This document shows, piece after piece, positions 1 to 64,000 of a DNA stretch of 64,000 nucleotides. The notes under the pieces were generated by a model. It did not search any database. It was given only the letters and a program-made list of their open reading frames with translations, and had not been told where the DNA came from. Each line of letters opens with the position of its first letter. Positions within the stretch are counted from its first letter, which is position 1. The stretch is from NCBI RefSeq assembly GCF_030817355.1, contig NZ_JAUSZH010000001.1, positions 6,324,501-6,388,500 of the forward strand, read 5' to 3'. The translations under genes were made by a program, and so were the position numbers. This DNA comes from Streptomyces sp. V1I1 (GTDB taxonomy: Bacteria; Actinomycetota; Actinomycetes; Streptomycetales; Streptomycetaceae).

Positions 1-250
1 CTTCGCCGGACTTGCCGCCCTGCCCGAGGACGTCTCGCCACTCGTCGTCTGGCTCGGCTCGGCCGACAGCGCCGGCGTGACCGGTCGCGTCTTCGAGGCC
101 GAGGGCGGCCGCATCACCGTCATGGAGGGCTGGCGGCCGGGCCCCACCGCCGACAAGGGCACGCGCTGGACCCCCGCCGATGCGGGCGTCGCGGCGCTGA
201 AGCTGCTGACCGAGGCGGAGCCGCCGCAGCCTGTGTACGGGGTGCGATAG
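1..250 (+). CDS. SDR family oxidoreductase, C-terminal fragment
   Basis: Only the last 82 codons lie in the window; the gene starts upstream. The frame opens at base 2 and ends at TAG 248-250. The fragment has the tail typical of actinobacterial short-chain dehydrogenases: a PEDVSPLVVWLGS segment, then a GVTGRVFEAEGG turn and a GWRPGP motif. These match the substrate-lid end of NAD(P)-dependent oxidoreductases of the FabG/hydroxysteroid dehydrogenase type. The cofactor motif (TGxxxGxG) and catalytic Tyr-Lys are outside the window, so substrate and activity cannot be judged. No terminator hairpin is evident between this stop and the next gene. Confidence 0.8.
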   Translation, partial: FAGLAALPEDVSPLVVWLGSADSAGVTGRVFEAEGGRITVMEGWRPGPTADKGTRWTPADAGVAALKLLTEAEPPQPVYGVR

Positions 251-329
251 CCGCGCGGACAACAGGTGAAGGTCGTACACCGCCCGCCCGCGACCCGGTT
301 AACTTCCGGGAAATTCCGCCCAGTTGACA

Positions 330-360
330 TTGACCCGTCAAGTTCTACGCGCATCAATAG
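330..360 (+). promoter_or_regulatory. possible leaderless promoter of the RNase gene
   Basis: TTGACC (330-335) and CAATAG (355-360) are separated by 19 bases and end five bases before the ATG at 366. A second TTGACA overlaps at 324-329. No Shine-Dalgarno sequence precedes the ATG, which fits a leaderless transcript. This is a pattern match only. Confidence 0.3.
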
Positions 361-365
361 TGCGT

Positions 366-779
366 ATGCGAATCCCCCCACGAATCGCCACCCTCGGTGG
401 CATCGCCGCCCTTGTCTCGACTCTCCTCATCGGCGGTCAGGCCACGGCCACCCCCACCCCCACCCCCACCCCCACGACCGCGGCCGCGGCCGCAGTCGGT
501 GACATCTGCCACTCCGACCTCCCCTCCCAGGCGCACGACACGCTCGATCTGATCGAGTCGGGCGGGCCGTTCCCGTACCCCCAGGACGGCACGGTCTTCC
601 AGAACCGCGAGGGCGTCCTGCCTTCGCACTCGACCGGCTACTACCACGAGTACACCGTCAAGACTCCGGGCTCCTCCAACCGCGGCGCCCGCCGCATCGT
701 CACGGGTGACTCGGTCCAGGAGGACTACTACACCGCCGATCACTACGCCTCGTTCGACCTCGTCGACTACGGCTGCTGA
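366..779 (+). CDS. secreted guanyl-specific ribonuclease (RNase Sa/T1 family)
   Basis: 137 aa. Predicted to cleave single-stranded RNA 3' of guanosine, outside the cell. A signal peptide (MRIPPR, then a hydrophobic stretch) is followed by a short Thr-Pro repeat linker, and the mature domain starts near the first Cys. The core reads like Streptomyces aureofaciens RNase Sa: GPFPYPQDGTVFQNRE carries the guanine-binding loop and catalytic Glu, YYHEYTV follows, then an RRIVTG arginine, and DYYTADHYASF contains the catalytic His. Two cysteines, one near each end of the domain, would form the single disulfide. ATG 366 is preferred over the in-frame upstream TTG at 324 because it gives a clean signal peptide. 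No barstar-like inhibitor gene is adjacent. Function is assigned with high confidence from the family. Confidence 0.9.
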   Translation: MRIPPRIATLGGIAALVSTLLIGGQATATPTPTPTPTTAAAAAVGDICHSDLPSQAHDTLDLIESGGPFPYPQDGTVFQNREGVLPSHSTGYYHEYTVKTPGSSNRGARRIVTGDSVQEDYYTADHYASFDLVDYGC

Positions 780-795
780 GCCGGCATCCTCCGTT

Positions 796-837
796 CTCCG
801 CCCCGTGAGCAGGACCCATGTGATCGACGGGGCGGAG
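796..837. terminator. bidirectional terminator between convergent genes
   Basis: An 11-bp perfect stem (CTCCGCCCCGT at 796-806 with ACGGGGCGGAG at 827-837) lies between the RNase stop and the convergent ankyrin gene's stop. There is no T-tract, as usual in Streptomyces. Confidence 0.7.
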
Positions 838-865
838 GTCGCCGGCCGGCGACTTCGCCGTTGGG

Positions 866-2446
866 TCAGCGGTGGCGCGGCGCGGTCTGTTCGAGCCGCC
901 GCCTGAGCTTCTCGTCGTGTACATGGCGTACGGCGTCGGCTGCCGTGTCGCGGGCGTACCCGTCGGGGTCCTCGTTCGCGAGAATCCGCGCCAATGCCGG
1001 TGCGGCGCGCGGATCCTGACGTATCGCCAGGCCTCGGGCCGCCTCCGCCGCGGTCTCCGCGTCGCGGTCGCCGAGCCGCGCCGCCAGCGCCTCGCGTATC
1101 TCGGCCGTATCCGCGTCCACGCCCGCGAGCGCCGTGGTCGCCCAGTCCCTGACATGCGCGTCCGCGTCCCGGCTCAGCGCGATCAGCGCCTCGATGCCCT
1201 CCGCGTGGTCGCCCGGCACAAGCCCGAACAGCGAGAGCGCCACCTGGTTGCGCACCTCCGCGTCCGGGTGGCCGGCATGCCGCAGTATCTCCGGCAGCGC
1301 GGCCACGTCCCCGTGGTGACCGAGACCGAGGACGACCGCCTGGATCAGCTCGGGCTCCCGCGCCTCGCGGGACAGCTCGCGCAGCAGGGGCAGCGCGCGG
1401 GCGGCGAACGGCCGCCGGGTGTCCTGTCCGGCCGACTCGCCCGGAGCCTTCGACCCCAAACGTGAACCCGGCCCCGACCCCGACCCTGAACCCGGGCTCG
1501 CGAAGCCCAGTTGCGCCAGCACATCCGCCGCGAACGCCTGCCGCATCGGGTCGTCGCTCGCGCACCACGCGGACGCCGCCTGGAAGGTCTCCTCGTCGCC
1601 GCGGCCCCACAGCGCCAGCACCGACTCGATCCAGTCGTCCTGCTCGGGGTCCCCGCAGCGCAGGGCCCGCTCGGCGAGCTTCGCGTACGGCGTCCGGACC
1701 CCCAACTCCCCTTCGAGCAGCGTCACGATCGCCGCGTGGCCGGTCTGCTGCTCATTGCCCGCGAACAGCGTGCCGTCCCGCAGCAGCTCGACGACGACGG
1801 TCACCCCGCCGTCCTCCTCGATCCGGTGCGCCACCGCCTCGTACCCCTCGTCCTTCGCGAACGCACGGAACAGCCCCTCGCGCAGCTCCCGCTCCACATC
1901 CCGTACGAGCCACTGCCGGGCCTCCGCGAGTGCCGCCTCCTTCGCGGCGGCGCCGTGCCGCAGCAGGGCCCGTACGGTCGACGGGGAGCCGCGGCGGGCG
2001 GCCAGCACCAGCGGCTGCTCGCCGCCGGGGCCCGGCAGGTCGGGGTCGGCGCCGTACTCGAGCAGCGCCCACGCTGTCGCGGCGTGGCCCTGCGTCATCG
2101 CCCACCGCAGCGCCGTGAAGCCGTACGCCTCCTGCTGGTCGGGCGGTGCGCCCGCGGCGAGCAGCGCTCGTACCACCTCGGTGTGCCCGCCGACCGAGGC
2201 CCCGCACAGCGGCAGGTCCCCGCTCTCGGGGCCGCTCGCCCGCCCGGGATCGGCGCCCGCCGCGAGCAGCACCCGGACGATCCCGACTTCGTCGCTCACC
2301 GCCGCCAGATAGAGCGGGGTCTGCCCGTCCTCATCGGTCACATCTGCGGGGACCCCGGCCCGGAGCAGTCCCACGACGGCGTCGTCCGCGCCGCTGTGCA
2401 CCGCCTCGAACAGCGCGCGGGCGTCCGCCGTCGGCTCTTTCGTCAT
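866..2446 (-). CDS. ankyrin-repeat / HEAT-repeat protein
   Basis: 526 aa, all repeat scaffold; probably a cytoplasmic protein-protein interaction platform with no recognisable catalytic domain. The N-terminal third holds ankyrin repeats (GQTPLYLAAV, VRVLLAAGADP, VVRALLAAGAPPD, GFTALRWAM, ALLEYGADPDLPG). The C-terminal third holds HEAT/Armadillo-like repeats (LPEILRHAGHPDAEVRN, ALIALSRDADAHVRDWA, LAARLGDRDAETAAEAARGL). A Gly-Ser-rich linker (about residues 330-350) separates the halves. ATG 2446 is chosen because the longer frame adds only a non-ankyrin tail; the codon follows a short gap after the upstream gene stop at 2470, so the two minus-strand genes are likely co-transcribed. The partner protein is unknown. 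Confidence 0.85.
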   Translation of the reverse strand: MTKEPTADARALFEAVHSGADDAVVGLLRAGVPADVTDEDGQTPLYLAAVSDEVGIVRVLLAAGADPGRASGPESGDLPLCGASVGGHTEVVRALLAAGAPPDQQEAYGFTALRWAMTQGHAATAWALLEYGADPDLPGPGGEQPLVLAARRGSPSTVRALLRHGAAAKEAALAEARQWLVRDVERELREGLFRAFAKDEGYEAVAHRIEEDGGVTVVVELLRDGTLFAGNEQQTGHAAIVTLLEGELGVRTPYAKLAERALRCGDPEQDDWIESVLALWGRGDEETFQAASAWCASDDPMRQAFAADVLAQLGFASPGSGSGSGPGSRLGSKAPGESAGQDTRRPFAARALPLLRELSREAREPELIQAVVLGLGHHGDVAALPEILRHAGHPDAEVRNQVALSLFGLVPGDHAEGIEALIALSRDADAHVRDWATTALAGVDADTAEIREALAARLGDRDAETAAEAARGLAIRQDPRAAPALARILANEDPDGYARDTAADAVRHVHDEKLRRRLEQTAPRHR

Positions 2447-2469
2447 GTTTCGAGCGTACGGAAGATCGG

Positions 2470-3381
2470 TCAGGTGTCGCATTCGAGAACCGTCCGGCAC
2501 AGCCCGCAGCGGGCCCGCACCCGTCCGCGCACGGGCACCCGGATGCGCTGGTGGCAGGTGGGGCAGGGGAAGGAGACGCGCAGCCCGTCCGGGCCGTGCT
2601 CGAAGGCGTACGCGGAGGAGCCGGCGTCCGGGTGGTGGGCGGCGGCCCGGCCCGGGTTCTCCATGGCGTAGCGCCGTTCCTTGGCATAGCGGTGGCGGCC
2701 CGTCCAGCCCGCGGTGGTCAGCGGCGGCCGCTGGGCGTCGCGCAGCGCCTGGGCGCGGCCCTTTGTGTACGCGGTGTAGCCCTGCGGGCTGGTGAACCAG
2801 GGCGAGGGGTCCTCGTCGAAGGCGATCGCCCGCTTGGCGAGGACGTAACCGAACTCCTCGGGCGTGAGGTAGCCCAGTTTCTGGCTGGAGAGGCTGTCCT
2901 CCCGGAACGCGTCGAGCAGCAGCCAGCCCGCGCCGAGATAGGTGGTCGCGGTGTCCGTGAGGATCTCGTTGGCGCGGGTGCCGGGGAAGGACAGGTCGAG
3001 CCTGTGCAGAAGCACATGCATGATCTCGTGGGCGAGGGCGGCGCCGATGTCCCTGCGGTGGGTGCGGAAGCGGTCGTTCAGCTCGATGAAGTACTCGGGG
3101 CCCGCGGTGAGTTCGACGCTCGCGGCGTGGTGCATCTCGCGGAAGCTCACGATCACCCGGGCCTCGGGCAGATGCAGATGCTGGACCAGGGCGCGCGCGA
3201 CGCGCTGTGCGCCCAGGTGCAGATCGTCATGGTCGGCGAAGGCCACATCGGCGGGCAGGACGCTGGGCGCGTAGGAGAGCACGCCTTCGGGCGAGAGCCG
3301 TCTGTGCAGCGCGGTGATGGCCGCCCGCACGGTGTCGAGGTGCGGATAGCCGTGTACGACCTCACTGTCCTTCGCCACCAC
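2470..3381 (-). CDS. putative zinc metalloprotease-like protein with C-terminal zinc ribbon
   Basis: 303 aa, no named family recognised. Around the middle is an ALAHEIMHVLLHR segment, an HExxH zincin motif, followed about 25 residues on by NEILTDTATTYLGAGW, which could supply a third metal ligand as in gluzincin-like or ImmA-like proteins. The C-terminus has a CPTCHQ...CGLC pair of CxxC knuckles, consistent with a zinc ribbon. No signal peptide or membrane segment is visible, so it is probably cytoplasmic. The start is taken as GTG 3381 (a second GTG follows at 3378), because a GGGGG stretch lies about 9 bases upstream; an in-frame extension to 3519 runs through a tandem repeat and looks non-coding. 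It is probably co-transcribed with the ankyrin/HEAT gene 23 bases downstream. Protease activity is inferred from the motif only. Confidence 0.65.
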   Translation of the reverse strand: MVAKDSEVVHGYPHLDTVRAAITALHRRLSPEGVLSYAPSVLPADVAFADHDDLHLGAQRVARALVQHLHLPEARVIVSFREMHHAASVELTAGPEYFIELNDRFRTHRRDIGAALAHEIMHVLLHRLDLSFPGTRANEILTDTATTYLGAGWLLLDAFREDSLSSQKLGYLTPEEFGYVLAKRAIAFDEDPSPWFTSPQGYTAYTKGRAQALRDAQRPPLTTAGWTGRHRYAKERRYAMENPGRAAAHHPDAGSSAYAFEHGPDGLRVSFPCPTCHQRIRVPVRGRVRARCGLCRTVLECDT

Positions 3382-3438
3382 GTCCCCGTACCCCCATGCA
3401 CGACGGTCGGCCCGACTCAACTCTACGGCGAAGGGGCG

Positions 3439-4391
<953 letters not shown>

Positions 4392-4404
4392 AACCTGAGC
4401 GGGG

Positions 4405-4448
4405 GAGGGGCAGGTGTGCTGGACGCGTCCGTCCAACACCCGCCCCTC
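4405..4448. terminator. bidirectional terminator
   Basis: An interrupted long stem (GAGGGGC paired with GCCCCTC, then GGTGT with ACACC, then TGGAC with GTCCA) closes on a 6-base loop between two convergent genes. Confidence 0.8.
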
Positions 4449-4501
4449 CTTTGCCCATGGGCGTGTTCGTCCCTGGCGGTGTGCTCGTACTGGCGGGGCG
4501 C

Positions 4502-6253
4502 TCAGGCCAGGCGTACGTCCCCGGTCGCGCCGTCGAGCTCGAGCACCCACACCTCGTTCGCGCCCGCCCGCAGCACAGGGCCAGGGACGAACAGGGACCG
4601 CTGCGGCCCGGCACTCCAGTACCGCCCCAGGCAGAAGCCGTTCACCCAGACGAACCCCCGTCCCCAGCCAGGCAGTTCAATCCGGGCGTCCCCGGGGGCA
4701 GGGGTCTTCGCGGCACCCCGGTACAGCCCAGGACCGCCACCCGCCTCCGCGGACCGGAACGGCACCTTCGCGACCGCGCCCTCCTCGTCGAAGGCGGCCA
4801 GCCGCAGCGCCCGGGCCCGTACGCCGTGCAGATACTGCCGCTCGTGCAGTACGCCGCCGGTGATGCCCTTGGACTCGCCCGTCAGCGGCCCGTAGTTGAC
4901 CCGCCCCAGCGACTCGACCCACAGCTCGACCGCGGCAGGCCCGGCCACCGGGTCGCCCAACTCGCCCCGCACCCCGTCCACGTACAGCACCGCCAGATCC
5001 CGCAGCCCGCTCACGGTCAGCGGGTACGCGGCCCTGGGCCCCGGCACGTCCACCCGGTAGCGGACCACGCCGCGGTCCACGCCCAACTCCTCGAACGTCG
5101 GCGGAACGGGCGAGTCCACCTCCGCGTCACCGAGCGTCTCGAGTACGTCGCCGAGCGGCGCCCACTCGCCCAACTCCGCCCGCACCGGCCCACCCAGAGC
5201 GGGCGGCGCGGGCGGCAGCTCCGGCAGCTCCGGCAGTTCTGGCAGCTCCGGCAGCGGACTCTCCTGATACAGCGCCAGCACGTCCCTGAACAGCCAGAAC
5301 TTCTCCGTGGGCCGGCCGGCCTCGTCGATCGGCGCGTCGTAGTCGTACGACGTGACGGTCGGCTCCAGCGCGCCGTCGTGCAAGTCGCCCGCGCGGTTCG
5401 CCCCCGCCCAGCCTCCGAAGCTCGTCCCGCCGTGGGCCATGTACACATTCACCGAGGCCCCGGCCGCCAGGATCTCCCGCAGAGCCGCGGCCGCGTCCGC
5501 CGGCTTCCGTACGGCATGGTCCGTGCCCCAGTGATCGAACCAGCCGCACCAGAACTCCATGCACATCAGCGGCCCGGTGGGCCGATGGCGGCGCAGCGTC
5601 TCGAAGCTCTCGCGGGCCCCCGAGCCGAAGTTCACGGTCGCGAGCACCCCCGGCACCGAACCGCCGGTCAGCATATGGTCCTCGGGCCCGTCGGATGTGA
5701 ACAGCGGCACGGTCACCCCGCAGCCGCGCAGCAGGTCCACGAGATGGCGCAGATAGCCCTGGTCGGAGCCGTAACTGCCGTACTCGTTCTCGACCTGCAT
5801 CATGATCACCGGGCCGCCGCCGGGGCCGGACTGGCGCTCCACGACCTGCGGCAGCAACCGGGTGAACCAGCGCTCCACATGCCCCAGATACTCGGCGTCG
5901 TCCGTGCGCACGCGCCGTCCGAGCCGGCCGGTCAGCCAGTGCGGCAGCCCGCCGTTCTCCCACTCGGCGCAGATGTACGGACCGGGGCGCACGATCGCCC
6001 ACAGCCCGGCCGCGTGCGCGGCGTCGAGGAACCGGGCGAGTGCGTCCGCGTCGGCGTACCGGCCGGGCTCCGGCTCGTGCAGATTCCAGGGGACGTAGGT
6101 CTCCACGCAGTTGAGGCCCATGGCCCGCAGCATCGCCAGCCGGTGGCCCCACTGCTCCTCGTGCACCCGGAAGTAGTGCAGCGCCCCGGACAGCAGCCGC
6201 ACCGGCCGCCCGTCCACGAGGAAGTCCTCATCGCCCACAGTGAACTCACCCAC
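4502..6253 (-). CDS. glycoside hydrolase family 35 beta-galactosidase
   Basis: 583 aa. Retaining exo-beta-galactosidase predicted to release terminal beta-linked galactose. The TIM barrel begins near the N-terminus (LLSGALHYFRV, then NCVETYVPWNLHEPEPG); QVENEYGSYG carries the acid/base Glu and MCMEFWCGWFDHWG the nucleophile Glu; MAHGGTSFG is another GH35 signature. The C-terminal half has the jelly-roll domains (VLYVDG, GRGFVWVNGFCLGRYW). A low-complexity LPELPELPELPEL linker sits near residue 340, encoded by a short tandem repeat. No signal peptide, so it is intracellular. GTG 6253 is chosen because AAGGGG lies 5 bases upstream; GTG 6259 is the alternative. It diverges from an AraC regulator that probably controls it. 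Confidence 0.92.
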   Translation of the reverse strand: MGEFTVGDEDFLVDGRPVRLLSGALHYFRVHEEQWGHRLAMLRAMGLNCVETYVPWNLHEPEPGRYADADALARFLDAAHAAGLWAIVRPGPYICAEWENGGLPHWLTGRLGRRVRTDDAEYLGHVERWFTRLLPQVVERQSGPGGGPVIMMQVENEYGSYGSDQGYLRHLVDLLRGCGVTVPLFTSDGPEDHMLTGGSVPGVLATVNFGSGARESFETLRRHRPTGPLMCMEFWCGWFDHWGTDHAVRKPADAAAALREILAAGASVNVYMAHGGTSFGGWAGANRAGDLHDGALEPTVTSYDYDAPIDEAGRPTEKFWLFRDVLALYQESPLPELPELPELPELPPAPPALGGPVRAELGEWAPLGDVLETLGDAEVDSPVPPTFEELGVDRGVVRYRVDVPGPRAAYPLTVSGLRDLAVLYVDGVRGELGDPVAGPAAVELWVESLGRVNYGPLTGESKGITGGVLHERQYLHGVRARALRLAAFDEEGAVAKVPFRSAEAGGGPGLYRGAAKTPAPGDARIELPGWGRGFVWVNGFCLGRYWSAGPQRSLFVPGPVLRAGANEVWVLELDGATGDVRLA

Positions 6254-6404
6254 CGACACCCCTTATGCGCTCGGTTCACCTCCGGGCGCTCGTACCCGTT
6301 GTCGACACGATCGCCCCCTGGCGGCAGGCCGGTCCATGGACAAAGATCGGCGCTGTTTGGACGCAGTGCGGAGCCTCCGGCGCCCAGGGAAAGGACGAAG
6401 GCGG

Positions 6405-7283
6405 ATGTACCACACCTGGATGCGCTATTTCACCCCCGCCCCCGTCCACCACCGCCTCGGCCTCGTCTGTCTCGGCGTCGGCCTTCAGCACGGCGTCCTG
6501 CCCACCGTCGGCCCCCGCACCCTCGACCACCATGTCGCCGTCGTGATCAGCGCCGGCGGCGGCTGGTTCCGCGGCCCCGACGGACGGCGCACCGCCGTCA
6601 CCGCACCCGCCCTGATCTGGCTCACCCCCGGCGTCCCGCACCACTACGGCCCCGATCCGGCCGGCGGCTGGGACGAGAGCTTCGTCGACTTCACCGGGCC
6701 CGCCACCGCCACGTACACCGAGCTCGGCTACATCGAGCCCGACCGGCCCGTCGTCCCGCTCTCCGAGGCCACGGGCGCCCGCGCCGCCGTCGGCCGCATC
6801 GTCCGCGCCGCACGCCTCGGCAACCCGCTCCTGGAGGTCGAGACGGGCGCCGCCGTCCATGAGCTCCTCGTCGCCCTGCGCCGCGGCCGCGCCGACACCA
6901 ATGCCGTCGGCGACCCGGTGCTCACCGCCCTCGCCCGCGACGCCTTCCAGCCGCTCTCCGTCGCCGAACACGCGGCCCGGCACGGTATGACCCCCGCCGA
7001 ACTGCGCACCGCGGTCCGCCGCGGCGCCGGCTGCAGCCCCAAGGACTACCTCCTCGGCATCCGCCTGGGCCGGGCCAAGGAACTGCTCGCGGCCACCGAA
7101 CTCCCCGTCGCCGCCGTCGCCCGCCGCGTCGGCTACGAGGACCCTGCGTACTTCTCCCGGCTGTTCACCCGCCGCGTCGGCACCGCCCCCATCCGCTTCC
7201 GCGAGCAGCAGGGCCGCGCCGTCCCGGGCGGCTGGAGCAACCAGATCCCGGACCCCGAACACCCGCCGACGATCACCTCGTGA
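6405..7283 (+). CDS. AraC family transcriptional regulator
   Basis: 292 aa. An N-terminal cupin-like sensor (VISAGGGWFR, IWLTPGVPHHYGPDP) is followed by a C-terminal double helix-turn-helix. The last 85 residues show the AraC pattern: LSVAEHAARHGMTPAELRTAVRR, then the linking stretch PKDYLLGIRLGRAKELL, and the second HTH ending AARRVGYEDPAYFSRLFTRR-like (here VARRVGYEDPAYFSRLF). ATG 6405 follows GGGAAAGGACGAAGG at a usable distance. It is divergently transcribed from the GH35 gene with about 150 bases between starts, so a sugar-responsive activator of that gene is the natural inference; the ligand is not known. Confidence 0.88.
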   Translation: MYHTWMRYFTPAPVHHRLGLVCLGVGLQHGVLPTVGPRTLDHHVAVVISAGGGWFRGPDGRRTAVTAPALIWLTPGVPHHYGPDPAGGWDESFVDFTGPATATYTELGYIEPDRPVVPLSEATGARAAVGRIVRAARLGNPLLEVETGAAVHELLVALRRGRADTNAVGDPVLTALARDAFQPLSVAEHAARHGMTPAELRTAVRRGAGCSPKDYLLGIRLGRAKELLAATELPVAAVARRVGYEDPAYFSRLFTRRVGTAPIRFREQQGRAVPGGWSNQIPDPEHPPTITS

Positions 7284-7313
7284 TCGGCGGGCAGCCTCAT
7301 CGACGTAAGCTCG

Positions 7314-7706
7314 ATGACCATGACCACGAGGGACATCGACGAGAACGTGCGCGCCGAACTGAACCGTCTGCGCGAGAGCATCGACAACATCGACGCGGCA
7401 GTCGTCCATATGCTCGCCGAGCGTTTCAAGTGCACACAGCAGGTCGGCCACCTCAAGGCGCAGCACCATCTGCCGCCCGCCGACCCGGACCGTGAGTCCC
7501 GCCAGATCGAGCGGCTGCGGCAGCTCGCGGAGAGCGCGAAGCTGGACCCCGCCTTCGCGGAGAAGCTGCTGAACTTCATCATCGCCGAGGTCATCCGCCA
7601 CCACGAGACAATCGCGGCCGGCCCGAAGGAAGGCCCTGGGGCCGACCGGAACACGGCCCCGAAAACGGCCTCGGACGCCGCCCCGAAGGCATCGCCCGAC
7701 GCCTGA
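7314..7706 (+). CDS. chorismate mutase, AroQ class
   Basis: 130 aa. Converts chorismate to prephenate on the way to phenylalanine and tyrosine. The fold is all-helical: RLRESIDNIDAAVVHMLAERF is helix 1 with the active-site Arg, VGHLKAQH gives the catalytic Lys, and RESRQIERLRQLAESAKLDPAFAEKLLNFII contains the conserved Arg-Gln/Glu helix. The C-terminal 25 residues are a variable charged, Ala-rich tail (APKTASDAAPKASPDA). It has no signal peptide, unlike secreted mycobacterial forms. Two Mets (7314 and 7320) are possible starts, neither with a strong ribosome site. The gene stands 30 bases after the AraC gene, but a functional link is not evident. Confidence 0.9.
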   Translation: MTMTTRDIDENVRAELNRLRESIDNIDAAVVHMLAERFKCTQQVGHLKAQHHLPPADPDRESRQIERLRQLAESAKLDPAFAEKLLNFIIAEVIRHHETIAAGPKEGPGADRNTAPKTASDAAPKASPDA

Positions 7707-7787
7707 GGCCCCCGCCGCCGGTCTGTGCGCCGAGAGCACAATCGATACCCGTGTGCAGGACAGGGGCCATCGGGCAGCATGGCCCCC

Positions 7788-10316
7788 ATGTCCGTACTGA
7801 CGCGCGACGAAGCGCAGACCCGAGCCCAGCTCCTCGACGTCCACCGGTACACGGTCGAGCTCGATCTCACCGGCGGCGAAGAGACCTTCGACTCCCGAAC
7901 CGTCATCCAGTTCACCGCGCGCGCGGCCGGGGACACCTTCGTCGAGCTCAAGCCGGCCGTGCTGCGCTCCGTCACTCTCGACGGGCAGCCCATCGACCCG
8001 GAGTCACTCGCCGAGAACCGGCTCGCGCTCACCGGCCTGAGCGCCGGGGAGCACGAACTGCGCGTCGAGGCGGACATGCGCTACTCCCGCACCGGTGAAG
8101 GCATGCACCGCTTCACCGACCCCACCGACGGCGAGACTTACGTCTACACCCAGCTCTTCATGGAGGACGTCCAGCGCGTCTTCGCCGCCTTCGACCAGCC
8201 CGACCTCAAGGCCGTCTTCGAAATTTCCGTCACAGCGCCCGAGGGCTGGACCGTCCTCGGCAACGGCGTCGCCACCCCCGACGGCGACGGCCGCTGGACC
8301 TGCGCGGAGACCCCACCGCTCGCCACCTACTTCGTGGCCGTCGCGGCGGGCCCCTGGCACTCCGTGACAACCGAGCACGCAGGGCTGCCCTTCGGCATCC
8401 ACTGCCGCCGCTCGCTCGCCCCCCACCTCGACGCGGACGCCGAGGAGATCCTCGAGATCACACGCCAGTGCTACGACCGGTACCACGAGAAGTTCGAGGA
8501 GCCGTACCCCTTCGACTCCTACGACCAGGCATTCGTGCCCGAGTTCAACGCCGGGGCGATGGAGAACCCGGGCCTGGTCACCTTCCGCGACGAGTTCATC
8601 TACCGCTCCGCCGTCACCGACACCGAGCGGCAGACCCACGCCATGGTCATCGCCCACGAGATGGCCCACATGTGGTTCGGCGACCTCGTCACGCTCAAGT
8701 GGTGGGACGACATCTGGCTGAACGAGTCCTTCGCCGAGTACATGGGCTACCAGACCCTCACCGAGGCCACTCGCTTCACCGACACCTGGGTTGACTTCGC
8801 GATCGGCCGCAAGTCCTGGGGCTACGACGCCGACCAGCGGCCCTCCACCCACCCCGTCGTCCCGGACCCGCACGCCGTCCCCGACACCGCGTCGGCAATG
8901 CTCAACTTCGACGGCATCTCGTACGCCAAGGGCGCGTCCGCCCTGCGCCAGCTGGTGACCTGGCTGGGCGAGAAGGACTTCCTCGCCGGGATCAACACCC
9001 ACTTCGCCCGGCACAAGTTCGCCAACGCCACACTCGCCGACTTCATCGACTCCCTCGCGCACGCCACTGACCGCGATGTGCACGGCTGGGCGGAGTCCTG
9101 GCTGCGTACGACCGGCGTCGACACCCTCACGCCGACGGTCACCGAGTCCAACGGCAGCTGGGCGCTGCAGATCGCCCGCGACGGCAGCCGCCCGCACCGC
9201 ATCGCGGTCGGCGCGTACGACGCCGACCCGGTGGACCCCGGCCGGCTCGTGCTGCGAGACAGGCTCGAACTGGACGTCCCGCAGAACGGGAACGGCGGCA
9301 CCCACCCGGGCCGTCGCCCGGCCCTCGTCGTCCTCAACGACGGCGACGCCAGCTACGCCAAGGTCCGCCTGGACGCCGCCTCCTGGGACACGGCCGTACG
9401 CTCCCTCTCCGGCATCCCGGACCCGCTGACCCGCGCCGTCGTGTGGAACGCCGCCCGCGACATGGTCCGCGACGGCGGCAGCGTCTCCCGCGGGGCGAAT
9501 TCCGGCCCCCTGACCATGACCCCCACCGCCTATCTGGAGGCCGCCAGCGCCCACCTCCCGCACGAGTCGGACCTCGCCGTCGTCCAGGGCGTCCTCGCCT
9601 TCGCCGCCGGCCAGATCGCCGACCGCTACCTTCCCGCCGACGAGCGGCCCGCCGCCCTCGGCGCGATCAGGGGCATCTGCCGCGACCTGCTGCGCCGCAC
9701 CGAGGACGGCAACGGCCCCGGCCTGCGCCTGACCGCCGTACGCCACTTCATCGACGCCGCCGCCCAGCCGGAGACGCTCCAGGAGTGGCTGGCCGACGGC
9801 AGCGTGCCCGGCGGCCCGGAGCTCGACCCGGAACTGCGCTGGCGCATCCTGTACCGCCTCGCGGTCCTCGGCGCGATCGACGACGCGGCGATCGCCGCGG
9901 AACTTGACCGCGACCCCAGCGCCACCGGCCAGGAGGGCGCGGCCCGCTGCCGCGCAGCCCTGCCCACGCCGGAGGCGAAGGCGGCGGCCTGGCAGCGGCT
10001 GTTCACCACGGACTCGCTGTCCAACTACCTGTTCACGGCAACGGCCCAGGGCTTCTGGCAGCCCGAACAGGCCGATCTGGTAAGGGAGTACGTCCCCCGC
10101 TACTACTCCGACTCGGTGTCCCTGGCCACCCGCCGCGGCCCCGCCATCGCGGAGGCGGCGGGCCGCTACGCCTTCCCGCTCCACGCGGTGGACGCGGAGG
10201 CGCTGCGACTGGGCGAGGAGTGCCTGCGCGACGCGGACCTGATCCCGGCGCTGCGCCGCAAGCTGGCCGACCAACTCGACGACCTGCGCCGCGCGTTGAC
10301 GGTCCGCGGCGGCTAG
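7788..10316 (+). CDS. pepN: aminopeptidase N (M1 metallopeptidase)
   Basis: 842 aa, normal for actinobacterial PepN. Removes N-terminal residues from peptides in the cytoplasm, with one zinc ion. The GAMENPG exopeptidase signature lies near residue 255, the zinc site HEMAHMWFGD near 290 with the third ligand Glu about 19 residues later in NESFAEYMGYQ. The ERAP1-like C-terminal helical domain fills the last 300 residues. ATG 7788 matches the usual MSVLTRDEAQ start; Met at 7779 and an upstream frame are less likely. It is followed by a repeat-rich intergenic region with no downstream partner, so it is probably monocistronic. Confidence 0.95.
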   Translation: MSVLTRDEAQTRAQLLDVHRYTVELDLTGGEETFDSRTVIQFTARAAGDTFVELKPAVLRSVTLDGQPIDPESLAENRLALTGLSAGEHELRVEADMRYSRTGEGMHRFTDPTDGETYVYTQLFMEDVQRVFAAFDQPDLKAVFEISVTAPEGWTVLGNGVATPDGDGRWTCAETPPLATYFVAVAAGPWHSVTTEHAGLPFGIHCRRSLAPHLDADAEEILEITRQCYDRYHEKFEEPYPFDSYDQAFVPEFNAGAMENPGLVTFRDEFIYRSAVTDTERQTHAMVIAHEMAHMWFGDLVTLKWWDDIWLNESFAEYMGYQTLTEATRFTDTWVDFAIGRKSWGYDADQRPSTHPVVPDPHAVPDTASAMLNFDGISYAKGASALRQLVTWLGEKDFLAGINTHFARHKFANATLADFIDSLAHATDRDVHGWAESWLRTTGVDTLTPTVTESNGSWALQIARDGSRPHRIAVGAYDADPVDPGRLVLRDRLELDVPQNGNGGTHPGRRPALVVLNDGDASYAKVRLDAASWDTAVRSLSGIPDPLTRAVVWNAARDMVRDGGSVSRGANSGPLTMTPTAYLEAASAHLPHESDLAVVQGVLAFAAGQIADRYLPADERPAALGAIRGICRDLLRRTEDGNGPGLRLTAVRHFIDAAAQPETLQEWLADGSVPGGPELDPELRWRILYRLAVLGAIDDAAIAAELDRDPSATGQEGAARCRAALPTPEAKAAAWQRLFTTDSLSNYLFTATAQGFWQPEQADLVREYVPRYYSDSVSLATRRGPAIAEAAGRYAFPLHAVDAEALRLGEECLRDADLIPALRRKLADQLDDLRRALTVRGG

Positions 10317-10332
10317 CCCTCGCTGATGGCTC

Positions 10333-10485
10333 CGCCCCGAAATTCAGCCCCTCCGGCGATTGAGGAGCGGGTCCGGGGCGGAGCCCCGAAATCAAGCCTC
10401 GTGGGGGTCCCCCCGGACGGAGTCTGGGGGAGTTTGAGGCGCGGGGTCTGGGGCGGAGCCCCAGTTGCGGGAAGGGGCGGGTAGG
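10333..10485. repeat. GC-rich intergenic repeat family, copy A
   Basis: Modules include a self-complementary GGGGGTCCCCCC core, an AGTCTGGGGGAG block, a GGGGTCTGGGG stretch with a GGGGCGGAGCCCC palindrome, and the tail GGGAAGGGGCGGGTAGGGGA. The same modules recur at 32393-32575 and inside hrpB at 37577-37752. Such elements are common in Streptomyces; function is unknown, and many can fold as terminator-like hairpins. Confidence 0.75.
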
Positions 10486-10633
10486 GGAACAGGCTCCGCG
10501 CAGCGGCCCCCGCACCCCACTCACCCCCCGGGCCATATCAACAACCCGCCCCCCAACTCCCCCCTTCCCCACCGCAGTACCACTTTCGGGTCCGGATCGT
10601 TGAGCTCTGCGGGCACCCCGCCGGGTCCCCCGT

Positions 10634-10645
10634 ACACCCTGGTGT
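10634..10645. promoter_or_regulatory. palindrome upstream of the decarboxylase gene
   Basis: ACACC-CT-GGTGT is a perfect 5+5 inverted repeat 29 bases before the ATG at 10675. It could be an operator; no regulator is adjacent to suggest which protein binds. Confidence 0.35.
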
Positions 10646-10674
10646 GACACCCCGCGCTCACCGGAGGACCCCGC

Positions 10675-12075
10675 ATGAGTACGCCGCCGCCCGGCCCGCC
10701 CCTCGCCGGAGGAACCGCAGGCCCCGACGCCCTGCGGCCGCTGCTCGCCGTCGTGCTCGATGCGCTCCACGAGGGCGCGGTGGCGCGCGGCGGGCCGTTC
10801 CCCGCCGGCGGCCCCGACGCCGTCGCCGCGCGGGTCCGCGAGGCCGCCGAGCCCGTGCTCCCCGACCGCGGCACCGGCGCCGAAGACGCCCTGCGCGGCC
10901 TCGTCCGCACCCTCGCGCACGGCGCCGCCGACCCCGCGGACCCCCTGTGCGTGGCCCATCTGCACACCTCGCCACTCGCGCTCGCCGTCGCCGCCGATCT
11001 CGCCGCCTCCGCGCTCAACCCCTCCATGGACTCCTGGGACCAGGCCCCGGCCGCGTCCGAGCTGGAGGCCCTGGTCTGCCGCGCCCTCTCCGCCGAGGTC
11101 TACCCGCACCAGGCCGGCCCCGACGCCCTCGTCACCACCGGCGGCACCGAGTCCAACCTGCTCGGCCTGCTGCTGGCCCGCGAACGCCGCGGCGCGGTCC
11201 AGGTGATATGCGGCGCCGCCGCCCATCACTCCGTACACCGCGCCGCCTGGCTCCTCGGCCTGCCCGAGCCGGTGACCGTCCCCACCCCCTCCGGCGTCCT
11301 CGACCCCGCCGCACTCGACAAGGCCCTCGCGGATCTGCCCGGCCCGCTCCTCGTCGCCGCCACCGCGGGCACCACCGACACAGGGCGAATCGACCCGCTC
11401 CCCGAGATCGCCGACCTGTGCGGGCGCCACGGCGCCGAGCTCCACATCGACGCCGCCTACGGCGGACCGCTGCTGTTCAGCGCGGAGCACCGCGGCAAGC
11501 TGGCCGGCCTGGAGCGCGCCCAATCCGTAACCCTCGACCTGCACAAACTGGGCTGGCAGCCGATCGCTGCTGGCCTGCTCGCCGTACCCGACCGGGCCCT
11601 GATCGCTCCCCTCGGCATCACCGCCGACTACCTCAACGCCGACGACGACACCGAGGCCGGGCTGCCCGACCTGCTGGGCCGCTCCCTGCGTACGACACGA
11701 CGCCCCGACATCCTCAAAGTCGCCGTCACCCTCCGGGCGCTCGGCCGCACCGGCCTCGGCGCGCTCGTCGACCGCACCTGCGCCGCCGCCCAGCAACTCG
11801 CCGACCTCGTCGAGGAGCACCCCCGCCTCGACCTGTATGAGCGGCCCGTACTCTCCACCGTCCTGTTCCGGCCCACCGGGGCCACCGACGAGCAGACCGC
11901 GGACATCCGCCGCACGCTCCTCGCCGACGGCCGGGCCGTACTCGGCCGGGCCCGCGCCGACGGCCGCCTCTGGCTCAAGGCCACCCTGCTCAACCCGCAC
12001 GCCACCCCCGGCGACCTGGCAGCTCTGATCCAGGAAGTCCTGATCGAACTCGTGAAAGGCAGCACCCCACGATGA
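10675..12075 (+). CDS. PLP-dependent amino acid decarboxylase (DesA-like)
   Basis: 466 aa, group II decarboxylase. It probably decarboxylates lysine, ornithine or another amino acid to a diamine or amine. PLP site features: TTGGTESNLLGLL binds the phosphate, HHSVHRAAWLLGL stacks the ring, HIDAAYGGPLLF carries the Asp contacting the pyridine nitrogen, and LDLHKLGWQP holds the Schiff-base Lys. It resembles the lysine decarboxylase DesA and related siderophore enzymes. GGAGG at 10663-10667 supports the ATG. Its TGA overlaps the ATG of the next gene (ATGA), so translation is coupled to a flavin N-hydroxylase, the classic pairing for N-hydroxydiamine formation. No DesC/DesD homologue follows. Substrate is inferred from the pairing only. 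Confidence 0.85.
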   Translation: MSTPPPGPPLAGGTAGPDALRPLLAVVLDALHEGAVARGGPFPAGGPDAVAARVREAAEPVLPDRGTGAEDALRGLVRTLAHGAADPADPLCVAHLHTSPLALAVAADLAASALNPSMDSWDQAPAASELEALVCRALSAEVYPHQAGPDALVTTGGTESNLLGLLLARERRGAVQVICGAAAHHSVHRAAWLLGLPEPVTVPTPSGVLDPAALDKALADLPGPLLVAATAGTTDTGRIDPLPEIADLCGRHGAELHIDAAYGGPLLFSAEHRGKLAGLERAQSVTLDLHKLGWQPIAAGLLAVPDRALIAPLGITADYLNADDDTEAGLPDLLGRSLRTTRRPDILKVAVTLRALGRTGLGALVDRTCAAAQQLADLVEEHPRLDLYERPVLSTVLFRPTGATDEQTADIRRTLLADGRAVLGRARADGRLWLKATLLNPHATPGDLAALIQEVLIELVKGSTPR

Positions 12076-13505
12076 CCGGCATGCCCGCAACCGAACACTC
12101 CCCCCAGGGGGCGTGGGGGGACCCCCAGCCCCACGACCTCGTGGGCATCGGCATCGGCCCGTTCAACCTCTCCCTCGCCGCGCTCGCCGACGGTGTCCAC
12201 GGCGGCCTCGCCACCGCCTTCTACGAGCAGCGGCCCGCCTTCCACTGGCACCCCGGCCTGCTGATCGAGGGCACAACCCTCCAAGTCCCGTTCCTCGCCG
12301 ACCTGGTGACGCTCGCCGACCCCGCCAGCCCCTGGTCCTTCCTCAACTATCTGCGCTCCCGGGACCGGCTCTTCCCCTTCTACTTCGCCGAGCGGTTCCA
12401 CATCCAGCGCGCCGAGTACGACGACTACTGCCGCTGGGTCAGCGACAGCCTCACCGGCCTGCACTTCGGCCACCAGGTCGACGCCGTGCGCTGGAACCCC
12501 GAACGCTCCCTGTTCGAGGTCGACTTCACGCAGCTCGACGCCGAGGGCGAGGCGGAGGCCCTGGGGCGCGCGTACACCCGGCACATCGCGCTCGGCATCG
12601 GCACCGAGCCGTACGTGCCCGAGCCGCTCAGACCGCTCGCCGACGCCCCGACCGTCCCGGTCATCCACTCCGCCGACTACCTCGACAACCGCGAACGGCT
12701 GCTGGCCGCCGAGCACATCACGATCATCGGCTCCGGACAGTCGGGCGCCGAGGTCTTCCTCGACCTGCTACGGGCCCGGCCGGCGGGCGCCGAGAAGATC
12801 CACTGGCTGGCCCGTACCGAAGCCTTCGCGCCGATGGAGTACTCCAAGCTCGGCCTGGAGCACTTCACCCCCGACTACACCCGCTACTTCCACGCGCTGC
12901 CCGAGCAGACCCGCGACGCCCTCGTCCCACGCCAGTGGCAGCTCCACAAGGGCATCGACGCCGACACCATCGCCGCCATCCACGACGAGCTCTACCGCCG
13001 CACCCTGAACGGCGGCTGGCCCGACGCCGTCCTCACTCCCGGCGTCTCGGTCCGCACCGCCGGCCGGGTCGCCACCACCAAGGTCGAACTCCACATCGAG
13101 CACACCCAGCAGGGCACCCGCTCCCGCCTCACCACCGACGCCGTGGTCCTCGCCACCGGCTACCGCGAGCGCTCGCTCGACCGGATGCTGGCCGGCCTCG
13201 ACCCGCACATGATCCGTGACGCGGCCGGGCGCCCGCGCATCGACGACCAGTTCCGGCTGCTCCTGGAGAGTTCGGTGACCGGCTCGGTGTACGTACAGAA
13301 CGCGGAGCGGCACACGCACGGCGTCGGCGCGCCCGACCTCGGCCTGGCCGCCTGGCGCAGCGCGAGCATCCTCAACTCCCTCACCGGCAAGGAGCCCTAC
13401 CCGCTGCCGCGTCGCACCGCCTTCACCAGCTTCGGCCTGGACCGCGAACGGGCCCTGCCGGCACACACGCCGGAGGGCCTGCGCCCGCTGCTGGAACACT
13501 CCTGA
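12072..13505 (+). CDS. lysine/diamine N-monooxygenase (DesB-like)
   Basis: 477 aa, FAD- and NADPH-dependent N-hydroxylating monooxygenase of the IucD/SidA/DesB family. The N-terminal FAD motif reads LVGIGIGPFNLSLAAL; the substrate/cofactor region FHWHPGLLIEGTTLQVPFL follows; the NADPH motif is IIGSGQSGAEVFLDLL; the C-terminal ATGY motif is VVLATGYRERSLD. Residues about 10-18 (SPQGAWGDP) are encoded by a GC-rich palindromic stretch resembling part of the intergenic repeat family, so this stretch is an unusual N-terminal insert. Coupled to the decarboxylase by a 4-base overlap, it likely hydroxylates the resulting amine, for example cadaverine. Its TGA abuts the convergent stop of the nucleotidase gene with no spacer. 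Confidence 0.88.
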   Translation: MTGMPATEHSPQGAWGDPQPHDLVGIGIGPFNLSLAALADGVHGGLATAFYEQRPAFHWHPGLLIEGTTLQVPFLADLVTLADPASPWSFLNYLRSRDRLFPFYFAERFHIQRAEYDDYCRWVSDSLTGLHFGHQVDAVRWNPERSLFEVDFTQLDAEGEAEALGRAYTRHIALGIGTEPYVPEPLRPLADAPTVPVIHSADYLDNRERLLAAEHITIIGSGQSGAEVFLDLLRARPAGAEKIHWLARTEAFAPMEYSKLGLEHFTPDYTRYFHALPEQTRDALVPRQWQLHKGIDADTIAAIHDELYRRTLNGGWPDAVLTPGVSVRTAGRVATTKVELHIEHTQQGTRSRLTTDAVVLATGYRERSLDRMLAGLDPHMIRDAAGRPRIDDQFRLLLESSVTGSVYVQNAERHTHGVGAPDLGLAAWRSASILNSLTGKEPYPLPRRTAFTSFGLDRERALPAHTPEGLRPLLEHS

Positions 13506-15305
13506 TCAGAAGACGGGCGTGCCGTCCCGCGTCAGCTTCCAGTCCACCGAAGCGAACTGCGCGGGATCGATCGTGCCCTTGGCCTTCGCCCACGTGATGA
13601 TCGTGTTGCGGATCTCGTCGGAGTTGGCCCACAGCTGCTTGGCCTGTGCGACATGCGGGAAGTTCCCGCCGCCGCTGGCCCGGTAGTTGTTGACCGCCAG
13701 CACGAACTGAGCGGCCGGATCGATCGGCTTGCCCGCGAAGGACAGGTTCACGATCCGCGAACCGCCCGGCTTCGCGATGTCGATCTCGTACGTCAGGCCG
13801 TACAGAGCGTCGTAGTTGTAGTCCGGAATGCTGTCGGCGTTGGTGAGCCTCGCCGGGTCCACCGGAGCACCGGGGGCCGTCTGGACGAAGTACTTCGCGG
13901 AGAACTCCAGATAGTCCTTCAGCTGGGCGCCGGTCAGCAGCCGCGCCTCCAGGGTGTTCTCGAAGACGTACAGTCCGGCCGCTTCGCGGATCGTCACCTG
14001 GCCGGCCGGGATCGCCGCCGTCCGGGAGAAACAGGAGGCCTGGGAGACGACGGGCAGCGCCGCGTACTCGCCGCCGGCCAGGGCGGTCTTCACCGTCTCC
14101 GCCTGGACATGGTTGATCAGATCGATGATCGGGACGTCCTTGTACGGGCCCTCGGTCGCGGCCATCGCGGCGGCGGAGGTGCCGATGACCTGGTTGACGT
14201 ACGCGACGACCTTCTTGTGCTCGTCGTCGAGGAGCCGGGTGATCTTCGGATCCTCGGCGGCCGTGTTGGAGTTGAGGACCTGCGCGCCGACCTTCTCGAC
14301 CGTCCAGCGGCCCTTGTTCCAGACCAGGTCGAAGTCGAAGAGGGTGAGCCGCTGGCCCCACTTGAGCGGCTCGGAGAGTACGACCTTCTCGCCGGTCTCC
14401 TTGTTGGCGACGAAGTACTCGGCGATCTCGGTGTGCGCGTGACCGACGAGTATCGCGTCGATGCCGGGCACCTGCTCGGCGACGAGACCGGCGGCGTTCT
14501 CGATGTACGGGAGCTGGTCGCCGTACGAAGAAGTGCCGCTGGAGCCCGAGTGGGCGGAGACGATCACGACGTCCGCGCCCATGGAGCGCAGCTTCGGCAC
14601 CCACTTCGCTGCCTGCTCCTCCAGACCGGGGAAGACCATCTTGCCCTGGACATTGGCCTTGTCCCAGATGGCGATGCCGGGGTTGGTCAGGCCGAGGACC
14701 GCGACCTTGACGTCACGGCCGTGCGGGGTGCACAGGCGGTGGATGCTGTACGGCGGGAAGGCCGGACGGAGCGTCTTGGCGTCCAGCGCGTTCGCGCCGA
14801 GCAGCGGGAAGTCGCACTGCTCCTCGAACTTCCGCAGCACCGGGATGCCGTAGTTGAACTCGTGGTTGCCGAGCGCCGCAGCGTCGTAGCCCATGGCGTT
14901 CATGGCCTGCGCCATGGGATGCACAGGGCCGCGCTTGGCCGTGATCGGGTCGACCTTCGCGTAGTAGTACGACAGCTGGGTGCCCTGGATGGTGTCACCC
15001 GCGTCGATGAGGAGGGTGTTGCGCCGTCCCTTCTCCTTCCGCACCTGATCGACAAGCGTCGAGATCTTCGCCAGGCCCACGTCGTTGTGTGCCTTGTCGT
15101 CGAACTCCTTGTCCGTGAAGTAGTCCCAGTTGAAGACATTGCCGTGCAGATCGGTGGTGCCCATGACGGTGAACGAGTACCGCTTCGGCGGACGTCCGTG
15201 GCTCTGGCCCTCCGCCGCGGCGGGCGCGGCGGCGGCGCCGGCGACGGCCACTCCCGCCCCGGCGGCGGCCGAACGCTCCAGGAACGTCCTTCGGTTCAGC
15301 GGCAT
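13506..15305 (-). CDS. Tat-exported 5'-nucleotidase / 2',3'-cyclic phosphodiesterase
   Basis: 599 aa. Extracellular metallophosphoesterase that dephosphorylates nucleotides for phosphate or nucleoside salvage. A twin-arginine signal begins MPLNRRTFLERSAAAGAG, followed by an Ala-rich core. The calcineurin-like domain has GTTDLHGNVF, DAGDTIQGT, LGNHEFNYG, VSAHSG and GHAHTEI metal-binding motifs in order; the C-terminal 5'-nucleotidase substrate domain includes NNYRASGGGNFP. ATG 15305 has GAGGGAG upstream; the longer frame to 15326 only adds residues outside the Tat signal. Its stop directly abuts that of the N-monooxygenase gene. It is divergent from the SIMPL gene. Confidence 0.93.
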   Translation of the reverse strand: MPLNRRTFLERSAAAGAGVAVAGAAAAPAAAEGQSHGRPPKRYSFTVMGTTDLHGNVFNWDYFTDKEFDDKAHNDVGLAKISTLVDQVRKEKGRRNTLLIDAGDTIQGTQLSYYYAKVDPITAKRGPVHPMAQAMNAMGYDAAALGNHEFNYGIPVLRKFEEQCDFPLLGANALDAKTLRPAFPPYSIHRLCTPHGRDVKVAVLGLTNPGIAIWDKANVQGKMVFPGLEEQAAKWVPKLRSMGADVVIVSAHSGSSGTSSYGDQLPYIENAAGLVAEQVPGIDAILVGHAHTEIAEYFVANKETGEKVVLSEPLKWGQRLTLFDFDLVWNKGRWTVEKVGAQVLNSNTAAEDPKITRLLDDEHKKVVAYVNQVIGTSAAAMAATEGPYKDVPIIDLINHVQAETVKTALAGGEYAALPVVSQASCFSRTAAIPAGQVTIREAAGLYVFENTLEARLLTGAQLKDYLEFSAKYFVQTAPGAPVDPARLTNADSIPDYNYDALYGLTYEIDIAKPGGSRIVNLSFAGKPIDPAAQFVLAVNNYRASGGGNFPHVAQAKQLWANSDEIRNTIITWAKAKGTIDPAQFASVDWKLTRDGTPVF

Positions 15306-15475
15306 TTCGTCTCCCTCGATGTCCATCGGTCAGCTGCACAACGCGCGTAGATTCTGGCTCAGAAGCATCGCGCGGCAACACCCCTCGCGGGTTTCGATCT
15401 GGTGTCTGCCAGTTGTCGTCGGCGGGTGCGAGAGTGTCCATGACGACTGTTTGAGGACGTACGAGGGAGCTTCCC

Positions 15476-16189
15476 GTGACCACCGACGCACCCAACACCG
15501 CCGCGCCGTACGGCACCCCCGAGACGCCGCGCGTCGCCGTGCGCGGCGAGGCGCGCCTGGAGTTCGACCCGGAGATCGCCAGGATCGGCGTCGCGGTCAG
15601 CGCACGCGGCACCGACCGGCGCAGCGCGCTGGAAGACCTCACCCGCCGCAACTCCGCCGTCCTGGACCTGATCAAGTCGTACGGCGAATCGGTGGAGAAG
15701 CTGGAGACCGGCGCGTTCTCCATCAGCCCCGAACTGGGCCGCCACGGCAGGGGCGAACGGGTCCGCGCCTATCACGGCCGGGTCCACATCACCGCCGAGC
15801 TCGCCGACTTCACCGCGCTCGGAGAACTCACCACCCGGCTCGCGGATCTGGAGCTGACCCGGGTTGACGGTCCCTGGTGGTCACTGCGCCCCGACTCCCC
15901 GGCCCACGGCGAGGCCCGCCGCCAGGCGGTGCGGGAGGCGGTCCAGCGCGCCCGTGAGTACGCCGAGGCACTGGGGGCGAGGCTGGCCGCCCTGGTCGAG
16001 CTGGCCGACCTGGGTGCCGAGAACGCCGTCCCGTACGGCATGCCGCCCGCTCCCGGCGGCATGCGCATGGCCGCGTACGGCTCGGCCGAGGCCGCCGAGA
16101 CGGCCCCGGCGCTCGATCTGGAACCGCAGCGCCAGACGGTCTACGCACAGGTGAACGCGCGCTTCACGATGACTCCTCCGCAGCTTTAG
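15476..16189 (+). CDS. SIMPL-domain (DUF541) protein
   Basis: 237 aa. SIMPL/DUF541 domain, a family found in periplasmic or cell-surface oxidative stress proteins and in cytoplasmic homologues. Typical features are VRGEARLEFDPEIARIGVAVSARG near the start, the alternating strand-helix pattern, and AREYAEALGARLAALVEL, which precedes the end of the domain. There is no signal peptide. The GTG at 15476 has GAGGGAG eight bases upstream. It is followed by 200 bases of regulatory DNA and pyk, so it is probably a single-gene unit. The molecular role is unknown. Confidence 0.85.
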   Translation: MTTDAPNTAAPYGTPETPRVAVRGEARLEFDPEIARIGVAVSARGTDRRSALEDLTRRNSAVLDLIKSYGESVEKLETGAFSISPELGRHGRGERVRAYHGRVHITAELADFTALGELTTRLADLELTRVDGPWWSLRPDSPAHGEARRQAVREAVQRAREYAEALGARLAALVELADLGAENAVPYGMPPAPGGMRMAAYGSAEAAETAPALDLEPQRQTVYAQVNARFTMTPPQL

Positions 16190-16392
16190 CGAGCGAGGTC
16201 CCCGTCATCACGCCCCGTGATCACACTGCGTTACGGACCGGCCCCTGGGTGCTGCGCACATACTTGTCATGAATGCTCATCAGAGCACCGCTGCGCACAA
16301 TTCAACACTTGTCAATAACCCTTCACGTAAAGGTTGTTGAGTAGTCATGCGCGACCAATTCTCTACCCGCCGGTAAGCCCTAGGCTCGAACC
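16190..16392 (+). promoter_or_regulatory. pyk upstream region, possible leaderless promoter
   Basis: TAGGCT at 16381-16386 ends six bases before the pyk ATG (16393) and there is no Shine-Dalgarno sequence, suggesting a leaderless transcript; no matching -35 is clear. Two identical ACTTGTCA octamers occur at 16262-16269 and 16307-16314. No gene is seen. Confidence 0.35.
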
Positions 16393-17826
16393 ATGCGCCG
16401 AGCAAAGATCGTCTGCACCCTGGGGCCCGCCACCGACTCATACGACCAGATCAAGGCACTGGTCGAAGCCGGAATGGACGTCGCCCGCTTCAACCTCAGC
16501 CACGGCACCTACGCCGAGCACGAGGAGCGCTACCAGCGCGTACGCAAAGCATCCGACGAAACAGGCCGCAGCGTCGGTATCCTCGCCGACCTTCAAGGTC
16601 CGAAGATTCGCCTCGGACGCTTCCGTGAAGGTCCCGTACTGCTTGAACGCGGCGATGAATTCACCATCACCGTCGAGGAGACGGAAGGCGACCGCCACAC
16701 CTGCGGCACCACCTACCAGGGCCTCGCGGGCGATGTCACCACCGGTGAGCGCATCCTCGTCGACGACGGCAAGGTCGCCCTCGAAGTGACCGCGGTGGAC
16801 GGCCCCCGGGTCCACACCACCGTCGTCGAAGGCGGCATGGTCTCCGACCACAAGGGCCTCAACCTCCCCGGCGTCGCAGTCTCCGTCCCAGCCCTCTCCG
16901 AGAAGGACATCGAGGACCTCCGCTGGGCGCTGCGCATCGGGGCCGACATCATCGCGCTCTCCTTCGTACGCAGCGGACGCGACATCGACGACGTCCACCG
17001 GATCATGGAGGAGGAGGGCCGCCGCCTCCCCGTCATCGCAAAGGTGGAGAAGCCGCAGGCCGTCGAGAACATCGACGACATCGTGGCCGCCTTCGACGGC
17101 ATCATGGTCGCCCGCGGCGACCTCGGCGTCGAAATGCCACTGGAGCAGGTGCCGATCGTCCAGAAGCGCGCGATCAAGCTCGCCAAGCGCAACGCCAAGC
17201 CGGTCATCGTCGCCACCCAGATGCTCGACTCGATGATCGACAACTCCCGCCCCACACGCGCCGAGGCGTCCGACGTCGCCAACGCCGTCATCGACGGCAC
17301 CGACGCCGTGATGCTCTCCGGCGAGACCAGCGTCGGCAAGTACCCGGTCGAGACGGTGAAGACGATGAGCCGCATCGTCGAGGCGGCCGAGGAAGACGTC
17401 CTCGCCAAGGGCCTGCCCCCGCTGACCGAACGCAACAAGCCCCGCACCCAGGGCGGCGCCGTGGCCCGCGCGGCCGCGGAGATGGGCGACTTCCTGGGCG
17501 CGAAGTTCCTGGTCGCCTTCACCCAGTCCGGCGACACGGTCAGGCGCCTCTCCCGCTACCGCTCACCGATCCCGCTGCTCGCCTTCACCCCGGACGCGGC
17601 CACCCGCTCCCAGCTCAATCTCACCTGGGGCGTGGAGACCTTCCTCGGCCCGCGTGTCGACTCCACGGACGCGATGGTCGCTCAGGTCGACGAGGAGCTG
17701 CTGAAGATCGGCCGCTGCGAGAAGGGTGACATCGTCGTGATCACGGCGGGCTCGCCGCCCGGCGTCCCGGGCTCGACGAACCTGGTGCGCGTCCACCACA
17801 TCGGCGAGGACGACAGCCCCAAGTAG
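16393..17826 (+). CDS. pyk: pyruvate kinase
   Basis: 477 aa. Transfers phosphate from phosphoenolpyruvate to ADP in the last step of glycolysis. The N-terminal barrel begins RRAKIVCTLGPATDSYDQI and MDVARFNLSHGTY; the short B domain follows near residues 75-170; the catalytic signature is PVIAKVEKPQAVENIDDI with the essential Lys; MVARGDLGVEMP binds the divalent metal; KPVIVATQMLDSMI and VMLSGETSVGKYPVE complete the site. The C-terminal allosteric domain is present. It is a full-length chromosomal housekeeping enzyme, convergent with the HTH/LAGLIDADG gene after a 29-base gap. Confidence 0.97.
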   Translation: MRRAKIVCTLGPATDSYDQIKALVEAGMDVARFNLSHGTYAEHEERYQRVRKASDETGRSVGILADLQGPKIRLGRFREGPVLLERGDEFTITVEETEGDRHTCGTTYQGLAGDVTTGERILVDDGKVALEVTAVDGPRVHTTVVEGGMVSDHKGLNLPGVAVSVPALSEKDIEDLRWALRIGADIIALSFVRSGRDIDDVHRIMEEEGRRLPVIAKVEKPQAVENIDDIVAAFDGIMVARGDLGVEMPLEQVPIVQKRAIKLAKRNAKPVIVATQMLDSMIDNSRPTRAEASDVANAVIDGTDAVMLSGETSVGKYPVETVKTMSRIVEAAEEDVLAKGLPPLTERNKPRTQGGAVARAAAEMGDFLGAKFLVAFTQSGDTVRRLSRYRSPIPLLAFTPDAATRSQLNLTWGVETFLGPRVDSTDAMVAQVDEELLKIGRCEKGDIVVITAGSPPGVPGSTNLVRVHHIGEDDSPK

Positions 17827-17855
17827 GCGGCGGGACGGGCTGTCGGGCTGGGGGA

Positions 17856-18620
17856 TCAGTACTTCGGCCCGACGTACAGATCCATGAGAGCGACGGACGC
17901 GCGCTTGGCGACGGAGATGTTCTTCGGGTTGGCCTGCTTCCACTCGACGCCAACGTTGTCGAGAGCCTCGGTGTAGAGCTGCCGGATGTCGTCCGAGACG
18001 TTGGTGAAGAAGTACCGCGGGTACTCGTAGCGTTTCTGTGCGCCGTTGACGAGGCGGGTGGTCCAGTTCGTGATCCGACAGCCGTCGGAGTGGACCAGAC
18101 CGCGGATGAACTCCCAAGGGTGCCCGTCAACGATCTCCTGCTGCCAAGGTTCAAGCGCGATCTTCCGGTCGTGCTTCTTGCCCGGCCCGTGCTGGGGGAA
18201 TAGGCATGGCCAGTGCCTGCCATAGCTCGTGACCATCGCACAGCCCTGCTTCTGCAGAATGTAAACACTGCCCTCCGGGCGGACCGCCAAGATGGCGGAC
18301 CGGCAGCTGTCGATCAGCCCGGGCCACGCGTCGGCGCACGCGATCCGCAGGTGGTATCCGCCGCGTGGGTGGGCGCTGATGCAACCATCGCCGAGGTAGA
18401 GGCCCAGGAGATAGGAGTACGCGGGGGCATCGTCAGGAAGTCCGCGATCGGGCAGGCATCTGGGACACGGTGGGGCTTGCATGCGTGGCAGGGGATCGAT
18501 CCGCGTCCGCCACTCGCGGATTGCGGCGCGCGATATTCCGGTCTGCTTGCTTACCGAGTTCAGGCTGCGCCCTTGGGTGACGAGCGTCAGGGCTCGCTTG
18601 CGCGTATCCGGGTCGTACAT
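17856..18620 (-). CDS. HTH + LAGLIDADG-domain protein (homing endonuclease-like, WhiA-related)
   Basis: 254 aa. An N-terminal helix-turn-helix (residues 8-40: LTLVTQGRSLNSVSKQTGIS, then REWRTR) is followed by a CPRC pair (52-55) that may form a small zinc knuckle. Two LAGLIDADG dodecapeptides follow: LLGLYLGDG (71-79) and FIRGLVHSDG (171-180). Each keeps the acidic residue that coordinates metal in homing endonucleases. The gene is free-standing, with no intron or intein around it, and lies about 110 bases from an atypical tRNA on the same strand. It may cut DNA, or bind it without cutting as WhiA does. Codon use is less GC-biased than in pyk, hinting at transfer. A perfect palindrome lies 59 bases before its start. 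Confidence 0.7.
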   Translation of the reverse strand: MYDPDTRKRALTLVTQGRSLNSVSKQTGISRAAIREWRTRIDPLPRMQAPPCPRCLPDRGLPDDAPAYSYLLGLYLGDGCISAHPRGGYHLRIACADAWPGLIDSCRSAILAVRPEGSVYILQKQGCAMVTSYGRHWPCLFPQHGPGKKHDRKIALEPWQQEIVDGHPWEFIRGLVHSDGCRITNWTTRLVNGAQKRYEYPRYFFTNVSDDIRQLYTEALDNVGVEWKQANPKNISVAKRASVALMDLYVGPKY

Positions 18621-18678
18621 GCGAACGAGCCTGGCTGGATCTTCAGGGCCCGGGAGCGGAACGGTGAAACGATCACAC

Positions 18679-18690
18679 GTTCACGTGAAC
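18679..18690. promoter_or_regulatory. 12-bp perfect palindrome upstream of the HTH/LAGLIDADG gene
   Basis: GTTCACGTGAAC reads identically on both strands and lies between the tRNA-like gene and the HTH protein gene. A HTH protein encoded next door could bind it; this is inference. Confidence 0.45.
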
Positions 18691-18729
18691 TTCAACTATT
18701 CCGACGTGACCTTGGAACCGAAGGAAAAG

Positions 18730-18804
18730 TGCCCCGGGTCGGACTCGAACCGACACTGTATGGGTTTTGAATCCATTGCCTGCTGCCAATTGGGCTACCG
18801 GGGC
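18730..18804 (-). tRNA. atypical tRNA, anticodon CAA (nominally Leu), short variable loop
   Basis: On the minus strand a 7-bp acceptor stem (GCCCCGG with CCGGGGC) is complete. The D arm reads GCCCAATTGGCAGCAGGC, the anticodon loop TTCAAAA gives anticodon CAA, and the T arm is GTCGG-TTCGAGT-CCGAC. The discriminator is A and no CCA is encoded. The variable loop is only 5 bases (ACAGT), whereas bacterial leucine tRNAs normally have a long variable arm. The last anticodon-stem pair is an A-C mismatch. The total is 75 bases. It could be a phage-type or degenerate tRNA; charging identity is uncertain. Confidence 0.75.
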
Positions 18805-18902
18805 TCGCAGAATCAAAGGATGCCCCCGACCTGCTGCAGCACCACCTTACCGCAGCTGGGTAGGCTCTTGGGAGCTGTGCCTGCCCTGAACGAGGAGCTC
18901 CC

Positions 18903-19556
18903 GTGACCGCCCCCGACTCGCCCCAGCCCGTCGCCGACGACGACAAGTCGCATGTCCCTCCGCTGACGACCCGCGTCGTGATCGCCGAGGACGAGGCCCT
19001 CATCCGTCTCGACCTCAAAGAGATGCTGGAGGAAGAGGGCTACGCGGTCGTCGGCGAGGCCGGAGACGGGCAGCGAGCCATCGAGCTGGCCCGGGAGCAC
19101 CGGCCCGATCTGGTGATTCTGGATGTGAAGATGCCCGTCCTGGACGGGATTTCCGCGGCCGAGAAGATCGCCGAGGAGTCCATCGCCCCCGTCCTGATGC
19201 TCACCGCGTTCTCGCAGCGCGATCTCGTCGAGCGGGCTCGGGACGCCGGGGCCATGGCGTATCTGGTGAAGCCGTTCAGCAAGAGTGATGTGGTGCCGGC
19301 CATCGAGATGGCGGTGTCCCGGTTCACCGAGCTGAAGGCTCTGGAGCAGGAGGTCGCCGACCTTTCGCAGCGGCTGGAGACGCGCAAGCTCGTGGACCGT
19401 GCGAAGAGCGTTCTGCAGACGCAGTACGGGCTGACGGAGCCGGCCGCGTTCCGCTGGATCCAGAAGACGTCGATGGACCGGCGGCTGTCGATGCAGCAGG
19501 TCGCCGAGGCGGTCATCGAGGACGCCGAGGAGAAGAAGGCCGCGAAGGACCAGTAG
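18903..19556 (+). CDS. ANTAR-domain response regulator (PdtaR-like)
   Basis: 217 aa. The receiver domain (residues about 23-140) has the acidic pair in IAEDEALIRLDL, the phospho-acceptor Asp in LVILDVKMP, the Thr of MLTAF and the Lys of LVKPF. The C-terminal ANTAR domain (LVDRAKSVLQTQYGLTEPAAFRWIQKTSMDRR) binds RNA in this family and causes antitermination at paired hairpins. It matches mycobacterial PdtaR and S. coelicolor SCO2013 in both domain layout and neighbourhood. The GTG at 18903 is preceded by GAGGAG. A cognate kinase is not encoded in the window. A very strong terminator follows. Confidence 0.93.
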   Translation: MTAPDSPQPVADDDKSHVPPLTTRVVIAEDEALIRLDLKEMLEEEGYAVVGEAGDGQRAIELAREHRPDLVILDVKMPVLDGISAAEKIAEESIAPVLMLTAFSQRDLVERARDAGAMAYLVKPFSKSDVVPAIEMAVSRFTELKALEQEVADLSQRLETRKLVDRAKSVLQTQYGLTEPAAFRWIQKTSMDRRLSMQQVAEAVIEDAEEKKAAKDQ

Positions 19557-19567
19557 GGCATACGGAG

Positions 19568-19615
19568 ATACGGAGAGGCCCGCACCCCGAGCTCGGGGTG
19601 CGGGCCTCTCCGTAT
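19568..19615. terminator. 48-bp perfect palindrome, bidirectional terminator
   Basis: Bases 19568-19591 are the exact reverse complement of 19592-19615, giving a 24-bp hairpin with no interruption between the regulator gene and the convergent livF. It is the strongest terminator in the window. Confidence 0.9.
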
Positions 19616-19624
19616 GCGTACGGC

Positions 19625-20341
19625 TCAGTCCTCGCCGAGGTAGGCCTTGCGGACCGAGTCGTCGTGGAGCAGGTCCTGGCCCGTGCCGGAGAGCACGATA
19701 TTGCCGATCTCCATGACATGGCCCTGGTCGGCGAGCGACAGCGCGGCCTGGGCGTTCTGCTCGACGAGCAGAATGGTGGTGCCCTGGGCCTTGAGCTCGA
19801 CGATCGTCGCCATGATCTTCTGCATCATGATCGGAGAGAGACCCATGGAGGGCTCGTCGAGCATGAGCAGCTTGGGCTGGGACATCAGCGCGCGCCCCAT
19901 GGCGAGCATCTGCTGCTCGCCGCCGGAGAGCGTGCCTGCGGCCTGCTTGCGACGCTCACCCAGGATGGGGAAGAGGTCGTAGGCGCGCTGGATGTCCTTC
20001 TCGATTCCGGCCTTGTCGCTGCGGAGGAAGGCGCCGAGCCGCAGGTTGTCCTCGATCGTCATGCGCGGGAAGATGTGCCGCCCCTCGGGGGAGTGGGCGA
20101 GTCCGAGCGAGACGATCTGGTGGGCCGGGGTCTTCTTCAACGACTTGCCGTTGAACTTGATCTGGCCGCCGACAGGCTTGAGAAGGCCTGAGAGGGTGCG
20201 CAGCGTGGTCGTCTTGCCGGCACCGTTGGTGCCGATGAGGGTGACGACCTCGCCGGCTTCGACGCTGAACGAGATGCCCTTGACGGCCTCGATCTTGCCG
20301 TAGGCGACGCGCAGGTCCTCGACTTCGAGAAGTGCGGTCAT
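19625..20341 (-). CDS. livF: branched-chain amino acid ABC transporter ATPase LivF
   Basis: 238 aa. One of two ATPases that drive import of leucine, isoleucine and valine. Walker A is GTNGAGKTT, the ABC signature LSGGEQQMLAMGRALM, and Walker B LLMLDEPSMGLSP, with the H-loop replaced in the usual Liv manner by EQN. ATG 20341 overlaps the stop of livG (ATGA), so translation is coupled. Earlier in-frame codons would add an Arg-rich stretch that is a shadow of livG. Last gene of the livKHMGF operon. Confidence 0.95.
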   Translation of the reverse strand: MTALLEVEDLRVAYGKIEAVKGISFSVEAGEVVTLIGTNGAGKTTTLRTLSGLLKPVGGQIKFNGKSLKKTPAHQIVSLGLAHSPEGRHIFPRMTIEDNLRLGAFLRSDKAGIEKDIQRAYDLFPILGERRKQAAGTLSGGEQQMLAMGRALMSQPKLLMLDEPSMGLSPIMMQKIMATIVELKAQGTTILLVEQNAQAALSLADQGHVMEIGNIVLSGTGQDLLHDDSVRKAYLGED

Positions 20342-21252
20342 CAGTCGTTCTCCTTGCTGGCGGACTCGGCGGGTCCGGTGGACCCGGCTGCGCCGGTTTC
20401 GGCCGCTTCCACTTCGGCCGCTTCTTCGTCGCCGGGGGCGCCTTCGAAGGGCTCGCCGAGGTAGGCGGCGATGACGCGCTCGTCGCCCTGGACGGTCTCG
20501 CTGTCGCCTTCGACGAGCTTCTCGCCCTGGACGAGAACCGCGACGCGGTCGCACAGGTTGAAGATGAAGCGCATGTCGTGCTCGATGACGAGGACGGCGA
20601 TGCCCATGTCCCGGATGGCGAAGACGAGTTCTTCAGTGGCCCGCGTCTCCTGCGGGTTCATGCCGGCCGTCGGCTCGTCGAGGAGCAGCAGGCCGGGGTC
20701 GCTGGCGAGTGCGCGCGCGATTTCGAGCTTGCGCTGTTCGCCGTACGGGAGGTTGCGGGAGAGGTGTTCCGCCTTGCCCGCGAGGCCGATGAACTCGAGG
20801 AGTTCCATGGCCCGTGCCCGGGACTTGGCTTCGGCCTTGTGGAAGCCGGGGCCGCGCAGGAGGGCGGACCAGAGGCCTTCATTGGTACGGGTGTGGCGGC
20901 CGACGAGCACATTTTCCAGAACGGTCATGTTGCCGAAGAGGCGGATGTTCTGGAAGGTTCGCGCGACGCCCGCCGCCGTGACCTTGAAGGACTTGGCGGG
21001 GAGGACGGTGCCCTTGTAGCGGACCTCGCCCTCGGTGGGGATGTAGAGACCGGTGAGGCAGTTGAAGAAGGTGGTCTTCCCCGCGCCGTTGGGGCCGATG
21101 AGGCCGACGATCTCGCCGCTGTTGACGGTGAGGTCGACCGAGCGTACGGCGGTGAGGCCGCCGAACCGCATGGTGACGCCGCGGGCGTCGAGGACCGTCT
21201 CGCCGGGCGCGGTGGCCGGGGCGGTGCCCTTCGTGGTGGTGTCGGTGGTCAT
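20341..21252 (-). CDS. livG: branched-chain amino acid ABC transporter ATPase LivG
   Basis: 303 aa, longer than the usual 255-260. Walker A is GPNGAGKTTFFN, the signature motif LPYGEQRKLEIARALA (typical LivG deviation from LSGGQ), Walker B LLLLDEPTAGMNP, and the H-loop VIEHDM. The N-terminal 18 residues (Thr-rich) and the C-terminal 40 (Glu-Ala-rich, AAEVEAAETGAAG) are extensions beyond the core fold. It lies between livM (4-base gap) and livF (overlap), so the set is one transcription unit. Confidence 0.95.
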   Translation of the reverse strand: MTTDTTTKGTAPATAPGETVLDARGVTMRFGGLTAVRSVDLTVNSGEIVGLIGPNGAGKTTFFNCLTGLYIPTEGEVRYKGTVLPAKSFKVTAAGVARTFQNIRLFGNMTVLENVLVGRHTRTNEGLWSALLRGPGFHKAEAKSRARAMELLEFIGLAGKAEHLSRNLPYGEQRKLEIARALASDPGLLLLDEPTAGMNPQETRATEELVFAIRDMGIAVLVIEHDMRFIFNLCDRVAVLVQGEKLVEGDSETVQGDERVIAAYLGEPFEGAPGDEEAAEVEAAETGAAGSTGPAESASKEND

Positions 21253-21255
21253 GGA

Positions 21256-23091
21256 TCAGGCCCCTGTCTTGCTGAGGACTGCGGGCGCTTCCGCGGATTC
21301 GTGGAACTCGAGCTGGCGGCGCCGGTTGGGGATGAGTCCCTCGGGCCTGAAGCGCATCAGCAGTACGAGCGCGAGGCCGAAGGCGAGGAGCTGGTAGTCG
21401 CCGAGGAACTGCAGCTTGGCCGGGATCAGGTAGAGCAGCGCGGCGCCGACGAGCGGTCCGCTGATGGTGCCCATGCCGCCGAGGACGACCGCGGCCAGCA
21501 GGAAGGCCGAGTTCGGCGGGACGACGTGGGCGAACTGGTACTGCTCCGGCGTCACGGTGTAGGTGACGTGGGCCTGGACCGTACCGGCGAGGCCGGCCAG
21601 GGTCGCACCGAGGGCGAACGCGATGAGCTTGACCCGGAAGCCGTTGATGCCCATGGCGAGCGCCGCGGTCTCGTCCTCGCGGATCGCGATCCAGGCGCGG
21701 CCGATGCGGGAGTCTCCGCTGCGGCGGAAGACCACCACGACGATCAGGGTGATCAGCAGCATCAGGAAGAAGTAGTTCGCGAACCGGCCGATGGTGATGC
21801 CGAAGATGCTGTGCTCGAGTCCGAAGTCGAAGCCGAACATCTGCAGGTTCGGGATCGACGAGATGCCGTTGGACCCGTTGGTGATGTCAGGGCCGGAGGT
21901 GCCGTCGAGGTTGTTGACGGTGATCCGGAAGATCTCACCGAAGCCGAGCGTCACGATCGCGAGGTAGTCGCCGCGCAGTCGCAGGGTCGGGGCGCCGATC
22001 AGGACGCCGAAGACCATGGACGCGGTGGCGCCGACGAGGACCGCCCCCCAGAAGGGGAGGTGGATGTCGAACGGCGAGGACGGCGATCCGGAGACCATGG
22101 CCGCGGCGTATGCGCCGACGCCGAGGAAGGCGACGTAACCGAGGTCGAGGAGTCCGGCGAGGCCGACGACGATGTTCAGACCGAGGGCGACGGTGGCGAA
22201 GATCAGGATGTAGACGCCGATGGTCGCGTACTGGTCGTCGGACTGGGTGAAGGGGAAGGCCGCGGCGGCGGCGAACGCGCCGGCCATCGTCACGTTGCGG
22301 TGCTTGGCCGTGATCGCGGACACCCGTCCGACCAGGCCGGACTTGAAGAGCGCGGCGAACCCGAAACCGGCGGTGATGAGGAAGCCGATGAAGAGCTCGT
22401 CGTACTCGGTGCCGATGCCGTACGTGAAGACGACCAGGCCGAAGCTGAGCGCCGCGACGATGATCAGGATCTCGACGTAGGAGGGCAGCTTGCGGGCGGG
22501 TGCCGCGGTGCCGCTGGCGAAGGCCGCCTTGAACGTGGTGAAGGAGCCGCGGGCGTTGTGCCTGAACTGGTCCCAGCCGGTGTCATCGGGGTCTGCCGGG
22601 TCGGGCGCGGGGCGCTCGAAGGGCAGCCCGAGGGCGCCGATGAGGGCGACCAGGGTGGCGATTCCCGCGACGTACCCACCGGGCTCGAGGTTGGCGAGGC
22701 CGCCGAGCTCGTAGCTGATGGCGATCAGGGTGAACCAGGTGGTGGCAAAGGCGCCGAGGGCGGAGAGCCTGATGGAGCTGTCGGCACCGGCGGGAGCGAG
22801 CCACTTCAGGCCCTTGACGCCGTACGAGGAGAGTCCGAACAGGGTGGTCAGGGCGCCCGCGATGAGGACGAGCCACTGGAGTCCGCCGGGGTAGCCGTAG
22901 ACGGTGAGGTCACCGGGGAAGGCGGCCGTCCAGGTCCAGGCGAGGAACGCGGAGATGACGGTGAGTGCGCCGCCTCCGGTCGCGACGGCGCGCGCGATGT
23001 TCGGCGGGAGGGAGATGAGGCCCGTCTGAGCGCTGTCGGCCGGGGTCCGCGGGGTTCCCGCGGTGGGGGTCTGTGTCGTCATCGGTGTCAC
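21256..23091 (-). CDS. livM: branched-chain amino acid ABC transporter permease LivM, extended
   Basis: 611 aa, against about 320-420 for usual LivM. The C-terminal 330 residues are the conventional permease, with LGLNIVVGLAGLLDLGYVAFLGVGAYAAA near residue 320 and the ATPase-coupling region GRAWIAIREDETAALAMGIN. The first 280 residues carry several additional hydrophobic segments (for example TVISAFLAWTWTAAFP and ILIIVAALSFGLVVFTYGIG), so the protein is predicted to have more membrane spans than usual. The GTG at 23091 overlaps the livH stop; ATG 23082 is the alternative. The extension is seen in Streptomyces Liv systems, as I recall, but its role is unknown. Confidence 0.9.
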   Translation of the reverse strand: MTPMTTQTPTAGTPRTPADSAQTGLISLPPNIARAVATGGGALTVISAFLAWTWTAAFPGDLTVYGYPGGLQWLVLIAGALTTLFGLSSYGVKGLKWLAPAGADSSIRLSALGAFATTWFTLIAISYELGGLANLEPGGYVAGIATLVALIGALGLPFERPAPDPADPDDTGWDQFRHNARGSFTTFKAAFASGTAAPARKLPSYVEILIIVAALSFGLVVFTYGIGTEYDELFIGFLITAGFGFAALFKSGLVGRVSAITAKHRNVTMAGAFAAAAAFPFTQSDDQYATIGVYILIFATVALGLNIVVGLAGLLDLGYVAFLGVGAYAAAMVSGSPSSPFDIHLPFWGAVLVGATASMVFGVLIGAPTLRLRGDYLAIVTLGFGEIFRITVNNLDGTSGPDITNGSNGISSIPNLQMFGFDFGLEHSIFGITIGRFANYFFLMLLITLIVVVVFRRSGDSRIGRAWIAIREDETAALAMGINGFRVKLIAFALGATLAGLAGTVQAHVTYTVTPEQYQFAHVVPPNSAFLLAAVVLGGMGTISGPLVGAALLYLIPAKLQFLGDYQLLAFGLALVLLMRFRPEGLIPNRRRQLEFHESAEAPAVLSKTGA

Positions 23092-24017
23092 GCCCTGTCC
23101 GCGACGCGCTCGCCGAGGAGGCCTTGTGGCCTGACGAGGAGCACGACGATGAGAAGTACGAAGGCCCAGACGTCGGCCCAGGACTGGCCGCCGAGCTGCT
23201 GCATGCCGGGGATGTCGTTGATGTAGGCCGTGGCCATGGTTTCGGCGATGCCCAGGGCGAGACCGCCCAGCATGGCGCCGTAGATGTTGCCGATGCCGCC
23301 GAGGACGGCTGCGGTGAACGCCTTGAGGCCGAGGATGAAGCCCATGCGGAAGTTCACTTCGCCGTACTTGAGGCCGTACGCGACGGCTCCGACGGCGGCG
23401 AACGCGGCGCCGAGGGCGAACGCGACCACGATGATGCGGTCGGTGTTGATGCCCATGAGCTTGGCCGTGTCCGGATCCTGGGCGGTGGCCTGCATACCGC
23501 GTCCGGTGCGGGTCTTCATGACGAAGAACGCGAGGATCGCCATGCAGATGGGAGCGGCGATCAGCAGGAAGATGTCACCGGTCTGGATGGTGACGCTGCC
23601 GAGGTGGAAGGGGCCACCGGGGATTTCGGGGAAGGTGCGGGAGGACTTCGCCTCGGGGTACCAGGCCCACACCGCCTGCTGGAGAGCCAGGGAGAGGCCG
23701 ATGGCGGTGATGAGTGGGGCGAGGCGGGGTGCGGTGCGCAGTGGCCGGTACGCGAAGCGTTCCGCGCCGACCGCGATGGTGGTGGCGACGATGATCGCGC
23801 CGACCAGCATGAGTGGCAGGGCCAGCCACATGGTGGTGCCGGTGGGAAGGATGAGCCAGACCGTGAGGGCCCCGAACCCTCCGGTCATGAAGATCTCGCC
23901 ATGGGCGAAGTTGATGAGCTGGACAATGCCATAAACCATCGTGTAGCCGATGGCGACGAGCCCGTACATGGATCCCAGTAGCAGGCCGTTGACCAGCTGT
24001 TGCGGCAGTTCGTGCAC
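23088..24017 (-). CDS. livH: branched-chain amino acid ABC transporter permease LivH
   Basis: 309 aa. Membrane permease with about eight hydrophobic segments. Family signatures are NGLLLGSMYGLVAIGYTMVYGIVQLINFAHGE at the N-terminus and GRGMQATAQDPDTAKLMGIN, the cytoplasmic loop that contacts the ATPases. GTG 24017 is chosen because GGAGG precedes it by 7 bases; the frame extends to 24092 but that stretch overlaps an intercistronic hairpin. It follows livK after 97 bases. Confidence 0.95.
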   Translation of the reverse strand: MHELPQQLVNGLLLGSMYGLVAIGYTMVYGIVQLINFAHGEIFMTGGFGALTVWLILPTGTTMWLALPLMLVGAIIVATTIAVGAERFAYRPLRTAPRLAPLITAIGLSLALQQAVWAWYPEAKSSRTFPEIPGGPFHLGSVTIQTGDIFLLIAAPICMAILAFFVMKTRTGRGMQATAQDPDTAKLMGINTDRIIVVAFALGAAFAAVGAVAYGLKYGEVNFRMGFILGLKAFTAAVLGGIGNIYGAMLGGLALGIAETMATAYINDIPGMQQLGGQSWADVWAFVLLIVVLLVRPQGLLGERVADRA

Positions 24018-24051
24018 CGCAGGTCCTCCGAGTCTTTCGACGGATATGACA

Positions 24052-24089
24052 CCGCGCGGGGCGCTGGTTTTGCGGCGCGCCCCGCGCGG
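24052..24089 (-). promoter_or_regulatory. intercistronic hairpin between livK and livH
   Basis: A 13-bp perfect stem (24052-24064 with 24077-24089) and 12-base loop lie in the livK-livH gap. In importer operons such hairpins commonly stabilise or partially terminate the binding-protein transcript, letting LivK be made in excess. That role here is inference. Confidence 0.7.
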
Positions 24090-24114
24090 CATATGAGGTG
24101 TTACGGACTGAGGA

Positions 24115-25344
24115 TCAGCCGGCGAACGTGCCGGACTTGACGGCCTTCCAGGCGGTGCCCTCGTACTTGTAGACCGTGAGCTGCTTGTTGGTGGCGTCGC
24201 CGTACTCGTCGAAGGAGACCTTGCCGGTCACACCGTCGAAGGAGACACCCTGCAGGGCCTCGATGACCTTGGCGCGGGCGTCGGAGGGAAGCTTGCCGTC
24301 GTTGCCCTCGACGGCCTTCTTCACAGCCTCGATGATCGCCCAGGCGGAGTCGTACGAGTAGCCGCCGTAGGCCTCGTAGGCCTCCTTGTAGCCGCCGGCC
24401 TTGTAGTTGGCCACGAAGTCCTTGGCCGAGGGGAGCGTCTCGACCGGCGCACCGACGGAGGTGGCGAGGTCACCCACGCCCTCCTTGCCGGAGAGCTTGA
24501 TGAAGTCGGCGCTGTAGATGCCGTCGCCACCGACGAGCGGGATCGCGGCACCGGACTTCTTGATCTGCTTGCTGAGCGGGCCCGCGACCGGGTACTCGCC
24601 GCCGTAGTAGACGACGTCGGCCTTGGAGCTCTTGATCTGGGTGACGACGGCCGCGAAATCCTTGGTGTCAGGGTTCACGTGCTCGGTGCCGGCGACCTTG
24701 CCGCCGAGCTTCTCGAACTCCGCCTTGAAGGTGGCGGCGAGACCGGCGCCGTACGTCTTCTTGTCATCGATGATGAAGACGCTCTTCTTCTTGGCGTCGT
24801 TGAACAGGTACTGCGCGGCGAACGGGCCCTGGATGGCGTCCGTGGTCGCGGTGCGGAAGTACGACTTGTACGGGCGGGCCTTCTCGCCGCTGTTCCACTT
24901 CGGCCCCTGGGTCAGGGCCGGGTTGGTGTTGGCGGGCGAGACCTGGGCCAGCTTGGCGTCGTCGAAGACCTTCTGCATGGACTCGGCCACCGAGGAGTTC
25001 AGGGGGCCGACGACACCGAGGACGTCCTTGTTGGCGACGAACTTGGTGGCGTTCTGCTGTCCGGAGGACGGCTGGGCCTGGTCGTCGAAGGCCTCGACCT
25101 TGAAGGTGATGCCGTCGACGTACTTCTTCGCGTTGGCCTGCTTGGCCGCGAGGTCGACAGAGTTCTTGATGCCGAGACCCAGCGCGGAGAGCTCACCGGT
25201 CAGCGGGGCATCGACGCCGATGACGACCGTGGTACCGCCGCCCTCGGCCCCACCACTGCTGTCGTCGCGAGAGCCACAGGCGGTGAGCGCAAGCGCTCCC
25301 GCAGTGAGTGCAGCCGTCATGGCTACGAGCGAACGTTGACGCAC
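24115..25344 (-). CDS. livK: branched-chain amino acid ABC transporter substrate-binding lipoprotein LivK
   Basis: 409 aa. Lipoprotein that captures branched-chain amino acids or related ligands outside the membrane. The signal peptide ends in the lipobox LTAC, followed by a Ser-Gly-rich linker, then the two-lobed periplasmic-binding fold (VVIGVDAPLTGELSALG, NKDVLGVVGPLNSSVAESM, AQVSPANTNPALTQG). GTG 25344 is chosen because AAAGGA sits 6 bases upstream; the earlier GTG at 25359 overlaps that site. First gene of livKHMGF. About 100 bases separate it from the next gene on the same strand. Confidence 0.95.
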   Translation of the reverse strand: MRQRSLVAMTAALTAGALALTACGSRDDSSGGAEGGGTTVVIGVDAPLTGELSALGLGIKNSVDLAAKQANAKKYVDGITFKVEAFDDQAQPSSGQQNATKFVANKDVLGVVGPLNSSVAESMQKVFDDAKLAQVSPANTNPALTQGPKWNSGEKARPYKSYFRTATTDAIQGPFAAQYLFNDAKKKSVFIIDDKKTYGAGLAATFKAEFEKLGGKVAGTEHVNPDTKDFAAVVTQIKSSKADVVYYGGEYPVAGPLSKQIKKSGAAIPLVGGDGIYSADFIKLSGKEGVGDLATSVGAPVETLPSAKDFVANYKAGGYKEAYEAYGGYSYDSAWAIIEAVKKAVEGNDGKLPSDARAKVIEALQGVSFDGVTGKVSFDEYGDATNKQLTVYKYEGTAWKAVKSGTFAG

Positions 25345-25448
25345 GATCAGTCCTTTCACCTGGCACGGCCGCCCCCCACGGGACGTACCGAGTCGAGCGC
25401 TGGAACCGAACTGAAGGTAATCCGGCGGCGCGGTGACTGGGCGTGACT

Positions 25449-26222
25449 CTAAGCGCGGTATTGGGGGAGGTGGAGTGGTCTGGCCAAGGATGTGACGCTC
25501 TTGTTATGCCGCGGCGTAATGCATAGCGGATTCTCGTGGGCGGAACGGGGGAATTCCGGCCGGTTCGTCTTGTCCGCATGCTGAGAACGTGCAGGACCGT
25601 TCGGCGGTTTGAGTCCTGACGTCCGATCTTGGTGGCACGCAGTGCCAATCGCTCTGGCCAGGTCTCGGGCGTACCGCTCGCCCGGAATGTAGCTATGTTC
25701 TTGCATTGCGCGCGCATTACGCAGTGTTACGTCGAGGAAGGGGAGTCCGGCATTCCGTGCCACTCTTCCGCATTCCGACACATGGACCATGATGAGTACT
25801 TTGCGTGGCTTTTCAGTACTCACAGTGAACGGCGCCGCCGGGGTGGTGGAGACCCTCAGGCCTGCGGAGTTCTGGGTGATCCGCTCGACGGTGACCGGTG
25901 GTCCGGAGACGGTGGTGACCATGACGGTGAAATCGAACGAGTCGTGTCCGGCGACCGGCCGGGTAGGTGCCTCGTAGGCCAAGGCGACCGCCTGCGCCGG
26001 CCATGGTGTCGGGGGAGGCGGGGACGGCGTCGGCCGGGTCAGACAGAGGTACGACATGCCTGCGGCGAGGATGGCCGCGGATGCGGCGGCGATGACCATG
26101 GGGCGATGCCGCCCGGCGAACGCGCCCGCCAGGCTCTGCCGGGGCCCGGCCGTGAGGGGGGCGTGGGCGCCGTCCGGCGCGTAGGTGCCCTCGCCCGGCT
26201 CGACCGGGCCGACTCCGCTCAT
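25449..26222 (-). CDS. membrane-anchored protein of unknown function
   Basis: 257 aa, not recognised. A cytoplasmic N-terminus of about 40 residues is followed by one transmembrane helix (MVIAAASAAILAAGMSYLCL) and a Pro-rich stretch (RPTPSPPPPTPWPAQ). The outer domain contains DSFDFTVMVTTVSGPPVTVERI, which looks like a beta-strand-rich segment, and a Cys-containing region near the middle. The C-terminal 60 residues are basic and low in predicted structure and may not be conserved. Its ATG overlaps the stop of the upstream lipoprotein gene (ATGA), so the pair is translationally coupled and probably acts together at the membrane. Confidence 0.6.
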   Translation of the reverse strand: MSGVGPVEPGEGTYAPDGAHAPLTAGPRQSLAGAFAGRHRPMVIAAASAAILAAGMSYLCLTRPTPSPPPPTPWPAQAVALAYEAPTRPVAGHDSFDFTVMVTTVSGPPVTVERITQNSAGLRVSTTPAAPFTVSTEKPRKVLIMVHVSECGRVARNAGLPFLDVTLRNARAMQEHSYIPGERYARDLARAIGTACHQDRTSGLKPPNGPARSQHADKTNRPEFPRSAHENPLCITPRHNKSVTSLARPLHLPQYRA

Positions 26223-26608
26223 TGCCAGGGCCCCCCGGTCGGCGTGCCGCTGCGGTGACGCTCGGCGCAGCGGTCCGCGGCCTGACGGTCGATCAACTTC
26301 CGTGCGGCGTCGGTCCCTTGGCGCTTCTGCTCGACGCGGGCGGCAGCCACCACGTCCAGCAGAATCTCGTTCTGCCCGCCGGACAGGCCCATGGCCTGGT
26401 AGTCGAGGTTGGCCTGCTCGCCGCCGTCGAGGACGACCCGCGCCCAGTGGGAGATCAGCCGTTCGCACAGTTCCTTCGGTGGGGTGCTGCGTGGAGCCGG
26501 TGAGGCGGAGCTGGTGGGACCGCCGCCCCCGCAGCCGGTGAGGACGACCGACAGCAACACGGCGCACACCGCAAAGTGCCTTGCTCGGCGTGGCGGTCCT
26601 GGCCCCAT
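26219..26608 (-). CDS. small lipoprotein of unknown function
   Basis: 129 aa. The signal peptide ends VVLTGCGGGG, a lipobox, so the mature protein is lipid-anchored at the outer face of the membrane. A short Ser-Pro-rich linker is followed by a helical, charged domain (KELCERLISHWARVVLDGGE, then LDVVAAARVEQKRQG and KLIDRQAADRCAE) with two cysteines that could pair. The gene is the first of a two-gene unit with the membrane protein that overlaps its stop. No family is recognised, though similarly organised pairs occur in Streptomyces. Confidence 0.65.
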   Translation of the reverse strand: MGPGPPRRARHFAVCAVLLSVVLTGCGGGGPTSSASPAPRSTPPKELCERLISHWARVVLDGGEQANLDYQAMGLSGGQNEILLDVVAAARVEQKRQGTDAARKLIDRQAADRCAERHRSGTPTGGPWQ

Positions 26609-26658
26609 GCCGCGACGCTAGCGGGGGGTGGCGGGAGAGGGCAATGGTGCGCGTGGTG

Positions 26659-26681
26659 CCGCCGGACGTGCGGTCCGGCGG
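26659..26681 (-). terminator. terminator after the thioesterase gene
   Basis: A 9-bp perfect stem, CCGCCGGAC with GTCCGGCGG, and 5-base loop lie 16 bases beyond the thioesterase stop on its strand. Confidence 0.65.
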
Positions 26682-26696
26682 CTGCGGCCGCGGGCG

Positions 26697-27170
26697 TCAG
26701 CCCGTCGTGCCGTCCGGGTTCACATCCCGCAGCAGACAGGTCAGCCGGGCCGTGCAGACCCGCTTGTCCCGCTCGTCCGTGATGACGATCTCGTACGTCG
26801 CCGTGGTGCGACCACGGTGTACCGGCGTCGCGACGCCGGTGACCAGGCCGGAGCGGACGCCGCGGTGGTGCGTGCAGTTGAGATCCACACCGACGGCGAT
26901 CTTGGTGACCCCGCCGTGCAGCATCGAGCCGACCGAGCCGAGCGTCTCGGCAAGCACGGCGGACGCGCCACCGTGCAGCAGTCCGTACGGCTGGGTGTTG
27001 CCCTCGACCGGCATCGTGCCGACGACCCGGTCCGCCGCCGCCTCGACGATCTGCACGCCCATGCGGTTGCCGAGATGCCCGGCGGAGAAGAGCGCGGGCA
27101 GATCAACCCCGAGCGCGGCGTATTCGTCGATGACCCCTTGCGGGAACTTCACGGTTCTCTGCTCGCCCAT
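26697..27170 (-). CDS. hotdog-fold thioesterase (PaaI-like)
   Basis: 157 aa. Predicted acyl-CoA thioesterase of the PaaI/hotdog type. The signature region is GLLHGGASAVLAETLGSVGS, where the Gly-Gly-Ala loop and the following acidic residue form the active site, followed by the strand VGVDLNCTHHRGVRSGLVTGVATPVHRGRTTATYEIVITDE. It is a single-domain protein that would act as a tetramer. ATG 27170 gives the usual start; an upstream in-frame codon at 27212 would add 14 residues. It lies 83 bases downstream of the oxidoreductase gene on the same strand and may be co-transcribed, with no obvious metabolic link. Confidence 0.88.
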   Translation of the reverse strand: MGEQRTVKFPQGVIDEYAALGVDLPALFSAGHLGNRMGVQIVEAAADRVVGTMPVEGNTQPYGLLHGGASAVLAETLGSVGSMLHGGVTKIAVGVDLNCTHHRGVRSGLVTGVATPVHRGRTTATYEIVITDERDKRVCTARLTCLLRDVNPDGTTG

Positions 27171-27253
27171 GCGGCCCGGCTCCGATCTCAGTACGTTGCG
27201 TGCGGTGTGCACCGTCTTATCAGATGCCTGAGCGAACGCTTAGCCCGGTGGTC

Positions 27254-29527
27254 TCATTCCCTGTTCTCGAACCGGACGATCACGGACTTACTCACCGGGG
27301 TGTTGCTGATGTCGGCGGTGGAGTCCAGCGGGACCAGCACATTGGTCTCCGGGTAGTACGCGGCGGCGCAGCCCCGGGCGGTGGGGTAGTGCACCACGCG
27401 GAAACCGGCGGCCCGGCGCTCCACGCCGTCCTTCCACTCGCTGACCAGATCGGTGTACGAGCCGTCCGCCAAACCCAGTTCACGCGCGTCGTCGGGGTGT
27501 ACCAGGACCACCCGGCGGCCGCCCTTGATGCCGCGGTAGCGGTCGTCGAGGCCGTAGATCGTGGTGTTGTACTGGTCGTGCGAGCGCAGCGTCTGCAACA
27601 GCAGCCGGCCCGACGGAACCTTCGGGAACTCGACCGGCGCCGCGGTGAAATTGGCCTTGCCGGTGGCGGTGGGGAAGCGGCGCTCGTCGCGCGGGGCATG
27701 CGGGAGCGTGAAGCCGCCGGGGTGGGCGATCTTCGCGTTGAAGTCCTCGAAACCGGGCACCACGCGCGCGATGCGGTCGCGGATCGTCCCGTAGTCCTTC
27801 TCGAAGTCCTCCCATGGCGTCAGCGAGCCGGGGCCGAGCACCGCGCGCGCCAGCCGCGCCACGATCGCCGGCTCGGACAGCAGATGAGGGCTCGCCGGTG
27901 TCAGATTGCCGCGGGAGGCGTGCACCATTCCCATCGAGTCCTCGACGGTGACCACCTGCCTGCCGCCCGCCTGTATGTCCTTGTCACTGCGGCCGAGGGT
28001 GGGCAGGATCAGCGCCCGGGCGCCGGTCACGGCGTGCGAGCGGTTCAGCTTGGTCGACACATGGACGGTGAGCCGGGCCCGGCGCATCGCGGCCTCGGTG
28101 ACCTCGGTGTCGGGGGTGGCGGCCACGAAGTTGCCGCCCATGGCGAAGAAGACCTTCGCCTCACCGTCGCGCAGCGCCTGGATGGACCGTACGACGTCGA
28201 AGCCGTGGTGGCGCGGCGGGGCGAAGCCGAACTCCTTCTCCAACGCGTCCAGGAAGGCGGGGGCCGGGCGCTCGAAGATGCCCATGGTGCGGTCGCCCTG
28301 GACGTTGGAGTGCCCGCGCACCGGACAGACGCCGGCGCCGGGGCGGCCGATGTTGCCGCGCAGCAGCAGGAAGTTGACCACCTCGCGGATGGTCGGCACG
28401 GCGTGCTTGTGCTGGGTCAGGCCCATCGCCCAGCAGACGATGGTGCGCTTCGAGGTGAGGATCATCTCCAGTGCCCGCTCGATGGCGGCACGGTCGAGCC
28501 CGGTCGCGGCGAGCGTCTCGTCCCAGTCGGCCCCGCGGGCCGCGGCCGCGAACTCCTCGTACCCATGCGTGTGTTCGCGTACGAACTCCTCGTCGACCGC
28601 GCCCGCAGTCTCAAGGATCAGCTTGTTCAGCAGCCGGAACAGGGCCTGGTCGCCGCCGATGCGGATCTGCAGGAACAGGTCGTTCAGCGCGACGCCCTTG
28701 ATCATGCCGCGCGGCGTCTGGGGATTCTTGAACCGCTCCAGTCCCGCCTCGGGCAGCGGATTCACCGAAATGATCTTCGCGCCCGCGTTCTTGGCCTTCT
28801 CCAGAGCGCTGAGCATCCGGGGGTGATTGGTGCCCGGGTTCTGCCCGGCGACGATGATCAGGTCCGCCTGGTGGAGATCCTCCAGCGAGACGCTGCCCTT
28901 GCCGACGCCGATCGTCTCGTTGAGTGCCGATCCGGAGGACTCATGGCACATGTTGGAGCAGTCGGGGAGATTGTTGGTGCCGAATTCGCGGGCGAAGAGC
29001 TGGAACAGGAAGGCGGCTTCGTTGCTGGTGCGGCCCGAGGTGTAGAAGAGCGCCTCGTCGGGGGAGGCCAGCGCCGTGAGCTCCTCCGCGATGATCGCGA
29101 AGGCGCGCTCCCAGGTCACCGCCTCGTACCGGTCGGCACCCTGAGGCAGATACATCGGCTGCGTGATGCGGCCCTGCTGCCCCAGCCAGTAGCCACTGCG
29201 TGAGGCGAGGTCCGCGAGGGGGTGCGCGGCGAAGAAGTCGGGTGTGACGCGGCGCAGCGTCGCCTCCTCGGCGACGGCCTTCGCGCCGTTCTCGCAGAAC
29301 TCCGCCGTGTGCCGCTTGTCGCCCTCCGGCCAGGCACAGCCGGGACAGTCGAAGCCGTCCTTCTGGTTGACCTTGAGGAGCGTCTGCGCGGTGCGGCGCA
29401 CGCCCATCTGCTGCTGGGCGATGCGCAGCGTGTGCCCGATGGCGGCGAGACCGGCGGCCGCGTGCTGCGGGTCCGAGACCTGCGGCGCGTCCTGGACCGG
29501 ATCACCTGCGGGCGGCTTGCTGGACAT
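27254..29527 (-). CDS. molybdopterin oxidoreductase, FdhF/YdeP family
   Basis: 757 aa. Bis-MGD molybdoenzyme of the formate dehydrogenase-like YdeP group. The N-terminal region has only CPGCAWPEG in place of the four-Cys iron-sulfur ligands of true FdhF; a further Cys (FCENG) follows. The catalytic region is SNMCHESSGSALNETIGVGKGS with Cys, His and Ser near the expected metal ligand, DLIIVAGQNPGTNHPRML binds the cofactor, and the C-terminal molybdopterin-binding domain ends in YNTTIYGLDDRYRGIKGG. YdeP-type proteins are linked to acid resistance in E. coli; the substrate is not established. It diverges from polA, with 116 bases between starts. Confidence 0.88.
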   Translation of the reverse strand: MSSKPPAGDPVQDAPQVSDPQHAAAGLAAIGHTLRIAQQQMGVRRTAQTLLKVNQKDGFDCPGCAWPEGDKRHTAEFCENGAKAVAEEATLRRVTPDFFAAHPLADLASRSGYWLGQQGRITQPMYLPQGADRYEAVTWERAFAIIAEELTALASPDEALFYTSGRTSNEAAFLFQLFAREFGTNNLPDCSNMCHESSGSALNETIGVGKGSVSLEDLHQADLIIVAGQNPGTNHPRMLSALEKAKNAGAKIISVNPLPEAGLERFKNPQTPRGMIKGVALNDLFLQIRIGGDQALFRLLNKLILETAGAVDEEFVREHTHGYEEFAAAARGADWDETLAATGLDRAAIERALEMILTSKRTIVCWAMGLTQHKHAVPTIREVVNFLLLRGNIGRPGAGVCPVRGHSNVQGDRTMGIFERPAPAFLDALEKEFGFAPPRHHGFDVVRSIQALRDGEAKVFFAMGGNFVAATPDTEVTEAAMRRARLTVHVSTKLNRSHAVTGARALILPTLGRSDKDIQAGGRQVVTVEDSMGMVHASRGNLTPASPHLLSEPAIVARLARAVLGPGSLTPWEDFEKDYGTIRDRIARVVPGFEDFNAKIAHPGGFTLPHAPRDERRFPTATGKANFTAAPVEFPKVPSGRLLLQTLRSHDQYNTTIYGLDDRYRGIKGGRRVVLVHPDDARELGLADGSYTDLVSEWKDGVERRAAGFRVVHYPTARGCAAAYYPETNVLVPLDSTADISNTPVSKSVIVRFENRE

Positions 29528-29643
29528 CGCGCTCTCCCTCGAGCATGCATCTTTGGTACGTCTTCGATCCTGCCACGGTTCCGGTCACGGTCGGGAATGC
29601 CCGTGGGTCGGGATTGTCAGTGGTACGTGGCAGGATCGTGCCC

Positions 29644-32352
29644 GTGGCTGAGACGGCATCGAAGAAGACCGCAGACAACCGACCGCGCCTGCTCCTCATG
29701 GACGGGCACTCCCTGGCGTACCGGGCGTTCTTCGCGCTGCCCGCGGAGAATTTCACGACCGCGACCGGCCAGCCGACCAACGCCATCTACGGCTTCGCGT
29801 CGATGCTGGCGAACACGCTGCGCGACGAGTCGCCCACGCATTTCGCGGTGGCCTTCGACGTGTCCCGCAAGACGTGGCGCTCGCAGGAGTTCCCGGAGTA
29901 CAAGGCGAACCGCTCCAAGACCCCTGACGAGTTCAAGGGTCAGGTCGAGCTGATCGGGGAGCTGCTCGACGCGATGCACGCCGACCGCTTCGCGATCGAC
30001 GGCTTCGAGGCGGACGACGTGATCGCCACCCTCGCCACGCAGGCCGAGGCGGCCGGCTTCGACGTGCTGATCGTCACCGGCGACCGCGACTCCTTCCAGT
30101 TGGTCTCCGACCATGTGACCGTGCTGTACCCGACCAAGGGCGTCTCGGAGCTCACCCGCTTCACCCCGGAGAAGGTCTTCGAGAAGTACGGACTCTCGCC
30201 GCAGCAGTACCCCGACTTCGCGGCGCTGCGCGGCGACCCGTCCGACAACCTCCCGGGCATTCCCGGCGTCGGCGAGAAGACGGCCGCGAAGTGGATCAAC
30301 CAATTCGGTTCGTTCGCCGATCTGGTCGAGCGTGCGGAGGAGGTCAAGGGCAAGGCCGGGCAGAACCTCCGCGACCATCTGGAAGCGGTCAAGCTCAACC
30401 GCCACCTCACACAGCTGGTGCGCGACGTGGAGCTGCCCAAGGCCCCGCAGGACCTGGAGCGTGCTCCGTACGACCGGGCCGCCGTCAAGGGCGTGCTGGA
30501 CGTGCTGGAGATCCGCAACCCGAGCCTGCGCGAGCGCCTCCTCGCCGTCGACCCGGGCGCCGAGGCCGAGGAGCCCGTCGCCCCGGCCGCAGGCGTCGAG
30601 CTGGACGGCGCGGTCCTGGGCTCCGGTGAGCTCGCCCCGTGGCTGGAGGAGCACGGCACGCAGCCGCTCGGCGTGGCCACCGTCGACACCTGGGCCCTGG
30701 GCACCGGCAATGTCACCGAGATCGCGCTCGCCGCGGCCTCCGGAGCGGCCGCCTGGTTCGACACCACCCAGCTCGACGAGTCCGACGAGCGGGCCTTCGC
30801 CGCCTGGATCGCGGACGCCGGCCGGCCCAAGGTCATGCACAACGCCAAGGGCGCGATGCGGGTCTTCCCCGAGCACGGCTGGAGCGTCGACGGCGTCACC
30901 ATGGACACCGCCCTCGCCGCCTACCTCGTCAAGCCGGGACGCCGTTCCTTCGCGCTGGACGCGCTCGCCATCGAGTACCTGGGCCGTGAGCTCGCACCGG
31001 CCCCGGCCGACGGCCAGCTTGCCTTCGGCACGGACGAACAGGCCGAGGCGGAAGCCCTGATGGCGCAGGCCCGCGCGGTACTCGACCTCGGCGAGGCCTT
31101 CACCGAGCGGCTGCGCGAAGTCGGCGCGGCCGAGCTGCTGCACGACGTCGAGCTGCCCACCTCCGCCCTGCTGGCCCGCATGGAGCGGCACGGCATCGCC
31201 GCCGACCGCCCCCATCTGGAGGCCATGGAGCAGCAGTTCGCGGGCGCGGTGCAGCAGGCCGTGAAGGAGGCGCACGCCGCCGTCGGGCACGAGTTCAACC
31301 TCGGCTCGCCCAAGCAGCTCCAGGAAGTCTTCTTCGGCGAGCTCAACCTCCCGAAGACCAAGAAGACCAAGACCGGTTACACCACGGACGCGGACGCGCT
31401 GGCCTGGCTGGCAGCCCAGACCGAGCACGAGCTGCCGGTGATCATGCTGCGCCACCGCGAGCAGGCCCGTCTGCGGTCCACGGTCGAGGGCCTGATCAAG
31501 ACGGTCGCGGCCGACGGCCGGATCCACACCAGCTTCAGCCAGATCGTGGCGGCGACCGGCCGGCTCTCCTCCACCGACCCGAACCTTCAGAACGTGCCGG
31601 TGCGCACCGACGAAGGCCGGGCGATCCGCCGCGGCTTCGTCGTCGGCGAGGGCTTCGAGTCGCTGATGACCGCCGACTACAGCCAGATCGAGCTGCGTGT
31701 GATGGCGCATCTCTCCGAGGACGAGGGCCTGATCGAGGCCTTCACCTCCGGGGAGGACCTGCACACCACCGTCGCCTCCCAGGTGTTCGGTGTGGCGAAG
31801 TCCGCCGTCGACGCGGAGATGCGCCGCAAGATCAAGGCCATGTCGTACGGACTGGCTTACGGCCTTTCGGCGTTCGGCCTCTCCCAGCAGCTGAACATCG
31901 AGGCGGCCGAGGCGCGCGGCCTGATGGACACCTACTTCGAGCGGTTCGGCGGCGTCCGGGACTATCTCCGGCGCGTCGTCGATGAGGCGAGGGCCACCGG
32001 CTACACCGAGACGATGCTCGGCCGCCGCCGCTATCTGCCCGACCTCAACAGCGACAACCGCCAGCGCCGCGAGACGGCCGAGCGAATGGCGCTCAACGCC
32101 CCGATCCAGGGCACCGCCGCGGACATCGTCAAGGTCGCCATGCTCCATGTCGACCGTGCGCTGGCGGAGGCGAAGCTCTCCTCCCGGCTGCTGCTCCAGG
32201 TCCACGACGAAATCGTCCTGGAGATCGCTCCGGGCGAGCGCGACCGGGTCGAGTCGCTGGTGCGCAAGGAGATGTCCGCGGCCGTGTCCCTGCGCGCGCC
32301 GCTGGACGTCTCGGTCGGCGTGGGCACGGACTGGGAGTCCGCGGCGCACTGA
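29644..32352 (+). CDS. polA: DNA polymerase I
   Basis: 902 aa, normal for Streptomyces PolA. Gap-filling and Okazaki fragment processing. The 5' nuclease domain begins RLLLMDGHSLAYRAFFALP and includes GFEADDVIATLA and GDRDSFQLV; FAALRGDPSDNLPGIPGVGEKTA is the helix-hairpin-helix. The central 3'-5' exonuclease fold is present, but the DxE metal motif is not evident, as usual in Gram-positive enzymes. The polymerase motifs are RLSSTDPNLQNVPVRT, MTADYSQIELRVMAHLS, RRKIKAMSYGLAYG and LLLQVHDEIVLEI. GTG 29644 gives the known MAETASKK start. Confidence 0.97.
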   Translation: MAETASKKTADNRPRLLLMDGHSLAYRAFFALPAENFTTATGQPTNAIYGFASMLANTLRDESPTHFAVAFDVSRKTWRSQEFPEYKANRSKTPDEFKGQVELIGELLDAMHADRFAIDGFEADDVIATLATQAEAAGFDVLIVTGDRDSFQLVSDHVTVLYPTKGVSELTRFTPEKVFEKYGLSPQQYPDFAALRGDPSDNLPGIPGVGEKTAAKWINQFGSFADLVERAEEVKGKAGQNLRDHLEAVKLNRHLTQLVRDVELPKAPQDLERAPYDRAAVKGVLDVLEIRNPSLRERLLAVDPGAEAEEPVAPAAGVELDGAVLGSGELAPWLEEHGTQPLGVATVDTWALGTGNVTEIALAAASGAAAWFDTTQLDESDERAFAAWIADAGRPKVMHNAKGAMRVFPEHGWSVDGVTMDTALAAYLVKPGRRSFALDALAIEYLGRELAPAPADGQLAFGTDEQAEAEALMAQARAVLDLGEAFTERLREVGAAELLHDVELPTSALLARMERHGIAADRPHLEAMEQQFAGAVQQAVKEAHAAVGHEFNLGSPKQLQEVFFGELNLPKTKKTKTGYTTDADALAWLAAQTEHELPVIMLRHREQARLRSTVEGLIKTVAADGRIHTSFSQIVAATGRLSSTDPNLQNVPVRTDEGRAIRRGFVVGEGFESLMTADYSQIELRVMAHLSEDEGLIEAFTSGEDLHTTVASQVFGVAKSAVDAEMRRKIKAMSYGLAYGLSAFGLSQQLNIEAAEARGLMDTYFERFGGVRDYLRRVVDEARATGYTETMLGRRRYLPDLNSDNRQRRETAERMALNAPIQGTAADIVKVAMLHVDRALAEAKLSSRLLLQVHDEIVLEIAPGERDRVESLVRKEMSAAVSLRAPLDVSVGVGTDWESAAH

Positions 32353-32392
32353 CCGTGGCACCCGCGCGGGCCCTCCACCGGGACTCCGCCCC

Positions 32393-32575
32393 CGGGCCCC
32401 TCCCCCTGGCGGGCGTGGGGGGACCCCCACCTCAAACGCCGGACGGGCTGAATGTTCAGCCCGTCCGGCGTTTGAGGGCACTCGCCCTACGCCCGCGGGC
32501 GTAGGGCGAGTACGGGGCCTGGGAGCCTGCCCCCAGTTCGGGAACGGGCGGGTAGGGGAAGGAGCCGCCGCACGG
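32393..32575. repeat. GC-rich intergenic repeat family, copy B
   Basis: The region between polA and the DUF4184 gene contains a CTCAAACGCCGGACGGGCTG hairpin whose other arm begins CAGCCCGTCCGGCGTTTGAG, a perfect 20-bp stem with a short loop. Further right is a second palindrome centred on CGCCCGCGGGCG. The tail GGGAACGGGCGGGTAGGGGA matches copies A and C. The strong stem probably also terminates polA and the convergent gene. Confidence 0.75.
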
Positions 32576-32583
32576 CTCACGCC

Positions 32584-33393
32584 TCAGACCCGCACCGCGC
32601 GCCCCCGCAGCCGCATCCCCGCCCCGTACCCCACAAGGCCCACCGCGAGCCCCGCGCCCGCCCCGAAGCAGGCCGTCGGGATGATGTCGAGGGGCGAGTC
32701 CGCCCACCCGTAGTACGCGTACCAGCGCGCACACCGCTGTACGACGCCGAGCAGCACGCACCCCGCCAGCAGCGATCCGGCGAGCCACCGCCCCCGCCCG
32801 TCCAGCACCGGCACCGACGCGGGCGCGGCGACCGCGGGCTGCCGCCGCAGCGCCGACACCGTGAACCACACCAGCGCCACCATGGCCAGGCCCGAAGTGC
32901 CGTACTGCGCGTACGAATACACCGGCAGCCCCGCCGCCGTCTCGTTGAGCACCGGCAGCAACTCCGTACCCCACCGGTCGTGGTGGGTGAAGGCGTCCCA
33001 CACGATATGCGTGCTCGCGCCGATGACCGCCGACGCGTAGAACCGGAGCGCGAGCGCCAGGGGCCGGTCGGCGGGCAGCCCACGCCCTCGTACGAAGGCG
33101 TGAACACGCCCCTGCCAGGCGGCGGGCAGCAGGGCCAGCAGCGGCTCGCGCACCATCAGCCACACCGCCGCCAGCGCCGCCGTGATCGCCACATCGACCG
33201 TCAGCACCCCGAGCGGGGCGTGGGTGACATTGCCGAACTCCATCGCGCCCGGAACGGCGGTGGCCGCGAAGTACGTCATGTCGGGGGCGAACGAGCCCAT
33301 CACGAGCGCCGAGGCGAGCAGCGGACCGCGCGCCACCCCGTCCCCGCGGATGCCCGGCAGCACCGCCGCGGCATGGCTCAGTGTGAACGGCAT
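32584..33393 (-). CDS. DUF4184 family membrane protein
   Basis: 269 aa. The N-terminus MPFTLSHAAAVLPGIRG and GSFAPDMTYF are typical of DUF4184 proteins, related to membrane-bound metal-dependent phospholipase-like proteins. THIVWDAFTHHDRWG holds His and Asp residues that could bind metal. Five to six hydrophobic segments predict an integral membrane protein. ATG 33393 follows GGGGGG. It is convergent with polA and divergent from the transglycosylase-like gene. The function is unknown. Confidence 0.82.
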   Translation of the reverse strand: MPFTLSHAAAVLPGIRGDGVARGPLLASALVMGSFAPDMTYFAATAVPGAMEFGNVTHAPLGVLTVDVAITAALAAVWLMVREPLLALLPAAWQGRVHAFVRGRGLPADRPLALALRFYASAVIGASTHIVWDAFTHHDRWGTELLPVLNETAAGLPVYSYAQYGTSGLAMVALVWFTVSALRRQPAVAAPASVPVLDGRGRWLAGSLLAGCVLLGVVQRCARWYAYYGWADSPLDIIPTACFGAGAGLAVGLVGYGAGMRLRGRAVRV

Positions 33394-33594
33394 GGTCGTG
33401 CCCCCCTGGTGACCGCTGTTGATCAATGGCGCCCAGTATGCGTGATGCTCCGACTCCGGATTCCGGGCGACCGAGAGGTGGCGGACTGGTGAAAAGCGGT
33501 CAGGGGCCGGTGTTCCAGGGCGCGGAGTTGCCGTAGGGTCACCTGAGTCCTTGCGCTGGGGAGCGCGGGCAGCCGACGGGGAGGGAACAGACGT

Positions 33595-35271
33595 ATGGCA
33601 GCGCAATTCGGCCGCCGACTGCGCAGGGGAGCGACCACGACCGCTGTGGCCGCGGCCGCTGTGGCCGCACTCTCCGCCTCACAGGCGCCCGGCATCACGC
33701 ATGCCACCACGGGCGACAGCCAGGGGGCTTCCGACGCCACCCCGCCGTCCGGCACCCCGGTCACCGGCAACTCCCCGTACTACACGGACCTTCCGCCGCT
33801 GAACACCCCGGACAAACCGGGCACTTCAATCGATCTGCCCGCGACGGGTACGACGGAAGCGGGCATACCCGCCACCGTCCTCGCGGCGTACAAGCAGGCC
33901 GAGCAGACCATCGCCGGCTCGGACCCCGGCTGCCATGTGCCGTGGCAACTGCTCGCCGCGATCGGCAAGGTGGAGTCCGGTCAGGCGCGCGGCGGCCGTG
34001 TCGACGCCGAGGGCACCACGCTCTCGCCGATCCTCGGCCCGGTCCTCAACGGCGTCGGCTTCGCGAACATTTCGGACACCGACAACGGTGCGTACGACGA
34101 CGACTCGACGCACGACCGCGCGGTCGGCCCGATGCAGTTCATCCCGTCCACCTGGGAGACGTGGGGTCAGGACGCCAACGCCGACGGCCGCCGGGACCCC
34201 AACAACATCTACGATGCCGCACTCGCCGCCGGACGTTATCTCTGCGCCGACGGCCGCGACCTGGCGGTCAAGTCCGACCTCGACCGGGCGATCCTCGGCT
34301 ACAACCACTCGCGCGAGTACTTGCGTACGGTTCTGTCCTGGTTCGAGTACTACAAGCGCGGCACTCACGAGGTCCCGGACGGCACTGGTGTGCTGCCGAT
34401 CTCCAACGGGCCCGACAGCTCCGACTCCGCGGAGAGCAAGCCCACGCCGACTCCGACGCCCCCCTCCACCCCCAGCCCCAGCCCGCCGAAGCCCGGTGGC
34501 ACCACCACCACCCCGACGCCGACGCCGCCCCCGACGCCGACGCCGCCCCCCACCCCGACGCCGCCCCCCACTCCGACGCCGCCGCCCGTCTCCCGTATCG
34601 AGGACGCCGGCACCGGCGAGCTGACCGCCATGGCGGGCCACGCGTTCACCGGACGGGCCATCGTGCGGGTGAAGAACACCGAAGGCCGGACCGTCCCGAA
34701 CCAGGCCGTCCGCTTCGACGTCGTCGGCGACACCGACACCCGCTTCACCGGCGGGAAGGCGAGCGTCACCCTCAGCACCGGCGCCGACGGCACAGTCGCA
34801 TCGCCCGCGCTCCAGGCGGGCGAGAAGACCGGCAACTTCCGGGTCCGGGCCACAGTGGTGGGCCGTGTCCTGCCCGCCGTCGACTTCGCCGCGACCGTCA
34901 CCGTCCGGGCGGCGGACGTGATCGCCAGGACCGACGAGAAGGTCCTGACGGCCGCCCCTGGCACGGAGTTCGCGGACGCCGTCGAGGTCAAGGCCACCTA
35001 CAAGGGCGCCATCGCGTCCGGTGTCGCGGTCACCGCCACCGTGATCACCTCCGCGGACGACCCGGCCGTGAACGACAAGGGCCCCTACTTCAAGGACGCC
35101 GAGGGCAAGACGATCCGCACCCTCACGGACCTGAAGACCGACGCCAACGGCGTCCTGAAGCTCCCGAAGATCTTCGCGGACGATCAGACGGGCACCTTCC
35201 TGCTCCGCCTCACCACGCCGGGCGGCGGAATCGTGACCATCGAGCTCAAGGTCGCCGCGCCGGCGGCCTGA
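33595..35271 (+). CDS. secreted lytic transglycosylase-like protein with Pro-Thr linker
   Basis: 558 aa. A signal peptide (basic start, Ala-rich core) is followed by a domain of about 180 residues similar to membrane-bound lytic transglycosylases (MltB type): VPWQLLAAIGKVESG carries the catalytic Glu, GPMQFIPSTWETWGQDANADGRRDPNNIYDAALAAGRYLC is a hallmark of the family, and AILGYNHSREYLRTVLSWFEYY ends it. A long low-complexity Pro-Thr linker encoded by short repeats follows, then Ig-like repeats resembling invasin/adhesin strands (GRTVPNQAVRFDVVGDTDTRF, SGVAVTATVITSADDPAVND). It probably cleaves peptidoglycan glycan strands during growth or sporulation. GAGGGA supports the ATG. Confidence 0.88.
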   Translation: MAAQFGRRLRRGATTTAVAAAAVAALSASQAPGITHATTGDSQGASDATPPSGTPVTGNSPYYTDLPPLNTPDKPGTSIDLPATGTTEAGIPATVLAAYKQAEQTIAGSDPGCHVPWQLLAAIGKVESGQARGGRVDAEGTTLSPILGPVLNGVGFANISDTDNGAYDDDSTHDRAVGPMQFIPSTWETWGQDANADGRRDPNNIYDAALAAGRYLCADGRDLAVKSDLDRAILGYNHSREYLRTVLSWFEYYKRGTHEVPDGTGVLPISNGPDSSDSAESKPTPTPTPPSTPSPSPPKPGGTTTTPTPTPPPTPTPPPTPTPPPTPTPPPVSRIEDAGTGELTAMAGHAFTGRAIVRVKNTEGRTVPNQAVRFDVVGDTDTRFTGGKASVTLSTGADGTVASPALQAGEKTGNFRVRATVVGRVLPAVDFAATVTVRAADVIARTDEKVLTAAPGTEFADAVEVKATYKGAIASGVAVTATVITSADDPAVNDKGPYFKDAEGKTIRTLTDLKTDANGVLKLPKIFADDQTGTFLLRLTTPGGGIVTIELKVAAPAA

Positions 35272-35425
35272 CCCGCAACGCAGCACTCCCCCGCACCGCC
35301 CCTGTGTCGACGGCTGACATGGGGGCGGTGCAACGTGTTCTCATCTCGCGGCTCCATTGCTACGGTGCCTCCGCCCTGACGACGTATCAGATCCGCATCG
35401 GATCCGAGCCACCGGGAGGCCGAGC

Positions 35426-35563
35426 ATGCGCGCCCTCGTCGCCGCCGCCCTCGGGCTGGCCGCCGCCCTCGCCCTCGTCCTCACCGTCTCGGCGATCGGC
35501 GCGCCGCCCGGCGAGACCTCACCCAAGCCGCTGCTGACCACTGTCCCCGGCCCCAAGAAGTAG
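35426..35563 (+). CDS. small single-span membrane protein (SPW_0924-like)
   Basis: 45 aa. One transmembrane helix fills residues 2-22 (RALVAAALGLAAALALVL), followed by a short tail, GAPPGETSPKPLLTTVPGPKK. A good GGGAGG ribosome site lies 6 bases upstream of the ATG. The next gene starts 12 bases after the stop, so the two are co-transcribed. I recall a Streptomyces family of this size and sequence annotated as SPW_0924; the function is unknown. It may be a membrane partner of the downstream DUF3068 protein. Confidence 0.75.
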   Translation: MRALVAAALGLAAALALVLTVSAIGAPPGETSPKPLLTTVPGPKK

Positions 35564-35575
35564 GAGGGCCGGACC

Positions 35576-36565
35576 ATGCGCCGCAGAGCGAGCCTCGTAC
35601 TCCTCGCATTCGCCGTCTTCTTCGCCGCGCTCTCCCCGCTGCTGCGCTGGTACGCCTTCCCGCGGCTCGCGAAGATCCCGGCCGGCCAGTACCAGGAGAT
35701 GGTGCTGGAGGCGAAGCCCGCCACCCTCCTCGACTACGGCTCGCTCACGGCGAAGGAGGTCGAGAAGGTCACCATCGTGCAGACGCTCAAGGGCAATGTG
35801 GAGGAGTCCGAGAAGATCGAGCGCAGCGCCGGCCGCGACGTCGTCGTCTGGGACTCCCTCTCGTACGTCCAGGGCCCCGACGGCAAGATGGTCTCCCAGA
35901 TCCCCGAGCGCTACATCTTCGACGCCCACAGCCAGGCGCCCGTGCACGCCACCGGCGAGTCGGTCGACGGCGACGCGGTACGGCGCGAGGGCATCGAGTT
36001 CAAGTGGCCGTTCCTCACCGAGAAGCGGGCCTACGAGTACTTCGACGCCCAGGCCCGTACGTCCGCGCCCATCCACTACAAGGGGACGCAGAAGTTCCGC
36101 GGGCTCGACGTCTACTACTTCGAGCAGACCATCCCGTGGACCAAGGTGCCGTACCCGAAGAAGATGCCCATCCCGGGGATCGACGCGACCACGCTGGAGC
36201 AGCAGACCGGCACCACCCGCTGGTACACCACCAAGCGGATGTTCTGGGTCGACCCGGTCACCGGCGCGCCGGTCAACGGCGAGGAGATCCACAAGGAAGA
36301 GCTGCGCGGCGGCACGCTGCTGGGCGGCCGCGACAAGGTCACCGCGTTCGCCGGGCATGTGAAGATGCGTCCCGACTACATCGACTCGACCGTCGAACTG
36401 GTCAGGTCCCAGCGGCAGTTGGTGCTGCTGATGACCTCGTACCTGCCCTGGGGCTTCCTCGTACTGGGCGGCGCGCTGCTGGCGCTCGCACTGGTCCTGG
36501 AGGCGCGTAGCCGCAGGCCGCAGACGCCCGCGGCCGATCCGGAGCCCGAGCCCGTCCCTGTCTGA
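35576..36565 (+). CDS. DUF3068 (PorA-related) membrane protein
   Basis: 329 aa. An N-terminal transmembrane helix and a C-terminal one (TSYLPWGFLVLGGALLALALVL) flank an extracytoplasmic beta-rich domain of about 260 residues. Family features are SPLLRWYAFPRLAKIPAGQY, VVWDSLSYV, and RGLDVYYFEQTIPWTKVPYP. DUF3068 is grouped with actinobacterial porin PorA-related proteins. The small membrane protein 12 bases upstream is almost certainly in the same transcript. No functional assignment beyond a cell-envelope role is supported. Confidence 0.88.
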   Translation: MRRRASLVLLAFAVFFAALSPLLRWYAFPRLAKIPAGQYQEMVLEAKPATLLDYGSLTAKEVEKVTIVQTLKGNVEESEKIERSAGRDVVVWDSLSYVQGPDGKMVSQIPERYIFDAHSQAPVHATGESVDGDAVRREGIEFKWPFLTEKRAYEYFDAQARTSAPIHYKGTQKFRGLDVYYFEQTIPWTKVPYPKKMPIPGIDATTLEQQTGTTRWYTTKRMFWVDPVTGAPVNGEEIHKEELRGGTLLGGRDKVTAFAGHVKMRPDYIDSTVELVRSQRQLVLLMTSYLPWGFLVLGGALLALALVLEARSRRPQTPAADPEPEPVPV

Positions 36566-36574
36566 CCCGTCGGA

Positions 36575-39232
36575 TCAGCTGCCGCTCTCCCTGCTGAGGC
36601 GCGCCTTGGTGTGCCGGGTCGGCTCCGCCGTCGAAGGATCCTCGGGCCAGGGGTGCTTGGGATAACGGCCGCGCAATTCCGCCCGTACGGAGCGGTATCC
36701 GTCCTTCCAGAAGGACGCCAGGTCCGCGGTGACGGCGGCGGGCCGTCCGGCGGGCGAGAGCAGATGCACCAGCACCGGCACGCCCGCGACCGTGGGCGTC
36801 TCGCGCAGCCCGAACAACTCCTGGAGCTTCACCGCCAGGACGGGCTGCGGCCCGCCGTACTCCACCCGGATCCGCGAGCCGCTCGGCACCTCGATCCGCT
36901 CCGGCGCCAGCTCGTCGAGCCGGGCCGCGTCCCCGCTCGCCCAGGGCAGCAGCCGCTGGAGCGCCTGCCCGGCCTGGACGCGCCCGAGATCGGCCCGCCG
37001 CCGGGCCCGGGACAGCTCCGGCTCCAGCCACTCGTCGGTACGGTCCAGCAGCGCGGCGTCCGACACATCGGGCCAGGGCGCGCCCAGTTCCCGGTGCAGA
37101 AAGGCGAGCCGCTCGCGCAGGCCCTCCGACTCGCGCGTCCGGCGCAGCAGCCCGAGCCCCTCGCGCCGCAGCCCGTCCAGCAGAGCTTCGCGTACGAGAG
37201 CGGGATCCGGGTCCTTGAGGGCGCGTACGGAGAGCTCTATGGCCCCCAGCCGCTCCACCTCCCGTGCGACGACGTCGCCGTTCTCCCAGTGGACCTCCTC
37301 GCCGGTGACGAGCAGATGCGCGGCGGCCGTACGGGCGCTCTCCTCGTCGACGACGGCGGCCAGCCGCACCCGCGCGGAGGCGGAGTGCGCGGGCCGGTCC
37401 GCGACGGCGACGGCCAGCCAGGGCGCGTTGCGCAGCCCCGATCCGGGGACGAGCTCGCCGCCGGTCCCGGAGGCCATCAAGAACGCGCCTTCGCCACGGG
37501 CTTTGGCCACCCGCTCGGGAAACGCGAGCGCGGCGACGACCCCGGCGGCGGCGTCGTCGGAGAGGTGGCTTTCCCCCACTCCGCCCCTTCCCGCACCGGG
37601 GCTCCGCCCCGGACCCCGCGCCTCAAACGCCGGCGAGGCTGGATTTTCAGCCCGTTGGGGGTCCCCCCGGACGAAGTCTGGGGGAGATTGAGGACTGGGG
37701 GTCTGGGGGCGAAGCCCCCAGTTACGGGAAGGGGCGGGGTGGGGAACAGACGACAGCGACGACGCCAGCCGCCCCGCCTCCGCTCGCCACCGCCCCGCAT
37801 ACGCGTCACCGCCCCGCCGCGCCGAGCGCCACGCCGCGGCCAGGTCGTCCCCGTACTCCCGCGGCGGCTCCTCGCTGAGCAGCGCCACCACCTCCGCGGC
37901 CCGGCGCGCACCCACCTCGTGCGCGCCGTCCAGGAGCGCCCGCGCCAGCCGTGGATGCAGGCCCAACCGGGCCATCCGTATGCCCCGTTCGGTCGCCCGG
38001 CCCGCCGCGTCCACCGCGCCGACCGCGGTCAGTACCGAGCGCGCCGCGGCCAGTGCACCGGCCGGGGGCGGGTCGAGCAGCGCGAGAGACGAGGCCGCCG
38101 GATCGCCCCAGCACGCCGCCTGCAGGGCGAACTCCGCCAGGTCAGCGACCTTGATCTCGGGTGACGGAAACCGCACCAGCCTGGCGTCCTCCGCCTCGGA
38201 CCAGCAGCGGTACACCGTGCCGGGAGCCTCCCGGCCGGCTCGTCCCGCCCGCTGCCGCGCCGCCGCCTGCGAAGCTCGCACCGTGGCCAGCGCGCTCAGA
38301 CCTCGCGCGTGATCGGTGCGCGGCTCGCGCGCGAGACCCGCGTCCACGACGACCCGTACGCCCGGCACGGTCAGTGACGACTCGGCGACCGACGTCGCGA
38401 GCACGACCCGGCGCCCGGAGCCCCCGGACAGCACCGCGTCCTGCACCGCCGCGGGTGCGCGCCCGTGGACCTGGAGCACCTCCGCCTCCACATTCCCCAA
38501 CTGGCCCGCCACCCGGGCGATTTCACCGACCCCGGGCAGAAAACACAGCACATCGCCCGCGCGCTCGGCGAGCGCCCGGCGCACCACAGCGGCCACATGG
38601 GTCAGCAGCGCCGGATCGACCCGCATCCCGTGCGGCGGCCGCACCGGCCGTGCGGGAGGGGCCCACACCACCTCCACCGGATGCGTCACGCCCTGCGCCT
38701 GAACCACCGGCGCATCGCCGAGCAGATGCGCCCAGCCCTGCGCGTCGGTGGTCGCCGAGGCCGCCACCAGCCGCAGCTCGGGGCGCAGCGCGGCCCGTAC
38801 ATCCAGCAGAAAGGCGGCCACCGTGTCGGCGTCCAGATGCCGCTCATGACACTCGTCGAGGATCACCACATCGACCCCGGCCAGCTCCTGGTCGCGCTGC
38901 AGCCGCTGCAACAGCACACCGGTGGTCACCACCTCCACCACCGTCCCGCGCCCCACCACGCGCTCCCCGCGCACGGTGAAGCCGACCTTCCCGCCGACCT
39001 TCTCGCCCAGCAGCCACGCCATCCGCCTGGCCGCGGCCCGCGCCGCGATCCGCCGCGGCTCGGCGACCACGACGCGTGCGCCGCGTTCGGCGAGGGCCAG
39101 CGGCACGAGGGTGGTCTTGCCGGTTCCGGGGGGCGCGCACAGCACGGCACACCCGTGCTCGTCCAGCGCCCGCTCCAGGGCGGGCAGGGCGGAGCGTACG
39201 GGCAGGCTGCCGAGTGCTTCGTCGCGGATCAC
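36575..39232 (-). CDS. hrpB: ATP-dependent RNA helicase HrpB with in-frame repeat insertion
   Basis: 885 aa against about 820-840 in typical HrpB. DEAH helicase; motifs in order are APPGTGKTTLVP (I), EPRRIAARAAARRMA (Ia), DECHERHL (II, DECH form), ASATTDA (III), LATSVAESSLTVPGV (V) and RQRAGRAGRE (VI), followed by the HrpB C-terminal domain. Near residues 490-555 lies a Pro/Gly/Arg-rich stretch including QSPPDFVRGDPQRAENPASP, which is encoded by a copy of the intergenic repeat (37577-37752) and separates the two conserved halves of the protein; reading is kept open. GTG 39232 is the likely start (GGGG just upstream), convergent with the DUF3068 gene. Function in bacteria is poorly defined; RNA remodelling is the family role. 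Confidence 0.9.
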   Translation of the reverse strand: MIRDEALGSLPVRSALPALERALDEHGCAVLCAPPGTGKTTLVPLALAERGARVVVAEPRRIAARAAARRMAWLLGEKVGGKVGFTVRGERVVGRGTVVEVVTTGVLLQRLQRDQELAGVDVVILDECHERHLDADTVAAFLLDVRAALRPELRLVAASATTDAQGWAHLLGDAPVVQAQGVTHPVEVVWAPPARPVRPPHGMRVDPALLTHVAAVVRRALAERAGDVLCFLPGVGEIARVAGQLGNVEAEVLQVHGRAPAAVQDAVLSGGSGRRVVLATSVAESSLTVPGVRVVVDAGLAREPRTDHARGLSALATVRASQAAARQRAGRAGREAPGTVYRCWSEAEDARLVRFPSPEIKVADLAEFALQAACWGDPAASSLALLDPPPAGALAAARSVLTAVGAVDAAGRATERGIRMARLGLHPRLARALLDGAHEVGARRAAEVVALLSEEPPREYGDDLAAAWRSARRGGDAYAGRWRAEAGRLASSLSSVPHPAPSRNWGLRPQTPSPQSPPDFVRGDPQRAENPASPAFEARGPGRSPGAGRGGVGESHLSDDAAAGVVAALAFPERVAKARGEGAFLMASGTGGELVPGSGLRNAPWLAVAVADRPAHSASARVRLAAVVDEESARTAAAHLLVTGEEVHWENGDVVAREVERLGAIELSVRALKDPDPALVREALLDGLRREGLGLLRRTRESEGLRERLAFLHRELGAPWPDVSDAALLDRTDEWLEPELSRARRRADLGRVQAGQALQRLLPWASGDAARLDELAPERIEVPSGSRIRVEYGGPQPVLAVKLQELFGLRETPTVAGVPVLVHLLSPAGRPAAVTADLASFWKDGYRSVRAELRGRYPKHPWPEDPSTAEPTRHTKARLSRESGS
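37577..37752. repeat. GC-rich intergenic repeat family, copy C, inside hrpB
   Basis: The sequence repeats the modules of copies A and B: a GGGGTCCCCCCGG core, AGTCTGGGGGAG, GGGGTCTGGGGGC, a GGGGCGAAGCCCC-like palindrome, GGGAAGGGGCGGGG, and CTCAAACGCCGG. It lies inside the hrpB reading frame and is translated on the minus strand as a low-complexity insert. This is the only copy in the window inside a gene. Confidence 0.8.
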
Positions 39233-39270
39233 CGCCCCAGTCTCGCAAGAGTCCTGAGGCCGAAGCCGCC

Positions 39271-40080
39271 TCAGTCGCGCTCGCAGACGAAGATCGCCGT
39301 GCCGGGGATCAGATTCCCGCGCAGCGGGGACCAGCCGCCCCACTCGTGGCTGTTCCAGTCGGGCCACTCGGGCTCGACGAGATCCACCAGCCGGAATCCG
39401 CCGGCCACCACGTCCCGCACGCGGTCGCCGATCGTCCGGTGGTGCTCCACATACACCGCACGACCCGCCTCGTCCTGCTCGACGTAGGGAGTGCGGTCGA
39501 AGTACGAGGCGGCCACCGAAAGACCCTCGGGGCCCGGCTCGTCGGGGAACGCCCAGCGGATCGGGTGGGTGACCGAGAAGACCCACCGCCCGCCCGGCCG
39601 CAGCACACGCCGTACCTCGCGGAAGACCTTGACCGGGTCCGCGACGAACGGCACCGCCCCGTACGCCGAGCACGCGATGTCGAAGGAGCCGTCCAGGAAG
39701 GGCAGCGCCCCCGCGTCCGCCTCGACCAGAGGGACGTCGTCGCCGATCCGCAGGGCGTGCTGGAGCTGCCGGTGGGAGAGGTCCAGGGCCACCGGGCGCG
39801 CGCCCTGTGCGGCCAGCCAGCGCGAGCACTGCGCGGCGCCCGCGCCGATCTCGAGGACGTCGAGCCCCTTCAGCGAACCGGGCGGACCCAGCAGCCCGGC
39901 CTCCGCCTCGTCGAGCCCTTCCGGCCCCCACACGAAGCGGTCGTCGCCGAGGAACGCGCCGTGTTCGGTCTGGTACTCATCGGCGTTCCGGTCCCACCAG
40001 CCGCGGCTGGCGTGGCTGCTCTCCGAGTCGCCGGCGTTACGGCGGGTGGCTTCCGGCTCGAAATCTTGGAACATCGTCAC
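39271..40080 (-). CDS. class I SAM-dependent methyltransferase
   Basis: 269 aa. Rossmann-fold methyltransferase: VLEIGAGAAQCSRWLAAQG is motif I, VALDLSHRQL binds the ribose, LPFLDGSFDIACSAYGAVPFV is motif II-III, and REVRRVLRPGGRWVFSVTHP motif IV-V. The acceptor substrate is unknown; the layout resembles small-molecule or ubiquinone/menaquinone-type enzymes (UbiE/Methyltransf_11). The GTG at 40080 is in frame with ATG 40074; neither has a strong ribosome site. It is divergent from rpsA. Confidence 0.85.
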   Translation of the reverse strand: MTMFQDFEPEATRRNAGDSESSHASRGWWDRNADEYQTEHGAFLGDDRFVWGPEGLDEAEAGLLGPPGSLKGLDVLEIGAGAAQCSRWLAAQGARPVALDLSHRQLQHALRIGDDVPLVEADAGALPFLDGSFDIACSAYGAVPFVADPVKVFREVRRVLRPGGRWVFSVTHPIRWAFPDEPGPEGLSVAASYFDRTPYVEQDEAGRAVYVEHHRTIGDRVRDVVAGGFRLVDLVEPEWPDWNSHEWGGWSPLRGNLIPGTAIFVCERD

Positions 40081-40438
40081 CGTCGTTGTAGTTTGCGTTC
40101 AGCGCGACCAATGGCGGCCATCGTGGCCTCGGCGCCGCGCCAATATGCGGCTACCGCCGCGTGGTTAGTTGTGCCGGTATGGGGTCTTCCGCCCGGGTGT
40201 GCGCCTTCGCGCATTGACCGTGTCCGGCTGCCCCCGTATGCTACAAGTTGCGCTGCGGGCCTGCGCGCCTCAGACAGAGCAGGCCGCGCTCGCATCTGTA
40301 TGTATGTCCCCTCGGTTCACGAGGCGCCCCCTTTTCCTGGGCGGCGCTTCCTAGGCTGTCCGGCTTCTACAGCTGCGATACGGGCTCTCGGCGTAGCAGT
40401 ACCTACGACTCACTGTCCGTACCGGAGCCCTTTCCCAC
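40081..40438. other. methyltransferase-rpsA intergenic region
   Basis: The 358 bases hold no convincing gene. They contain the rpsA promoter at 40214-40242 and, from the predicted start point, a leader of about 190 bases before the rpsA ATG, long enough for autogenous translational control by S1, as occurs in other bacteria. No Rfam-type motif could be recognised by eye. Confidence 0.6.
40214..40242 (+). promoter_or_regulatory. rpsA vegetative promoter
   Basis: TTGACC (40214-40219), a 17-base spacer and TATGCT (40237-40242) match the HrdB-type consensus well. The predicted transcription start is near 40249. Confidence 0.75.
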
Positions 40439-41948
40439 ATGACGAGCAGCACCGAGACCACCGCCACCACTCCGCAGGTAGCGGTCAACGACATCGGTAA
40501 CGAGGAAGCCTTCCTCGCCGGCGATCGACGAGACGATCAAGTACTTCAACGACGGCGACATCGTCGACGGCGTCATCGTGAAGGTCGACCGGGACGAGGT
40601 CCTGCTCGACATCGGTTACAAGACCGAAGGTGTCATCCCGAGCCGCGAGCTCTCGATCAAGCACGACGTCGACCCGAATGAGGTCGTCAAGGTCGGCGAC
40701 GAGATCGAGGCCCTTGTTCTCCAGAAGGAGGACAAGGAAGGCCGCCTGATCCTCTCGAAGAAGCGCGCCCAGTACGAGCGTGCCTGGGGCACCATCGAGA
40801 AGATCAAGGAAGAGGACGGCATCGTCACCGGCACCGTCATCGAGGTTGTCAAGGGTGGTCTCATCCTCGACATCGGCCTCCGTGGCTTCCTGCCGGCATC
40901 TCTCGTCGAGATGCGCCGTGTCCGCGACCTCCAGCCCTATGTGGGCAAGGAGCTCGAGGCGAAGATCATCGAGCTGGACAAGAACCGCAACAACGTGGTC
41001 CTGTCCCGCCGCGCCTGGCTCGAGCAGACCCAGTCCGAGGTTCGCCAGACGTTCCTCACCACCCTGCAGAAGGGTCAGGTCCGCTCCGGCGTCGTCTCCT
41101 CGATCGTCAACTTCGGTGCCTTCGTGGACCTGGGTGGCGTCGACGGTCTCGTCCACGTCTCCGAGCTCTCCTGGAAGCACATCGACCACCCCTCCGAGGT
41201 TGTCGAGGTCGGCCAGGAAGTCACCGTCGAGGTTCTCGACGTCGACATGGACCGCGAGCGCGTCTCCCTGTCGCTCAAGGCGACGCAGGAAGACCCGTGG
41301 CAGCAGTTCGCCCGGACCCACCAGATCGGTCAGGTCGTCCCGGGTAAGGTCACCAAGCTCGTTCCGTTCGGTGCGTTCGTTCGCGTCGACGAGGGCATCG
41401 AGGGTCTGGTCCACATCTCCGAGCTGGCCGAGCGCCACGTGGAGATCCCGGAGCAGGTCGTCCAGGTCAACGACGAGATCTTCGTCAAGGTCATCGACAT
41501 CGACCTCGAGCGCCGTCGCATCAGCCTCTCGCTGAAGCAGGCCAACGAGTCCTTCGGTGCCGACCCGGCCTCGGTCGAGTTCGACCCGACGCTGTACGGC
41601 ATGGCCGCGTCGTACGACGACCAGGGGAACTACATCTACCCCGAGGGCTTCGACCCGGAGACCAACGACTGGCTCGAGGGCTTCGAGACCCAGCGCGAGG
41701 CGTGGGAGGGCCAGTACGCCGAGGCGCAGCAGCGCTTCGAGCAGCACCAGGCCCAGGTCATCAAGTCCCGCGAGGCCGACGAGGCCGCTGCTGCCGAGGG
41801 CGCTGCCGCCCCGGCCGCCGGTGGCAACACCGGTGCGGGTGTCACGGGTGGTTCGTACTCCTCGGAGTCGGACGACAACTCCGGCGCCCTGGCGTCGGAC
41901 GAGGCCCTGGCTGCCCTGCGCGAGAAGCTGGCCGGCGGCCAGAGCTGA
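40439..41948 (+). CDS. rpsA: 30S ribosomal protein S1, interrupted by an apparent +1 frameshift
   Basis: S1 is the essential ribosomal protein that brings mRNA to the 30S subunit. ATG 40439 opens MTSSTETTATTPQVAVNDIG and continues to EEAFLA, where the frame goes wrong. If one G at 40520/40521 is removed, the sequence continues AIDETIKYFNDGDIVDGVIV and joins the rest of S1, giving 502 aa with four S1 repeats (starts about residues 35, 120, 205, 290) and the acidic, Ser-rich tail. As printed, the only long frame begins at GTG 40578 and would lose the first 46 residues, including most of S1 repeat 1, which anchors S1 to the ribosome. A sequencing error is most likely because the gene is essential. 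The TTGACC/TATGCT promoter lies 200 bases upstream. Confidence 0.9.
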
Positions 41949-41978
41949 CGCTCTGACCACAGCTGGTAACTAGCTGAA

Positions 41979-42014
41979 AGTAAGGCCCGCTCCCCCTGGG
42001 GAGCGGGCCTTACT
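41979..42014. terminator. rpsA terminator
   Basis: A 17-bp perfect stem (41979-41995 with 41998-42014) on a 2-base loop follows the rpsA stop. This is a compact, very stable hairpin. Confidence 0.9.
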
Positions 42015-42147
42015 GCGTTATGGCATACCCGCCGCAAACCCGCCGCCCTGAACAGAGCCTCCCCTTCGGTGTGTTCATCGCGTGAGGCGGGAATGCCCGT
42101 GAGTCACCGGGCGTTCTTCTGTACGAACACGAGGAGGAGCGGTAATC

Positions 42148-43086
42148 GTGCTTGATCCGCAGGGTTTGTACGAATGGGAGCCGAAGGGCCTCGCCGTCGT
42201 CGACATGGCGCTCGCGCAGGAATCGGCCGGCCTGGTCATGCTGTACCACTTCGACGGATATATCGACGCGGGTGAAGCCGGCGAGCAGATCGTCGACAAC
42301 CTGCTCGAGACGCTGCCCCACCAGGTGGTGGCCCGCTTGGACCACGACCGGCTGGTGGACTACCGCGCCCGCCGCCCGCTGCTGACCTTCCGCCGCGACC
42401 GCTGGAGCGCCTACGAGACCCCGACGCTGGATGTCCGACTGGTCCAGGACGCCACGGGCGCCCCGTTCCTGCTGCTGTCGGGCCCCGAGCCGGACGTCGA
42501 GTGGGAGCGCTTCGCCGCCGCCGTCCGACAGATCGTCGAGCGGCTCGGCGTGCGGCTCGCGGTCAATTTCCACGGCATTCCGATGGGCGTCCCGCACACC
42601 CGCCCCGTCGGCCTCACCCCGCACGGCAACCGCACGGACCTCATGCCGGGCCACCGCAGCCCCTTCGACGAGGCGCAGGTACCGGGCAGCGCGGAGGCGC
42701 TGATCGAGTACCGCCTGATGGAATCGGGCCACGACGTCCTCGGCGTCGCCGCGCATGTGCCGCACTATGTCGCACGATCTTCCTACCCTGACGCCGCGCT
42801 GACCGCTCTGGAGGCGATCACGGCCGCGACGGGCCTCGTCCTGCCGGGCGTCGCGCATTCGCTGCGCACGGAGGCGCACCGCACCCAGACCGAGATCGAG
42901 CGGCAGATCGGGGAGGGCGACGAGGAGTTGGTGGCGCTGGTGCAGGGCCTTGAGCACCAGTACGACGCGGTGGCGGGCGCCGAGACCAGGGGCAGTCTGG
43001 TCGCGGAGCCGGTGGACCTGCCGTCCGCCGACGAGATCGGCCGCGATTTCGAACGCTTCCTCGCTGAGCGGGAGGGTGACGCATAG
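42148..43086 (+). CDS. PAC2 family protein
   Basis: 312 aa. PAC2 (proteasome assembly chaperone 2) fold; in actinobacteria these proteins occur with proteasome-type systems but their biochemical role is unproved. Signatures are [25 protein letters not shown] near the start, [27 protein letters not shown], and [12 protein letters not shown]. The GTG at 42148 follows GAGGAGGAG by 11 bases. The acidic C-terminal region ([19 protein letters not shown]) is similar to the Pup-like tail of some PAC2 proteins, but no GGQ/GGE end is present. It may be part of a unit with coaE 23 bases downstream. Confidence 0.85.
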
Positions 43087-43108
43087 CCCGCTCGCGTAGG
43101 CTGCGGCC

Positions 43109-43723
43109 ATGCTGAAGGTGGGCCTGACCGGCGGAATCGGTGCCGGCAAGAGCGAAGTCTCCCGACTCCTCGAAACGTACGGAGCGGTGCTGATCGACGC
43201 CGACAAGATCGCTCGCGAGGTCGTCGCGCCCGGTACGCCCGGACTCGTGGCCGTCGTCGAGGCCTTCGGCCCGGAGATCCTCAGCCCCGACGGCACCCTG
43301 GACCGGCCCAAGCTCGGCTCGATCGTCTTCGCCGACTCCGACCGCCTGGCGACGCTCAACTCGATCGTCCACCCGCTGGTCGGGGCGCGTTCCATGGAGC
43401 TGGAGAAGGCCGCAGGGCCGGACGCCGTCGTGATCCACGACGTACCGCTGCTCGCCGAGAACAATCTGGCGCCGCTGTACGACGTGGTGGTCGTGGTAGA
43501 CGCTTCGCCCGAGACGCAGCTGGACCGGCTGGTACGGCTGCGCGGAATGGCGGAGTCCGAGGCGCGTGCGCGGATGGCTGCCCAGGCCACGCGCGAGCAG
43601 CGGCGGGCCATCGCCGATCTGGTCATCGACAACGACGGGCCGCTGGAGAATCTGGAGCCGCAGGTACGGAAGGTCTGGGCGGAGCTGATCCAGCGTGCCG
43701 CCGCGCAGCCCCGCTCTCGCTAG
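43109..43723 (+). CDS. coaE: dephospho-CoA kinase
   Basis: 204 aa, usual length. Phosphorylates the ribose of dephospho-CoA in the last step of coenzyme A synthesis. The P-loop is [17 protein letters not shown], the substrate region [13 protein letters not shown], and the lid and CoA site [23 protein letters not shown] and [22 protein letters not shown]. The start ATG has only a weak ribosome site, suggesting coupling to the PAC2 gene 23 bases upstream. Essential housekeeping enzyme, intact. Confidence 0.96.
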
Positions 43724-43808
43724 GCATCCGCAGACCTGTGCGAAGTTGATCGGAATACCGTTGCCGGACGCGGTGTTGGAACCGGGCAGCAAGGGGAAGG
43801 ATGCGACC

Positions 43809-44177
43809 GTGCCCAAGAGCAATCCGGAGACGCACGTCATCGACTACCGCGCGGCCGAGCAGTTGCTGGCCGCGAGGGATCCGCGCGGTGCCGTGAAACT
43901 GCTGGACTCGGTGATAGCGGCCCACCCCGAGAACACCGCGGCCCGGCTGCTGCGTGCCCGCGCCTTCTTCGCCGCGGCCCAACTGCGCCCGGCCGAGCTC
44001 GAATTCGAGCTGGTCCTGGAGCGCGAGCCGGACAACGCCTTCGCCCACTTCGCACTGGCCCGCACCTTCGAACGGGCCGGCCGTCCGGAACAGGCCAAGC
44101 GCCACTTCCGCCTGGCGGCGGCGCTGGACCCGAAGCCGGAGTATGTAAAGGCCGCGCGCTTCGACGCGGAGACCTGA
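43809..44177 (+). CDS. tetratricopeptide-repeat protein
   Basis: 122 aa. Two to three TPR motifs: AVKLLDSVIAAHPENTAARLLRARAFFAAAQLRPAELEFELVLEREPDNAFAHFALARTF carries the typical W/L-G-A-P pattern. The gene is small, cytoplasmic and has no membrane segment. GTG 43809 follows GGGGAAGGA by about 8 bases. It lies 85 bases after coaE, and similar TPR proteins follow coaE in other Streptomyces, as I recall. The partner is unknown; likely a scaffold protein. Confidence 0.8.
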   Translation: MPKSNPETHVIDYRAAEQLLAARDPRGAVKLLDSVIAAHPENTAARLLRARAFFAAAQLRPAELEFELVLEREPDNAFAHFALARTFERAGRPEQAKRHFRLAAALDPKPEYVKAARFDAET

Positions 44178-44231
44178 CTTTCGAGGCTTGATCTCACAGA
44201 ATCCAGTGGCCGTCCTGAGACCGGGGCACGT

Positions 44232-44513
44232 CTAGCGACCGGGACGCGGGCTGCGGCCGCCGTGGTCCGGTTCGTACGGCGGGATGTCGCGGCCCGGCTG
44301 GTAGTGCGGCCCCTGGTGGATGTGCCGCAGGACCATGAACAGATCAATGGTGACGATCAGCATCAGCACCCCGCACGCCACCGCCCAGCCGGGACGCCCC
44401 GCGAGGGCGAAGGCCGCCGTGCCCGTCCCGGCCCAGATCAGGCCCCATACACTCAGCCAGAGCCGCAGTCGCAGGGGACTGCGTGCAGTTGTCGGTTCAC
44501 TCCCAGTGCGCAT
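44232..44513 (-). CDS. small two-span membrane protein (DUF6343-like)
   Basis: 93 aa. Two hydrophobic segments (WLSVWGLIWAGTGTAAFAL and WAVACGVLMLIVTIDLFMVL) with the motif RHIHQGPHYQPGRDIPPYEP at the C-terminal end, which matches a Streptomyces family I recall as DUF6343. GGAG precedes the ATG. It is divergent from the ADP-ribosylglycohydrolase remnant, with microsatellite repeats between them. No function is known. Confidence 0.72.
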   Translation of the reverse strand: MRTGSEPTTARSPLRLRLWLSVWGLIWAGTGTAAFALAGRPGWAVACGVLMLIVTIDLFMVLRHIHQGPHYQPGRDIPPYEPDHGGRSPRPGR

Positions 44514-44549
44514 GGCAATCGCATCTCCTACTCCAGGATGCACCCGTAT

Positions 44550-44608
44550 CCGTTCCCGTTCCCGTTCCCGTAAACCGAAGCCGAAGCCGAAGCCGAAGCC
44601 GAAGCCGA
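44550..44608. repeat. two adjacent hexanucleotide microsatellites
   Basis: CCGTTC repeats 3.5 times (44550-44570) and CCGAAG 5.7 times (44575-44608) between the divergent small membrane protein gene and the ADP-ribosylglycohydrolase remnant. Slippage would change the spacing of both 5' regions without altering a coding frame. Confidence 0.9.
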
Positions 44609-44625
44609 CGTCGAGGAGCCGAGCA

Positions 44626-44931
44626 GTGGACAAGCAGTCTTGGGAGAGCACGGCCGCCCGTCGGGCCAGGATCCGCGGATGCCTGCTCGGCACCGAGACC
44701 CTGCTGCTTTCGGTCAACCACTCGGGTGACAGCGACTCCACCGGGGCCATCTGCGGCAGTCTGCTCGGCGTGCGGTACAGCGATGTACAACTGCCTGCAT
44801 CCTGGCTGGTGTTGACCGAGGGGCGGGGCGTGATCGCCGAGCTGGCCGACGATCTGAGCCTGCAGACCGAGCACGCCACGGTGGGTTACGGCGAGCCGGT
44901 GCATCCGTACGACCGATATCCGCACAACTGA
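44626..44931 (+). CDS. ADP-ribosylglycohydrolase family remnant with internal deletion
   Basis: 101 aa. The N-terminal RARIRGCLLG is the start motif of ADP-ribosylglycohydrolases (usually RGCLLGGAxGDALG), joined directly to ETLLLSVNHSGDSDSTGAIC and GSLLGVRYSDVQLPASWL, which is the C-terminal end of the same family. The middle of the protein, with the N-terminal metal-binding GDALG and the catalytic acidic cluster, is missing, about 200 residues by comparison with full-length members. Reading remains open and the GTG at 44626 has a fair GAGGAG site, so a stable small protein may still be made. It is unlikely to remove ADP-ribose. Annotated by motif order, not by alignment. Confidence 0.8.
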   Translation: MDKQSWESTAARRARIRGCLLGTETLLLSVNHSGDSDSTGAICGSLLGVRYSDVQLPASWLVLTEGRGVIAELADDLSLQTEHATVGYGEPVHPYDRYPHN

Positions 44932-44995
44932 GCCGGATATACCGGGTATACCGGATACCACGGATATTCGGGACGGTGAGGGGGAGGAGTCGCTG

Positions 44996-45913
44996 GTGAC
45001 AACCGCGTTGGTGGAGCTGCCGGAGGCGGACGAGCTGGCCGAGGCGCTGCTGGATCTGGCGGTGCCGCACGAGGACATCAATGAACTCCTCGCGCTGCGG
45101 GGCGGGATGACGGCGGACCCCGGGCTGCGCCGGCTGCTGGAGACGGGCGTCCAGGAGATGCTCGAGGACATGGGCAGGATCGGCGGAGGCGGGGAACTGC
45201 CGCGGATGCCCGATGACTCGGGCGCGCCTGCCCGCTGCTTCCCGGTGTACGTCTTTGTCGCGGCCCTCCCGTACGTACGGGCGTACCACCGGGAGCGTTC
45301 CGTGCCGGACGACGTCTCCCGTTACACGCTGGCCGACCTCGGCCGCCATATGGTCCTTCACCGCAGGCGCCGGGGCACCGGCGGACTGTTGATACCGGGC
45401 TGGCTGGGGCTGCACTTCCGGGGCGAGATCTACCAGTTGGGGCGGTTGCAGTTCCAGCGGTCCCGGCTCGGCGGGCGGAGCGGCGAGGCCGTGAGGGCGG
45501 CCGGACTGCCGCTGGGGCCGGGGGACTTCGCGCTGAATGTGCACATCCCCGACTTCCTCGGGCCGATCACGCCCGCGGCGTGCGACCGGTCCCTCGCCCG
45601 GGCCAGGGAGTTTTTCGCGCGCCACTTCCCCGAGGAGACGTACCGGGTCGCCACCTGCCACTCATGGCTGCTCGACCCGCAGCTCGCCGAGTATCTGCCG
45701 AAGGAATCCAACATCGTCCGCTTCCAGCACCGCTTCCGTTCCGCGTACGAGAAGAAGGAGGCGGAGGACGACGTTCCGGTCGGCTTTGTGTTCGGCGATC
45801 CGGAACTGCCGCTCGACGCGCTGCCGCGCCGCACGACGCTGGAGCGCGCGATCGGCGACCATCTGCGGGCGGGCCGCCACTGGTACTCCGGCCACGGCTG
45901 GTTCGAGCTCTGA
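44996..45913 (+). CDS. acyltransferase-domain protein (GNAT-like, DUF5596 type)
   Basis: 305 aa. A helical N-terminal region of about 110 residues is followed by a domain with PVYVFVAALPYVRAYHRER, GIYQLGRLQFQRSR-like (here GEIYQLGRLQFQRSRL), and FALNVHIPDFLGPITPAACDRSLARAREFFARHFPEE. The last section, THSWLLDPQLAEYLPKESNIVRFQ-like (here CHSWLLDPQLAEYLP), contains Cys-His and resembles a GNAT-like acyltransferase annotated as DUF5596 in Streptomyces. The substrate is unknown. GGGGGAGGAG lies 6 bases upstream of the GTG. It follows the ADP-ribosylglycohydrolase remnant after a 64-base gap with repeated GGATA/ATACC motifs. Confidence 0.75.
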   Translation: MTTALVELPEADELAEALLDLAVPHEDINELLALRGGMTADPGLRRLLETGVQEMLEDMGRIGGGGELPRMPDDSGAPARCFPVYVFVAALPYVRAYHRERSVPDDVSRYTLADLGRHMVLHRRRRGTGGLLIPGWLGLHFRGEIYQLGRLQFQRSRLGGRSGEAVRAAGLPLGPGDFALNVHIPDFLGPITPAACDRSLARAREFFARHFPEETYRVATCHSWLLDPQLAEYLPKESNIVRFQHRFRSAYEKKEAEDDVPVGFVFGDPELPLDALPRRTTLERAIGDHLRAGRHWYSGHGWFEL

Positions 45914-45954
45914 ACACCGTGCCGGACAAGCGAAGTCGAAGTTTTTGAAGTCGG

Positions 45955-45983
45955 GGCCCGGGGGGAGCGATGAGTCCCGGGCC
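45955..45983. terminator. terminator after the acyltransferase-like gene
   Basis: GGCCCGGG (45955-45962) pairs perfectly with CCCGGGCC (45976-45983) around a 13-base loop. Confidence 0.6.
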
Positions 45984-46038
45984 GCCTCCCGGTCTACCTC
46001 TGCGAAAGCACTACGGAACGCTTACGGAGGAGACCACG

Positions 46039-46479
46039 ATGTCCGCAACGACCGCCACCGCCGTCACCACGACCGCCACCACCGGGACGACCCTGGGCCG
46101 CCGCTCGCACCTCGCCGTGCGCACGCTCCAGATCTTGCTCGCGGTGTTCATGGGCATCGCGAGCGCCGCGCCCAAGCTCATCGGCCACTCCTCCGCGGCG
46201 GAGTCCTTCGACAAGATCGGCTTCGGTGACTGGTTCATGTATCTCACCGGCGGTCTGGAGCTGGCCGGCGCGATCGCGCTGGTGATCCCGATCCTCTCCG
46301 GGCTTTCGGCGCTCGCCTTCATGGGCCTGATGATCGGCGCTTTCATCACTCAGGTGACGGTGTTCGACGGCCAGTACGCGATCACGCCGGTGATCCTCTT
46401 CGTCGTCTTCGGCGGGATCGCCTGGGTGCGGCGCAATCACACGGCGGAGCTCGTCGCTCTCGTACGCAAGCGCCTCTAG
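46039..46479 (+). CDS. DoxX family membrane protein
   Basis: 146 aa. Four transmembrane helices after a 20-residue Thr-Ala-rich N-terminus. AVFMGIASAAPKLIGHSSAAESFDKIGFGDWFMYLTGGLELAGAIALVIP is typical of DoxX/DoxX-like proteins, as in thiosulfate:quinone oxidoreductase subunits and in MmpR/DoxX stress systems. GGAGG at 46027-46031 supports the ATG 46039. The gene is followed by a terminator and appears to be a single-gene unit. The electron donor or partner is unknown. Confidence 0.85.
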   Translation: MSATTATAVTTTATTGTTLGRRSHLAVRTLQILLAVFMGIASAAPKLIGHSSAAESFDKIGFGDWFMYLTGGLELAGAIALVIPILSGLSALAFMGLMIGAFITQVTVFDGQYAITPVILFVVFGGIAWVRRNHTAELVALVRKRL

Positions 46480-46537
46480 CCGCAGGGGGTCCGCTCGGCG
46501 GGCACCGTCCGCTCGGTCCGCTCGGCGGGCTCGGGAA

Positions 46538-46564
46538 AGGCCGCACCCGCGACGGGTGCGGCCT
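46538..46564. terminator. terminator after the DoxX gene
   Basis: A 12-bp perfect stem (AGGCCGCACCCG with CGGGTGCGGCCT) and 3-base loop begin 58 bases after the stop. Confidence 0.75.
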
Positions 46565-46621
46565 CCCTCCGTTCCGCCGTGGCAGGGCACGGATCCGCTG
46601 GCGCTTGAGGCTCGCCCGAGG

Positions 46622-46640
46622 GGGTATATCGGGCATACCC
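46622..46640. promoter_or_regulatory. inverted repeat upstream of the slipin gene
   Basis: GGGTAT (46622-46627) and ATACCC (46635-46640) are 7 bases apart, about 40 bases before the slipin ATG. Possible operator. Confidence 0.35.
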
Positions 46641-46680
46641 TGGTATTTGACATCCGGCTCGGACGGTAGGGGGTGCCCTG

Positions 46681-47631
46681 ATGGTCGAGGAGCTGGTGAC
46701 TGCGGGCGTGGTGGCGGCGTCCGGCTGTCTGGCGTATGTCATGGCGGCCGCCAAGGTGATCAAGCAGTACGAGCGAGGTGTGGTCCTGCGCCTCGGCCGG
46801 TTGCGCAGTGACGTGCGCGGCCCGGGTTTCACCATGATCGTGCCCATCGTGGACCGGCTCCGTAAGGTCAATCTGCAGATCGTGACCATGCCGGTGCCCG
46901 CGCAGGACGGCATCACGCGGGACAACGTGACGGTGCGGGTCGACGCGGTGATCTATTTCAAGGTCGTCGACGCCGCCGATGCCGTGATCCGGGTGGAGGA
47001 TTACCGGTTCGCGGTCTCGCAGATGGCGCAGACGTCGTTGCGGTCGATCATCGGCAAGAGCGATCTGGACGATCTGCTGTCGAACCGCGAAAAGCTCAAT
47101 CAGGGGCTGGAGTTGATGATCGACAGTCCGGCCATCGGCTGGGGCGTGCAGATCGACCGGGTGGAGATCAAGGACGTCTCACTGCCGGAGACGATGAAGC
47201 GGTCGATGGCGCGGCAGGCGGAGGCGGACCGAGAGCGGCGGGCCCGCGTCATCAACGCGGACGCCGAGCTCCAGGCGTCCAAGAAGCTGGCCGAGGCGGC
47301 CGGCGTGATGGCGGAACAGCCCGCGGCGCTTCAGCTGCGGCTGCTCCAGACCGTGGTAGCCGTCGCCGCGGAGAAGAACTCCACCCTGGTGCTGCCATTC
47401 CCGGTGGAGCTGCTGCGGTTCCTGGAACGGGCGGCTCAGCCGCCAGGACAGCCGCAGGCGGTGGAGTCGCACGCCGGTTCACAGGCCGTGGATGCGCAGG
47501 CCGAGTCCCAGCCGCCGCAAGTGGAGTCGCAGTCACCGCAGTCACAGCCCGCACAGGCACCCGCGCAGCCACCGCCACCGCCGCAGGCCGTCCCGCCGCT
47601 CGCGCCGCCATCGGTGCCGCCTGCGGCCTGA
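46681..47631 (+). CDS. SPFH/band-7 slipin (stomatin-like)
   Basis: 316 aa. One N-terminal transmembrane segment (VTAGVVAASGCLAYVMAAA) and the SPFH domain (QYERGVVLRLGRLRSDVRGPGF, VPIVDRLRKVNLQIVTMPVPAQDGITRDNV, GWGVQIDRVEIKDVSLPETMKRSMARQAEADRERRARV). Slipins oligomerise at the inner membrane as scaffold rings. The C-terminal 70 residues are a Gln-Pro-rich tail (PQVESQSPQSQPAQAPAQPPPPPQ), an unusually long low-complexity end. No NfeD/STOPP partner gene is adjacent, unlike the common NfeD-slipin pairs. The ATG follows GTAGGGGGT. A 7-bp tandem repeat follows its stop. Confidence 0.88.
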   Translation: MVEELVTAGVVAASGCLAYVMAAAKVIKQYERGVVLRLGRLRSDVRGPGFTMIVPIVDRLRKVNLQIVTMPVPAQDGITRDNVTVRVDAVIYFKVVDAADAVIRVEDYRFAVSQMAQTSLRSIIGKSDLDDLLSNREKLNQGLELMIDSPAIGWGVQIDRVEIKDVSLPETMKRSMARQAEADRERRARVINADAELQASKKLAEAAGVMAEQPAALQLRLLQTVVAVAAEKNSTLVLPFPVELLRFLERAAQPPGQPQAVESHAGSQAVDAQAESQPPQVESQSPQSQPAQAPAQPPPPPQAVPPLAPPSVPPAA

Positions 47632-47648
47632 CCGGTCGCAGCACCGTC

Positions 47649-47690
47649 GTCGCGGGTCGCGGGTCGCGGGTCGCGGGTCGCAGGTCGCGG
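47649..47690. repeat. 7-bp tandem repeat, six units
   Basis: GTCGCGG is repeated six times head to tail between the slipin and SNF2 genes, the fifth unit carrying one G-to-A change. It is a simple length-variable sequence and probably not coding. Confidence 0.9.
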
Positions 47691-47726
47691 GGCGCTCGGG
47701 CGGTTGTCGGTGCCCATTGTCAGACC

Positions 47727-47784
47727 CCACCCGTAAGGTCGTAGATCCAGTACTTCGGTACATCCGCATACGACCTGTGGGTGG
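47727..47784 (+). promoter_or_regulatory. structured leader sequestering the SNF2 ribosome site
   Basis: A long inverted repeat (47727-47743 with 47769-47784: CCACCC plus AGGTCGTA pairing with TACGACCT plus GGGTGG) encloses a second hairpin, GTAC-TTCG-GTAC (47750-47761), with the very stable C(UUCG)G tetraloop. The right arm ends inside the GGGAGG ribosome site (47783-47788) of the SNF2 gene. This would reduce access to the site unless melted, a common way to regulate translation. Effect is predicted, not shown. Confidence 0.65.
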
Positions 47785-47795
47785 GAGGCGACCCT

Positions 47796-50663
47796 GTGAC
47801 GTCCGACATGCTGCGCCTGCGGGAGACGCTGCACACCTGTGCCGCGGTCTTCATTCCGGCACCGCTGCCCCGCGAGGGCCGGGTCGCCTTCTGGGATCCG
47901 GACGGCGACCGGCTCCGGGGCGCGACCGGCGAACTCACCGTCGTAGGCCGCGACGACACAGGCACCGACACAGGCACCGACACAGGCGTCCGCAGCCGCA
48001 CCGTTCCCGCCCTGCTGCTGCCGGTCGCCGAGGCCGTACCGCTGCTGACCCGCGCCCGCCACCACCCAGCCGCGCACGCGGCCGCGGCCTGCTGGGGCGC
48101 GGCCGCACTGCACGCCGTCCATCTGGTGGCGCGCGGCAGACTGCTGCCCGGACTGACCGCGGCCGATCATGACGCGTGGCGCGCGGGGCCCCTGGACGCG
48201 GCCGACATCGCCCAGCTGCGGGCCATCGCCGCCGCCATGCCGTACGAGGCGCATGCCGTCCCCGTCCCCGTCCCCGATCTGCGGCCGTTGCAGTTGCCCG
48301 ACCCCGAGGCGCTGGTGAGGTCGTTCTTCGACGCGGTGGCCGACACCCTGCCGCGTACGCCGGCCGCCGCTTACGCCGCGGGGGCGCCGTTCGCGGCTGC
48401 CTCCGCCCAGCATCTGCCCGGCGCGCGGGAGTGGGCGGCGGAGGCCGCGGCGGGCATGGACGCGGGGGTGCGGATCTCGCTGCGCCTCGACCTGTCCGCG
48501 TTCGAGCTCTTCGACATCGGGGAGGAGGAAGACGGGGCGGAGCGCAACGCCGGGGCGGCCCTCGTCCAGGTGCACAGCCTCGCCGATCCGACGCTCGTCA
48601 TCGACGCGGCCCGGCTGTGGGCGGGCGACGGGGACGAGCACTTCGGGCCGCGCGCCCGGATCGACGCGGTGCTGGCGCTGCGCCGCGCTGCCCGGGTCTG
48701 GCCGCCGCTCGCCGGCCTCCTCGAGCGGAACGTGCCCGATGTGCTGCCGCTCACCGAGGACGAGCTGTACGAGCTGCTGGGACCGGGGGCGGCACGGCTG
48801 GCGGCGGCCGGGGTGGCCGTGCACTGGCCGAAGGAACTGGCTCGTACGCTCTCGGCCGCCGCGGTCGTACGGCCCGCGCCCGGCTCGGCGACGGACGGCA
48901 CACCCTTCTTCGACAGCGAGGAACTGCTCAAGTTCAACTGGCAGTTGGCGCTCGACGGGGATCCACTGACCGAGCGCGAGATGGACAGGCTGGCCGAGTC
49001 GCACCGCCCGATCGTGCGGCTGCGGGACCAGTGGGTGGTGGTCGACCCCGATCTCGTACGCAAGGCGCGCAAGCGGGAGTTGGGGCTGCTACAGCCGGTC
49101 GACGCGCTCGCGGTGGCGCTGACCGGCACGGCAGACGTGGAAGGCGAGACGGTGGAGGCGGTGCCGACGGGCGCGCTGGCCACCCTTCGCGACCGGCTCA
49201 CCGCGGCCTCCACCCCGGTCGCACCCCCGCCTGCCCTCGCCGCCACGCTGCGCGACTACCAGCTGCGGGGCCTCGCCTGGCTCGACCTGATGACCTCGCT
49301 CGGGCTCGGCGGCTGCCTCGCGGACGACATGGGCCTGGGCAAGACGGTCACGGTGATCGCCCTCCACCTCCACCGCGACCGCACCGCCCCGACGCTGGTC
49401 GTCTGCCCCGCCTCCCTGCTCGGCAACTGGCAGCGGGAGATCACCCGCTTCGCCCCCGGCGTGCCGGTGCGCCGCTTCCACGGCGCCGACCGCACCCTGC
49501 CCGAGCTCGACGGCGGCTTCGTCCTCACCACGTACGGCACGATGCGCACCAGCGCGGACCGGCTGGCCGCGCACACCTGGGGGATGGTCGTCGCCGACGA
49601 GGCGCAGCACGTCAAGAACCCGTTCTCGGCGACCGCCAAAGCCCTGCGCACCATCCCCACCCCGGCCAGGGTCGCGCTGACCGGCACGCCCGTCGAGAAC
49701 AACCTCTCCGAGCTGTGGGCGCTGCTGGACTGGACGACCCCAGGACTGCTCGGCCCCCTGAAGGCCTTCCGCTCCCGCCACGCACGCCTCGTGGAGAACG
49801 GCGAGGACGACGACGCCGTCGAGCGGCTGTCCCGGCTGGTCCGACCCTTCCTGCTGCGCCGCAAGAAGTCCGATCCGGGCATCGTGCCCGAGCTGCCGCC
49901 GAAGACGGAGTCCGACCATCCCGTGGCGCTCACCCGGGAGCAGGCGTCGCTGTACGAGGCGGTCGTACGGGAGACGATGGCGGCGATCGAGAGCGCGGAG
50001 GGTATCGCGCGGCGCGGGCTTGTGATGAAGCTGCTGACCGGCCTCAAGCAGATCTGCAACCACCCGGCGCAGTATTTGAAAGAGCACAGCCTGAAGGAGC
50101 ACAGTGCGGGGGACGGCACCGCGCGGCTGGCCGGCCGCTCCGGCAAGCTCGCACTCCTCGACGAACTCCTCGAGACGATCCTGTCCGAGGACGGCTCGGT
50201 CCTGATCTTCACCCAGTACGTCTCTATGGCCCGCCTGCTCTCCGCGCACCTCACGTCCCGGGGGATCGGGTCCCAACTCCTCCACGGGGGAACGCCGGTG
50301 GCGGAGCGCGAGCGCATGGTGGACCGCTTCCAGTCCGGTGAGATCCCGGTCTTCGTGCTCTCCCTCAAGGCGGCCGGCACCGGCCTGAATCTGACCCGGG
50401 CGGGCCATGTCGTGCACTTCGACCGCTGGTGGAATCCGGCGGTGGAGGAGCAGGCGACGGACCGCGCGTACCGCATCGGCCAGACACAGCCGGTGCAGGT
50501 CCACCGGCTGATCGCGGAGGGCACGGTGGAGGACCGGATCGCCGACATGCTCGCATCCAAGCGGGCGCTGGCCGATGCGGTCCTCGGCTCCGGCGAGGCG
50601 GCCCTGACCGAGCTGACCGACCGTGAGCTGGCAGACCTCGTCTCGCTGCGGAGGCCGTCATGA
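47796..50663 (+). CDS. SNF2-family DNA helicase (HepA-like)
   Basis: 955 aa. The C-terminal half is a SWI2/SNF2 ATPase: DYQLRGLAWLDLMTSLGLGGCLADDMGLGKTVTVIAL (motif I), VVCPASLLGNWQRE (Ia), VVADEAQHVKNP (II), LTGTPVENNLSELWALLDW (III), VLIFTQYVSMARLLSAHL (IV), SLKAAGTGLNLTRAGHVVHFDRWWNPAVEEQATDRAYRIGQ (V-VI). The N-terminal 450 residues are an SNF2-associated domain with a short repeat (GTDTGTDTG) near residue 60. GTG 47796 is chosen because GGGAGG lies 7 bases upstream; GTG 47781 and ATG 47808 are alternatives. Stop overlaps the SWIM gene start (ATGA). Such SNF2-SWIM pairs are conserved in bacteria; chromatin-like DNA remodelling or defence is proposed. Confidence 0.93.
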   Translation: MTSDMLRLRETLHTCAAVFIPAPLPREGRVAFWDPDGDRLRGATGELTVVGRDDTGTDTGTDTGVRSRTVPALLLPVAEAVPLLTRARHHPAAHAAAACWGAAALHAVHLVARGRLLPGLTAADHDAWRAGPLDAADIAQLRAIAAAMPYEAHAVPVPVPDLRPLQLPDPEALVRSFFDAVADTLPRTPAAAYAAGAPFAAASAQHLPGAREWAAEAAAGMDAGVRISLRLDLSAFELFDIGEEEDGAERNAGAALVQVHSLADPTLVIDAARLWAGDGDEHFGPRARIDAVLALRRAARVWPPLAGLLERNVPDVLPLTEDELYELLGPGAARLAAAGVAVHWPKELARTLSAAAVVRPAPGSATDGTPFFDSEELLKFNWQLALDGDPLTEREMDRLAESHRPIVRLRDQWVVVDPDLVRKARKRELGLLQPVDALAVALTGTADVEGETVEAVPTGALATLRDRLTAASTPVAPPPALAATLRDYQLRGLAWLDLMTSLGLGGCLADDMGLGKTVTVIALHLHRDRTAPTLVVCPASLLGNWQREITRFAPGVPVRRFHGADRTLPELDGGFVLTTYGTMRTSADRLAAHTWGMVVADEAQHVKNPFSATAKALRTIPTPARVALTGTPVENNLSELWALLDWTTPGLLGPLKAFRSRHARLVENGEDDDAVERLSRLVRPFLLRRKKSDPGIVPELPPKTESDHPVALTREQASLYEAVVRETMAAIESAEGIARRGLVMKLLTGLKQICNHPAQYLKEHSLKEHSAGDGTARLAGRSGKLALLDELLETILSEDGSVLIFTQYVSMARLLSAHLTSRGIGSQLLHGGTPVAERERMVDRFQSGEIPVFVLSLKAAGTGLNLTRAGHVVHFDRWWNPAVEEQATDRAYRIGQTQPVQVHRLIAEGTVEDRIADMLASKRALADAVLGSGEAALTELTDRELADLVSLRRPS

Positions 50664-51907
50664 CGCCTCGCACGCCTTCCCGTTACGACGACCGCCGGCG
50701 GACGTTCCCGGCCCTGGAGCCGCTCACGGGCGAGGAGTTCGCGTCCAGCTGGTGGGGCAACGCCTGGGTGGAGGCGCTGGAGGACACCGCGCTGGACCGG
50801 GCGCGGCTGACCCGGGGGCGTGCGTACGCGAGCCGCGGCCATGTCGACGCGATCACGGTCATGCCGGGCCGGGTCATGGCGTACGTCCACGGCACCAGAC
50901 CGCGCCCGTACCGCACGGAGATCCGCCTGCGTACGCTCACCGACGACGACTGGGACGAGTTCCTGGCCGTGGCGGCGGCCCGCCCCGACCACATCGCGGC
51001 GCTGCTCGACAAGGACGTACCGCATGCGCTGGCAGCCGTGGCGGACCTCCTTCCCACGCCCGGCGACCTGATCCCCGACTGCTCCTGCCCGGACGACGGT
51101 TACCCCTGCAAGCACGCGGCCGCGCTCTGCTACCAGACGGCCAGGCTGCTCGACCAGGACCCCTTCGTACTGTTCCTGATGCGCGGTCGTGGTGAACGCG
51201 AAATCCTCGCCGACCTCTCCCATCGCAACGCGACCCGGTCGGCTGCCGAGCGAACGAGCGCCGCGACCGCCGCGCCCGTGCCGACGGTCCTTGCCCGCGA
51301 GGCGCTCGCCCCGCGCTCGCTCCCGGCTCTCCCGCCCCCGTTCCCCGTGCCCAGCCACCCGGGCCGCCCCCCGGCCTACCCCCACACGCCCGGCGCGCCC
51401 GACCCCCTCGCCCTGGACCTCCTCGCCACCGAGGCGGCCGCCCGCGCCCACACCCTTCTCACCACCGGCGCCGACCCCACCGCGGAGCTGACCCAATGGC
51501 AGGACGCGGTCCGGCTTGCCGCTGCCCACCCCGGCTCGGGCCTGACCGCCTCCACCCGCGCGCTCTACCGCGACCTCGCCTCCGCCACCGACCACACCCC
51601 CACCGACCTGGCCCGCGCGGTGGCCGCCTGGCGGCAGGGCGGCCGCGAGGCCCTAGCCGTACTCGAAGAGCCCTGGGACCCGCCCGCGGGCCCCTTCGAC
51701 CGCGCCCGCCCGGCCCTGATCGCTGCCGACTTCCCCCACTTCCGCCCCTGGCGCAACCACCTCTCCACCCGCTCCCTCCAACTCCGCTTCGGCCGCGACG
51801 GCCTCTGGTACGGCTATGAATCGGACCCGGACCGCGAGGACTGGTGGCCCCGCGGCACCCCCGACGCCGACCCGGTGGGCGCTCTCACCGCACTGCTGGG
51901 CAGGTGA
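50660..51907 (+). CDS. SWIM zinc-finger protein
   Basis: 415 aa. The SWIM motif is DCSCPDDGYPCKHAAALCY (CxCxnCxH), near residue 140, which binds zinc and usually DNA or protein. The N-terminal region (FASSWWGNAWVEALEDTALDRARLTRGRAYASRGHVDAI) is shared by SNF2-associated SWIM proteins. The C-terminal 200 residues include a Pro-rich linker and conserved WW segments (EDWWPRG). Translationally coupled to the SNF2 helicase through a 4-base overlap, so the two probably form one complex, with SWIM supplying substrate binding. Confidence 0.9.
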   Translation: MTPRTPSRYDDRRRTFPALEPLTGEEFASSWWGNAWVEALEDTALDRARLTRGRAYASRGHVDAITVMPGRVMAYVHGTRPRPYRTEIRLRTLTDDDWDEFLAVAAARPDHIAALLDKDVPHALAAVADLLPTPGDLIPDCSCPDDGYPCKHAAALCYQTARLLDQDPFVLFLMRGRGEREILADLSHRNATRSAAERTSAATAAPVPTVLAREALAPRSLPALPPPFPVPSHPGRPPAYPHTPGAPDPLALDLLATEAAARAHTLLTTGADPTAELTQWQDAVRLAAAHPGSGLTASTRALYRDLASATDHTPTDLARAVAAWRQGGREALAVLEEPWDPPAGPFDRARPALIAADFPHFRPWRNHLSTRSLQLRFGRDGLWYGYESDPDREDWWPRGTPDADPVGALTALLGR

Positions 51908-51955
51908 CCGACCAGGCTTTCTGCCCAGAACCTGCAGTCGGCCGAAGGGGGCCTC

Positions 51956-52385
51956 GTGGAAGCCGAGTTGGTGGCACTGGCGACGGCGGGAGCGACCGCG
52001 CTCGTCCAGCAGATGGTCACGGACACCTGGACTTCGGTGCGGGAGCACGCAGTGAGCTTCTTCTCCCGCGGCTCCACCCACCCCCGAGAGCGTCGCCGCC
52101 GACCTGGACACCGCCCGCGCCGAACTGGTCGACGCCCAGCAGTACAGGGACGAGGAGGCGGCCGCCGACATCCAGGCCGAATGGCGCTCCCGCATGCGCC
52201 GCACCCTCCGAGCGGACCCGGAGTCCGCGGCGGAACTGCGCACGCTGCTCGACGAGTTGTCGCCGGGGGAGACCGCCCCGCAGCGGCTCGACGTCCACAA
52301 CACGATCAGCGGCGGCACACAGCACGGTCCGGTGATCCAGTCGGGCACGATCGGGAACATCCACTTCGGCAGCCAGCGCGGCTGA
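51956..52385 (+). CDS. small effector-like protein with C-terminal RHIM/PP-like motif, frameshifted at a C5 run
   Basis: About 142 aa once one C is removed from the CCCCC run at 52081-52085. The N-terminal part (MEAELVALATAGATALVQQM, then DTWTSVREHAVSFFS) is a helical domain common in Streptomyces proteins with coiled-coil (TARAELVDAQQYRDEEAAADIQAEW). The C-terminus NTISGGTQHGPVIQSGTIGN-IHFG carries a VIQSG core with flanking Gly-x-I/V spacing, resembling RHIM and bacterial amyloid-signalling (PP/BASS) motifs of NLR-associated proteins. As printed, the two halves are in different frames. It is immediately downstream of the SWIM gene and convergent with DUF397. A role in amyloid-type immune signalling is inference. 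Confidence 0.65.
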
Positions 52386-52402
52386 GCCGGGGCCGTTGGG
52401 CG

Positions 52403-52609
52403 CTAGCGGGAGGCCGCGAACGGGACGAACGCCGCCCAGGAGCCGTCTGTGAAGGCGAGTTGCGCGCCTGCCTTGTCCTTGGAGTCCCGGACGTGGACGG
52501 TGCCGGGGGCGGAGGCGACCTCTATGCACTCGGGGCCTTCGCTTGTGCTGTAGCTGCTCTTGAACCACTTCAGTCCGGCGGCACGGTCGGCAGAGGGCTT
52601 GATGGTCAT
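52403..52609 (-). CDS. DUF397 domain protein
   Basis: 68 aa. DUF397 signature: WFKSSYSTSEGPECIEVASAPGTVHVRDSKDKAGAQLAFTDGSWAAFVPF. Typical small partner of XRE-type regulators in Streptomyces, as in WhiJ-family loci, where the regulator, DUF397 protein and a SpoIIAB-like ATPase form a set. Its ATG overlaps the stop of the upstream HTH gene by 4 bases. Likely acts by binding that regulator. Confidence 0.9.
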   Translation of the reverse strand: MTIKPSADRAAGLKWFKSSYSTSEGPECIEVASAPGTVHVRDSKDKAGAQLAFTDGSWAAFVPFAASR

Positions 52610-53463
52610 GTCTCTCCCAGCACTTTCTCGATGAATGCCAGTGACTCCCGTGGAGTCAAAGCCTGCGCCCGGATGATCCCATAGCGTGCTTCAAGGACGC
52701 GGACCTTATTCCGCTCAGCCGTCACGTGACTGGAGAACGCGGCCTCCGAATGCGCTGCCTTCTGCCCGTTCTTGGGATCCAGCAGCAGGAACGATCCCGG
52801 GAGACCCGCATGGTCCTCGCGGTCCGTCGGCATCACCTGAATCTCCACGTTCCGCAACTGGCCGATCTCCAGCATCCGTTCGAGCTGCCCGCGCATCACC
52901 ATCCTGCCACCGACCGGGCGGCGCAGCGTCACCTCTTCCTGGACAAAACTCAAGAACGGCGCCGGCCGCCGCTCGAAGATCTCCCGCCGGGCCATACGCG
53001 CGGCCACATTCCGCTCGATGGCATCCTCGTCCAGCATCGGCCGGTGCATGCGGTACAGCGCCTGGGCATACTTCTCGGTCTGAAGGAGCCCGTGAATAAC
53101 GGCGCTCGCGTACGCGCCCAACTCGACCGCATCCGCCTCCAACTTGGCGAGATCCCGCACCTTCCTGGGATACCGGGCCCGTTCCACGTCCTCCTTGAAC
53201 GCAGCCAGGATTCCGCCCGCCCCCAGCGCCTCGTCCGCCCTGTCCAGGAACTCCGGTTTCGGGATGCGCCGTCCCCGCTCGACCGCTGAGACCTGGTGCT
53301 CGGTGTAGCCGATCGCCCTGCCGAGCTCGGCCTGGGTCAAGTGGATCCGTTCCCGCCACAGCCTGACCTGTTTGCCGACGGTCTTGAGGAGTTCCGCCGT
53401 CCCCTCGTCCCAGTCCGGCTGCTGTTCCGCCTCGTCGTTCATCGGCCCTGTCGTATCCGCCAT
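52606..53463 (-). CDS. XRE-type regulator with DUF5753 domain (WhiJ-like)
   Basis: 285 aa. An N-terminal HTH (RLWRERIHLTQAELGRAIGYTEHQVSAVERGRRIPKPEF) is followed by the DUF5753 sensor domain (EADAVELGAYASAVIHGLLQTEKYAQALYR, EEVTLRRPVGGRMVMRGQLERMLE and the C-terminal ALTPRESLAFIEKVLGE). ATG 53463 is chosen because GGTGGGA precedes it; an upstream frame to 53556 adds a shadow of divergent DNA. It is coupled to DUF397 and divergent from a SpoIIAB-like ATPase. Such sets regulate development or antibiotic production in Streptomyces. Confidence 0.92.
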   Translation of the reverse strand: MADTTGPMNDEAEQQPDWDEGTAELLKTVGKQVRLWRERIHLTQAELGRAIGYTEHQVSAVERGRRIPKPEFLDRADEALGAGGILAAFKEDVERARYPRKVRDLAKLEADAVELGAYASAVIHGLLQTEKYAQALYRMHRPMLDEDAIERNVAARMARREIFERRPAPFLSFVQEEVTLRRPVGGRMVMRGQLERMLEIGQLRNVEIQVMPTDREDHAGLPGSFLLLDPKNGQKAAHSEAAFSSHVTAERNKVRVLEARYGIIRAQALTPRESLAFIEKVLGET

Positions 53464-53617
53464 GTCGTCCCACCTTCGCCGCGCCCCTGCCCAACGTCGC
53501 CCTGCGCACTGCGTCACGCCCGACAACCCGGACAGCACGCCTCCGAGCTTGGACAATCACGCTGCGTACCGACAACGCTCCTGTTCAGATTACGCACGCA
53601 CGGACACGCTGAGTGAT

Positions 53618-54112
53618 GTGAATCACGAAACCGTCAGTACCGAACTCCCCGTTTCCACCCACCGCTTCACGGTCCGGCTGAGCGCGACTCGCCGTGGCGC
53701 CCGCCTCGCCCGACGACTCGCCACTCAGCAACTCGACGCCTGGGGCTGGCCGTACGACTCCGACTCCTCCCGTACGGCTGCCCTCCTTGTGGCTGAACTC
53801 GCCGCGAATGCCATCACGCACGGTCGTGTCCCCGGCCGGGATTTCCGGGTGGGGCTCACCGTTATTCCTCCTGGCACGCTCCGTATGGAGGTCAGCGATG
53901 CCCGCCGCGACCGCGGGCTGCCCGCCCCGGCTGACCTTGGGTCCGCACCTCTCGACTCCGAGGGCGGTCGCGGCCTGCTTCTCGTCGACGCCCTCGCTGC
54001 CGACTGGGGCGTCGACGACAGCGACGCCGTCTTGAAGACCGTCTGGTGTTCGATCGCCCTGGGCCCCAGCGTCACTGGGGCCCGGCGGGTGACAAGTCCT
54101 CCGCCCAACTGA
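53618..54112 (+). CDS. SpoIIAB-like ATP-binding protein (HATPase_c)
   Basis: 164 aa. GHKL-type ATP-binding domain: AALLVAELAANAITHG is the N box, EVSDARRDRGLPAP the G1 region, and EGGRGLLLVDALAADWGV the G2 box. It resembles anti-sigma factor kinases (RsbW/SpoIIAB) and is typical of WhiJ-type loci. The GTG at 53618 is the likely start because the preceding residues are a shadow of divergent DNA; a ribosome site is weak. The 3' end overlaps the convergent HAD-like gene by 41 bases. Confidence 0.88.
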   Translation: MNHETVSTELPVSTHRFTVRLSATRRGARLARRLATQQLDAWGWPYDSDSSRTAALLVAELAANAITHGRVPGRDFRVGLTVIPPGTLRMEVSDARRDRGLPAPADLGSAPLDSEGGRGLLLVDALAADWGVDDSDAVLKTVWCSIALGPSVTGARRVTSPPPN

Positions 54113-54623
54113 CCAGCGTGGCGAAGTCCGCCTCCCGCAGCCCCCGCCGCGGATGGATCCGCAAGAGCAGCGCCGGCGCGTCGTGGTGCGCCGCGACGTG
54201 CGCCGTGTCCAGGTCCGTGATCATGTCGTCCACCCAGGCGAACGGGCGCCCCGCCGCCCACTCCAGCAGCGGCCGGGTCTTCCAGTACAGCCCGTCCGGG
54301 TCCTTCGCGAAGAGTTCCGGCCACTCGATCACCGGCAGGTCGGCGGGCAGGCCGACGCCCGGGGCGATCATGGTGTTGGCCTCGTGCATCCAGGTGGTGG
54401 CCCAGGCCAGTTCGAAGGGAAGGCCCGTCAGCCGTGGGCCGTGGGCCGGGTTGAGGTAGATGCGCAGGCCCCGGCGGTGGCGCCGGGAGCCCGAGGGCTG
54501 GTTGGAGAGCCAGTACGAGGGGTGCAGGCGGTGTGTCGCGTAGCCGCGCAGGCGCGGCAGACGCGCCGCGTACGGGTTGAGTGGGCCGTCGACGTCGAGT
54601 AGGAGCAGCGGGCGATCCGTCAT
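54072..54623 (-). CDS. HAD-like hydrolase domain protein
   Basis: 183 aa. Begins MTDRPLLLLDVDGPLNP, the HAD nucleophile motif (DVDGxLNP), followed by ATTWMHEANTMIAPGVGLP, which carries the second motif Thr, and VDDMITDLDTAHVAAHHDAP, an acidic metal-binding motif. Substrate unknown; proteins of this type are often annotated as hypothetical HAD family phosphatases. The stop lies within the 3' end of the ATPase gene on the other strand. An in-frame extension to 54719 adds a non-homologous region. Confidence 0.82.
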   Translation of the reverse strand: MTDRPLLLLDVDGPLNPYAARLPRLRGYATHRLHPSYWLSNQPSGSRRHRRGLRIYLNPAHGPRLTGLPFELAWATTWMHEANTMIAPGVGLPADLPVIEWPELFAKDPDGLYWKTRPLLEWAAGRPFAWVDDMITDLDTAHVAAHHDAPALLLRIHPRRGLREADFATLVSWAEDLSPAGPQ

Positions 54624-54696
54624 GGGGGAGAACTGCCCATTGCGGGGCCGGAATACGGCAGGCAGCCGTCGACAGCTCCGGAATGGTCCTGCCCGC

Positions 54697-55632
54697 TCAG
54701 CCGTCGAGGTAGTGGACACCCGTGAGTTGTTGTGATTTCTCCCATAGGGCCCAGGCTGTGTCGTGGTCGCGGCCTGGGCCGGTGAACGCCGAGGGCTGCA
54801 CGCGCGCGTGGAGCTTGGGGCCGGTCGGGCCGTAGAAGCTGTCCGGCACCGCGTCGGGGGAAGTTGCGGCGTAGAGGATCGGAACGACAGCTTGTTCTGC
54901 GGGCCGTCCGATCAGCGCCGCCACCGTTTTCGTCACGAGCCGCAGCGCGGGTGAGGGGTAGGTGGTGTGCAGCGGTGTCTTCGCCATGCCCGGGTGGGCG
55001 ACGAAGCTTCTGGCCGTGGAGCCAGTCGCTTGCAGGCGACTTTGGAGTTCGCGGCCGAAGAGTACGTTGGCGAGCTTCGAGCGGTTGTAGGCCCGGCCCG
55101 GTGAGTAGGTGCCACTACCGTCGAGACGGTCCAGGTCCAAGTCGGCGCTCGTATACAGCGCGGACGCGACGACGACGATCCGCGGATCATGGCCTTTGCC
55201 GAGCAGATCCAGCAGCAGGCCGGTCAGCGCGAAGTGGCCCAGGTGGTTCGTCGCGAACTGGCTCTCCACGCCCTCGGCGCTCAACGTGAGCGACTGGCTG
55301 CTGATCCCGGCGTTCTCGATCAGCAGGTCGACCGCCGCGAACCGGTCGTGCAACGCGGCCGTGAACCGGCGCACCGAGGCCAGGTCGAGCAGGTCGAGTT
55401 CCATCACCACCGCTTCACCCGGACCTTGGGGCAGTTCGGTGCGCACGAGTTCGGCCTTGGCTGTGTTCCTCACCGCCATGACTACTCGTGCGCCGTGGGC
55501 GAAAAGCGATCGTGTGATCGCCAGTCCGAGACCGCTTGCGGCGCCAGTGACAACGGCGGTACGTCCGGCCAGGTCGGGCATGTCATCGGTGGACCATGAG
55601 AGGGCAGGAAATCGGGGAGAACGAGTGCTCAT
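54697..55632 (-). CDS. SDR family oxidoreductase (MerR-regulated)
   Basis: 311 aa. Classical SDR: VVTGAASGLGLAITRSLFAHGA is the NAD(P)-binding TGxxxGxG motif, NAGISSQSL and the YxxxK catalytic pair YNRSKLANVLFG follow. It resembles protochlorophyllide-reductase/retinol dehydrogenase-type SDRs in Streptomyces. There is no Shine-Dalgarno sequence before ATG 55632, and the predicted -10 ends 8 bases before it, suggesting a leaderless transcript. A divergent MerR gene and a spacer operator imply induction by an electrophile or other toxic compound. Substrate unknown. Confidence 0.9.
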   Translation of the reverse strand: MSTRSPRFPALSWSTDDMPDLAGRTAVVTGAASGLGLAITRSLFAHGARVVMAVRNTAKAELVRTELPQGPGEAVVMELDLLDLASVRRFTAALHDRFAAVDLLIENAGISSQSLTLSAEGVESQFATNHLGHFALTGLLLDLLGKGHDPRIVVVASALYTSADLDLDRLDGSGTYSPGRAYNRSKLANVLFGRELQSRLQATGSTARSFVAHPGMAKTPLHTTYPSPALRLVTKTVAALIGRPAEQAVVPILYAATSPDAVPDSFYGPTGPKLHARVQPSAFTGPGRDHDTAWALWEKSQQLTGVHYLDG

Positions 55633-55640
55633 GCGCCGAC

Positions 55641-55670
55641 GCTAAACTTTGACATCAGTGTCAAGGTCAA
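55641..55670 (-). promoter_or_regulatory. MerR-type promoter/operator of the SDR gene
   Basis: On the minus strand TTGACC (55670-55665), 18 bases, then TTTAGC (55646-55641). The spacer contains the dyad TTGACATCAGTGTCAA (55649-55664). This is the classical MerR arrangement, with the regulator bound between -35 and -10; the spacer is 18 rather than the usual 19 bases. Confidence 0.75.
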
Positions 55671-55709
55671 GGAAGCGTCCGAGCGGTAAGCGACTGCGAG
55701 TGGAGAAGC

Positions 55710-56060
55710 ATGACGATCGGCGAGTTGAGTCGAGCGACCGGCGTCAGCACCCGCTCGCTGCGCTACTACGAGCAGCAGGGCATCCTCACGTCCGAACGCC
55801 GGGCCAATGGGTATCGCGACTACGGTCCTGAAGCGCCCGAAGTGGTCCTCCGCATCCGTGCGCTGCTGGCCATCGGCCTGCCGACTGACAAGATCCGCGA
55901 CATCCTGCCCTGCGAAGGCGCGGCGGGACGGCAGCCCGAGGTCTGCCCCACACTGCTGGCGAAGATCCGCGAGATCCGCGACAGCGTTTCCGAGCAGGCC
56001 GCAGAGCTGTCCCGTACCAGCGACGCTCTTACCCGCTACCTCAGCGATAACTTCGCCTGA
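55710..56060 (+). CDS. MerR family transcriptional regulator
   Basis: 116 aa. The N-terminal winged HTH is MTIGELSRATGVSTRSLRYYEQQGIL with the wing RRANGYRDYGPEAPEVV, and a coiled-coil follows. Two cysteines (LPCEGAAGRQPEVC) lie near the effector region and could sense thiol-reactive ligands or metal. Divergent from the SDR gene with a dyad in the shared promoter region, so it is predicted to control that gene and itself. Confidence 0.93.
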   Translation: MTIGELSRATGVSTRSLRYYEQQGILTSERRANGYRDYGPEAPEVVLRIRALLAIGLPTDKIRDILPCEGAAGRQPEVCPTLLAKIREIRDSVSEQAAELSRTSDALTRYLSDNFA

Positions 56061-56098
56061 CCGAGCCTGTGTTGCTCGCCTCTGTCTAGGGTGGAGCC

Positions 56099-57280
56099 AT
56101 GGCACTCCAAGATCCGACGAGCGAGCTGATGGCCGACCCCTACGCCGTGTACACGCGGCTCCGCGAGGCCGGGCCCGTACACCGCATCGCTGGGACGGAC
56201 GGGCTGCCGGCCTGGCTTGTCACCCGCTACGACGACGTACGCCAGGCACTTGCCGATCCCCGGCTCTCCCTGGACAAGCGCAACGCGGCACCCGGCGGCT
56301 ACCGGGGGATGGCGCTGCCGCCGGCGCTGGACGCGAACCTGCTCAACATGGACCCGCCGGACCACACCCGCATCCGGCGTCTGGTGTCCCAGGCGTTCAC
56401 CCCGCGTCGCGTCGCGCAGCTGCGCGAGCCGATCCGGAAAACAGCCGATCAGCTGCTGGACGCCATCGCCCCGTACGGACGCGCCGACCTGATCGCCTCG
56501 TACGCCGCGCCTCTGCCGATCAACGTCATCTGCGACCTGCTCGGCGTGGCCCCTGAAGACCGGCGCGATTTCCGGGCGTGGACCGACGCCCTCGTTGCCC
56601 CGGATCCTGCGGAGCCGTCACGGGCGAAGGAAGCGGTCGGTGGCATGCTGGCGTTCTTCACCCAGCTCATCGCCCGCAAGCGCGCCGAGCCGGCCGACGA
56701 CCTGCTCTCTGCCCTGATCGCGGTACGCGACGAGGAAGACCGGCTGAGCGAGGACGAGCTGATGTCCCTGGCCTTCCTCATCCTGTTCGCCGGATACGAG
56801 AACACCGTCCACCTCATCGGCAACGCCACCCTGGCCCTGCTCAGCCACCCCGACCAACTGGCCGCGCTGCGCGCCGACCCTGGCCGACTGGGCGGCACCG
56901 TCGAGGAGTTGGCCCGTTACGACGGCCCCGTACCGCTTGCCATCCGCCGCTTCCCCACCGAGGACATCACCGTCGGAGGCGTCACGATCCCGGCGGGCGA
57001 GACCGTCCTGCTCTCGCTCGCGGCCGCCCACCGCGACCCGCACCGTTTCACCGACCCCGACCGTCTCGACATCGGCCGCGACGCGACTGGCCACCTCGCG
57101 CTCGGCCATGGCATCCACTACTGCCTGGGCGCCCCCCTGGCCCGGATGGAGACCGAGATCGCTCTCGCCGCGCTGCTGGAGCGGTTTCCGCGGCTGGAGC
57201 TCGACGTCCCGTACGGCGAACTGCGATGGCGGCCTTCGATGCGGGCCCGTGGTCTGCTCACCCTGCCCGTGCGCTACTGA
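56099..57280 (+). CDS. cytochrome P450
   Basis: 393 aa, soluble bacterial class I P450. The I-helix motif reads FAGYENTVHLIG, with Glu-Asn-Thr instead of the usual Glu/Asp-Thr; the K-helix is EELARYDG; the heme-binding loop LGHGIHYCLGAPLARME carries the proximal Cys. The family looks CYP107/CYP105-like. The ATG has no strong ribosome site, 38 bases after the MerR stop, so it may be transcribed with MerR. No ferredoxin gene is adjacent. Substrate unknown; could act on an antibiotic or xenobiotic. Confidence 0.93.
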   Translation: MALQDPTSELMADPYAVYTRLREAGPVHRIAGTDGLPAWLVTRYDDVRQALADPRLSLDKRNAAPGGYRGMALPPALDANLLNMDPPDHTRIRRLVSQAFTPRRVAQLREPIRKTADQLLDAIAPYGRADLIASYAAPLPINVICDLLGVAPEDRRDFRAWTDALVAPDPAEPSRAKEAVGGMLAFFTQLIARKRAEPADDLLSALIAVRDEEDRLSEDELMSLAFLILFAGYENTVHLIGNATLALLSHPDQLAALRADPGRLGGTVEELARYDGPVPLAIRRFPTEDITVGGVTIPAGETVLLSLAAAHRDPHRFTDPDRLDIGRDATGHLALGHGIHYCLGAPLARMETEIALAALLERFPRLELDVPYGELRWRPSMRARGLLTLPVRY

Positions 57281-57311
57281 CCCCCGGGGCGCTCGCAGGA
57301 AAGCCGCGCTC

Positions 57312-57788
57312 TCAGAAGTCGGCGAGTGTCGGCTCGTCCAGCCGCGCCACCGAGTCCTGCCCGTACGCCTTCTCGTACGCCTCCCGGATCCGCTCGATGA
57401 GCGGACTCCGGGTCGCGGCCTCCTGGGCCGGATACAGCAGGATCAGCTCGTACGACCGCTCCTTCTCGATGGTGCCGTTGGAGTCGCGCCACTGCCCGCG
57501 CCCGTCCTGGATCGTCAGCCCGGACGGGAAACCCGGCGTGACATTCCGGTCGACGAAGGCCATGAACTGCTCATCGGTCACATCGGGCCCGCCGTCGGGC
57601 CGCTCCGTACCGAAGAACAGTCGCGTCTCGATGTACGCACTGCCATGCGCCGCCGCGGTGGACCGGGCGGTGGACGCCTTGGGTTTCTGGCTGTCCAGCG
57701 CGGCGGTGGCGGCGGGCGCACCCACGGCCAGCACGGCGAAGGTGGCACCGGCGACGGAGAGCAGAGTGCGCTGCTTCAAGCTGGGCAC
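57312..57788 (-). CDS. secreted DUF3574 protein
   Basis: 158 aa. A signal peptide (VPSLKQRTLLSVAGATFAVL, then AVGAPAATAA) is followed by a domain with ETRLFFGTERPDGGPDVTDEQF and GLTIQDGRGQWRDSNGTIEKERSYELILLYP, typical of DUF3574. GTG 57788 is chosen because GGAAGGA lies about 9 bases upstream. It is convergent with the P450 gene (31-base gap) and divergent from the amidohydrolase gene. Function unknown. Confidence 0.85.
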   Translation of the reverse strand: MPSLKQRTLLSVAGATFAVLAVGAPAATAALDSQKPKASTARSTAAAHGSAYIETRLFFGTERPDGGPDVTDEQFMAFVDRNVTPGFPSGLTIQDGRGQWRDSNGTIEKERSYELILLYPAQEAATRSPLIERIREAYEKAYGQDSVARLDEPTLADF

Positions 57789-57972
57789 GGGTGGGGGTTC
57801 CTTCCTCCGGTGGTCTGCACGGCGGGCTGCCACGTGCGCGTTCACTCTGGCAAGCGTCCGTCGCCGCTGCGCGCCGGGACGCCAACTTCGGCCGGATCCC
57901 ACTCGGATGGGGACTTCGTCAAGCCGGTATGCCGACAGACTGGAATCCCCAGAACGTCACGAGGAGGACCAC

Positions 57973-59334
57973 ATGGTTGCTGCGGACGCCGAGCGGCCCG
58001 CGGATCTGATCATTGAAGGGTGCATCGCCCTCGTACACGACGAAGAGAAAGGGATCGGCTTCCTCCAGGACGCCGCCGTCGTCGTACGCGGCCGGCTCAT
58101 CGAGGCCGTCACCTCCGCGCGTGCCGTGGCCGGACTCCCCGCCGTCGAGCGCATCGACGGGCGTGGGCAGCTCGCCATGCCCGGGCTGATCAACTGCCAT
58201 ACCCACACACCGATGGTCGCCCTGCGCGGAATCGCCGAGGACATGCCCGTCGAGGAGTGGTTCAACGACTGGATCTGGCCCATCGAGTCCAACCTCACCG
58301 ACCGGGTCGTCGAGCTCGGTGCCCAGCTGGCCTGTGCCGAGATGATCCGGGGCGGGGTCACCGCGTTCGCCGATCACTACTTCTCGATGGACAAGGTGGC
58401 CGCCGCCGTGGCGGACAGCGGGCTGCGGGCCAATCTCGGCTGGGCCTACTTCTCCAGTCAGGGCGCCGAGGGGCGCGAGCGTTCCCTCGACTTCGCGCTG
58501 CGGATGCGGGGCGCGGCCGAGGGGCGGATCACCACGTCGCTGGCTCCGCACGCCCCGTACACCGTCGACGACGGCGATCTCGAGGTCACCGCCGCGCTGG
58601 CTCGTGAGCATGGGCTGCTCGTGCACATCCACGCGGCTGAGAATGCGGCGCAGACGGAGAACAGCCTTGCGCGGTGCGGCCGTACGCCCGTCGAGGTGCT
58701 CGAGCGGGCCGGGCTGCTGGATGTGGATGTGCTCATCGCGCACGGCACCGGGATCACCGAGAAGGACCTGTCCGTACTGCGGCGGGGCGCCGGGCGGATC
58801 GCGGTCGCCAGTGCGCCCAAGGGGTACCTCAAGTTCGCCTGGGACACCACTCCGATCCGGGCGCTCGCCTCCGCGGGGATTCCCGTCGGTCTGGCCACCG
58901 ACGGAGCCGCTTCGAACGGCACCCTCGATGTGTGGGAGAGCATGGCACTCACCGCACTGGTGCAGAAGTCCGTGGAGAACGACCCGACCTGGCTGACCGC
59001 CCGCCAGGCGCTCGGCCACGCAACCACCCAGAGCGCGCGGGCCATTGGGCTCGGTGATCAGATCGGCGCGCTCGCCCCCGGGCGGCGGGCCGACCTGATT
59101 CTGGTGGATCTCACCGGGCCGCACACCCAGCCGCTGCACGACATCGCCGCGACCCTTGTGCACAGCGCGCGCTCCAGTGACGTACGGACCACCGTCGTCG
59201 ACGGGCGGATCCTGATGCGGGACCGGCGGCTGCTGACCCTTGACGTACCCGCGATCGTCGCCGAACTCGCCGGTCAGCTGCCCGCGTTGACCGAGCGCCG
59301 TAAAGGCCGCCGGATCCAGGACTACGACGGTTAG
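57973..59334 (+). CDS. amidohydrolase family protein (SAH/MTA deaminase type)
   Basis: 453 aa. TIM-barrel amidohydrolase with an N-terminal beta domain. Metal ligands are in LINCHTHTPMVALRG, the catalytic EADHYF-like region (AFADHYFSM), the APHAPYTV stretch and HIHAAENAAQTENSL, with the final Asp in ATDGAASNGTLDVWESM. The layout matches S-adenosylhomocysteine / 5'-methylthioadenosine deaminases and other purine-type deaminases. GAGGAGGA lies about 6 bases before the ATG. A long in-frame extension upstream is non-coding shadow of the P450 gene. Substrate unproved. Confidence 0.9.
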   Translation: MVAADAERPADLIIEGCIALVHDEEKGIGFLQDAAVVVRGRLIEAVTSARAVAGLPAVERIDGRGQLAMPGLINCHTHTPMVALRGIAEDMPVEEWFNDWIWPIESNLTDRVVELGAQLACAEMIRGGVTAFADHYFSMDKVAAAVADSGLRANLGWAYFSSQGAEGRERSLDFALRMRGAAEGRITTSLAPHAPYTVDDGDLEVTAALAREHGLLVHIHAAENAAQTENSLARCGRTPVEVLERAGLLDVDVLIAHGTGITEKDLSVLRRGAGRIAVASAPKGYLKFAWDTTPIRALASAGIPVGLATDGAASNGTLDVWESMALTALVQKSVENDPTWLTARQALGHATTQSARAIGLGDQIGALAPGRRADLILVDLTGPHTQPLHDIAATLVHSARSSDVRTTVVDGRILMRDRRLLTLDVPAIVAELAGQLPALTERRKGRRIQDYDG

Positions 59335-59480
59335 CGGACCGGAGTGCGGCCACGACGGCCAGTTCGACAATCCGCACACTCGATAGAGTGAAAGGTTTAT
59401 GTGCCATAACCCTATTGGTCTCATGGCGTTATTCCGGTGCGGGTGAGTGCCCGTGAACGTCTTCTGAAGGCAGGGAACCC

Positions 59481-60128
59481 ATGAGGCAGGTTCACCGAAA
59501 GGGTCTGGCCACCGTGATGCTCACGGGTGGCGCGCTCGCCATTTCGGGCTACGCGCACGCAGACTCGAACGCGGACGGCGGTGCGGCCCGTTCGCCGGGA
59601 CTGCTGGCCGGCAACACGGTGCAGCTTCCCGTGAACGTCCCGGTAAATGTGTGCGGCAACACGGTCAATGTCGTCGGACTGCTCAACCCTGCGGCCGGAA
59701 ATTCCTGCGCCAACTCCCGCCAGGGAGGCGGTGGTTGGCAGACCGGGTCCTCCGGCGCCACCGCCGACAGTGGCGGAAAGGATTCGCCCGGCGTCCTGTC
59801 CGGCAACAGCGTCCAGGTTCCCATCGATATCCCCGTCAACGTCACCGGGAACTCCGTGAACGTCGTCGGTATCGGGAACGCCGCAGTCGGCAACTCCTCG
59901 TCCAACACCCCCGGCAAGCCGCCGGTCCGGCCGCGGCCCGCCACCCCGCCGAGGGCCGCAGCGCCGCACACCCCCGCGCCGCAGCCACCCGGTCCGGACG
60001 TGGCGCTCGCCCGCACCGGTGCCGGACCCGTCGCGTACACCGTGCCGGCCGGTGCCGCGATGCTGCTCGGCGGCATGGTGCTCTACCGCCGCTTCCGGCC
60101 CGCGCAGGAGTCCGGGCGCCGCGCCTAG
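59481..60128 (+). CDS. long chaplin with LAXTG sorting signal
   Basis: 215 aa. Secreted amyloid-type surfactant that lets aerial hyphae grow into air. After the signal peptide are two chaplin domains: GLLAGNTVQLPVNVPVNVCG...NSCAN with two Cys, and GVLSGNSVQVPIDIPVNVTGNSVNVVGIGNAAVGNSSSN with none. A Pro-rich linker leads to LARTGAG, a sortase E (LAXTG) motif, a membrane helix and RRFRPAQ, so the protein should be linked to peptidoglycan. Loss of both Cys in domain 2 is the odd feature. GGAAGGCAGGGAA lies before the ATG. A 17-bp direct repeat spans the stop. Confidence 0.9.
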   Translation: MRQVHRKGLATVMLTGGALAISGYAHADSNADGGAARSPGLLAGNTVQLPVNVPVNVCGNTVNVVGLLNPAAGNSCANSRQGGGGWQTGSSGATADSGGKDSPGVLSGNSVQVPIDIPVNVTGNSVNVVGIGNAAVGNSSSNTPGKPPVRPRPATPPRAAAPHTPAPQPPGPDVALARTGAGPVAYTVPAGAAMLLGGMVLYRRFRPAQESGRRA

Positions 60129-60160
60129 TCCGGGCGCCGCGCCCAGTCCGAGCCCTCCGC

Positions 60161-60829
60161 TCATGGGCCCGGGGGCCCCGCCTGGGCGCGCCAGGACGCC
60201 AGCACCCCCTCGATCACCGCCGCCACCCGCGTCCGCGCCTCGTGGCGGGCGACCCCGGCCATCAGCAGGGCGTCGTACTCCGTGTCGAGATGCCGTACGG
60301 ACGCCCGCACCGCGGCCGTCACCGCACCCACCTCCATGGAGCGGCCCGCCGCGGTGCGGCCCACCCGGCCGCTGCCGCGCACCGAGGCGTGCGCCGCGAC
60401 GTCCCGGGCGCGGGCGGGCGGACAGCCGGGGAACAGCCGCAGGATCTCGGCGGTGAGGTCGGCCGTGAACCGTACGTCCTCGGCCGCCCTGCGCACCGCG
60501 TCCCGCTCGCGGCGGCGGGCCCGCGCATCCGCGTCCGCCAGGCACGCCGACTCGGCCCGGGCCAGTGCCGCCTCCTCGACGAGCAGCCCCTGGCGTTCGT
60601 ACCGCTTGCGGCGGCGGTTGAAGCGGACCACCACCGCGCACAACGAACTCGCCTCGCGGGCACGGCGGGTGAGCGCCGCACTGCCCCGCGGCAGATACAC
60701 CAGGTGGCCAAGGTCGGCGCAGTCCAGACAGACCGGCGCGTTGAACTCCAGCAGATGCAGCGGAAGAGGCCCCTTACGGCACTCCGCGCAGTGCCGCTGC
60801 TTCAGTGGTTCGATCACCACCAGGTCCAT
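60161..60829 (-). CDS. DUF2293 domain protein
   Basis: 222 aa. An N-terminal four-Cys region (HCAECRKG...VCLDCADLGHL) could bind zinc. The middle is Arg-rich and helical (RREAS, then RRRKRYERQGLLVEEAALARAESA). The C-terminal part, LTAEILRLFPGCPPARARDVAAHASVRGSGRVGRTAAG, is typical of DUF2293. It is divergent from the hydroxyacid dehydrogenase, with only 35 bases between starts, so the two promoters overlap. The function is unknown. Confidence 0.83.
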   Translation of the reverse strand: MDLVVIEPLKQRHCAECRKGPLPLHLLEFNAPVCLDCADLGHLVYLPRGSAALTRRAREASSLCAVVVRFNRRRKRYERQGLLVEEAALARAESACLADADARARRRERDAVRRAAEDVRFTADLTAEILRLFPGCPPARARDVAAHASVRGSGRVGRTAAGRSMEVGAVTAAVRASVRHLDTEYDALLMAGVARHEARTRVAAVIEGVLASWRAQAGPPGP

Positions 60830-60864
60830 GCCCGGAGGGTACCCACCAGGTACGCTCCGCTCCC

Positions 60865-61851
60865 ATGACGCTGCTGCACTGTGCCGTGCTCGACGACTAC
60901 CAGGGCGTCGCGCTCGCCATGGCGGACTGGTCGGCCCTCGCGCGCGAGGTCGAAGTCCGGTCGGTGCAAAGCCACTTCACGTCCGAGGACGAGGTGGCCG
61001 AAGCCGTCGGCGACTGCGAGATCCTCGTCGCGATGCGCGAACGGACCCCCTTCCCCGAATCGCTGTTCGCCCGCCTGCCGCGCCTCAAGCTGCTGATCAC
61101 CTCCGGCATGCGCAATGCCTCCATCGACCTCGAAGCAGCGGCCCGGCACGGCGTCACCGTCTGCGGCACCGCCAGCAACTCCGAACCGCCCGTCGAGCTG
61201 ACCTGGGCGCTCATCCTCGGTCTGGCCCGCCATGTGGTGCGGGAGGGCTCGGCCTTCCACCAGAACGGCCCCTGGCAGTCCACGGTCGGCGCCGATCTGC
61301 ACGGCCGCAGGCTCGCGCTCGTCGGCCTCGGCAAGATTGGCGCGAAAGTCGCCCGCGTCGGCCAGGCCTTCGGCATGGAGGTGATCGCCTGGAGTCAGAA
61401 CCTCGACGACGAGCGGGCCGCCGAGCATGGAGTCGTACGGGCGCACTCCCTCGGGGAGTTGCTCGAAGCCGGTGACTTCGTCTCCGTACATCTGCAGCTC
61501 AGCGACCGCACCCGCGGTCTGATCGGGGCGAGCGAGCTCAAGCGGATGCGGCGCACCGCATATCTCGTCAACACCTCGCGGGCCGCGATCGTCGACCAGG
61601 CGGCGCTCGTACAGGCCCTGCACGACGGCTGGATCGCCGGGGCGGGCTCCGACGTCTTCGAGACCGAGCCGCTGTCCGCCGACGACCCGCTGCGCACCGC
61701 GCCGAACTTCCTCGGCCTGCCACACCTCGGCTATGTCACCCGGCGCAACTACGAGGGGTACTTCCAGCAGGCCGTCGAGGACATCGCCGCGTATCTCGCC
61801 GGCCGGCCGGAGCGTACGCTCAGCGCACGCCCGGCGCAGCCGCCCCGATGA
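60865..61851 (+). CDS. D-2-hydroxyacid dehydrogenase family protein
   Basis: 328 aa. NAD-dependent oxidoreductase of the D-isomer hydroxyacid family. The nucleotide-binding site is ALVGLGKIGAKVARVGQAFGMEVIAWS, the catalytic region includes NTSRAAIVDQAALVQAL with the conserved Arg, and PLSADDPLRTAPNFLGLPHLGYVTRRN carries the Glu-His pair. N-terminal ASNSEPPVELTWALILGLAR and the second domain are complete. It resembles phosphoglycerate or glyoxylate reductase-type enzymes; substrate unknown. ATG 60865 has no strong ribosome site. It overlaps the next gene tail to tail by 32 bases. Confidence 0.9.
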   Translation: MTLLHCAVLDDYQGVALAMADWSALAREVEVRSVQSHFTSEDEVAEAVGDCEILVAMRERTPFPESLFARLPRLKLLITSGMRNASIDLEAAARHGVTVCGTASNSEPPVELTWALILGLARHVVREGSAFHQNGPWQSTVGADLHGRRLALVGLGKIGAKVARVGQAFGMEVIAWSQNLDDERAAEHGVVRAHSLGELLEAGDFVSVHLQLSDRTRGLIGASELKRMRRTAYLVNTSRAAIVDQAALVQALHDGWIAGAGSDVFETEPLSADDPLRTAPNFLGLPHLGYVTRRNYEGYFQQAVEDIAAYLAGRPERTLSARPAQPPR

Positions 61852-62278
61852 ACTCCGACAGCGTCTCGCGGGCCTGCTCCGAACGCTGCGACCGGTCCGT
61901 CTCGTCCGGCGCCTCGTGCATGCAGTTCGTCACCTCGAAGGCGGACGCGGCCAGCTCCAGTGCCTGGACGTCGTCACAGACCAACTGGACGCGGATCAGC
62001 GCCTGATGGGCCGCTGAGCGCAGCCGGTACGAGTCGATGCGCGCCTCCTCGGCGACCGCGCTGCCCGGCGACTCCTTCGCCCGGTGCCAGCGGTCGTTCT
62101 GGCCGCGCCGGTAGTCGACGAGCGCGCCCGCGAAGGCGCTGTACGCGGAGATCCGTTCCTGGCGCAGCTGTTCGGCGCGGGTGAGGGCGGCGGTGCGTTC
62201 GGCCGCCTGGCGCTGGAAGAAGTGGGTGGCGATCGAGCCCAGCAGGGTGCCTATGACCGCGATGACGGCTGTCTCCAT
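61820..62278 (-). CDS. membrane-anchored hypothetical protein
   Basis: 152 aa, not recognised. A short N-terminal transmembrane segment (AVIAVIGTLLGSIATHFFQ) is followed by a long charged helix (RQAAERTAALTRAEQLRQERISAYSAFAGALVDYRRG) predicted as coiled-coil, and more helices with DETDRSQRSEQARETL. The architecture is that of a membrane-tethered coiled-coil protein. Its 3' end overlaps the dehydrogenase gene by 32 bases on the other strand. A 13-bp repeat array lies upstream, in the region it shares with the 62413 gene. Confidence 0.7.
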   Translation of the reverse strand: METAVIAVIGTLLGSIATHFFQRQAAERTAALTRAEQLRQERISAYSAFAGALVDYRRGQNDRWHRAKESPGSAVAEEARIDSYRLRSAAHQALIRVQLVCDDVQALELAASAFEVTNCMHEAPDETDRSQRSEQARETLSEFIGAAAPGVR

Positions 62279-62303
62279 GGTGCGTACTCCCCGAAGGATG
62301 TCA

Positions 62304-62367
62304 ACAAGCGGTCTGAATAGGCAGTCTGAACAAGCGGTCTGAGCAACGGATCTGAACAGGGATCTGA
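62304..62367. repeat. 13-bp tandem repeat array, five units
   Basis: Units end in TCTGA at 62316, 62329, 62342, 62355 and 62367, so the period is 13, 13, 13 and 12 bases. Units 1 and 3 are identical (ACAAGCGGTCTGA). The array lies between the divergent genes 61820-62278 and 62413-63144 and may be a binding array for a regulator, or a simple repeat. Confidence 0.85.
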
Positions 62368-62412
62368 ATAATCGTTCGAGCGGGGGTCGCAGGTCTTGCT
62401 AGCTTGATCGAC

Positions 62413-63144
62413 GTGGCGAAACTCAATCAGATCATCGCAGTCGAGAAAGGCGTCAAGTCCAAGGCGCACCAGGACCTGACGGCGGCCCATCACGGGCTGC
62501 AGAAGCCTGCGCTGCTGGCCGGAATCTCGCGTACGTACCAGCCCAAGGACGAGGAGGGCGAGCAGCTGCCGCCCGAGTCCACGCGGGTCCAGGTCAAGGC
62601 CGAGGACGTGCTGCGCGAGACCGCGAAGACGCTGACCCGGCTGTTCGACGTGACCGCCACCAAGGACTGGGCCAACTGCGCCGCACGCGCCGATGTGACG
62701 GTGGACGGGCGCGTCCTGGTGAGCGAGGTGCCGGTGGCGTATCTCCTCTTCCTCGAGAAGCAGTTGACGGACATCAACACCTTTGTGCGCAAGCTCCCGG
62801 TGCTCGATGCCTCGGAGTCCTGGACGCAGGACCCGTCGACCGACGCGTGGAAGACCGAGTCGGTACGCACTCTCCGTACGAAGAAGGTCCCCCGCAATCA
62901 TGTGAAGGCGGAGGCGACCGAGAAGCACCCGGCGCAGGTCGAGGTGTACTACGAGGACATTCCTGTCGGTTACTGGACGACCGTGAAGTTCTCCGGTGCG
63001 CTGCCGGCCCGGCGGGTGAACGAGCTGCTGGAGCGGGTGGAGAAGCTGCAGCAGGCTGTGAAGTTCGCCCGCGAGGAGGCGAATGGCGCGGAGGTCACCG
63101 ACCAGCGGGTGGGTGACGCCGTATTTGGCTACCTGTTCGGGTAG
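62413..63144 (+). CDS. conserved protein of unknown function, upstream of permuted tRNA-like RNAs
   Basis: 243 aa. MAKLNQIIAVEKGVKSKAHQ is a common start for a family found in actinobacteria and actinophages (I recall it as DUF7873). The rest is mostly helical and charged (LRETAKTLTRLFDVTATKDWANCAARADVTVDG, LEKQLTDINTFVRKLPVL, VEVYYEDIPVGYWTTVKFSGALPARRVNELLERVEKLQ). No catalytic motif is visible and there is no signal peptide. GTG 62413 lacks a ribosome site and follows TAGCTT (62400-62405) by 7 bases, so a leaderless transcript is possible. A terminator and two permuted tRNA-like RNAs follow it, suggesting a linked function. Confidence 0.75.
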   Translation: MAKLNQIIAVEKGVKSKAHQDLTAAHHGLQKPALLAGISRTYQPKDEEGEQLPPESTRVQVKAEDVLRETAKTLTRLFDVTATKDWANCAARADVTVDGRVLVSEVPVAYLLFLEKQLTDINTFVRKLPVLDASESWTQDPSTDAWKTESVRTLRTKKVPRNHVKAEATEKHPAQVEVYYEDIPVGYWTTVKFSGALPARRVNELLERVEKLQQAVKFAREEANGAEVTDQRVGDAVFGYLFG

Positions 63145-63155
63145 CCTCAAAGATT

Positions 63156-63181
63156 CCCCGTCCGCCGTCGTGCGGACGGGG
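63156..63181 (+). terminator. terminator after the 62413 gene
   Basis: A 9-bp perfect stem (CCCCGTCCG with CGGACGGGG) and 8-base loop begin 12 bases after the stop. Confidence 0.75.
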
Positions 63182-63214
63182 TGCGCGAGGAGCGCAAGCT
63201 GAAACTGAAGCTTG

Positions 63215-63325
63215 TCGTGACTGAGCGGTTCCAGTGGAGGTTCGAGTCCTCCCCGCGGCACTTTCCGTACGTACGGGCCGCGGTAGCCCAACTCGGCAGA
63301 GGCAGACCGCGATCAATCTCAGACT
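63215..63325 (+). ncRNA. circularly permuted tRNA-like RNA 1 (YrlA-like)
   Basis: The order is: anticodon-stem 3' strand CGGTT (63226-63230), variable loop CCAGT, T arm GGAGG-TTCGAGT-CCTCC (63236-63252), 3' acceptor strand CCGCGGC (63253-63259), a 17-base cap, 5' acceptor strand GCCGCGG (63277-63283), TA, D arm GCCCAACTCGGCAGAGGC, A, and anticodon-stem 5' strand GACCG (63305-63309). The two acceptor strands form 7 perfect pairs and the anticodon strands 5 (one G-U). Outside, CTGAG (63221-63225) pairs with CTCAG (63318-63322). Position 33 would be G rather than T, so decoding is unlikely. Bacterial Y RNAs of the YrlA type have this topology, as I recall. Confidence 0.7.
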
Positions 63326-63374
63326 ATTGCTCCAGACTCAGCATTCGCCGCCGATCGCCGGATCGACCGGGCCC

Positions 63375-63475
63375 GGGCCCTGGTGCGTCGAAATGCCGGT
63401 TCAAGTCCGGCCCGCGCAGCTCGATGTGCGGTGGTCCAAAGGCAGGACGCGGCGACATAACGACTGACTCGGGTT
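63375..63475 (+). ncRNA. circularly permuted tRNA-like RNA 2 (YrlA-like)
   Basis: A second permuted unit has the same order: CGTCG (63386-63390), T arm GCCGG-TTCAAGT-CCGGC (63395-63411), 3' acceptor strand CCGCGCA (63412-63418), a 6-base cap GCTCGA, 5' acceptor strand TGTGCGG (63425-63431), TG, D arm GTCC-AAAGGCA-GGAC (63434-63448), G, and CGGCG (63450-63454). The acceptor stem has 7 pairs (one G-U) and the anticodon stem 5 (one G-U). An outer helix pairs CCCTGGT (63378-63384) with ACTCGGG (63467-63473), one mismatch. A cap of only 6 bases leaves little room for tRNA end processing, favouring a closed tRNA mimic. Confidence 0.7.
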
Positions 63476-63512
63476 CTCAAGCGTGCCGGTGTGCGACATG
63501 GGCGGCATCACA

Positions 63513-63543
63513 GGGCTCGGGGGCCGGCTACGCCCCCGGGCCC
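63513..63543. terminator. terminator after the permuted RNAs
   Basis: A 12-bp stem with one G-U pair (63513-63524 with 63532-63543) closes on a 7-base loop. It would end the transcript of the two tRNA-like RNAs before the cupin gene. Confidence 0.8.
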
Positions 63544-63624
63544 GCTCCCGTTTCCGGCCCGGAACGGACTTCTCATCCGGTACGTTGAGGCGGTTTCGGC
63601 GCGCCGCTGAGTTGGAGGGGTTCC

Positions 63625-64000
63625 ATGGGAGTCAAGGACAGAACGCGTACGGCGATGGTCCTGGTCGGATGCCTCGCAGCGCTCGCGACGGTGCCGTCCG
63701 CCGCGAACGCCACACCCGGCAGCGGCGTTTCGGGCACGGTACTCGCGCAGGGCGTTTCGGAGGGGACCCTCAAGCTGAAGGCGAGGGGGAAGACGGATGT
63801 GGTCGTACGGACGATCACGGTGGCGCCGGGCGGCTCCACCGGCTGGCACACCCACCCCGGGCAGCTCCTCGCCGTCGTCAAATCCGGGACGCTGACCCGG
63901 ACTCTGGATGACTGTTCCGTCGAGGTGACTCCTGCCGGTACGGCGTTCATCGAGCCCTCCGGCCCGAAGCACCGGCACATCGGGCGCAACCTGGGCAGCG
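63625..64000 (+). CDS. secreted cupin-domain protein (partial)
   Basis: At least 125 aa, cut by the end of the window. A signal peptide (MGVKDRTRTAMVLVGCLAAL, ending near ANA) is followed by a cupin fold with TVAPGGSTGWHTHPGQLLAVVKSGTLT, where the two His and the later His (KHRHIG) would bind a metal. GGAGGGG lies 5 bases upstream of the ATG. The substrate is unknown. The strand order of a single-domain cupin is complete up to the last metal-binding His. Confidence 0.85.
   Translation, partial: MGVKDRTRTAMVLVGCLAALATVPSAANATPGSGVSGTVLAQGVSEGTLKLKARGKTDVVVRTITVAPGGSTGWHTHPGQLLAVVKSGTLTRTLDDCSVEVTPAGTAFIEPSGPKHRHIGRNLGS

What the first reader, a model, noticed from the sequence alone, without database searches (positions are those of the whole stretch)
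63215..63475. Two tandem circularly permuted tRNA-like RNAs
In each of two adjacent units the T arm and 3' acceptor strand lie upstream of the 5' acceptor strand and D arm, joined by a short cap (17 or 6 bases). Both acceptor stems (7 pairs) and both anticodon-equivalent stems (5 pairs) form, while pairing a 5' half with the next 3' half fails, so these are permuted, not ordinary, tRNA genes. Neither has T33 in the loop. Tandem arrangement and ends at the anticodon position fit YrlA-like Y RNAs, which mimic tRNA in bacteria; permuted decoding tRNAs are not known in bacteria to my knowledge. No Ro60 (TROVE) gene is in the window.
Basis: partly seen in the sequence, partly recalled or inferred. 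Interest (0 to 1): 0.92.

Follow-up and report, generated by a model that had tools for sequence, protein, structure and literature searches.

The report
Two-headed tRNA-mimic RNA beside DUF7873
Next to a gene of unknown function, Streptomyces and many phages carry an unannotated RNA of about 400 bases with up to two tRNA look-alike heads whose halves are in swapped order, which looks like a new Ro60-free relative of bacterial Y RNAs.

Summary
At 63236-63303 and 63395-63448 lie two circularly permuted tRNA-like units: T arm and 3' acceptor strand first, then a 17- or 6-nt cap, then 5' acceptor strand and D arm, with 7/7 acceptor pairs each. They are two heads of ONE structured RNA (about 63156-63543) directly 3' of a DUF7873 gene (62404-63144). 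Each head sits on a long rod.

The architecture is conserved with many compensatory changes in Streptomyces, Nonomuraea and phages. Among 199 same-genus genomes, strong RNA hits (>=59.8 bits) occur in exactly the 93 with DUF7873. Of the 80 best IMG/VR relatives of DUF7873, 77 have a hit to the RNA model; in one further phage contig the RNA lies on the opposite strand.

It resembles YrlA Y RNA in kind, but this genome has no TROVE/Ro60 match, TROVE and DUF7873 occur independently in the genus, an arm shared by four Ro60-linked Y RNA loci is absent, and Rfam's cut-off is not reached.

Best reading: a Ro60-independent, twin-headed, Y-RNA-like tRNA mimic with DUF7873 as protein partner. Partnership, transcription and the factor recruited are inferred, not shown.

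The parts
62404..63144 (+). DUF7873 gene (PF25283), proposed protein partner
   Evidence: Pfam E 1.6e-121; RNA model hits >=59.8 bits in 93/93 genomes with it, 0/106 without; AlphaFold pLDDT 93.1, no fold match at E <= 0.001
63156..63195 (+). two short hairpins at the 5' end of the RNA, just after the stop codon
   Evidence: read by eye; similar hairpins at this place in Streptomyces and actinophage relatives
63198..63224 (+). rod 1, 5' strand (YUSA about every 6 nt)
   Evidence: pairs with 63311-63342; own 21.8 pairs versus 11.7 with swapped partners, p 3e-10 over 50 sequences; fold
63225..63310 (+). head 1: permuted tRNA-like unit with anticodon-stem equivalent
   Evidence: R1 39.2 bits; YrlA 23 bits, cut-off 69
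63311..63342 (+). rod 1, 3' strand
63356..63385 (+). rod 2, 5' strand with conserved AUCGACC
   Evidence: helices 2 and 3 (95.3% and 84.4% of cells paired; all 13 pairs show double changes)
63386..63454 (+). head 2: permuted tRNA-like unit with anticodon-stem equivalent
   Evidence: inside R1 match 63347-63506, 120.4 bits, E 1.6e-32 (this locus is one of the 38 model rows)
63455..63491 (+). rod 2, 3' strand with conserved CUUAAACG (CUCAAGCG here)
63513..63543 (+). G+C-rich 3' hairpin, loop GGCUACG (GGAUAYG in many phages); possible end of the RNA
   Evidence: by eye; no terminator called

Best explanation
A structured non-coding RNA of about 390 nt that belongs with DUF7873. SHOWN by comparison: up to two permuted tRNA-like heads (elbow plus 7-bp acceptor stem, no anticodon loop), each on a long irregular rod, with a conserved internal loop (AUCGACC / CUUAAACG), present or absent together with DUF7873 in the genus and next to it in phages. 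INFERRED: it is an RNA in its own right; DUF7873 binds the rods and core; and the RNP holds out tRNA elbows and acceptor ends as bait for enzymes that grip tRNA without reading the anticodon, RNase P first (C74, often CCA, usually G1-C72, and U at -1 in phage units), either to recruit or to occupy them. In phages this would steer tRNA maturation or decay, or block a host factor that attacks tRNA. It works like a bacterial Y RNA but with another protein.
For: Permuted units far above shuffles; 112 distinct acceptor stems, swapped partners pair fully in 1.5%. Covariation: 36 of 37 pairs with double changes, 84.1% of cells paired versus 61.3% shuffled; helices 2 and 3 were not used to choose the sequences. 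Rods 1 and 2. Linkage 93/93 and 0/106; 80 of 80 named Streptomyces loci, 77 of 80 IMG/VR loci, 16 of 16 of an earlier IMG/VR set that largely overlaps. In L141 the RNA is on the opposite strand, 1.2 kb 3' of DUF7873, so it need not be part of the DUF7873 mRNA. C74 kept in 52/56 and 53/55 phage units 1 and 2, and 65/79 and 60/60 cell units; CCA in 27/56 and 24/55 phage units; U(-1) in 31/56 and 39/55. In 32 contigs whose called tRNA genes mostly lack CCA, 27 of 53 units have it.
Against: No transcript, binding or cleavage data. CCA is in 19 of 79 cell units 1 and 0 of 60 cell units 2, and U(-1) is not favoured in cells (18/79, 11/60), so the RNase P argument rests on phages. Caps as short as 4 nt may hinder cleavage. 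DUF7873 has no fold match at E <= 0.001, so RNA binding rests on linkage and on a conserved basic stretch (residues 158-167). No dominant neighbour gene. L162, L163 and L216 have DUF7873 without an R1 hit in the fetched DNA, and phage L047 only a unit found by pattern.
Confidence: 0.58

Rival explanations
1. Ordinary YrlA-type Y RNAs that serve Ro60, here a divergent pair.
For: Same permuted tRNA-like domain; YrlA model aligns over 63217-63329; four Ro60-like (TROVE) loci of the genus also carry two tandem permuted units.
Against: No TROVE match in the genome; TROVE and DUF7873 independent in 199 genomes (48 shared of 94 and 93, Fisher p 0.26; the TROVE matches cover only about 60 of 442 model positions); the arm motif present twice in each of those four loci is in none of the other 233 loci nor in the window (motif chosen by eye from those four); YrlA 23 bits against cut-off 69, although those four loci also reach only 38-41.
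Confidence: 0.1
2. Cis-acting 3' element of the DUF7873 mRNA: the heads sense tRNA-handling factors and tune DUF7873 expression.
For: Same strand, 17-342 nt 3' of the DUF7873 match (median 200) in all 93 genomes; no promoter called between them (a weak test in Streptomyces).
Against: On the opposite strand in L141; about 400 nt of other sequence lie between in L143; one genome keeps an intact RNA (121 bits) beside an 85-residue DUF7873 match.
Confidence: 0.1
3. A multi-piece permuted tmRNA relative (cut at the caps by RNase P, as in two-piece tmRNA).
For: Same permutation at the acceptor end; RNase P-like determinants in phages; the period-6 pattern of rod 1 looks like alternating codons.
Against: G3-U70, the alanine signal (recalled), in at most one unit in each class; rod 1 spacings of 7 (12 of 98) break a frame and the strands pair with each other; the tmRNA model does not hit these RNAs in 10 loci, while one of these phages has a separate tmRNA.
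Confidence: 0.05
4. Permuted tRNA genes that yield decoding tRNAs after splicing.
For: Gene order as in algal and archaeal permuted tRNAs (PMC3978253, passages).
Against: No anticodon loop; strands enter long rods.
Confidence: 0.03
5. Chance pairing in scattered tRNA debris.
For: YrlA and R1 models also score tandem tRNA genes; weak single-sequence folding.
Against: Shuffle, swap and covariation controls.
Confidence: 0.01

Closest known systems
YrlA / bacterial Y RNA (RF02553)
   Same: Permuted tRNA-like head with T arm, acceptor and D arm; tandem heads; stem in place of the anticodon loop
   Different: Linked protein (DUF7873, not Ro60), no Ro-type arm motif, up to two heads in one RNA with two rods and another conserved core, Rfam cut-off not reached
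Two-piece (permuted) tmRNA
   Same: T arm and 3' acceptor strand precede the 5' strand; possible RNase P cut at the cap
   Different: Two heads, no tag frame recognised, no G3-U70, no tmRNA model hit
Permuted tRNA genes of algae and archaea
   Same: Gene order and short intervening cap
   Different: No anticodon loop
tRNA gene arrays of large phages
   Same: Several phage copies lie among or near them
   Different: Not annotated, permuted, tied to DUF7873

Membership tests
YrlA (RF02553) | Reaches Rfam cut-off of 69 bits | tested here: not met
   23 bits. Weak test: four Ro60-linked loci of the genus reach 38-41 and tandem tRNA genes 38-42
YrlA (RF02553) | Permuted tRNA-like domain | tested here: met
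YrlA (RF02553) | Ro60/Rsr partner gene in the genome | tested here: not met
   none; independent in genus
YrlA (RF02553) | Arm shared by Ro60-linked Y RNAs of the genus | tested here: not met
   motif taken by eye from four TROVE loci
YrlA (RF02553) | Binds Ro60 or tethers PNPase | not testable with these tools
   needs protein
tmRNA | tmRNA covariance model hit at gathering | tested here: not met
   none in window nor in the RNA regions of 10 loci
tmRNA | G3-U70 in the acceptor stem (recalled) | tested here: not met
   1/56, 1/55, 0/79, 0/60
Decoding tRNA (permuted) | Closed anticodon arm with U33 | tested here: not met
   strands run into rods
DUF7873-linked RNA (proposed here) | Unit 2 plus rod 2 core beside DUF7873 | tested here: met
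   R1 120.4 bits (the locus is one of 38 model rows)

The most novel reading that the evidence does not exclude
Founder of a Ro60-independent class of tRNA-mimic RNPs, spread by large phages: a two-headed RNA, opened at its caps by RNase P into a multi-piece particle with mature tRNA-like ends, that lets DUF7873 commandeer or shield the tRNA machinery during infection, and that Streptomyces has taken over for its own use.
Probability: 0.35. Interest if true: 0.93.

Novelty: new variant of a known kind. Interest (0 to 1): 0.82.

Why it matters
Bacterial Y RNAs are known as Ro60 partners, and what their tRNA-like heads do is open (from memory and the passages). A linked RNA and protein that keep the heads but drop Ro60 separates the two questions. 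It gives a lead for an unknown protein family found in 73 phage records, and shows that a large structured RNA can sit unannotated beside phage tRNA arrays and in 93 of 199 sampled genomes of the genus.

Tried and rejected
Coding reading of the period-6 (YUSA) segments: they translate as alternating K/R and L/F, but spacings of 7 occur, high-GC Streptomyces keeps AGA/AAA (by eye), and the segments pair with each other; rejected. Correlation of unit CCA with neighbouring tRNA genes' CCA: only 4 contigs had CCA-rich tRNA genes, too few; some tRNA calls fall inside the RNA itself (26 of 80 viral loci), so those counts are rough. In fixed register the anticodon-stem equivalents pair 5/5 in only 14 of 50 (unit 1) and 22 of 50 (unit 2), against 2.1% and 3.7% for swapped partners, and column-wise only 41.7% of cells pair in helix 4; the register shifts between sequences. 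Mutual information gave no signal for rod 1, and 73 of its top 110 column pairs were not pairing columns; rod 1 showed only by per-sequence folding, where 12 of 50 had fewer than 15 pairs and the energy gain over swapped partners was modest (-25.5 against -22.8, p 0.006). Neighbour genes of viral loci, 100 of 152 ORFs scanned, first 25 of 42 families shown: Terminase_6C 5, Terminase_6N 4, Band_7 2, 2'-5' RNA ligase 2, PNKP 1; no dominant partner. A first regex count of unit 1 (22 of 80) was faulty; the next gave 61 of 80, and L060 proved to have unit 1 too, so 62 of 80. tRNA proximity was inflated by false calls inside the RNA; corrected to 37 of 80 viral loci with a tRNA gene outside it. Foldseek: nothing at E <= 0.001; PDB sequence search one hit at E 0.38; PHROGs, NCBIfam, PADLOC none.

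Ten paper searches showed no paper on DUF7873 (0 hits) and, judged from the listings only, none on this RNA. The library lacks most subscription papers.

Full report
OBSERVATION. Both units are there with the geometry claimed; coordinates are in the parts list. ARAGORN and Rfam at gathering threshold find only a tRNA-Leu at 18.7 kb in the window. The permissive Rfam scan gives YrlA at 63217-63329 with 23 bits, E 0.038 for 1201 bases. That score is not diagnostic: the YrlA model gives 40.7 bits to two ordinary tandem tRNA-Asn genes of the same genome and 38-42 bits to such pairs in two relatives. So comparison, not the score, has to decide.

SURROUNDINGS. The genus is taken to be Streptomyces: the 80 named loci kept (of 537 relatives) are all Streptomyces. 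The RNA starts a few bases after the stop codon of a 246-aa DUF7873 protein. DUF7873 occurs in 93 of 199 same-genus genomes, in 7 of 396 genomes sampled over the phylum, all 7 of this genus, in 4 plasmid records, one of them Nonomuraea, and in 73 phage records named after Vibrio, Gordonia, Rhizobium, Klebsiella, Serratia, Arthrobacter, Pseudanabaena, Rhodococcus and Microcoleus. Of eight phage loci read, five lie among annotated tRNA genes, one has six tRNA genes 3-5 kb downstream, one has two just 3', one has none in 10 kb. All eight have one or two permuted units after DUF7873, in stretches without annotation apart from small hypothetical CDSs in L043 and L047. A profile scan of IMG/VR found 403 relatives, of which the best 80 were kept; these 80 include near-identical contigs.

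CHANCE CONTROL. A detector (5/5 T stem with NUCRA loop, 7/7 acceptor stem in permuted order, U8, D stem of at least 3) found units in 68 of 80 viral loci (39 with two or more) and 139 of 141 other loci (100 with two or more). Totals were 107 and 239 against 0.0 and 0.05 per shuffled set; reverse strand 0 and 0; ordinary order 10 and 4. There were 112 distinct acceptor stems, and exchanged partners pair fully in 1.5%. The 141 include near-identical Streptomyces and contigs shared with the 80. Caps run from 4 nt to 185 nt in L155, where the acceptor strands of unit 2 still pair 7/7; three other long calls (L158, L182, L189) look like false pairings.

ARCHITECTURE. In 50 distinct sequences with two units, mutual information picks out the T, D and acceptor stems (part of the selection) and also a long helix between the stretches before and after unit 2 (not part of the selection); 73 of the top 110 column pairs were not pairing columns. 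In 38 aligned rows, 36 of 37 pairs have changes on both sides, and 84.1% of cells pair against 61.3% in shuffles and 38.6-45.7% when slid. The structure was written from one row (L006). One of the 38 rows (L186) seems to be a unit 1 by its context; it was not removed. Rod 1 is an irregular helix with mismatches about every 6 nt: 21.8 inter-strand pairs against 11.7 with exchanged partners, p 3e-10; rod 2 21.7 against 11.4, p 7e-17. A YUSA element recurs in rod 1 (2.9 per sequence against 0.58 shuffled; spacing 6 in 73 of 98). Unit 1 is dispensable: present in 62 of 80 named Streptomyces loci, not found in 18; in several of these, and in some phages, a plain hairpin stands there (by eye). Unit 2 with its core is nearly constant.

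LINKAGE. A covariance model of unit 2 plus core (R1) hits the window at 63347-63506 with 120.4 bits (this locus is in the model). Over the same 199 genomes 191 have some match at E 0.01, but hits of at least 59.8 bits fall in exactly the 93 with DUF7873 and none of the 106 without, all same strand, 17-342 nt 3'. The threshold was set after seeing the scores; 90 of the 93 are at 83.8 bits or more, and the best hit elsewhere is 58.0. The elsewhere hits I read (six places, picked) are four Ro60-linked Y RNAs and two tandem tRNA-Asn pairs. R1 hits 80 of 80 named Streptomyces loci (4 of them model rows). Of 80 IMG/VR loci (25 of them model rows), 70 have a full or nearly full-length hit of at least 58.7 bits and 77 any hit at E 0.001; L162, L163 and L216 have none. 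Of ten other loci, seven have a full-length hit, two a partial one, and the Vibrio phage L047 none. All 16 loci of the first IMG/VR scan have a hit; in L141 both units lie on the opposite strand, 1.2 kb 3' of DUF7873, which speaks for an RNA in its own right.

RELATION TO Y RNA. TROVE matches (short, about 60 of 442 positions, over the cut-off) are in 94 of 199 genomes; 48 of these have DUF7873, Fisher p 0.26. Four TROVE loci, chosen because R1 hits lay nearby, each carry two tandem RNAs with the same permuted head and a shared arm motif, absent from the other 233 loci and from the window. So the head is of the Y RNA kind, while partner and body differ. The published work on YrlA (Chen 2014, Wang 2018) was not held; I know it from memory and from passages in PMC7790460, PMC11472068 and PMC12282133. 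[quoted passage not shown]

END CHEMISTRY. In distinct units of 80 IMG/VR plus 8 named phage loci, and of cellular loci (units 1 and 2 told apart by a motif, so some may be misfiled), C74 is kept in 52/56 and 53/55 phage units 1 and 2, and 65/79 and 60/60 cell units. CCA: 27/56, 24/55, 19/79, 0/60. U at -1: 31/56, 39/55, 18/79, 11/60. G1-C72: 43/56, 51/55, 76/79, 23/60. These are RNase P determinants (recalled), so in phages a cut at the cap, as described for permuted pre-tRNA, is plausible (passages of PMC3978253; that two-piece tmRNA is cut so is recalled). The acceptor sequence itself is free, which argues against one synthetase and for a general tRNA-shape binder.

DUF7873. AlphaFold2 gives pLDDT 93.1, pTM 0.77, four long helices (7-32, 66-91, 111-129, 202-227) and a long beta hairpin (154-169, 178-197). 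Foldseek finds nothing at E <= 0.001 in PDB or BFVD; one phage protein (A0A7M1RW91) has TM 0.45/0.59 at E 0.025. A conserved basic stretch RTKKVPRNHV (158-167; K161 invariant in A2) lies in that hairpin; RNA binding by it is inference.

VERDICT. A real, conserved RNA family that I found described nowhere in the searches named. Anatomy and linkage are strong; the work it does is not shown. My commitment is to a Y-RNA-like bait or scaffold for tRNA-handling enzymes with DUF7873 as partner.

Noticed in passing
L232-L235 (four same-genus TROVE loci): Ro60-like genes carry two tandem permuted Y RNAs just upstream that Rfam's YrlA model scores at 41.3 bits or less (cut-off 69), so Rfam overlooks them.
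   Followed up: partly
63513-63543 and phage relatives: The 3' hairpin keeps a loop GGAUAYG in distant phages (by eye), more than a plain terminator needs.
   Followed up: no
G184:C1:5682524-5682953: An RNA hit of 121 bits beside an 85-residue DUF7873 match: the RNA may outlive the protein gene for a time.
   Followed up: no
L141:4941-5241 (minus strand): The RNA faces DUF7873 from the opposite strand in this phage contig.
   Followed up: partly
L143: About 400 nt that look coding lie between DUF7873 and the RNA.
   Followed up: no
L041:3063-3591: Gordonia phage Phendrix has a tmRNA hit (89 bits) in the same tRNA array.
   Followed up: no
BFVD A0A7M1RW91, uncultured phage cr118_1: Possible distant structural relative of DUF7873 (TM 0.45/0.59, E 0.025).
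   Followed up: no
L049 (S. flavofungini plasmid): Locus on a plasmid with IS630 and IS5 family transposase genes next to it, a hint of mobility.
   Followed up: no
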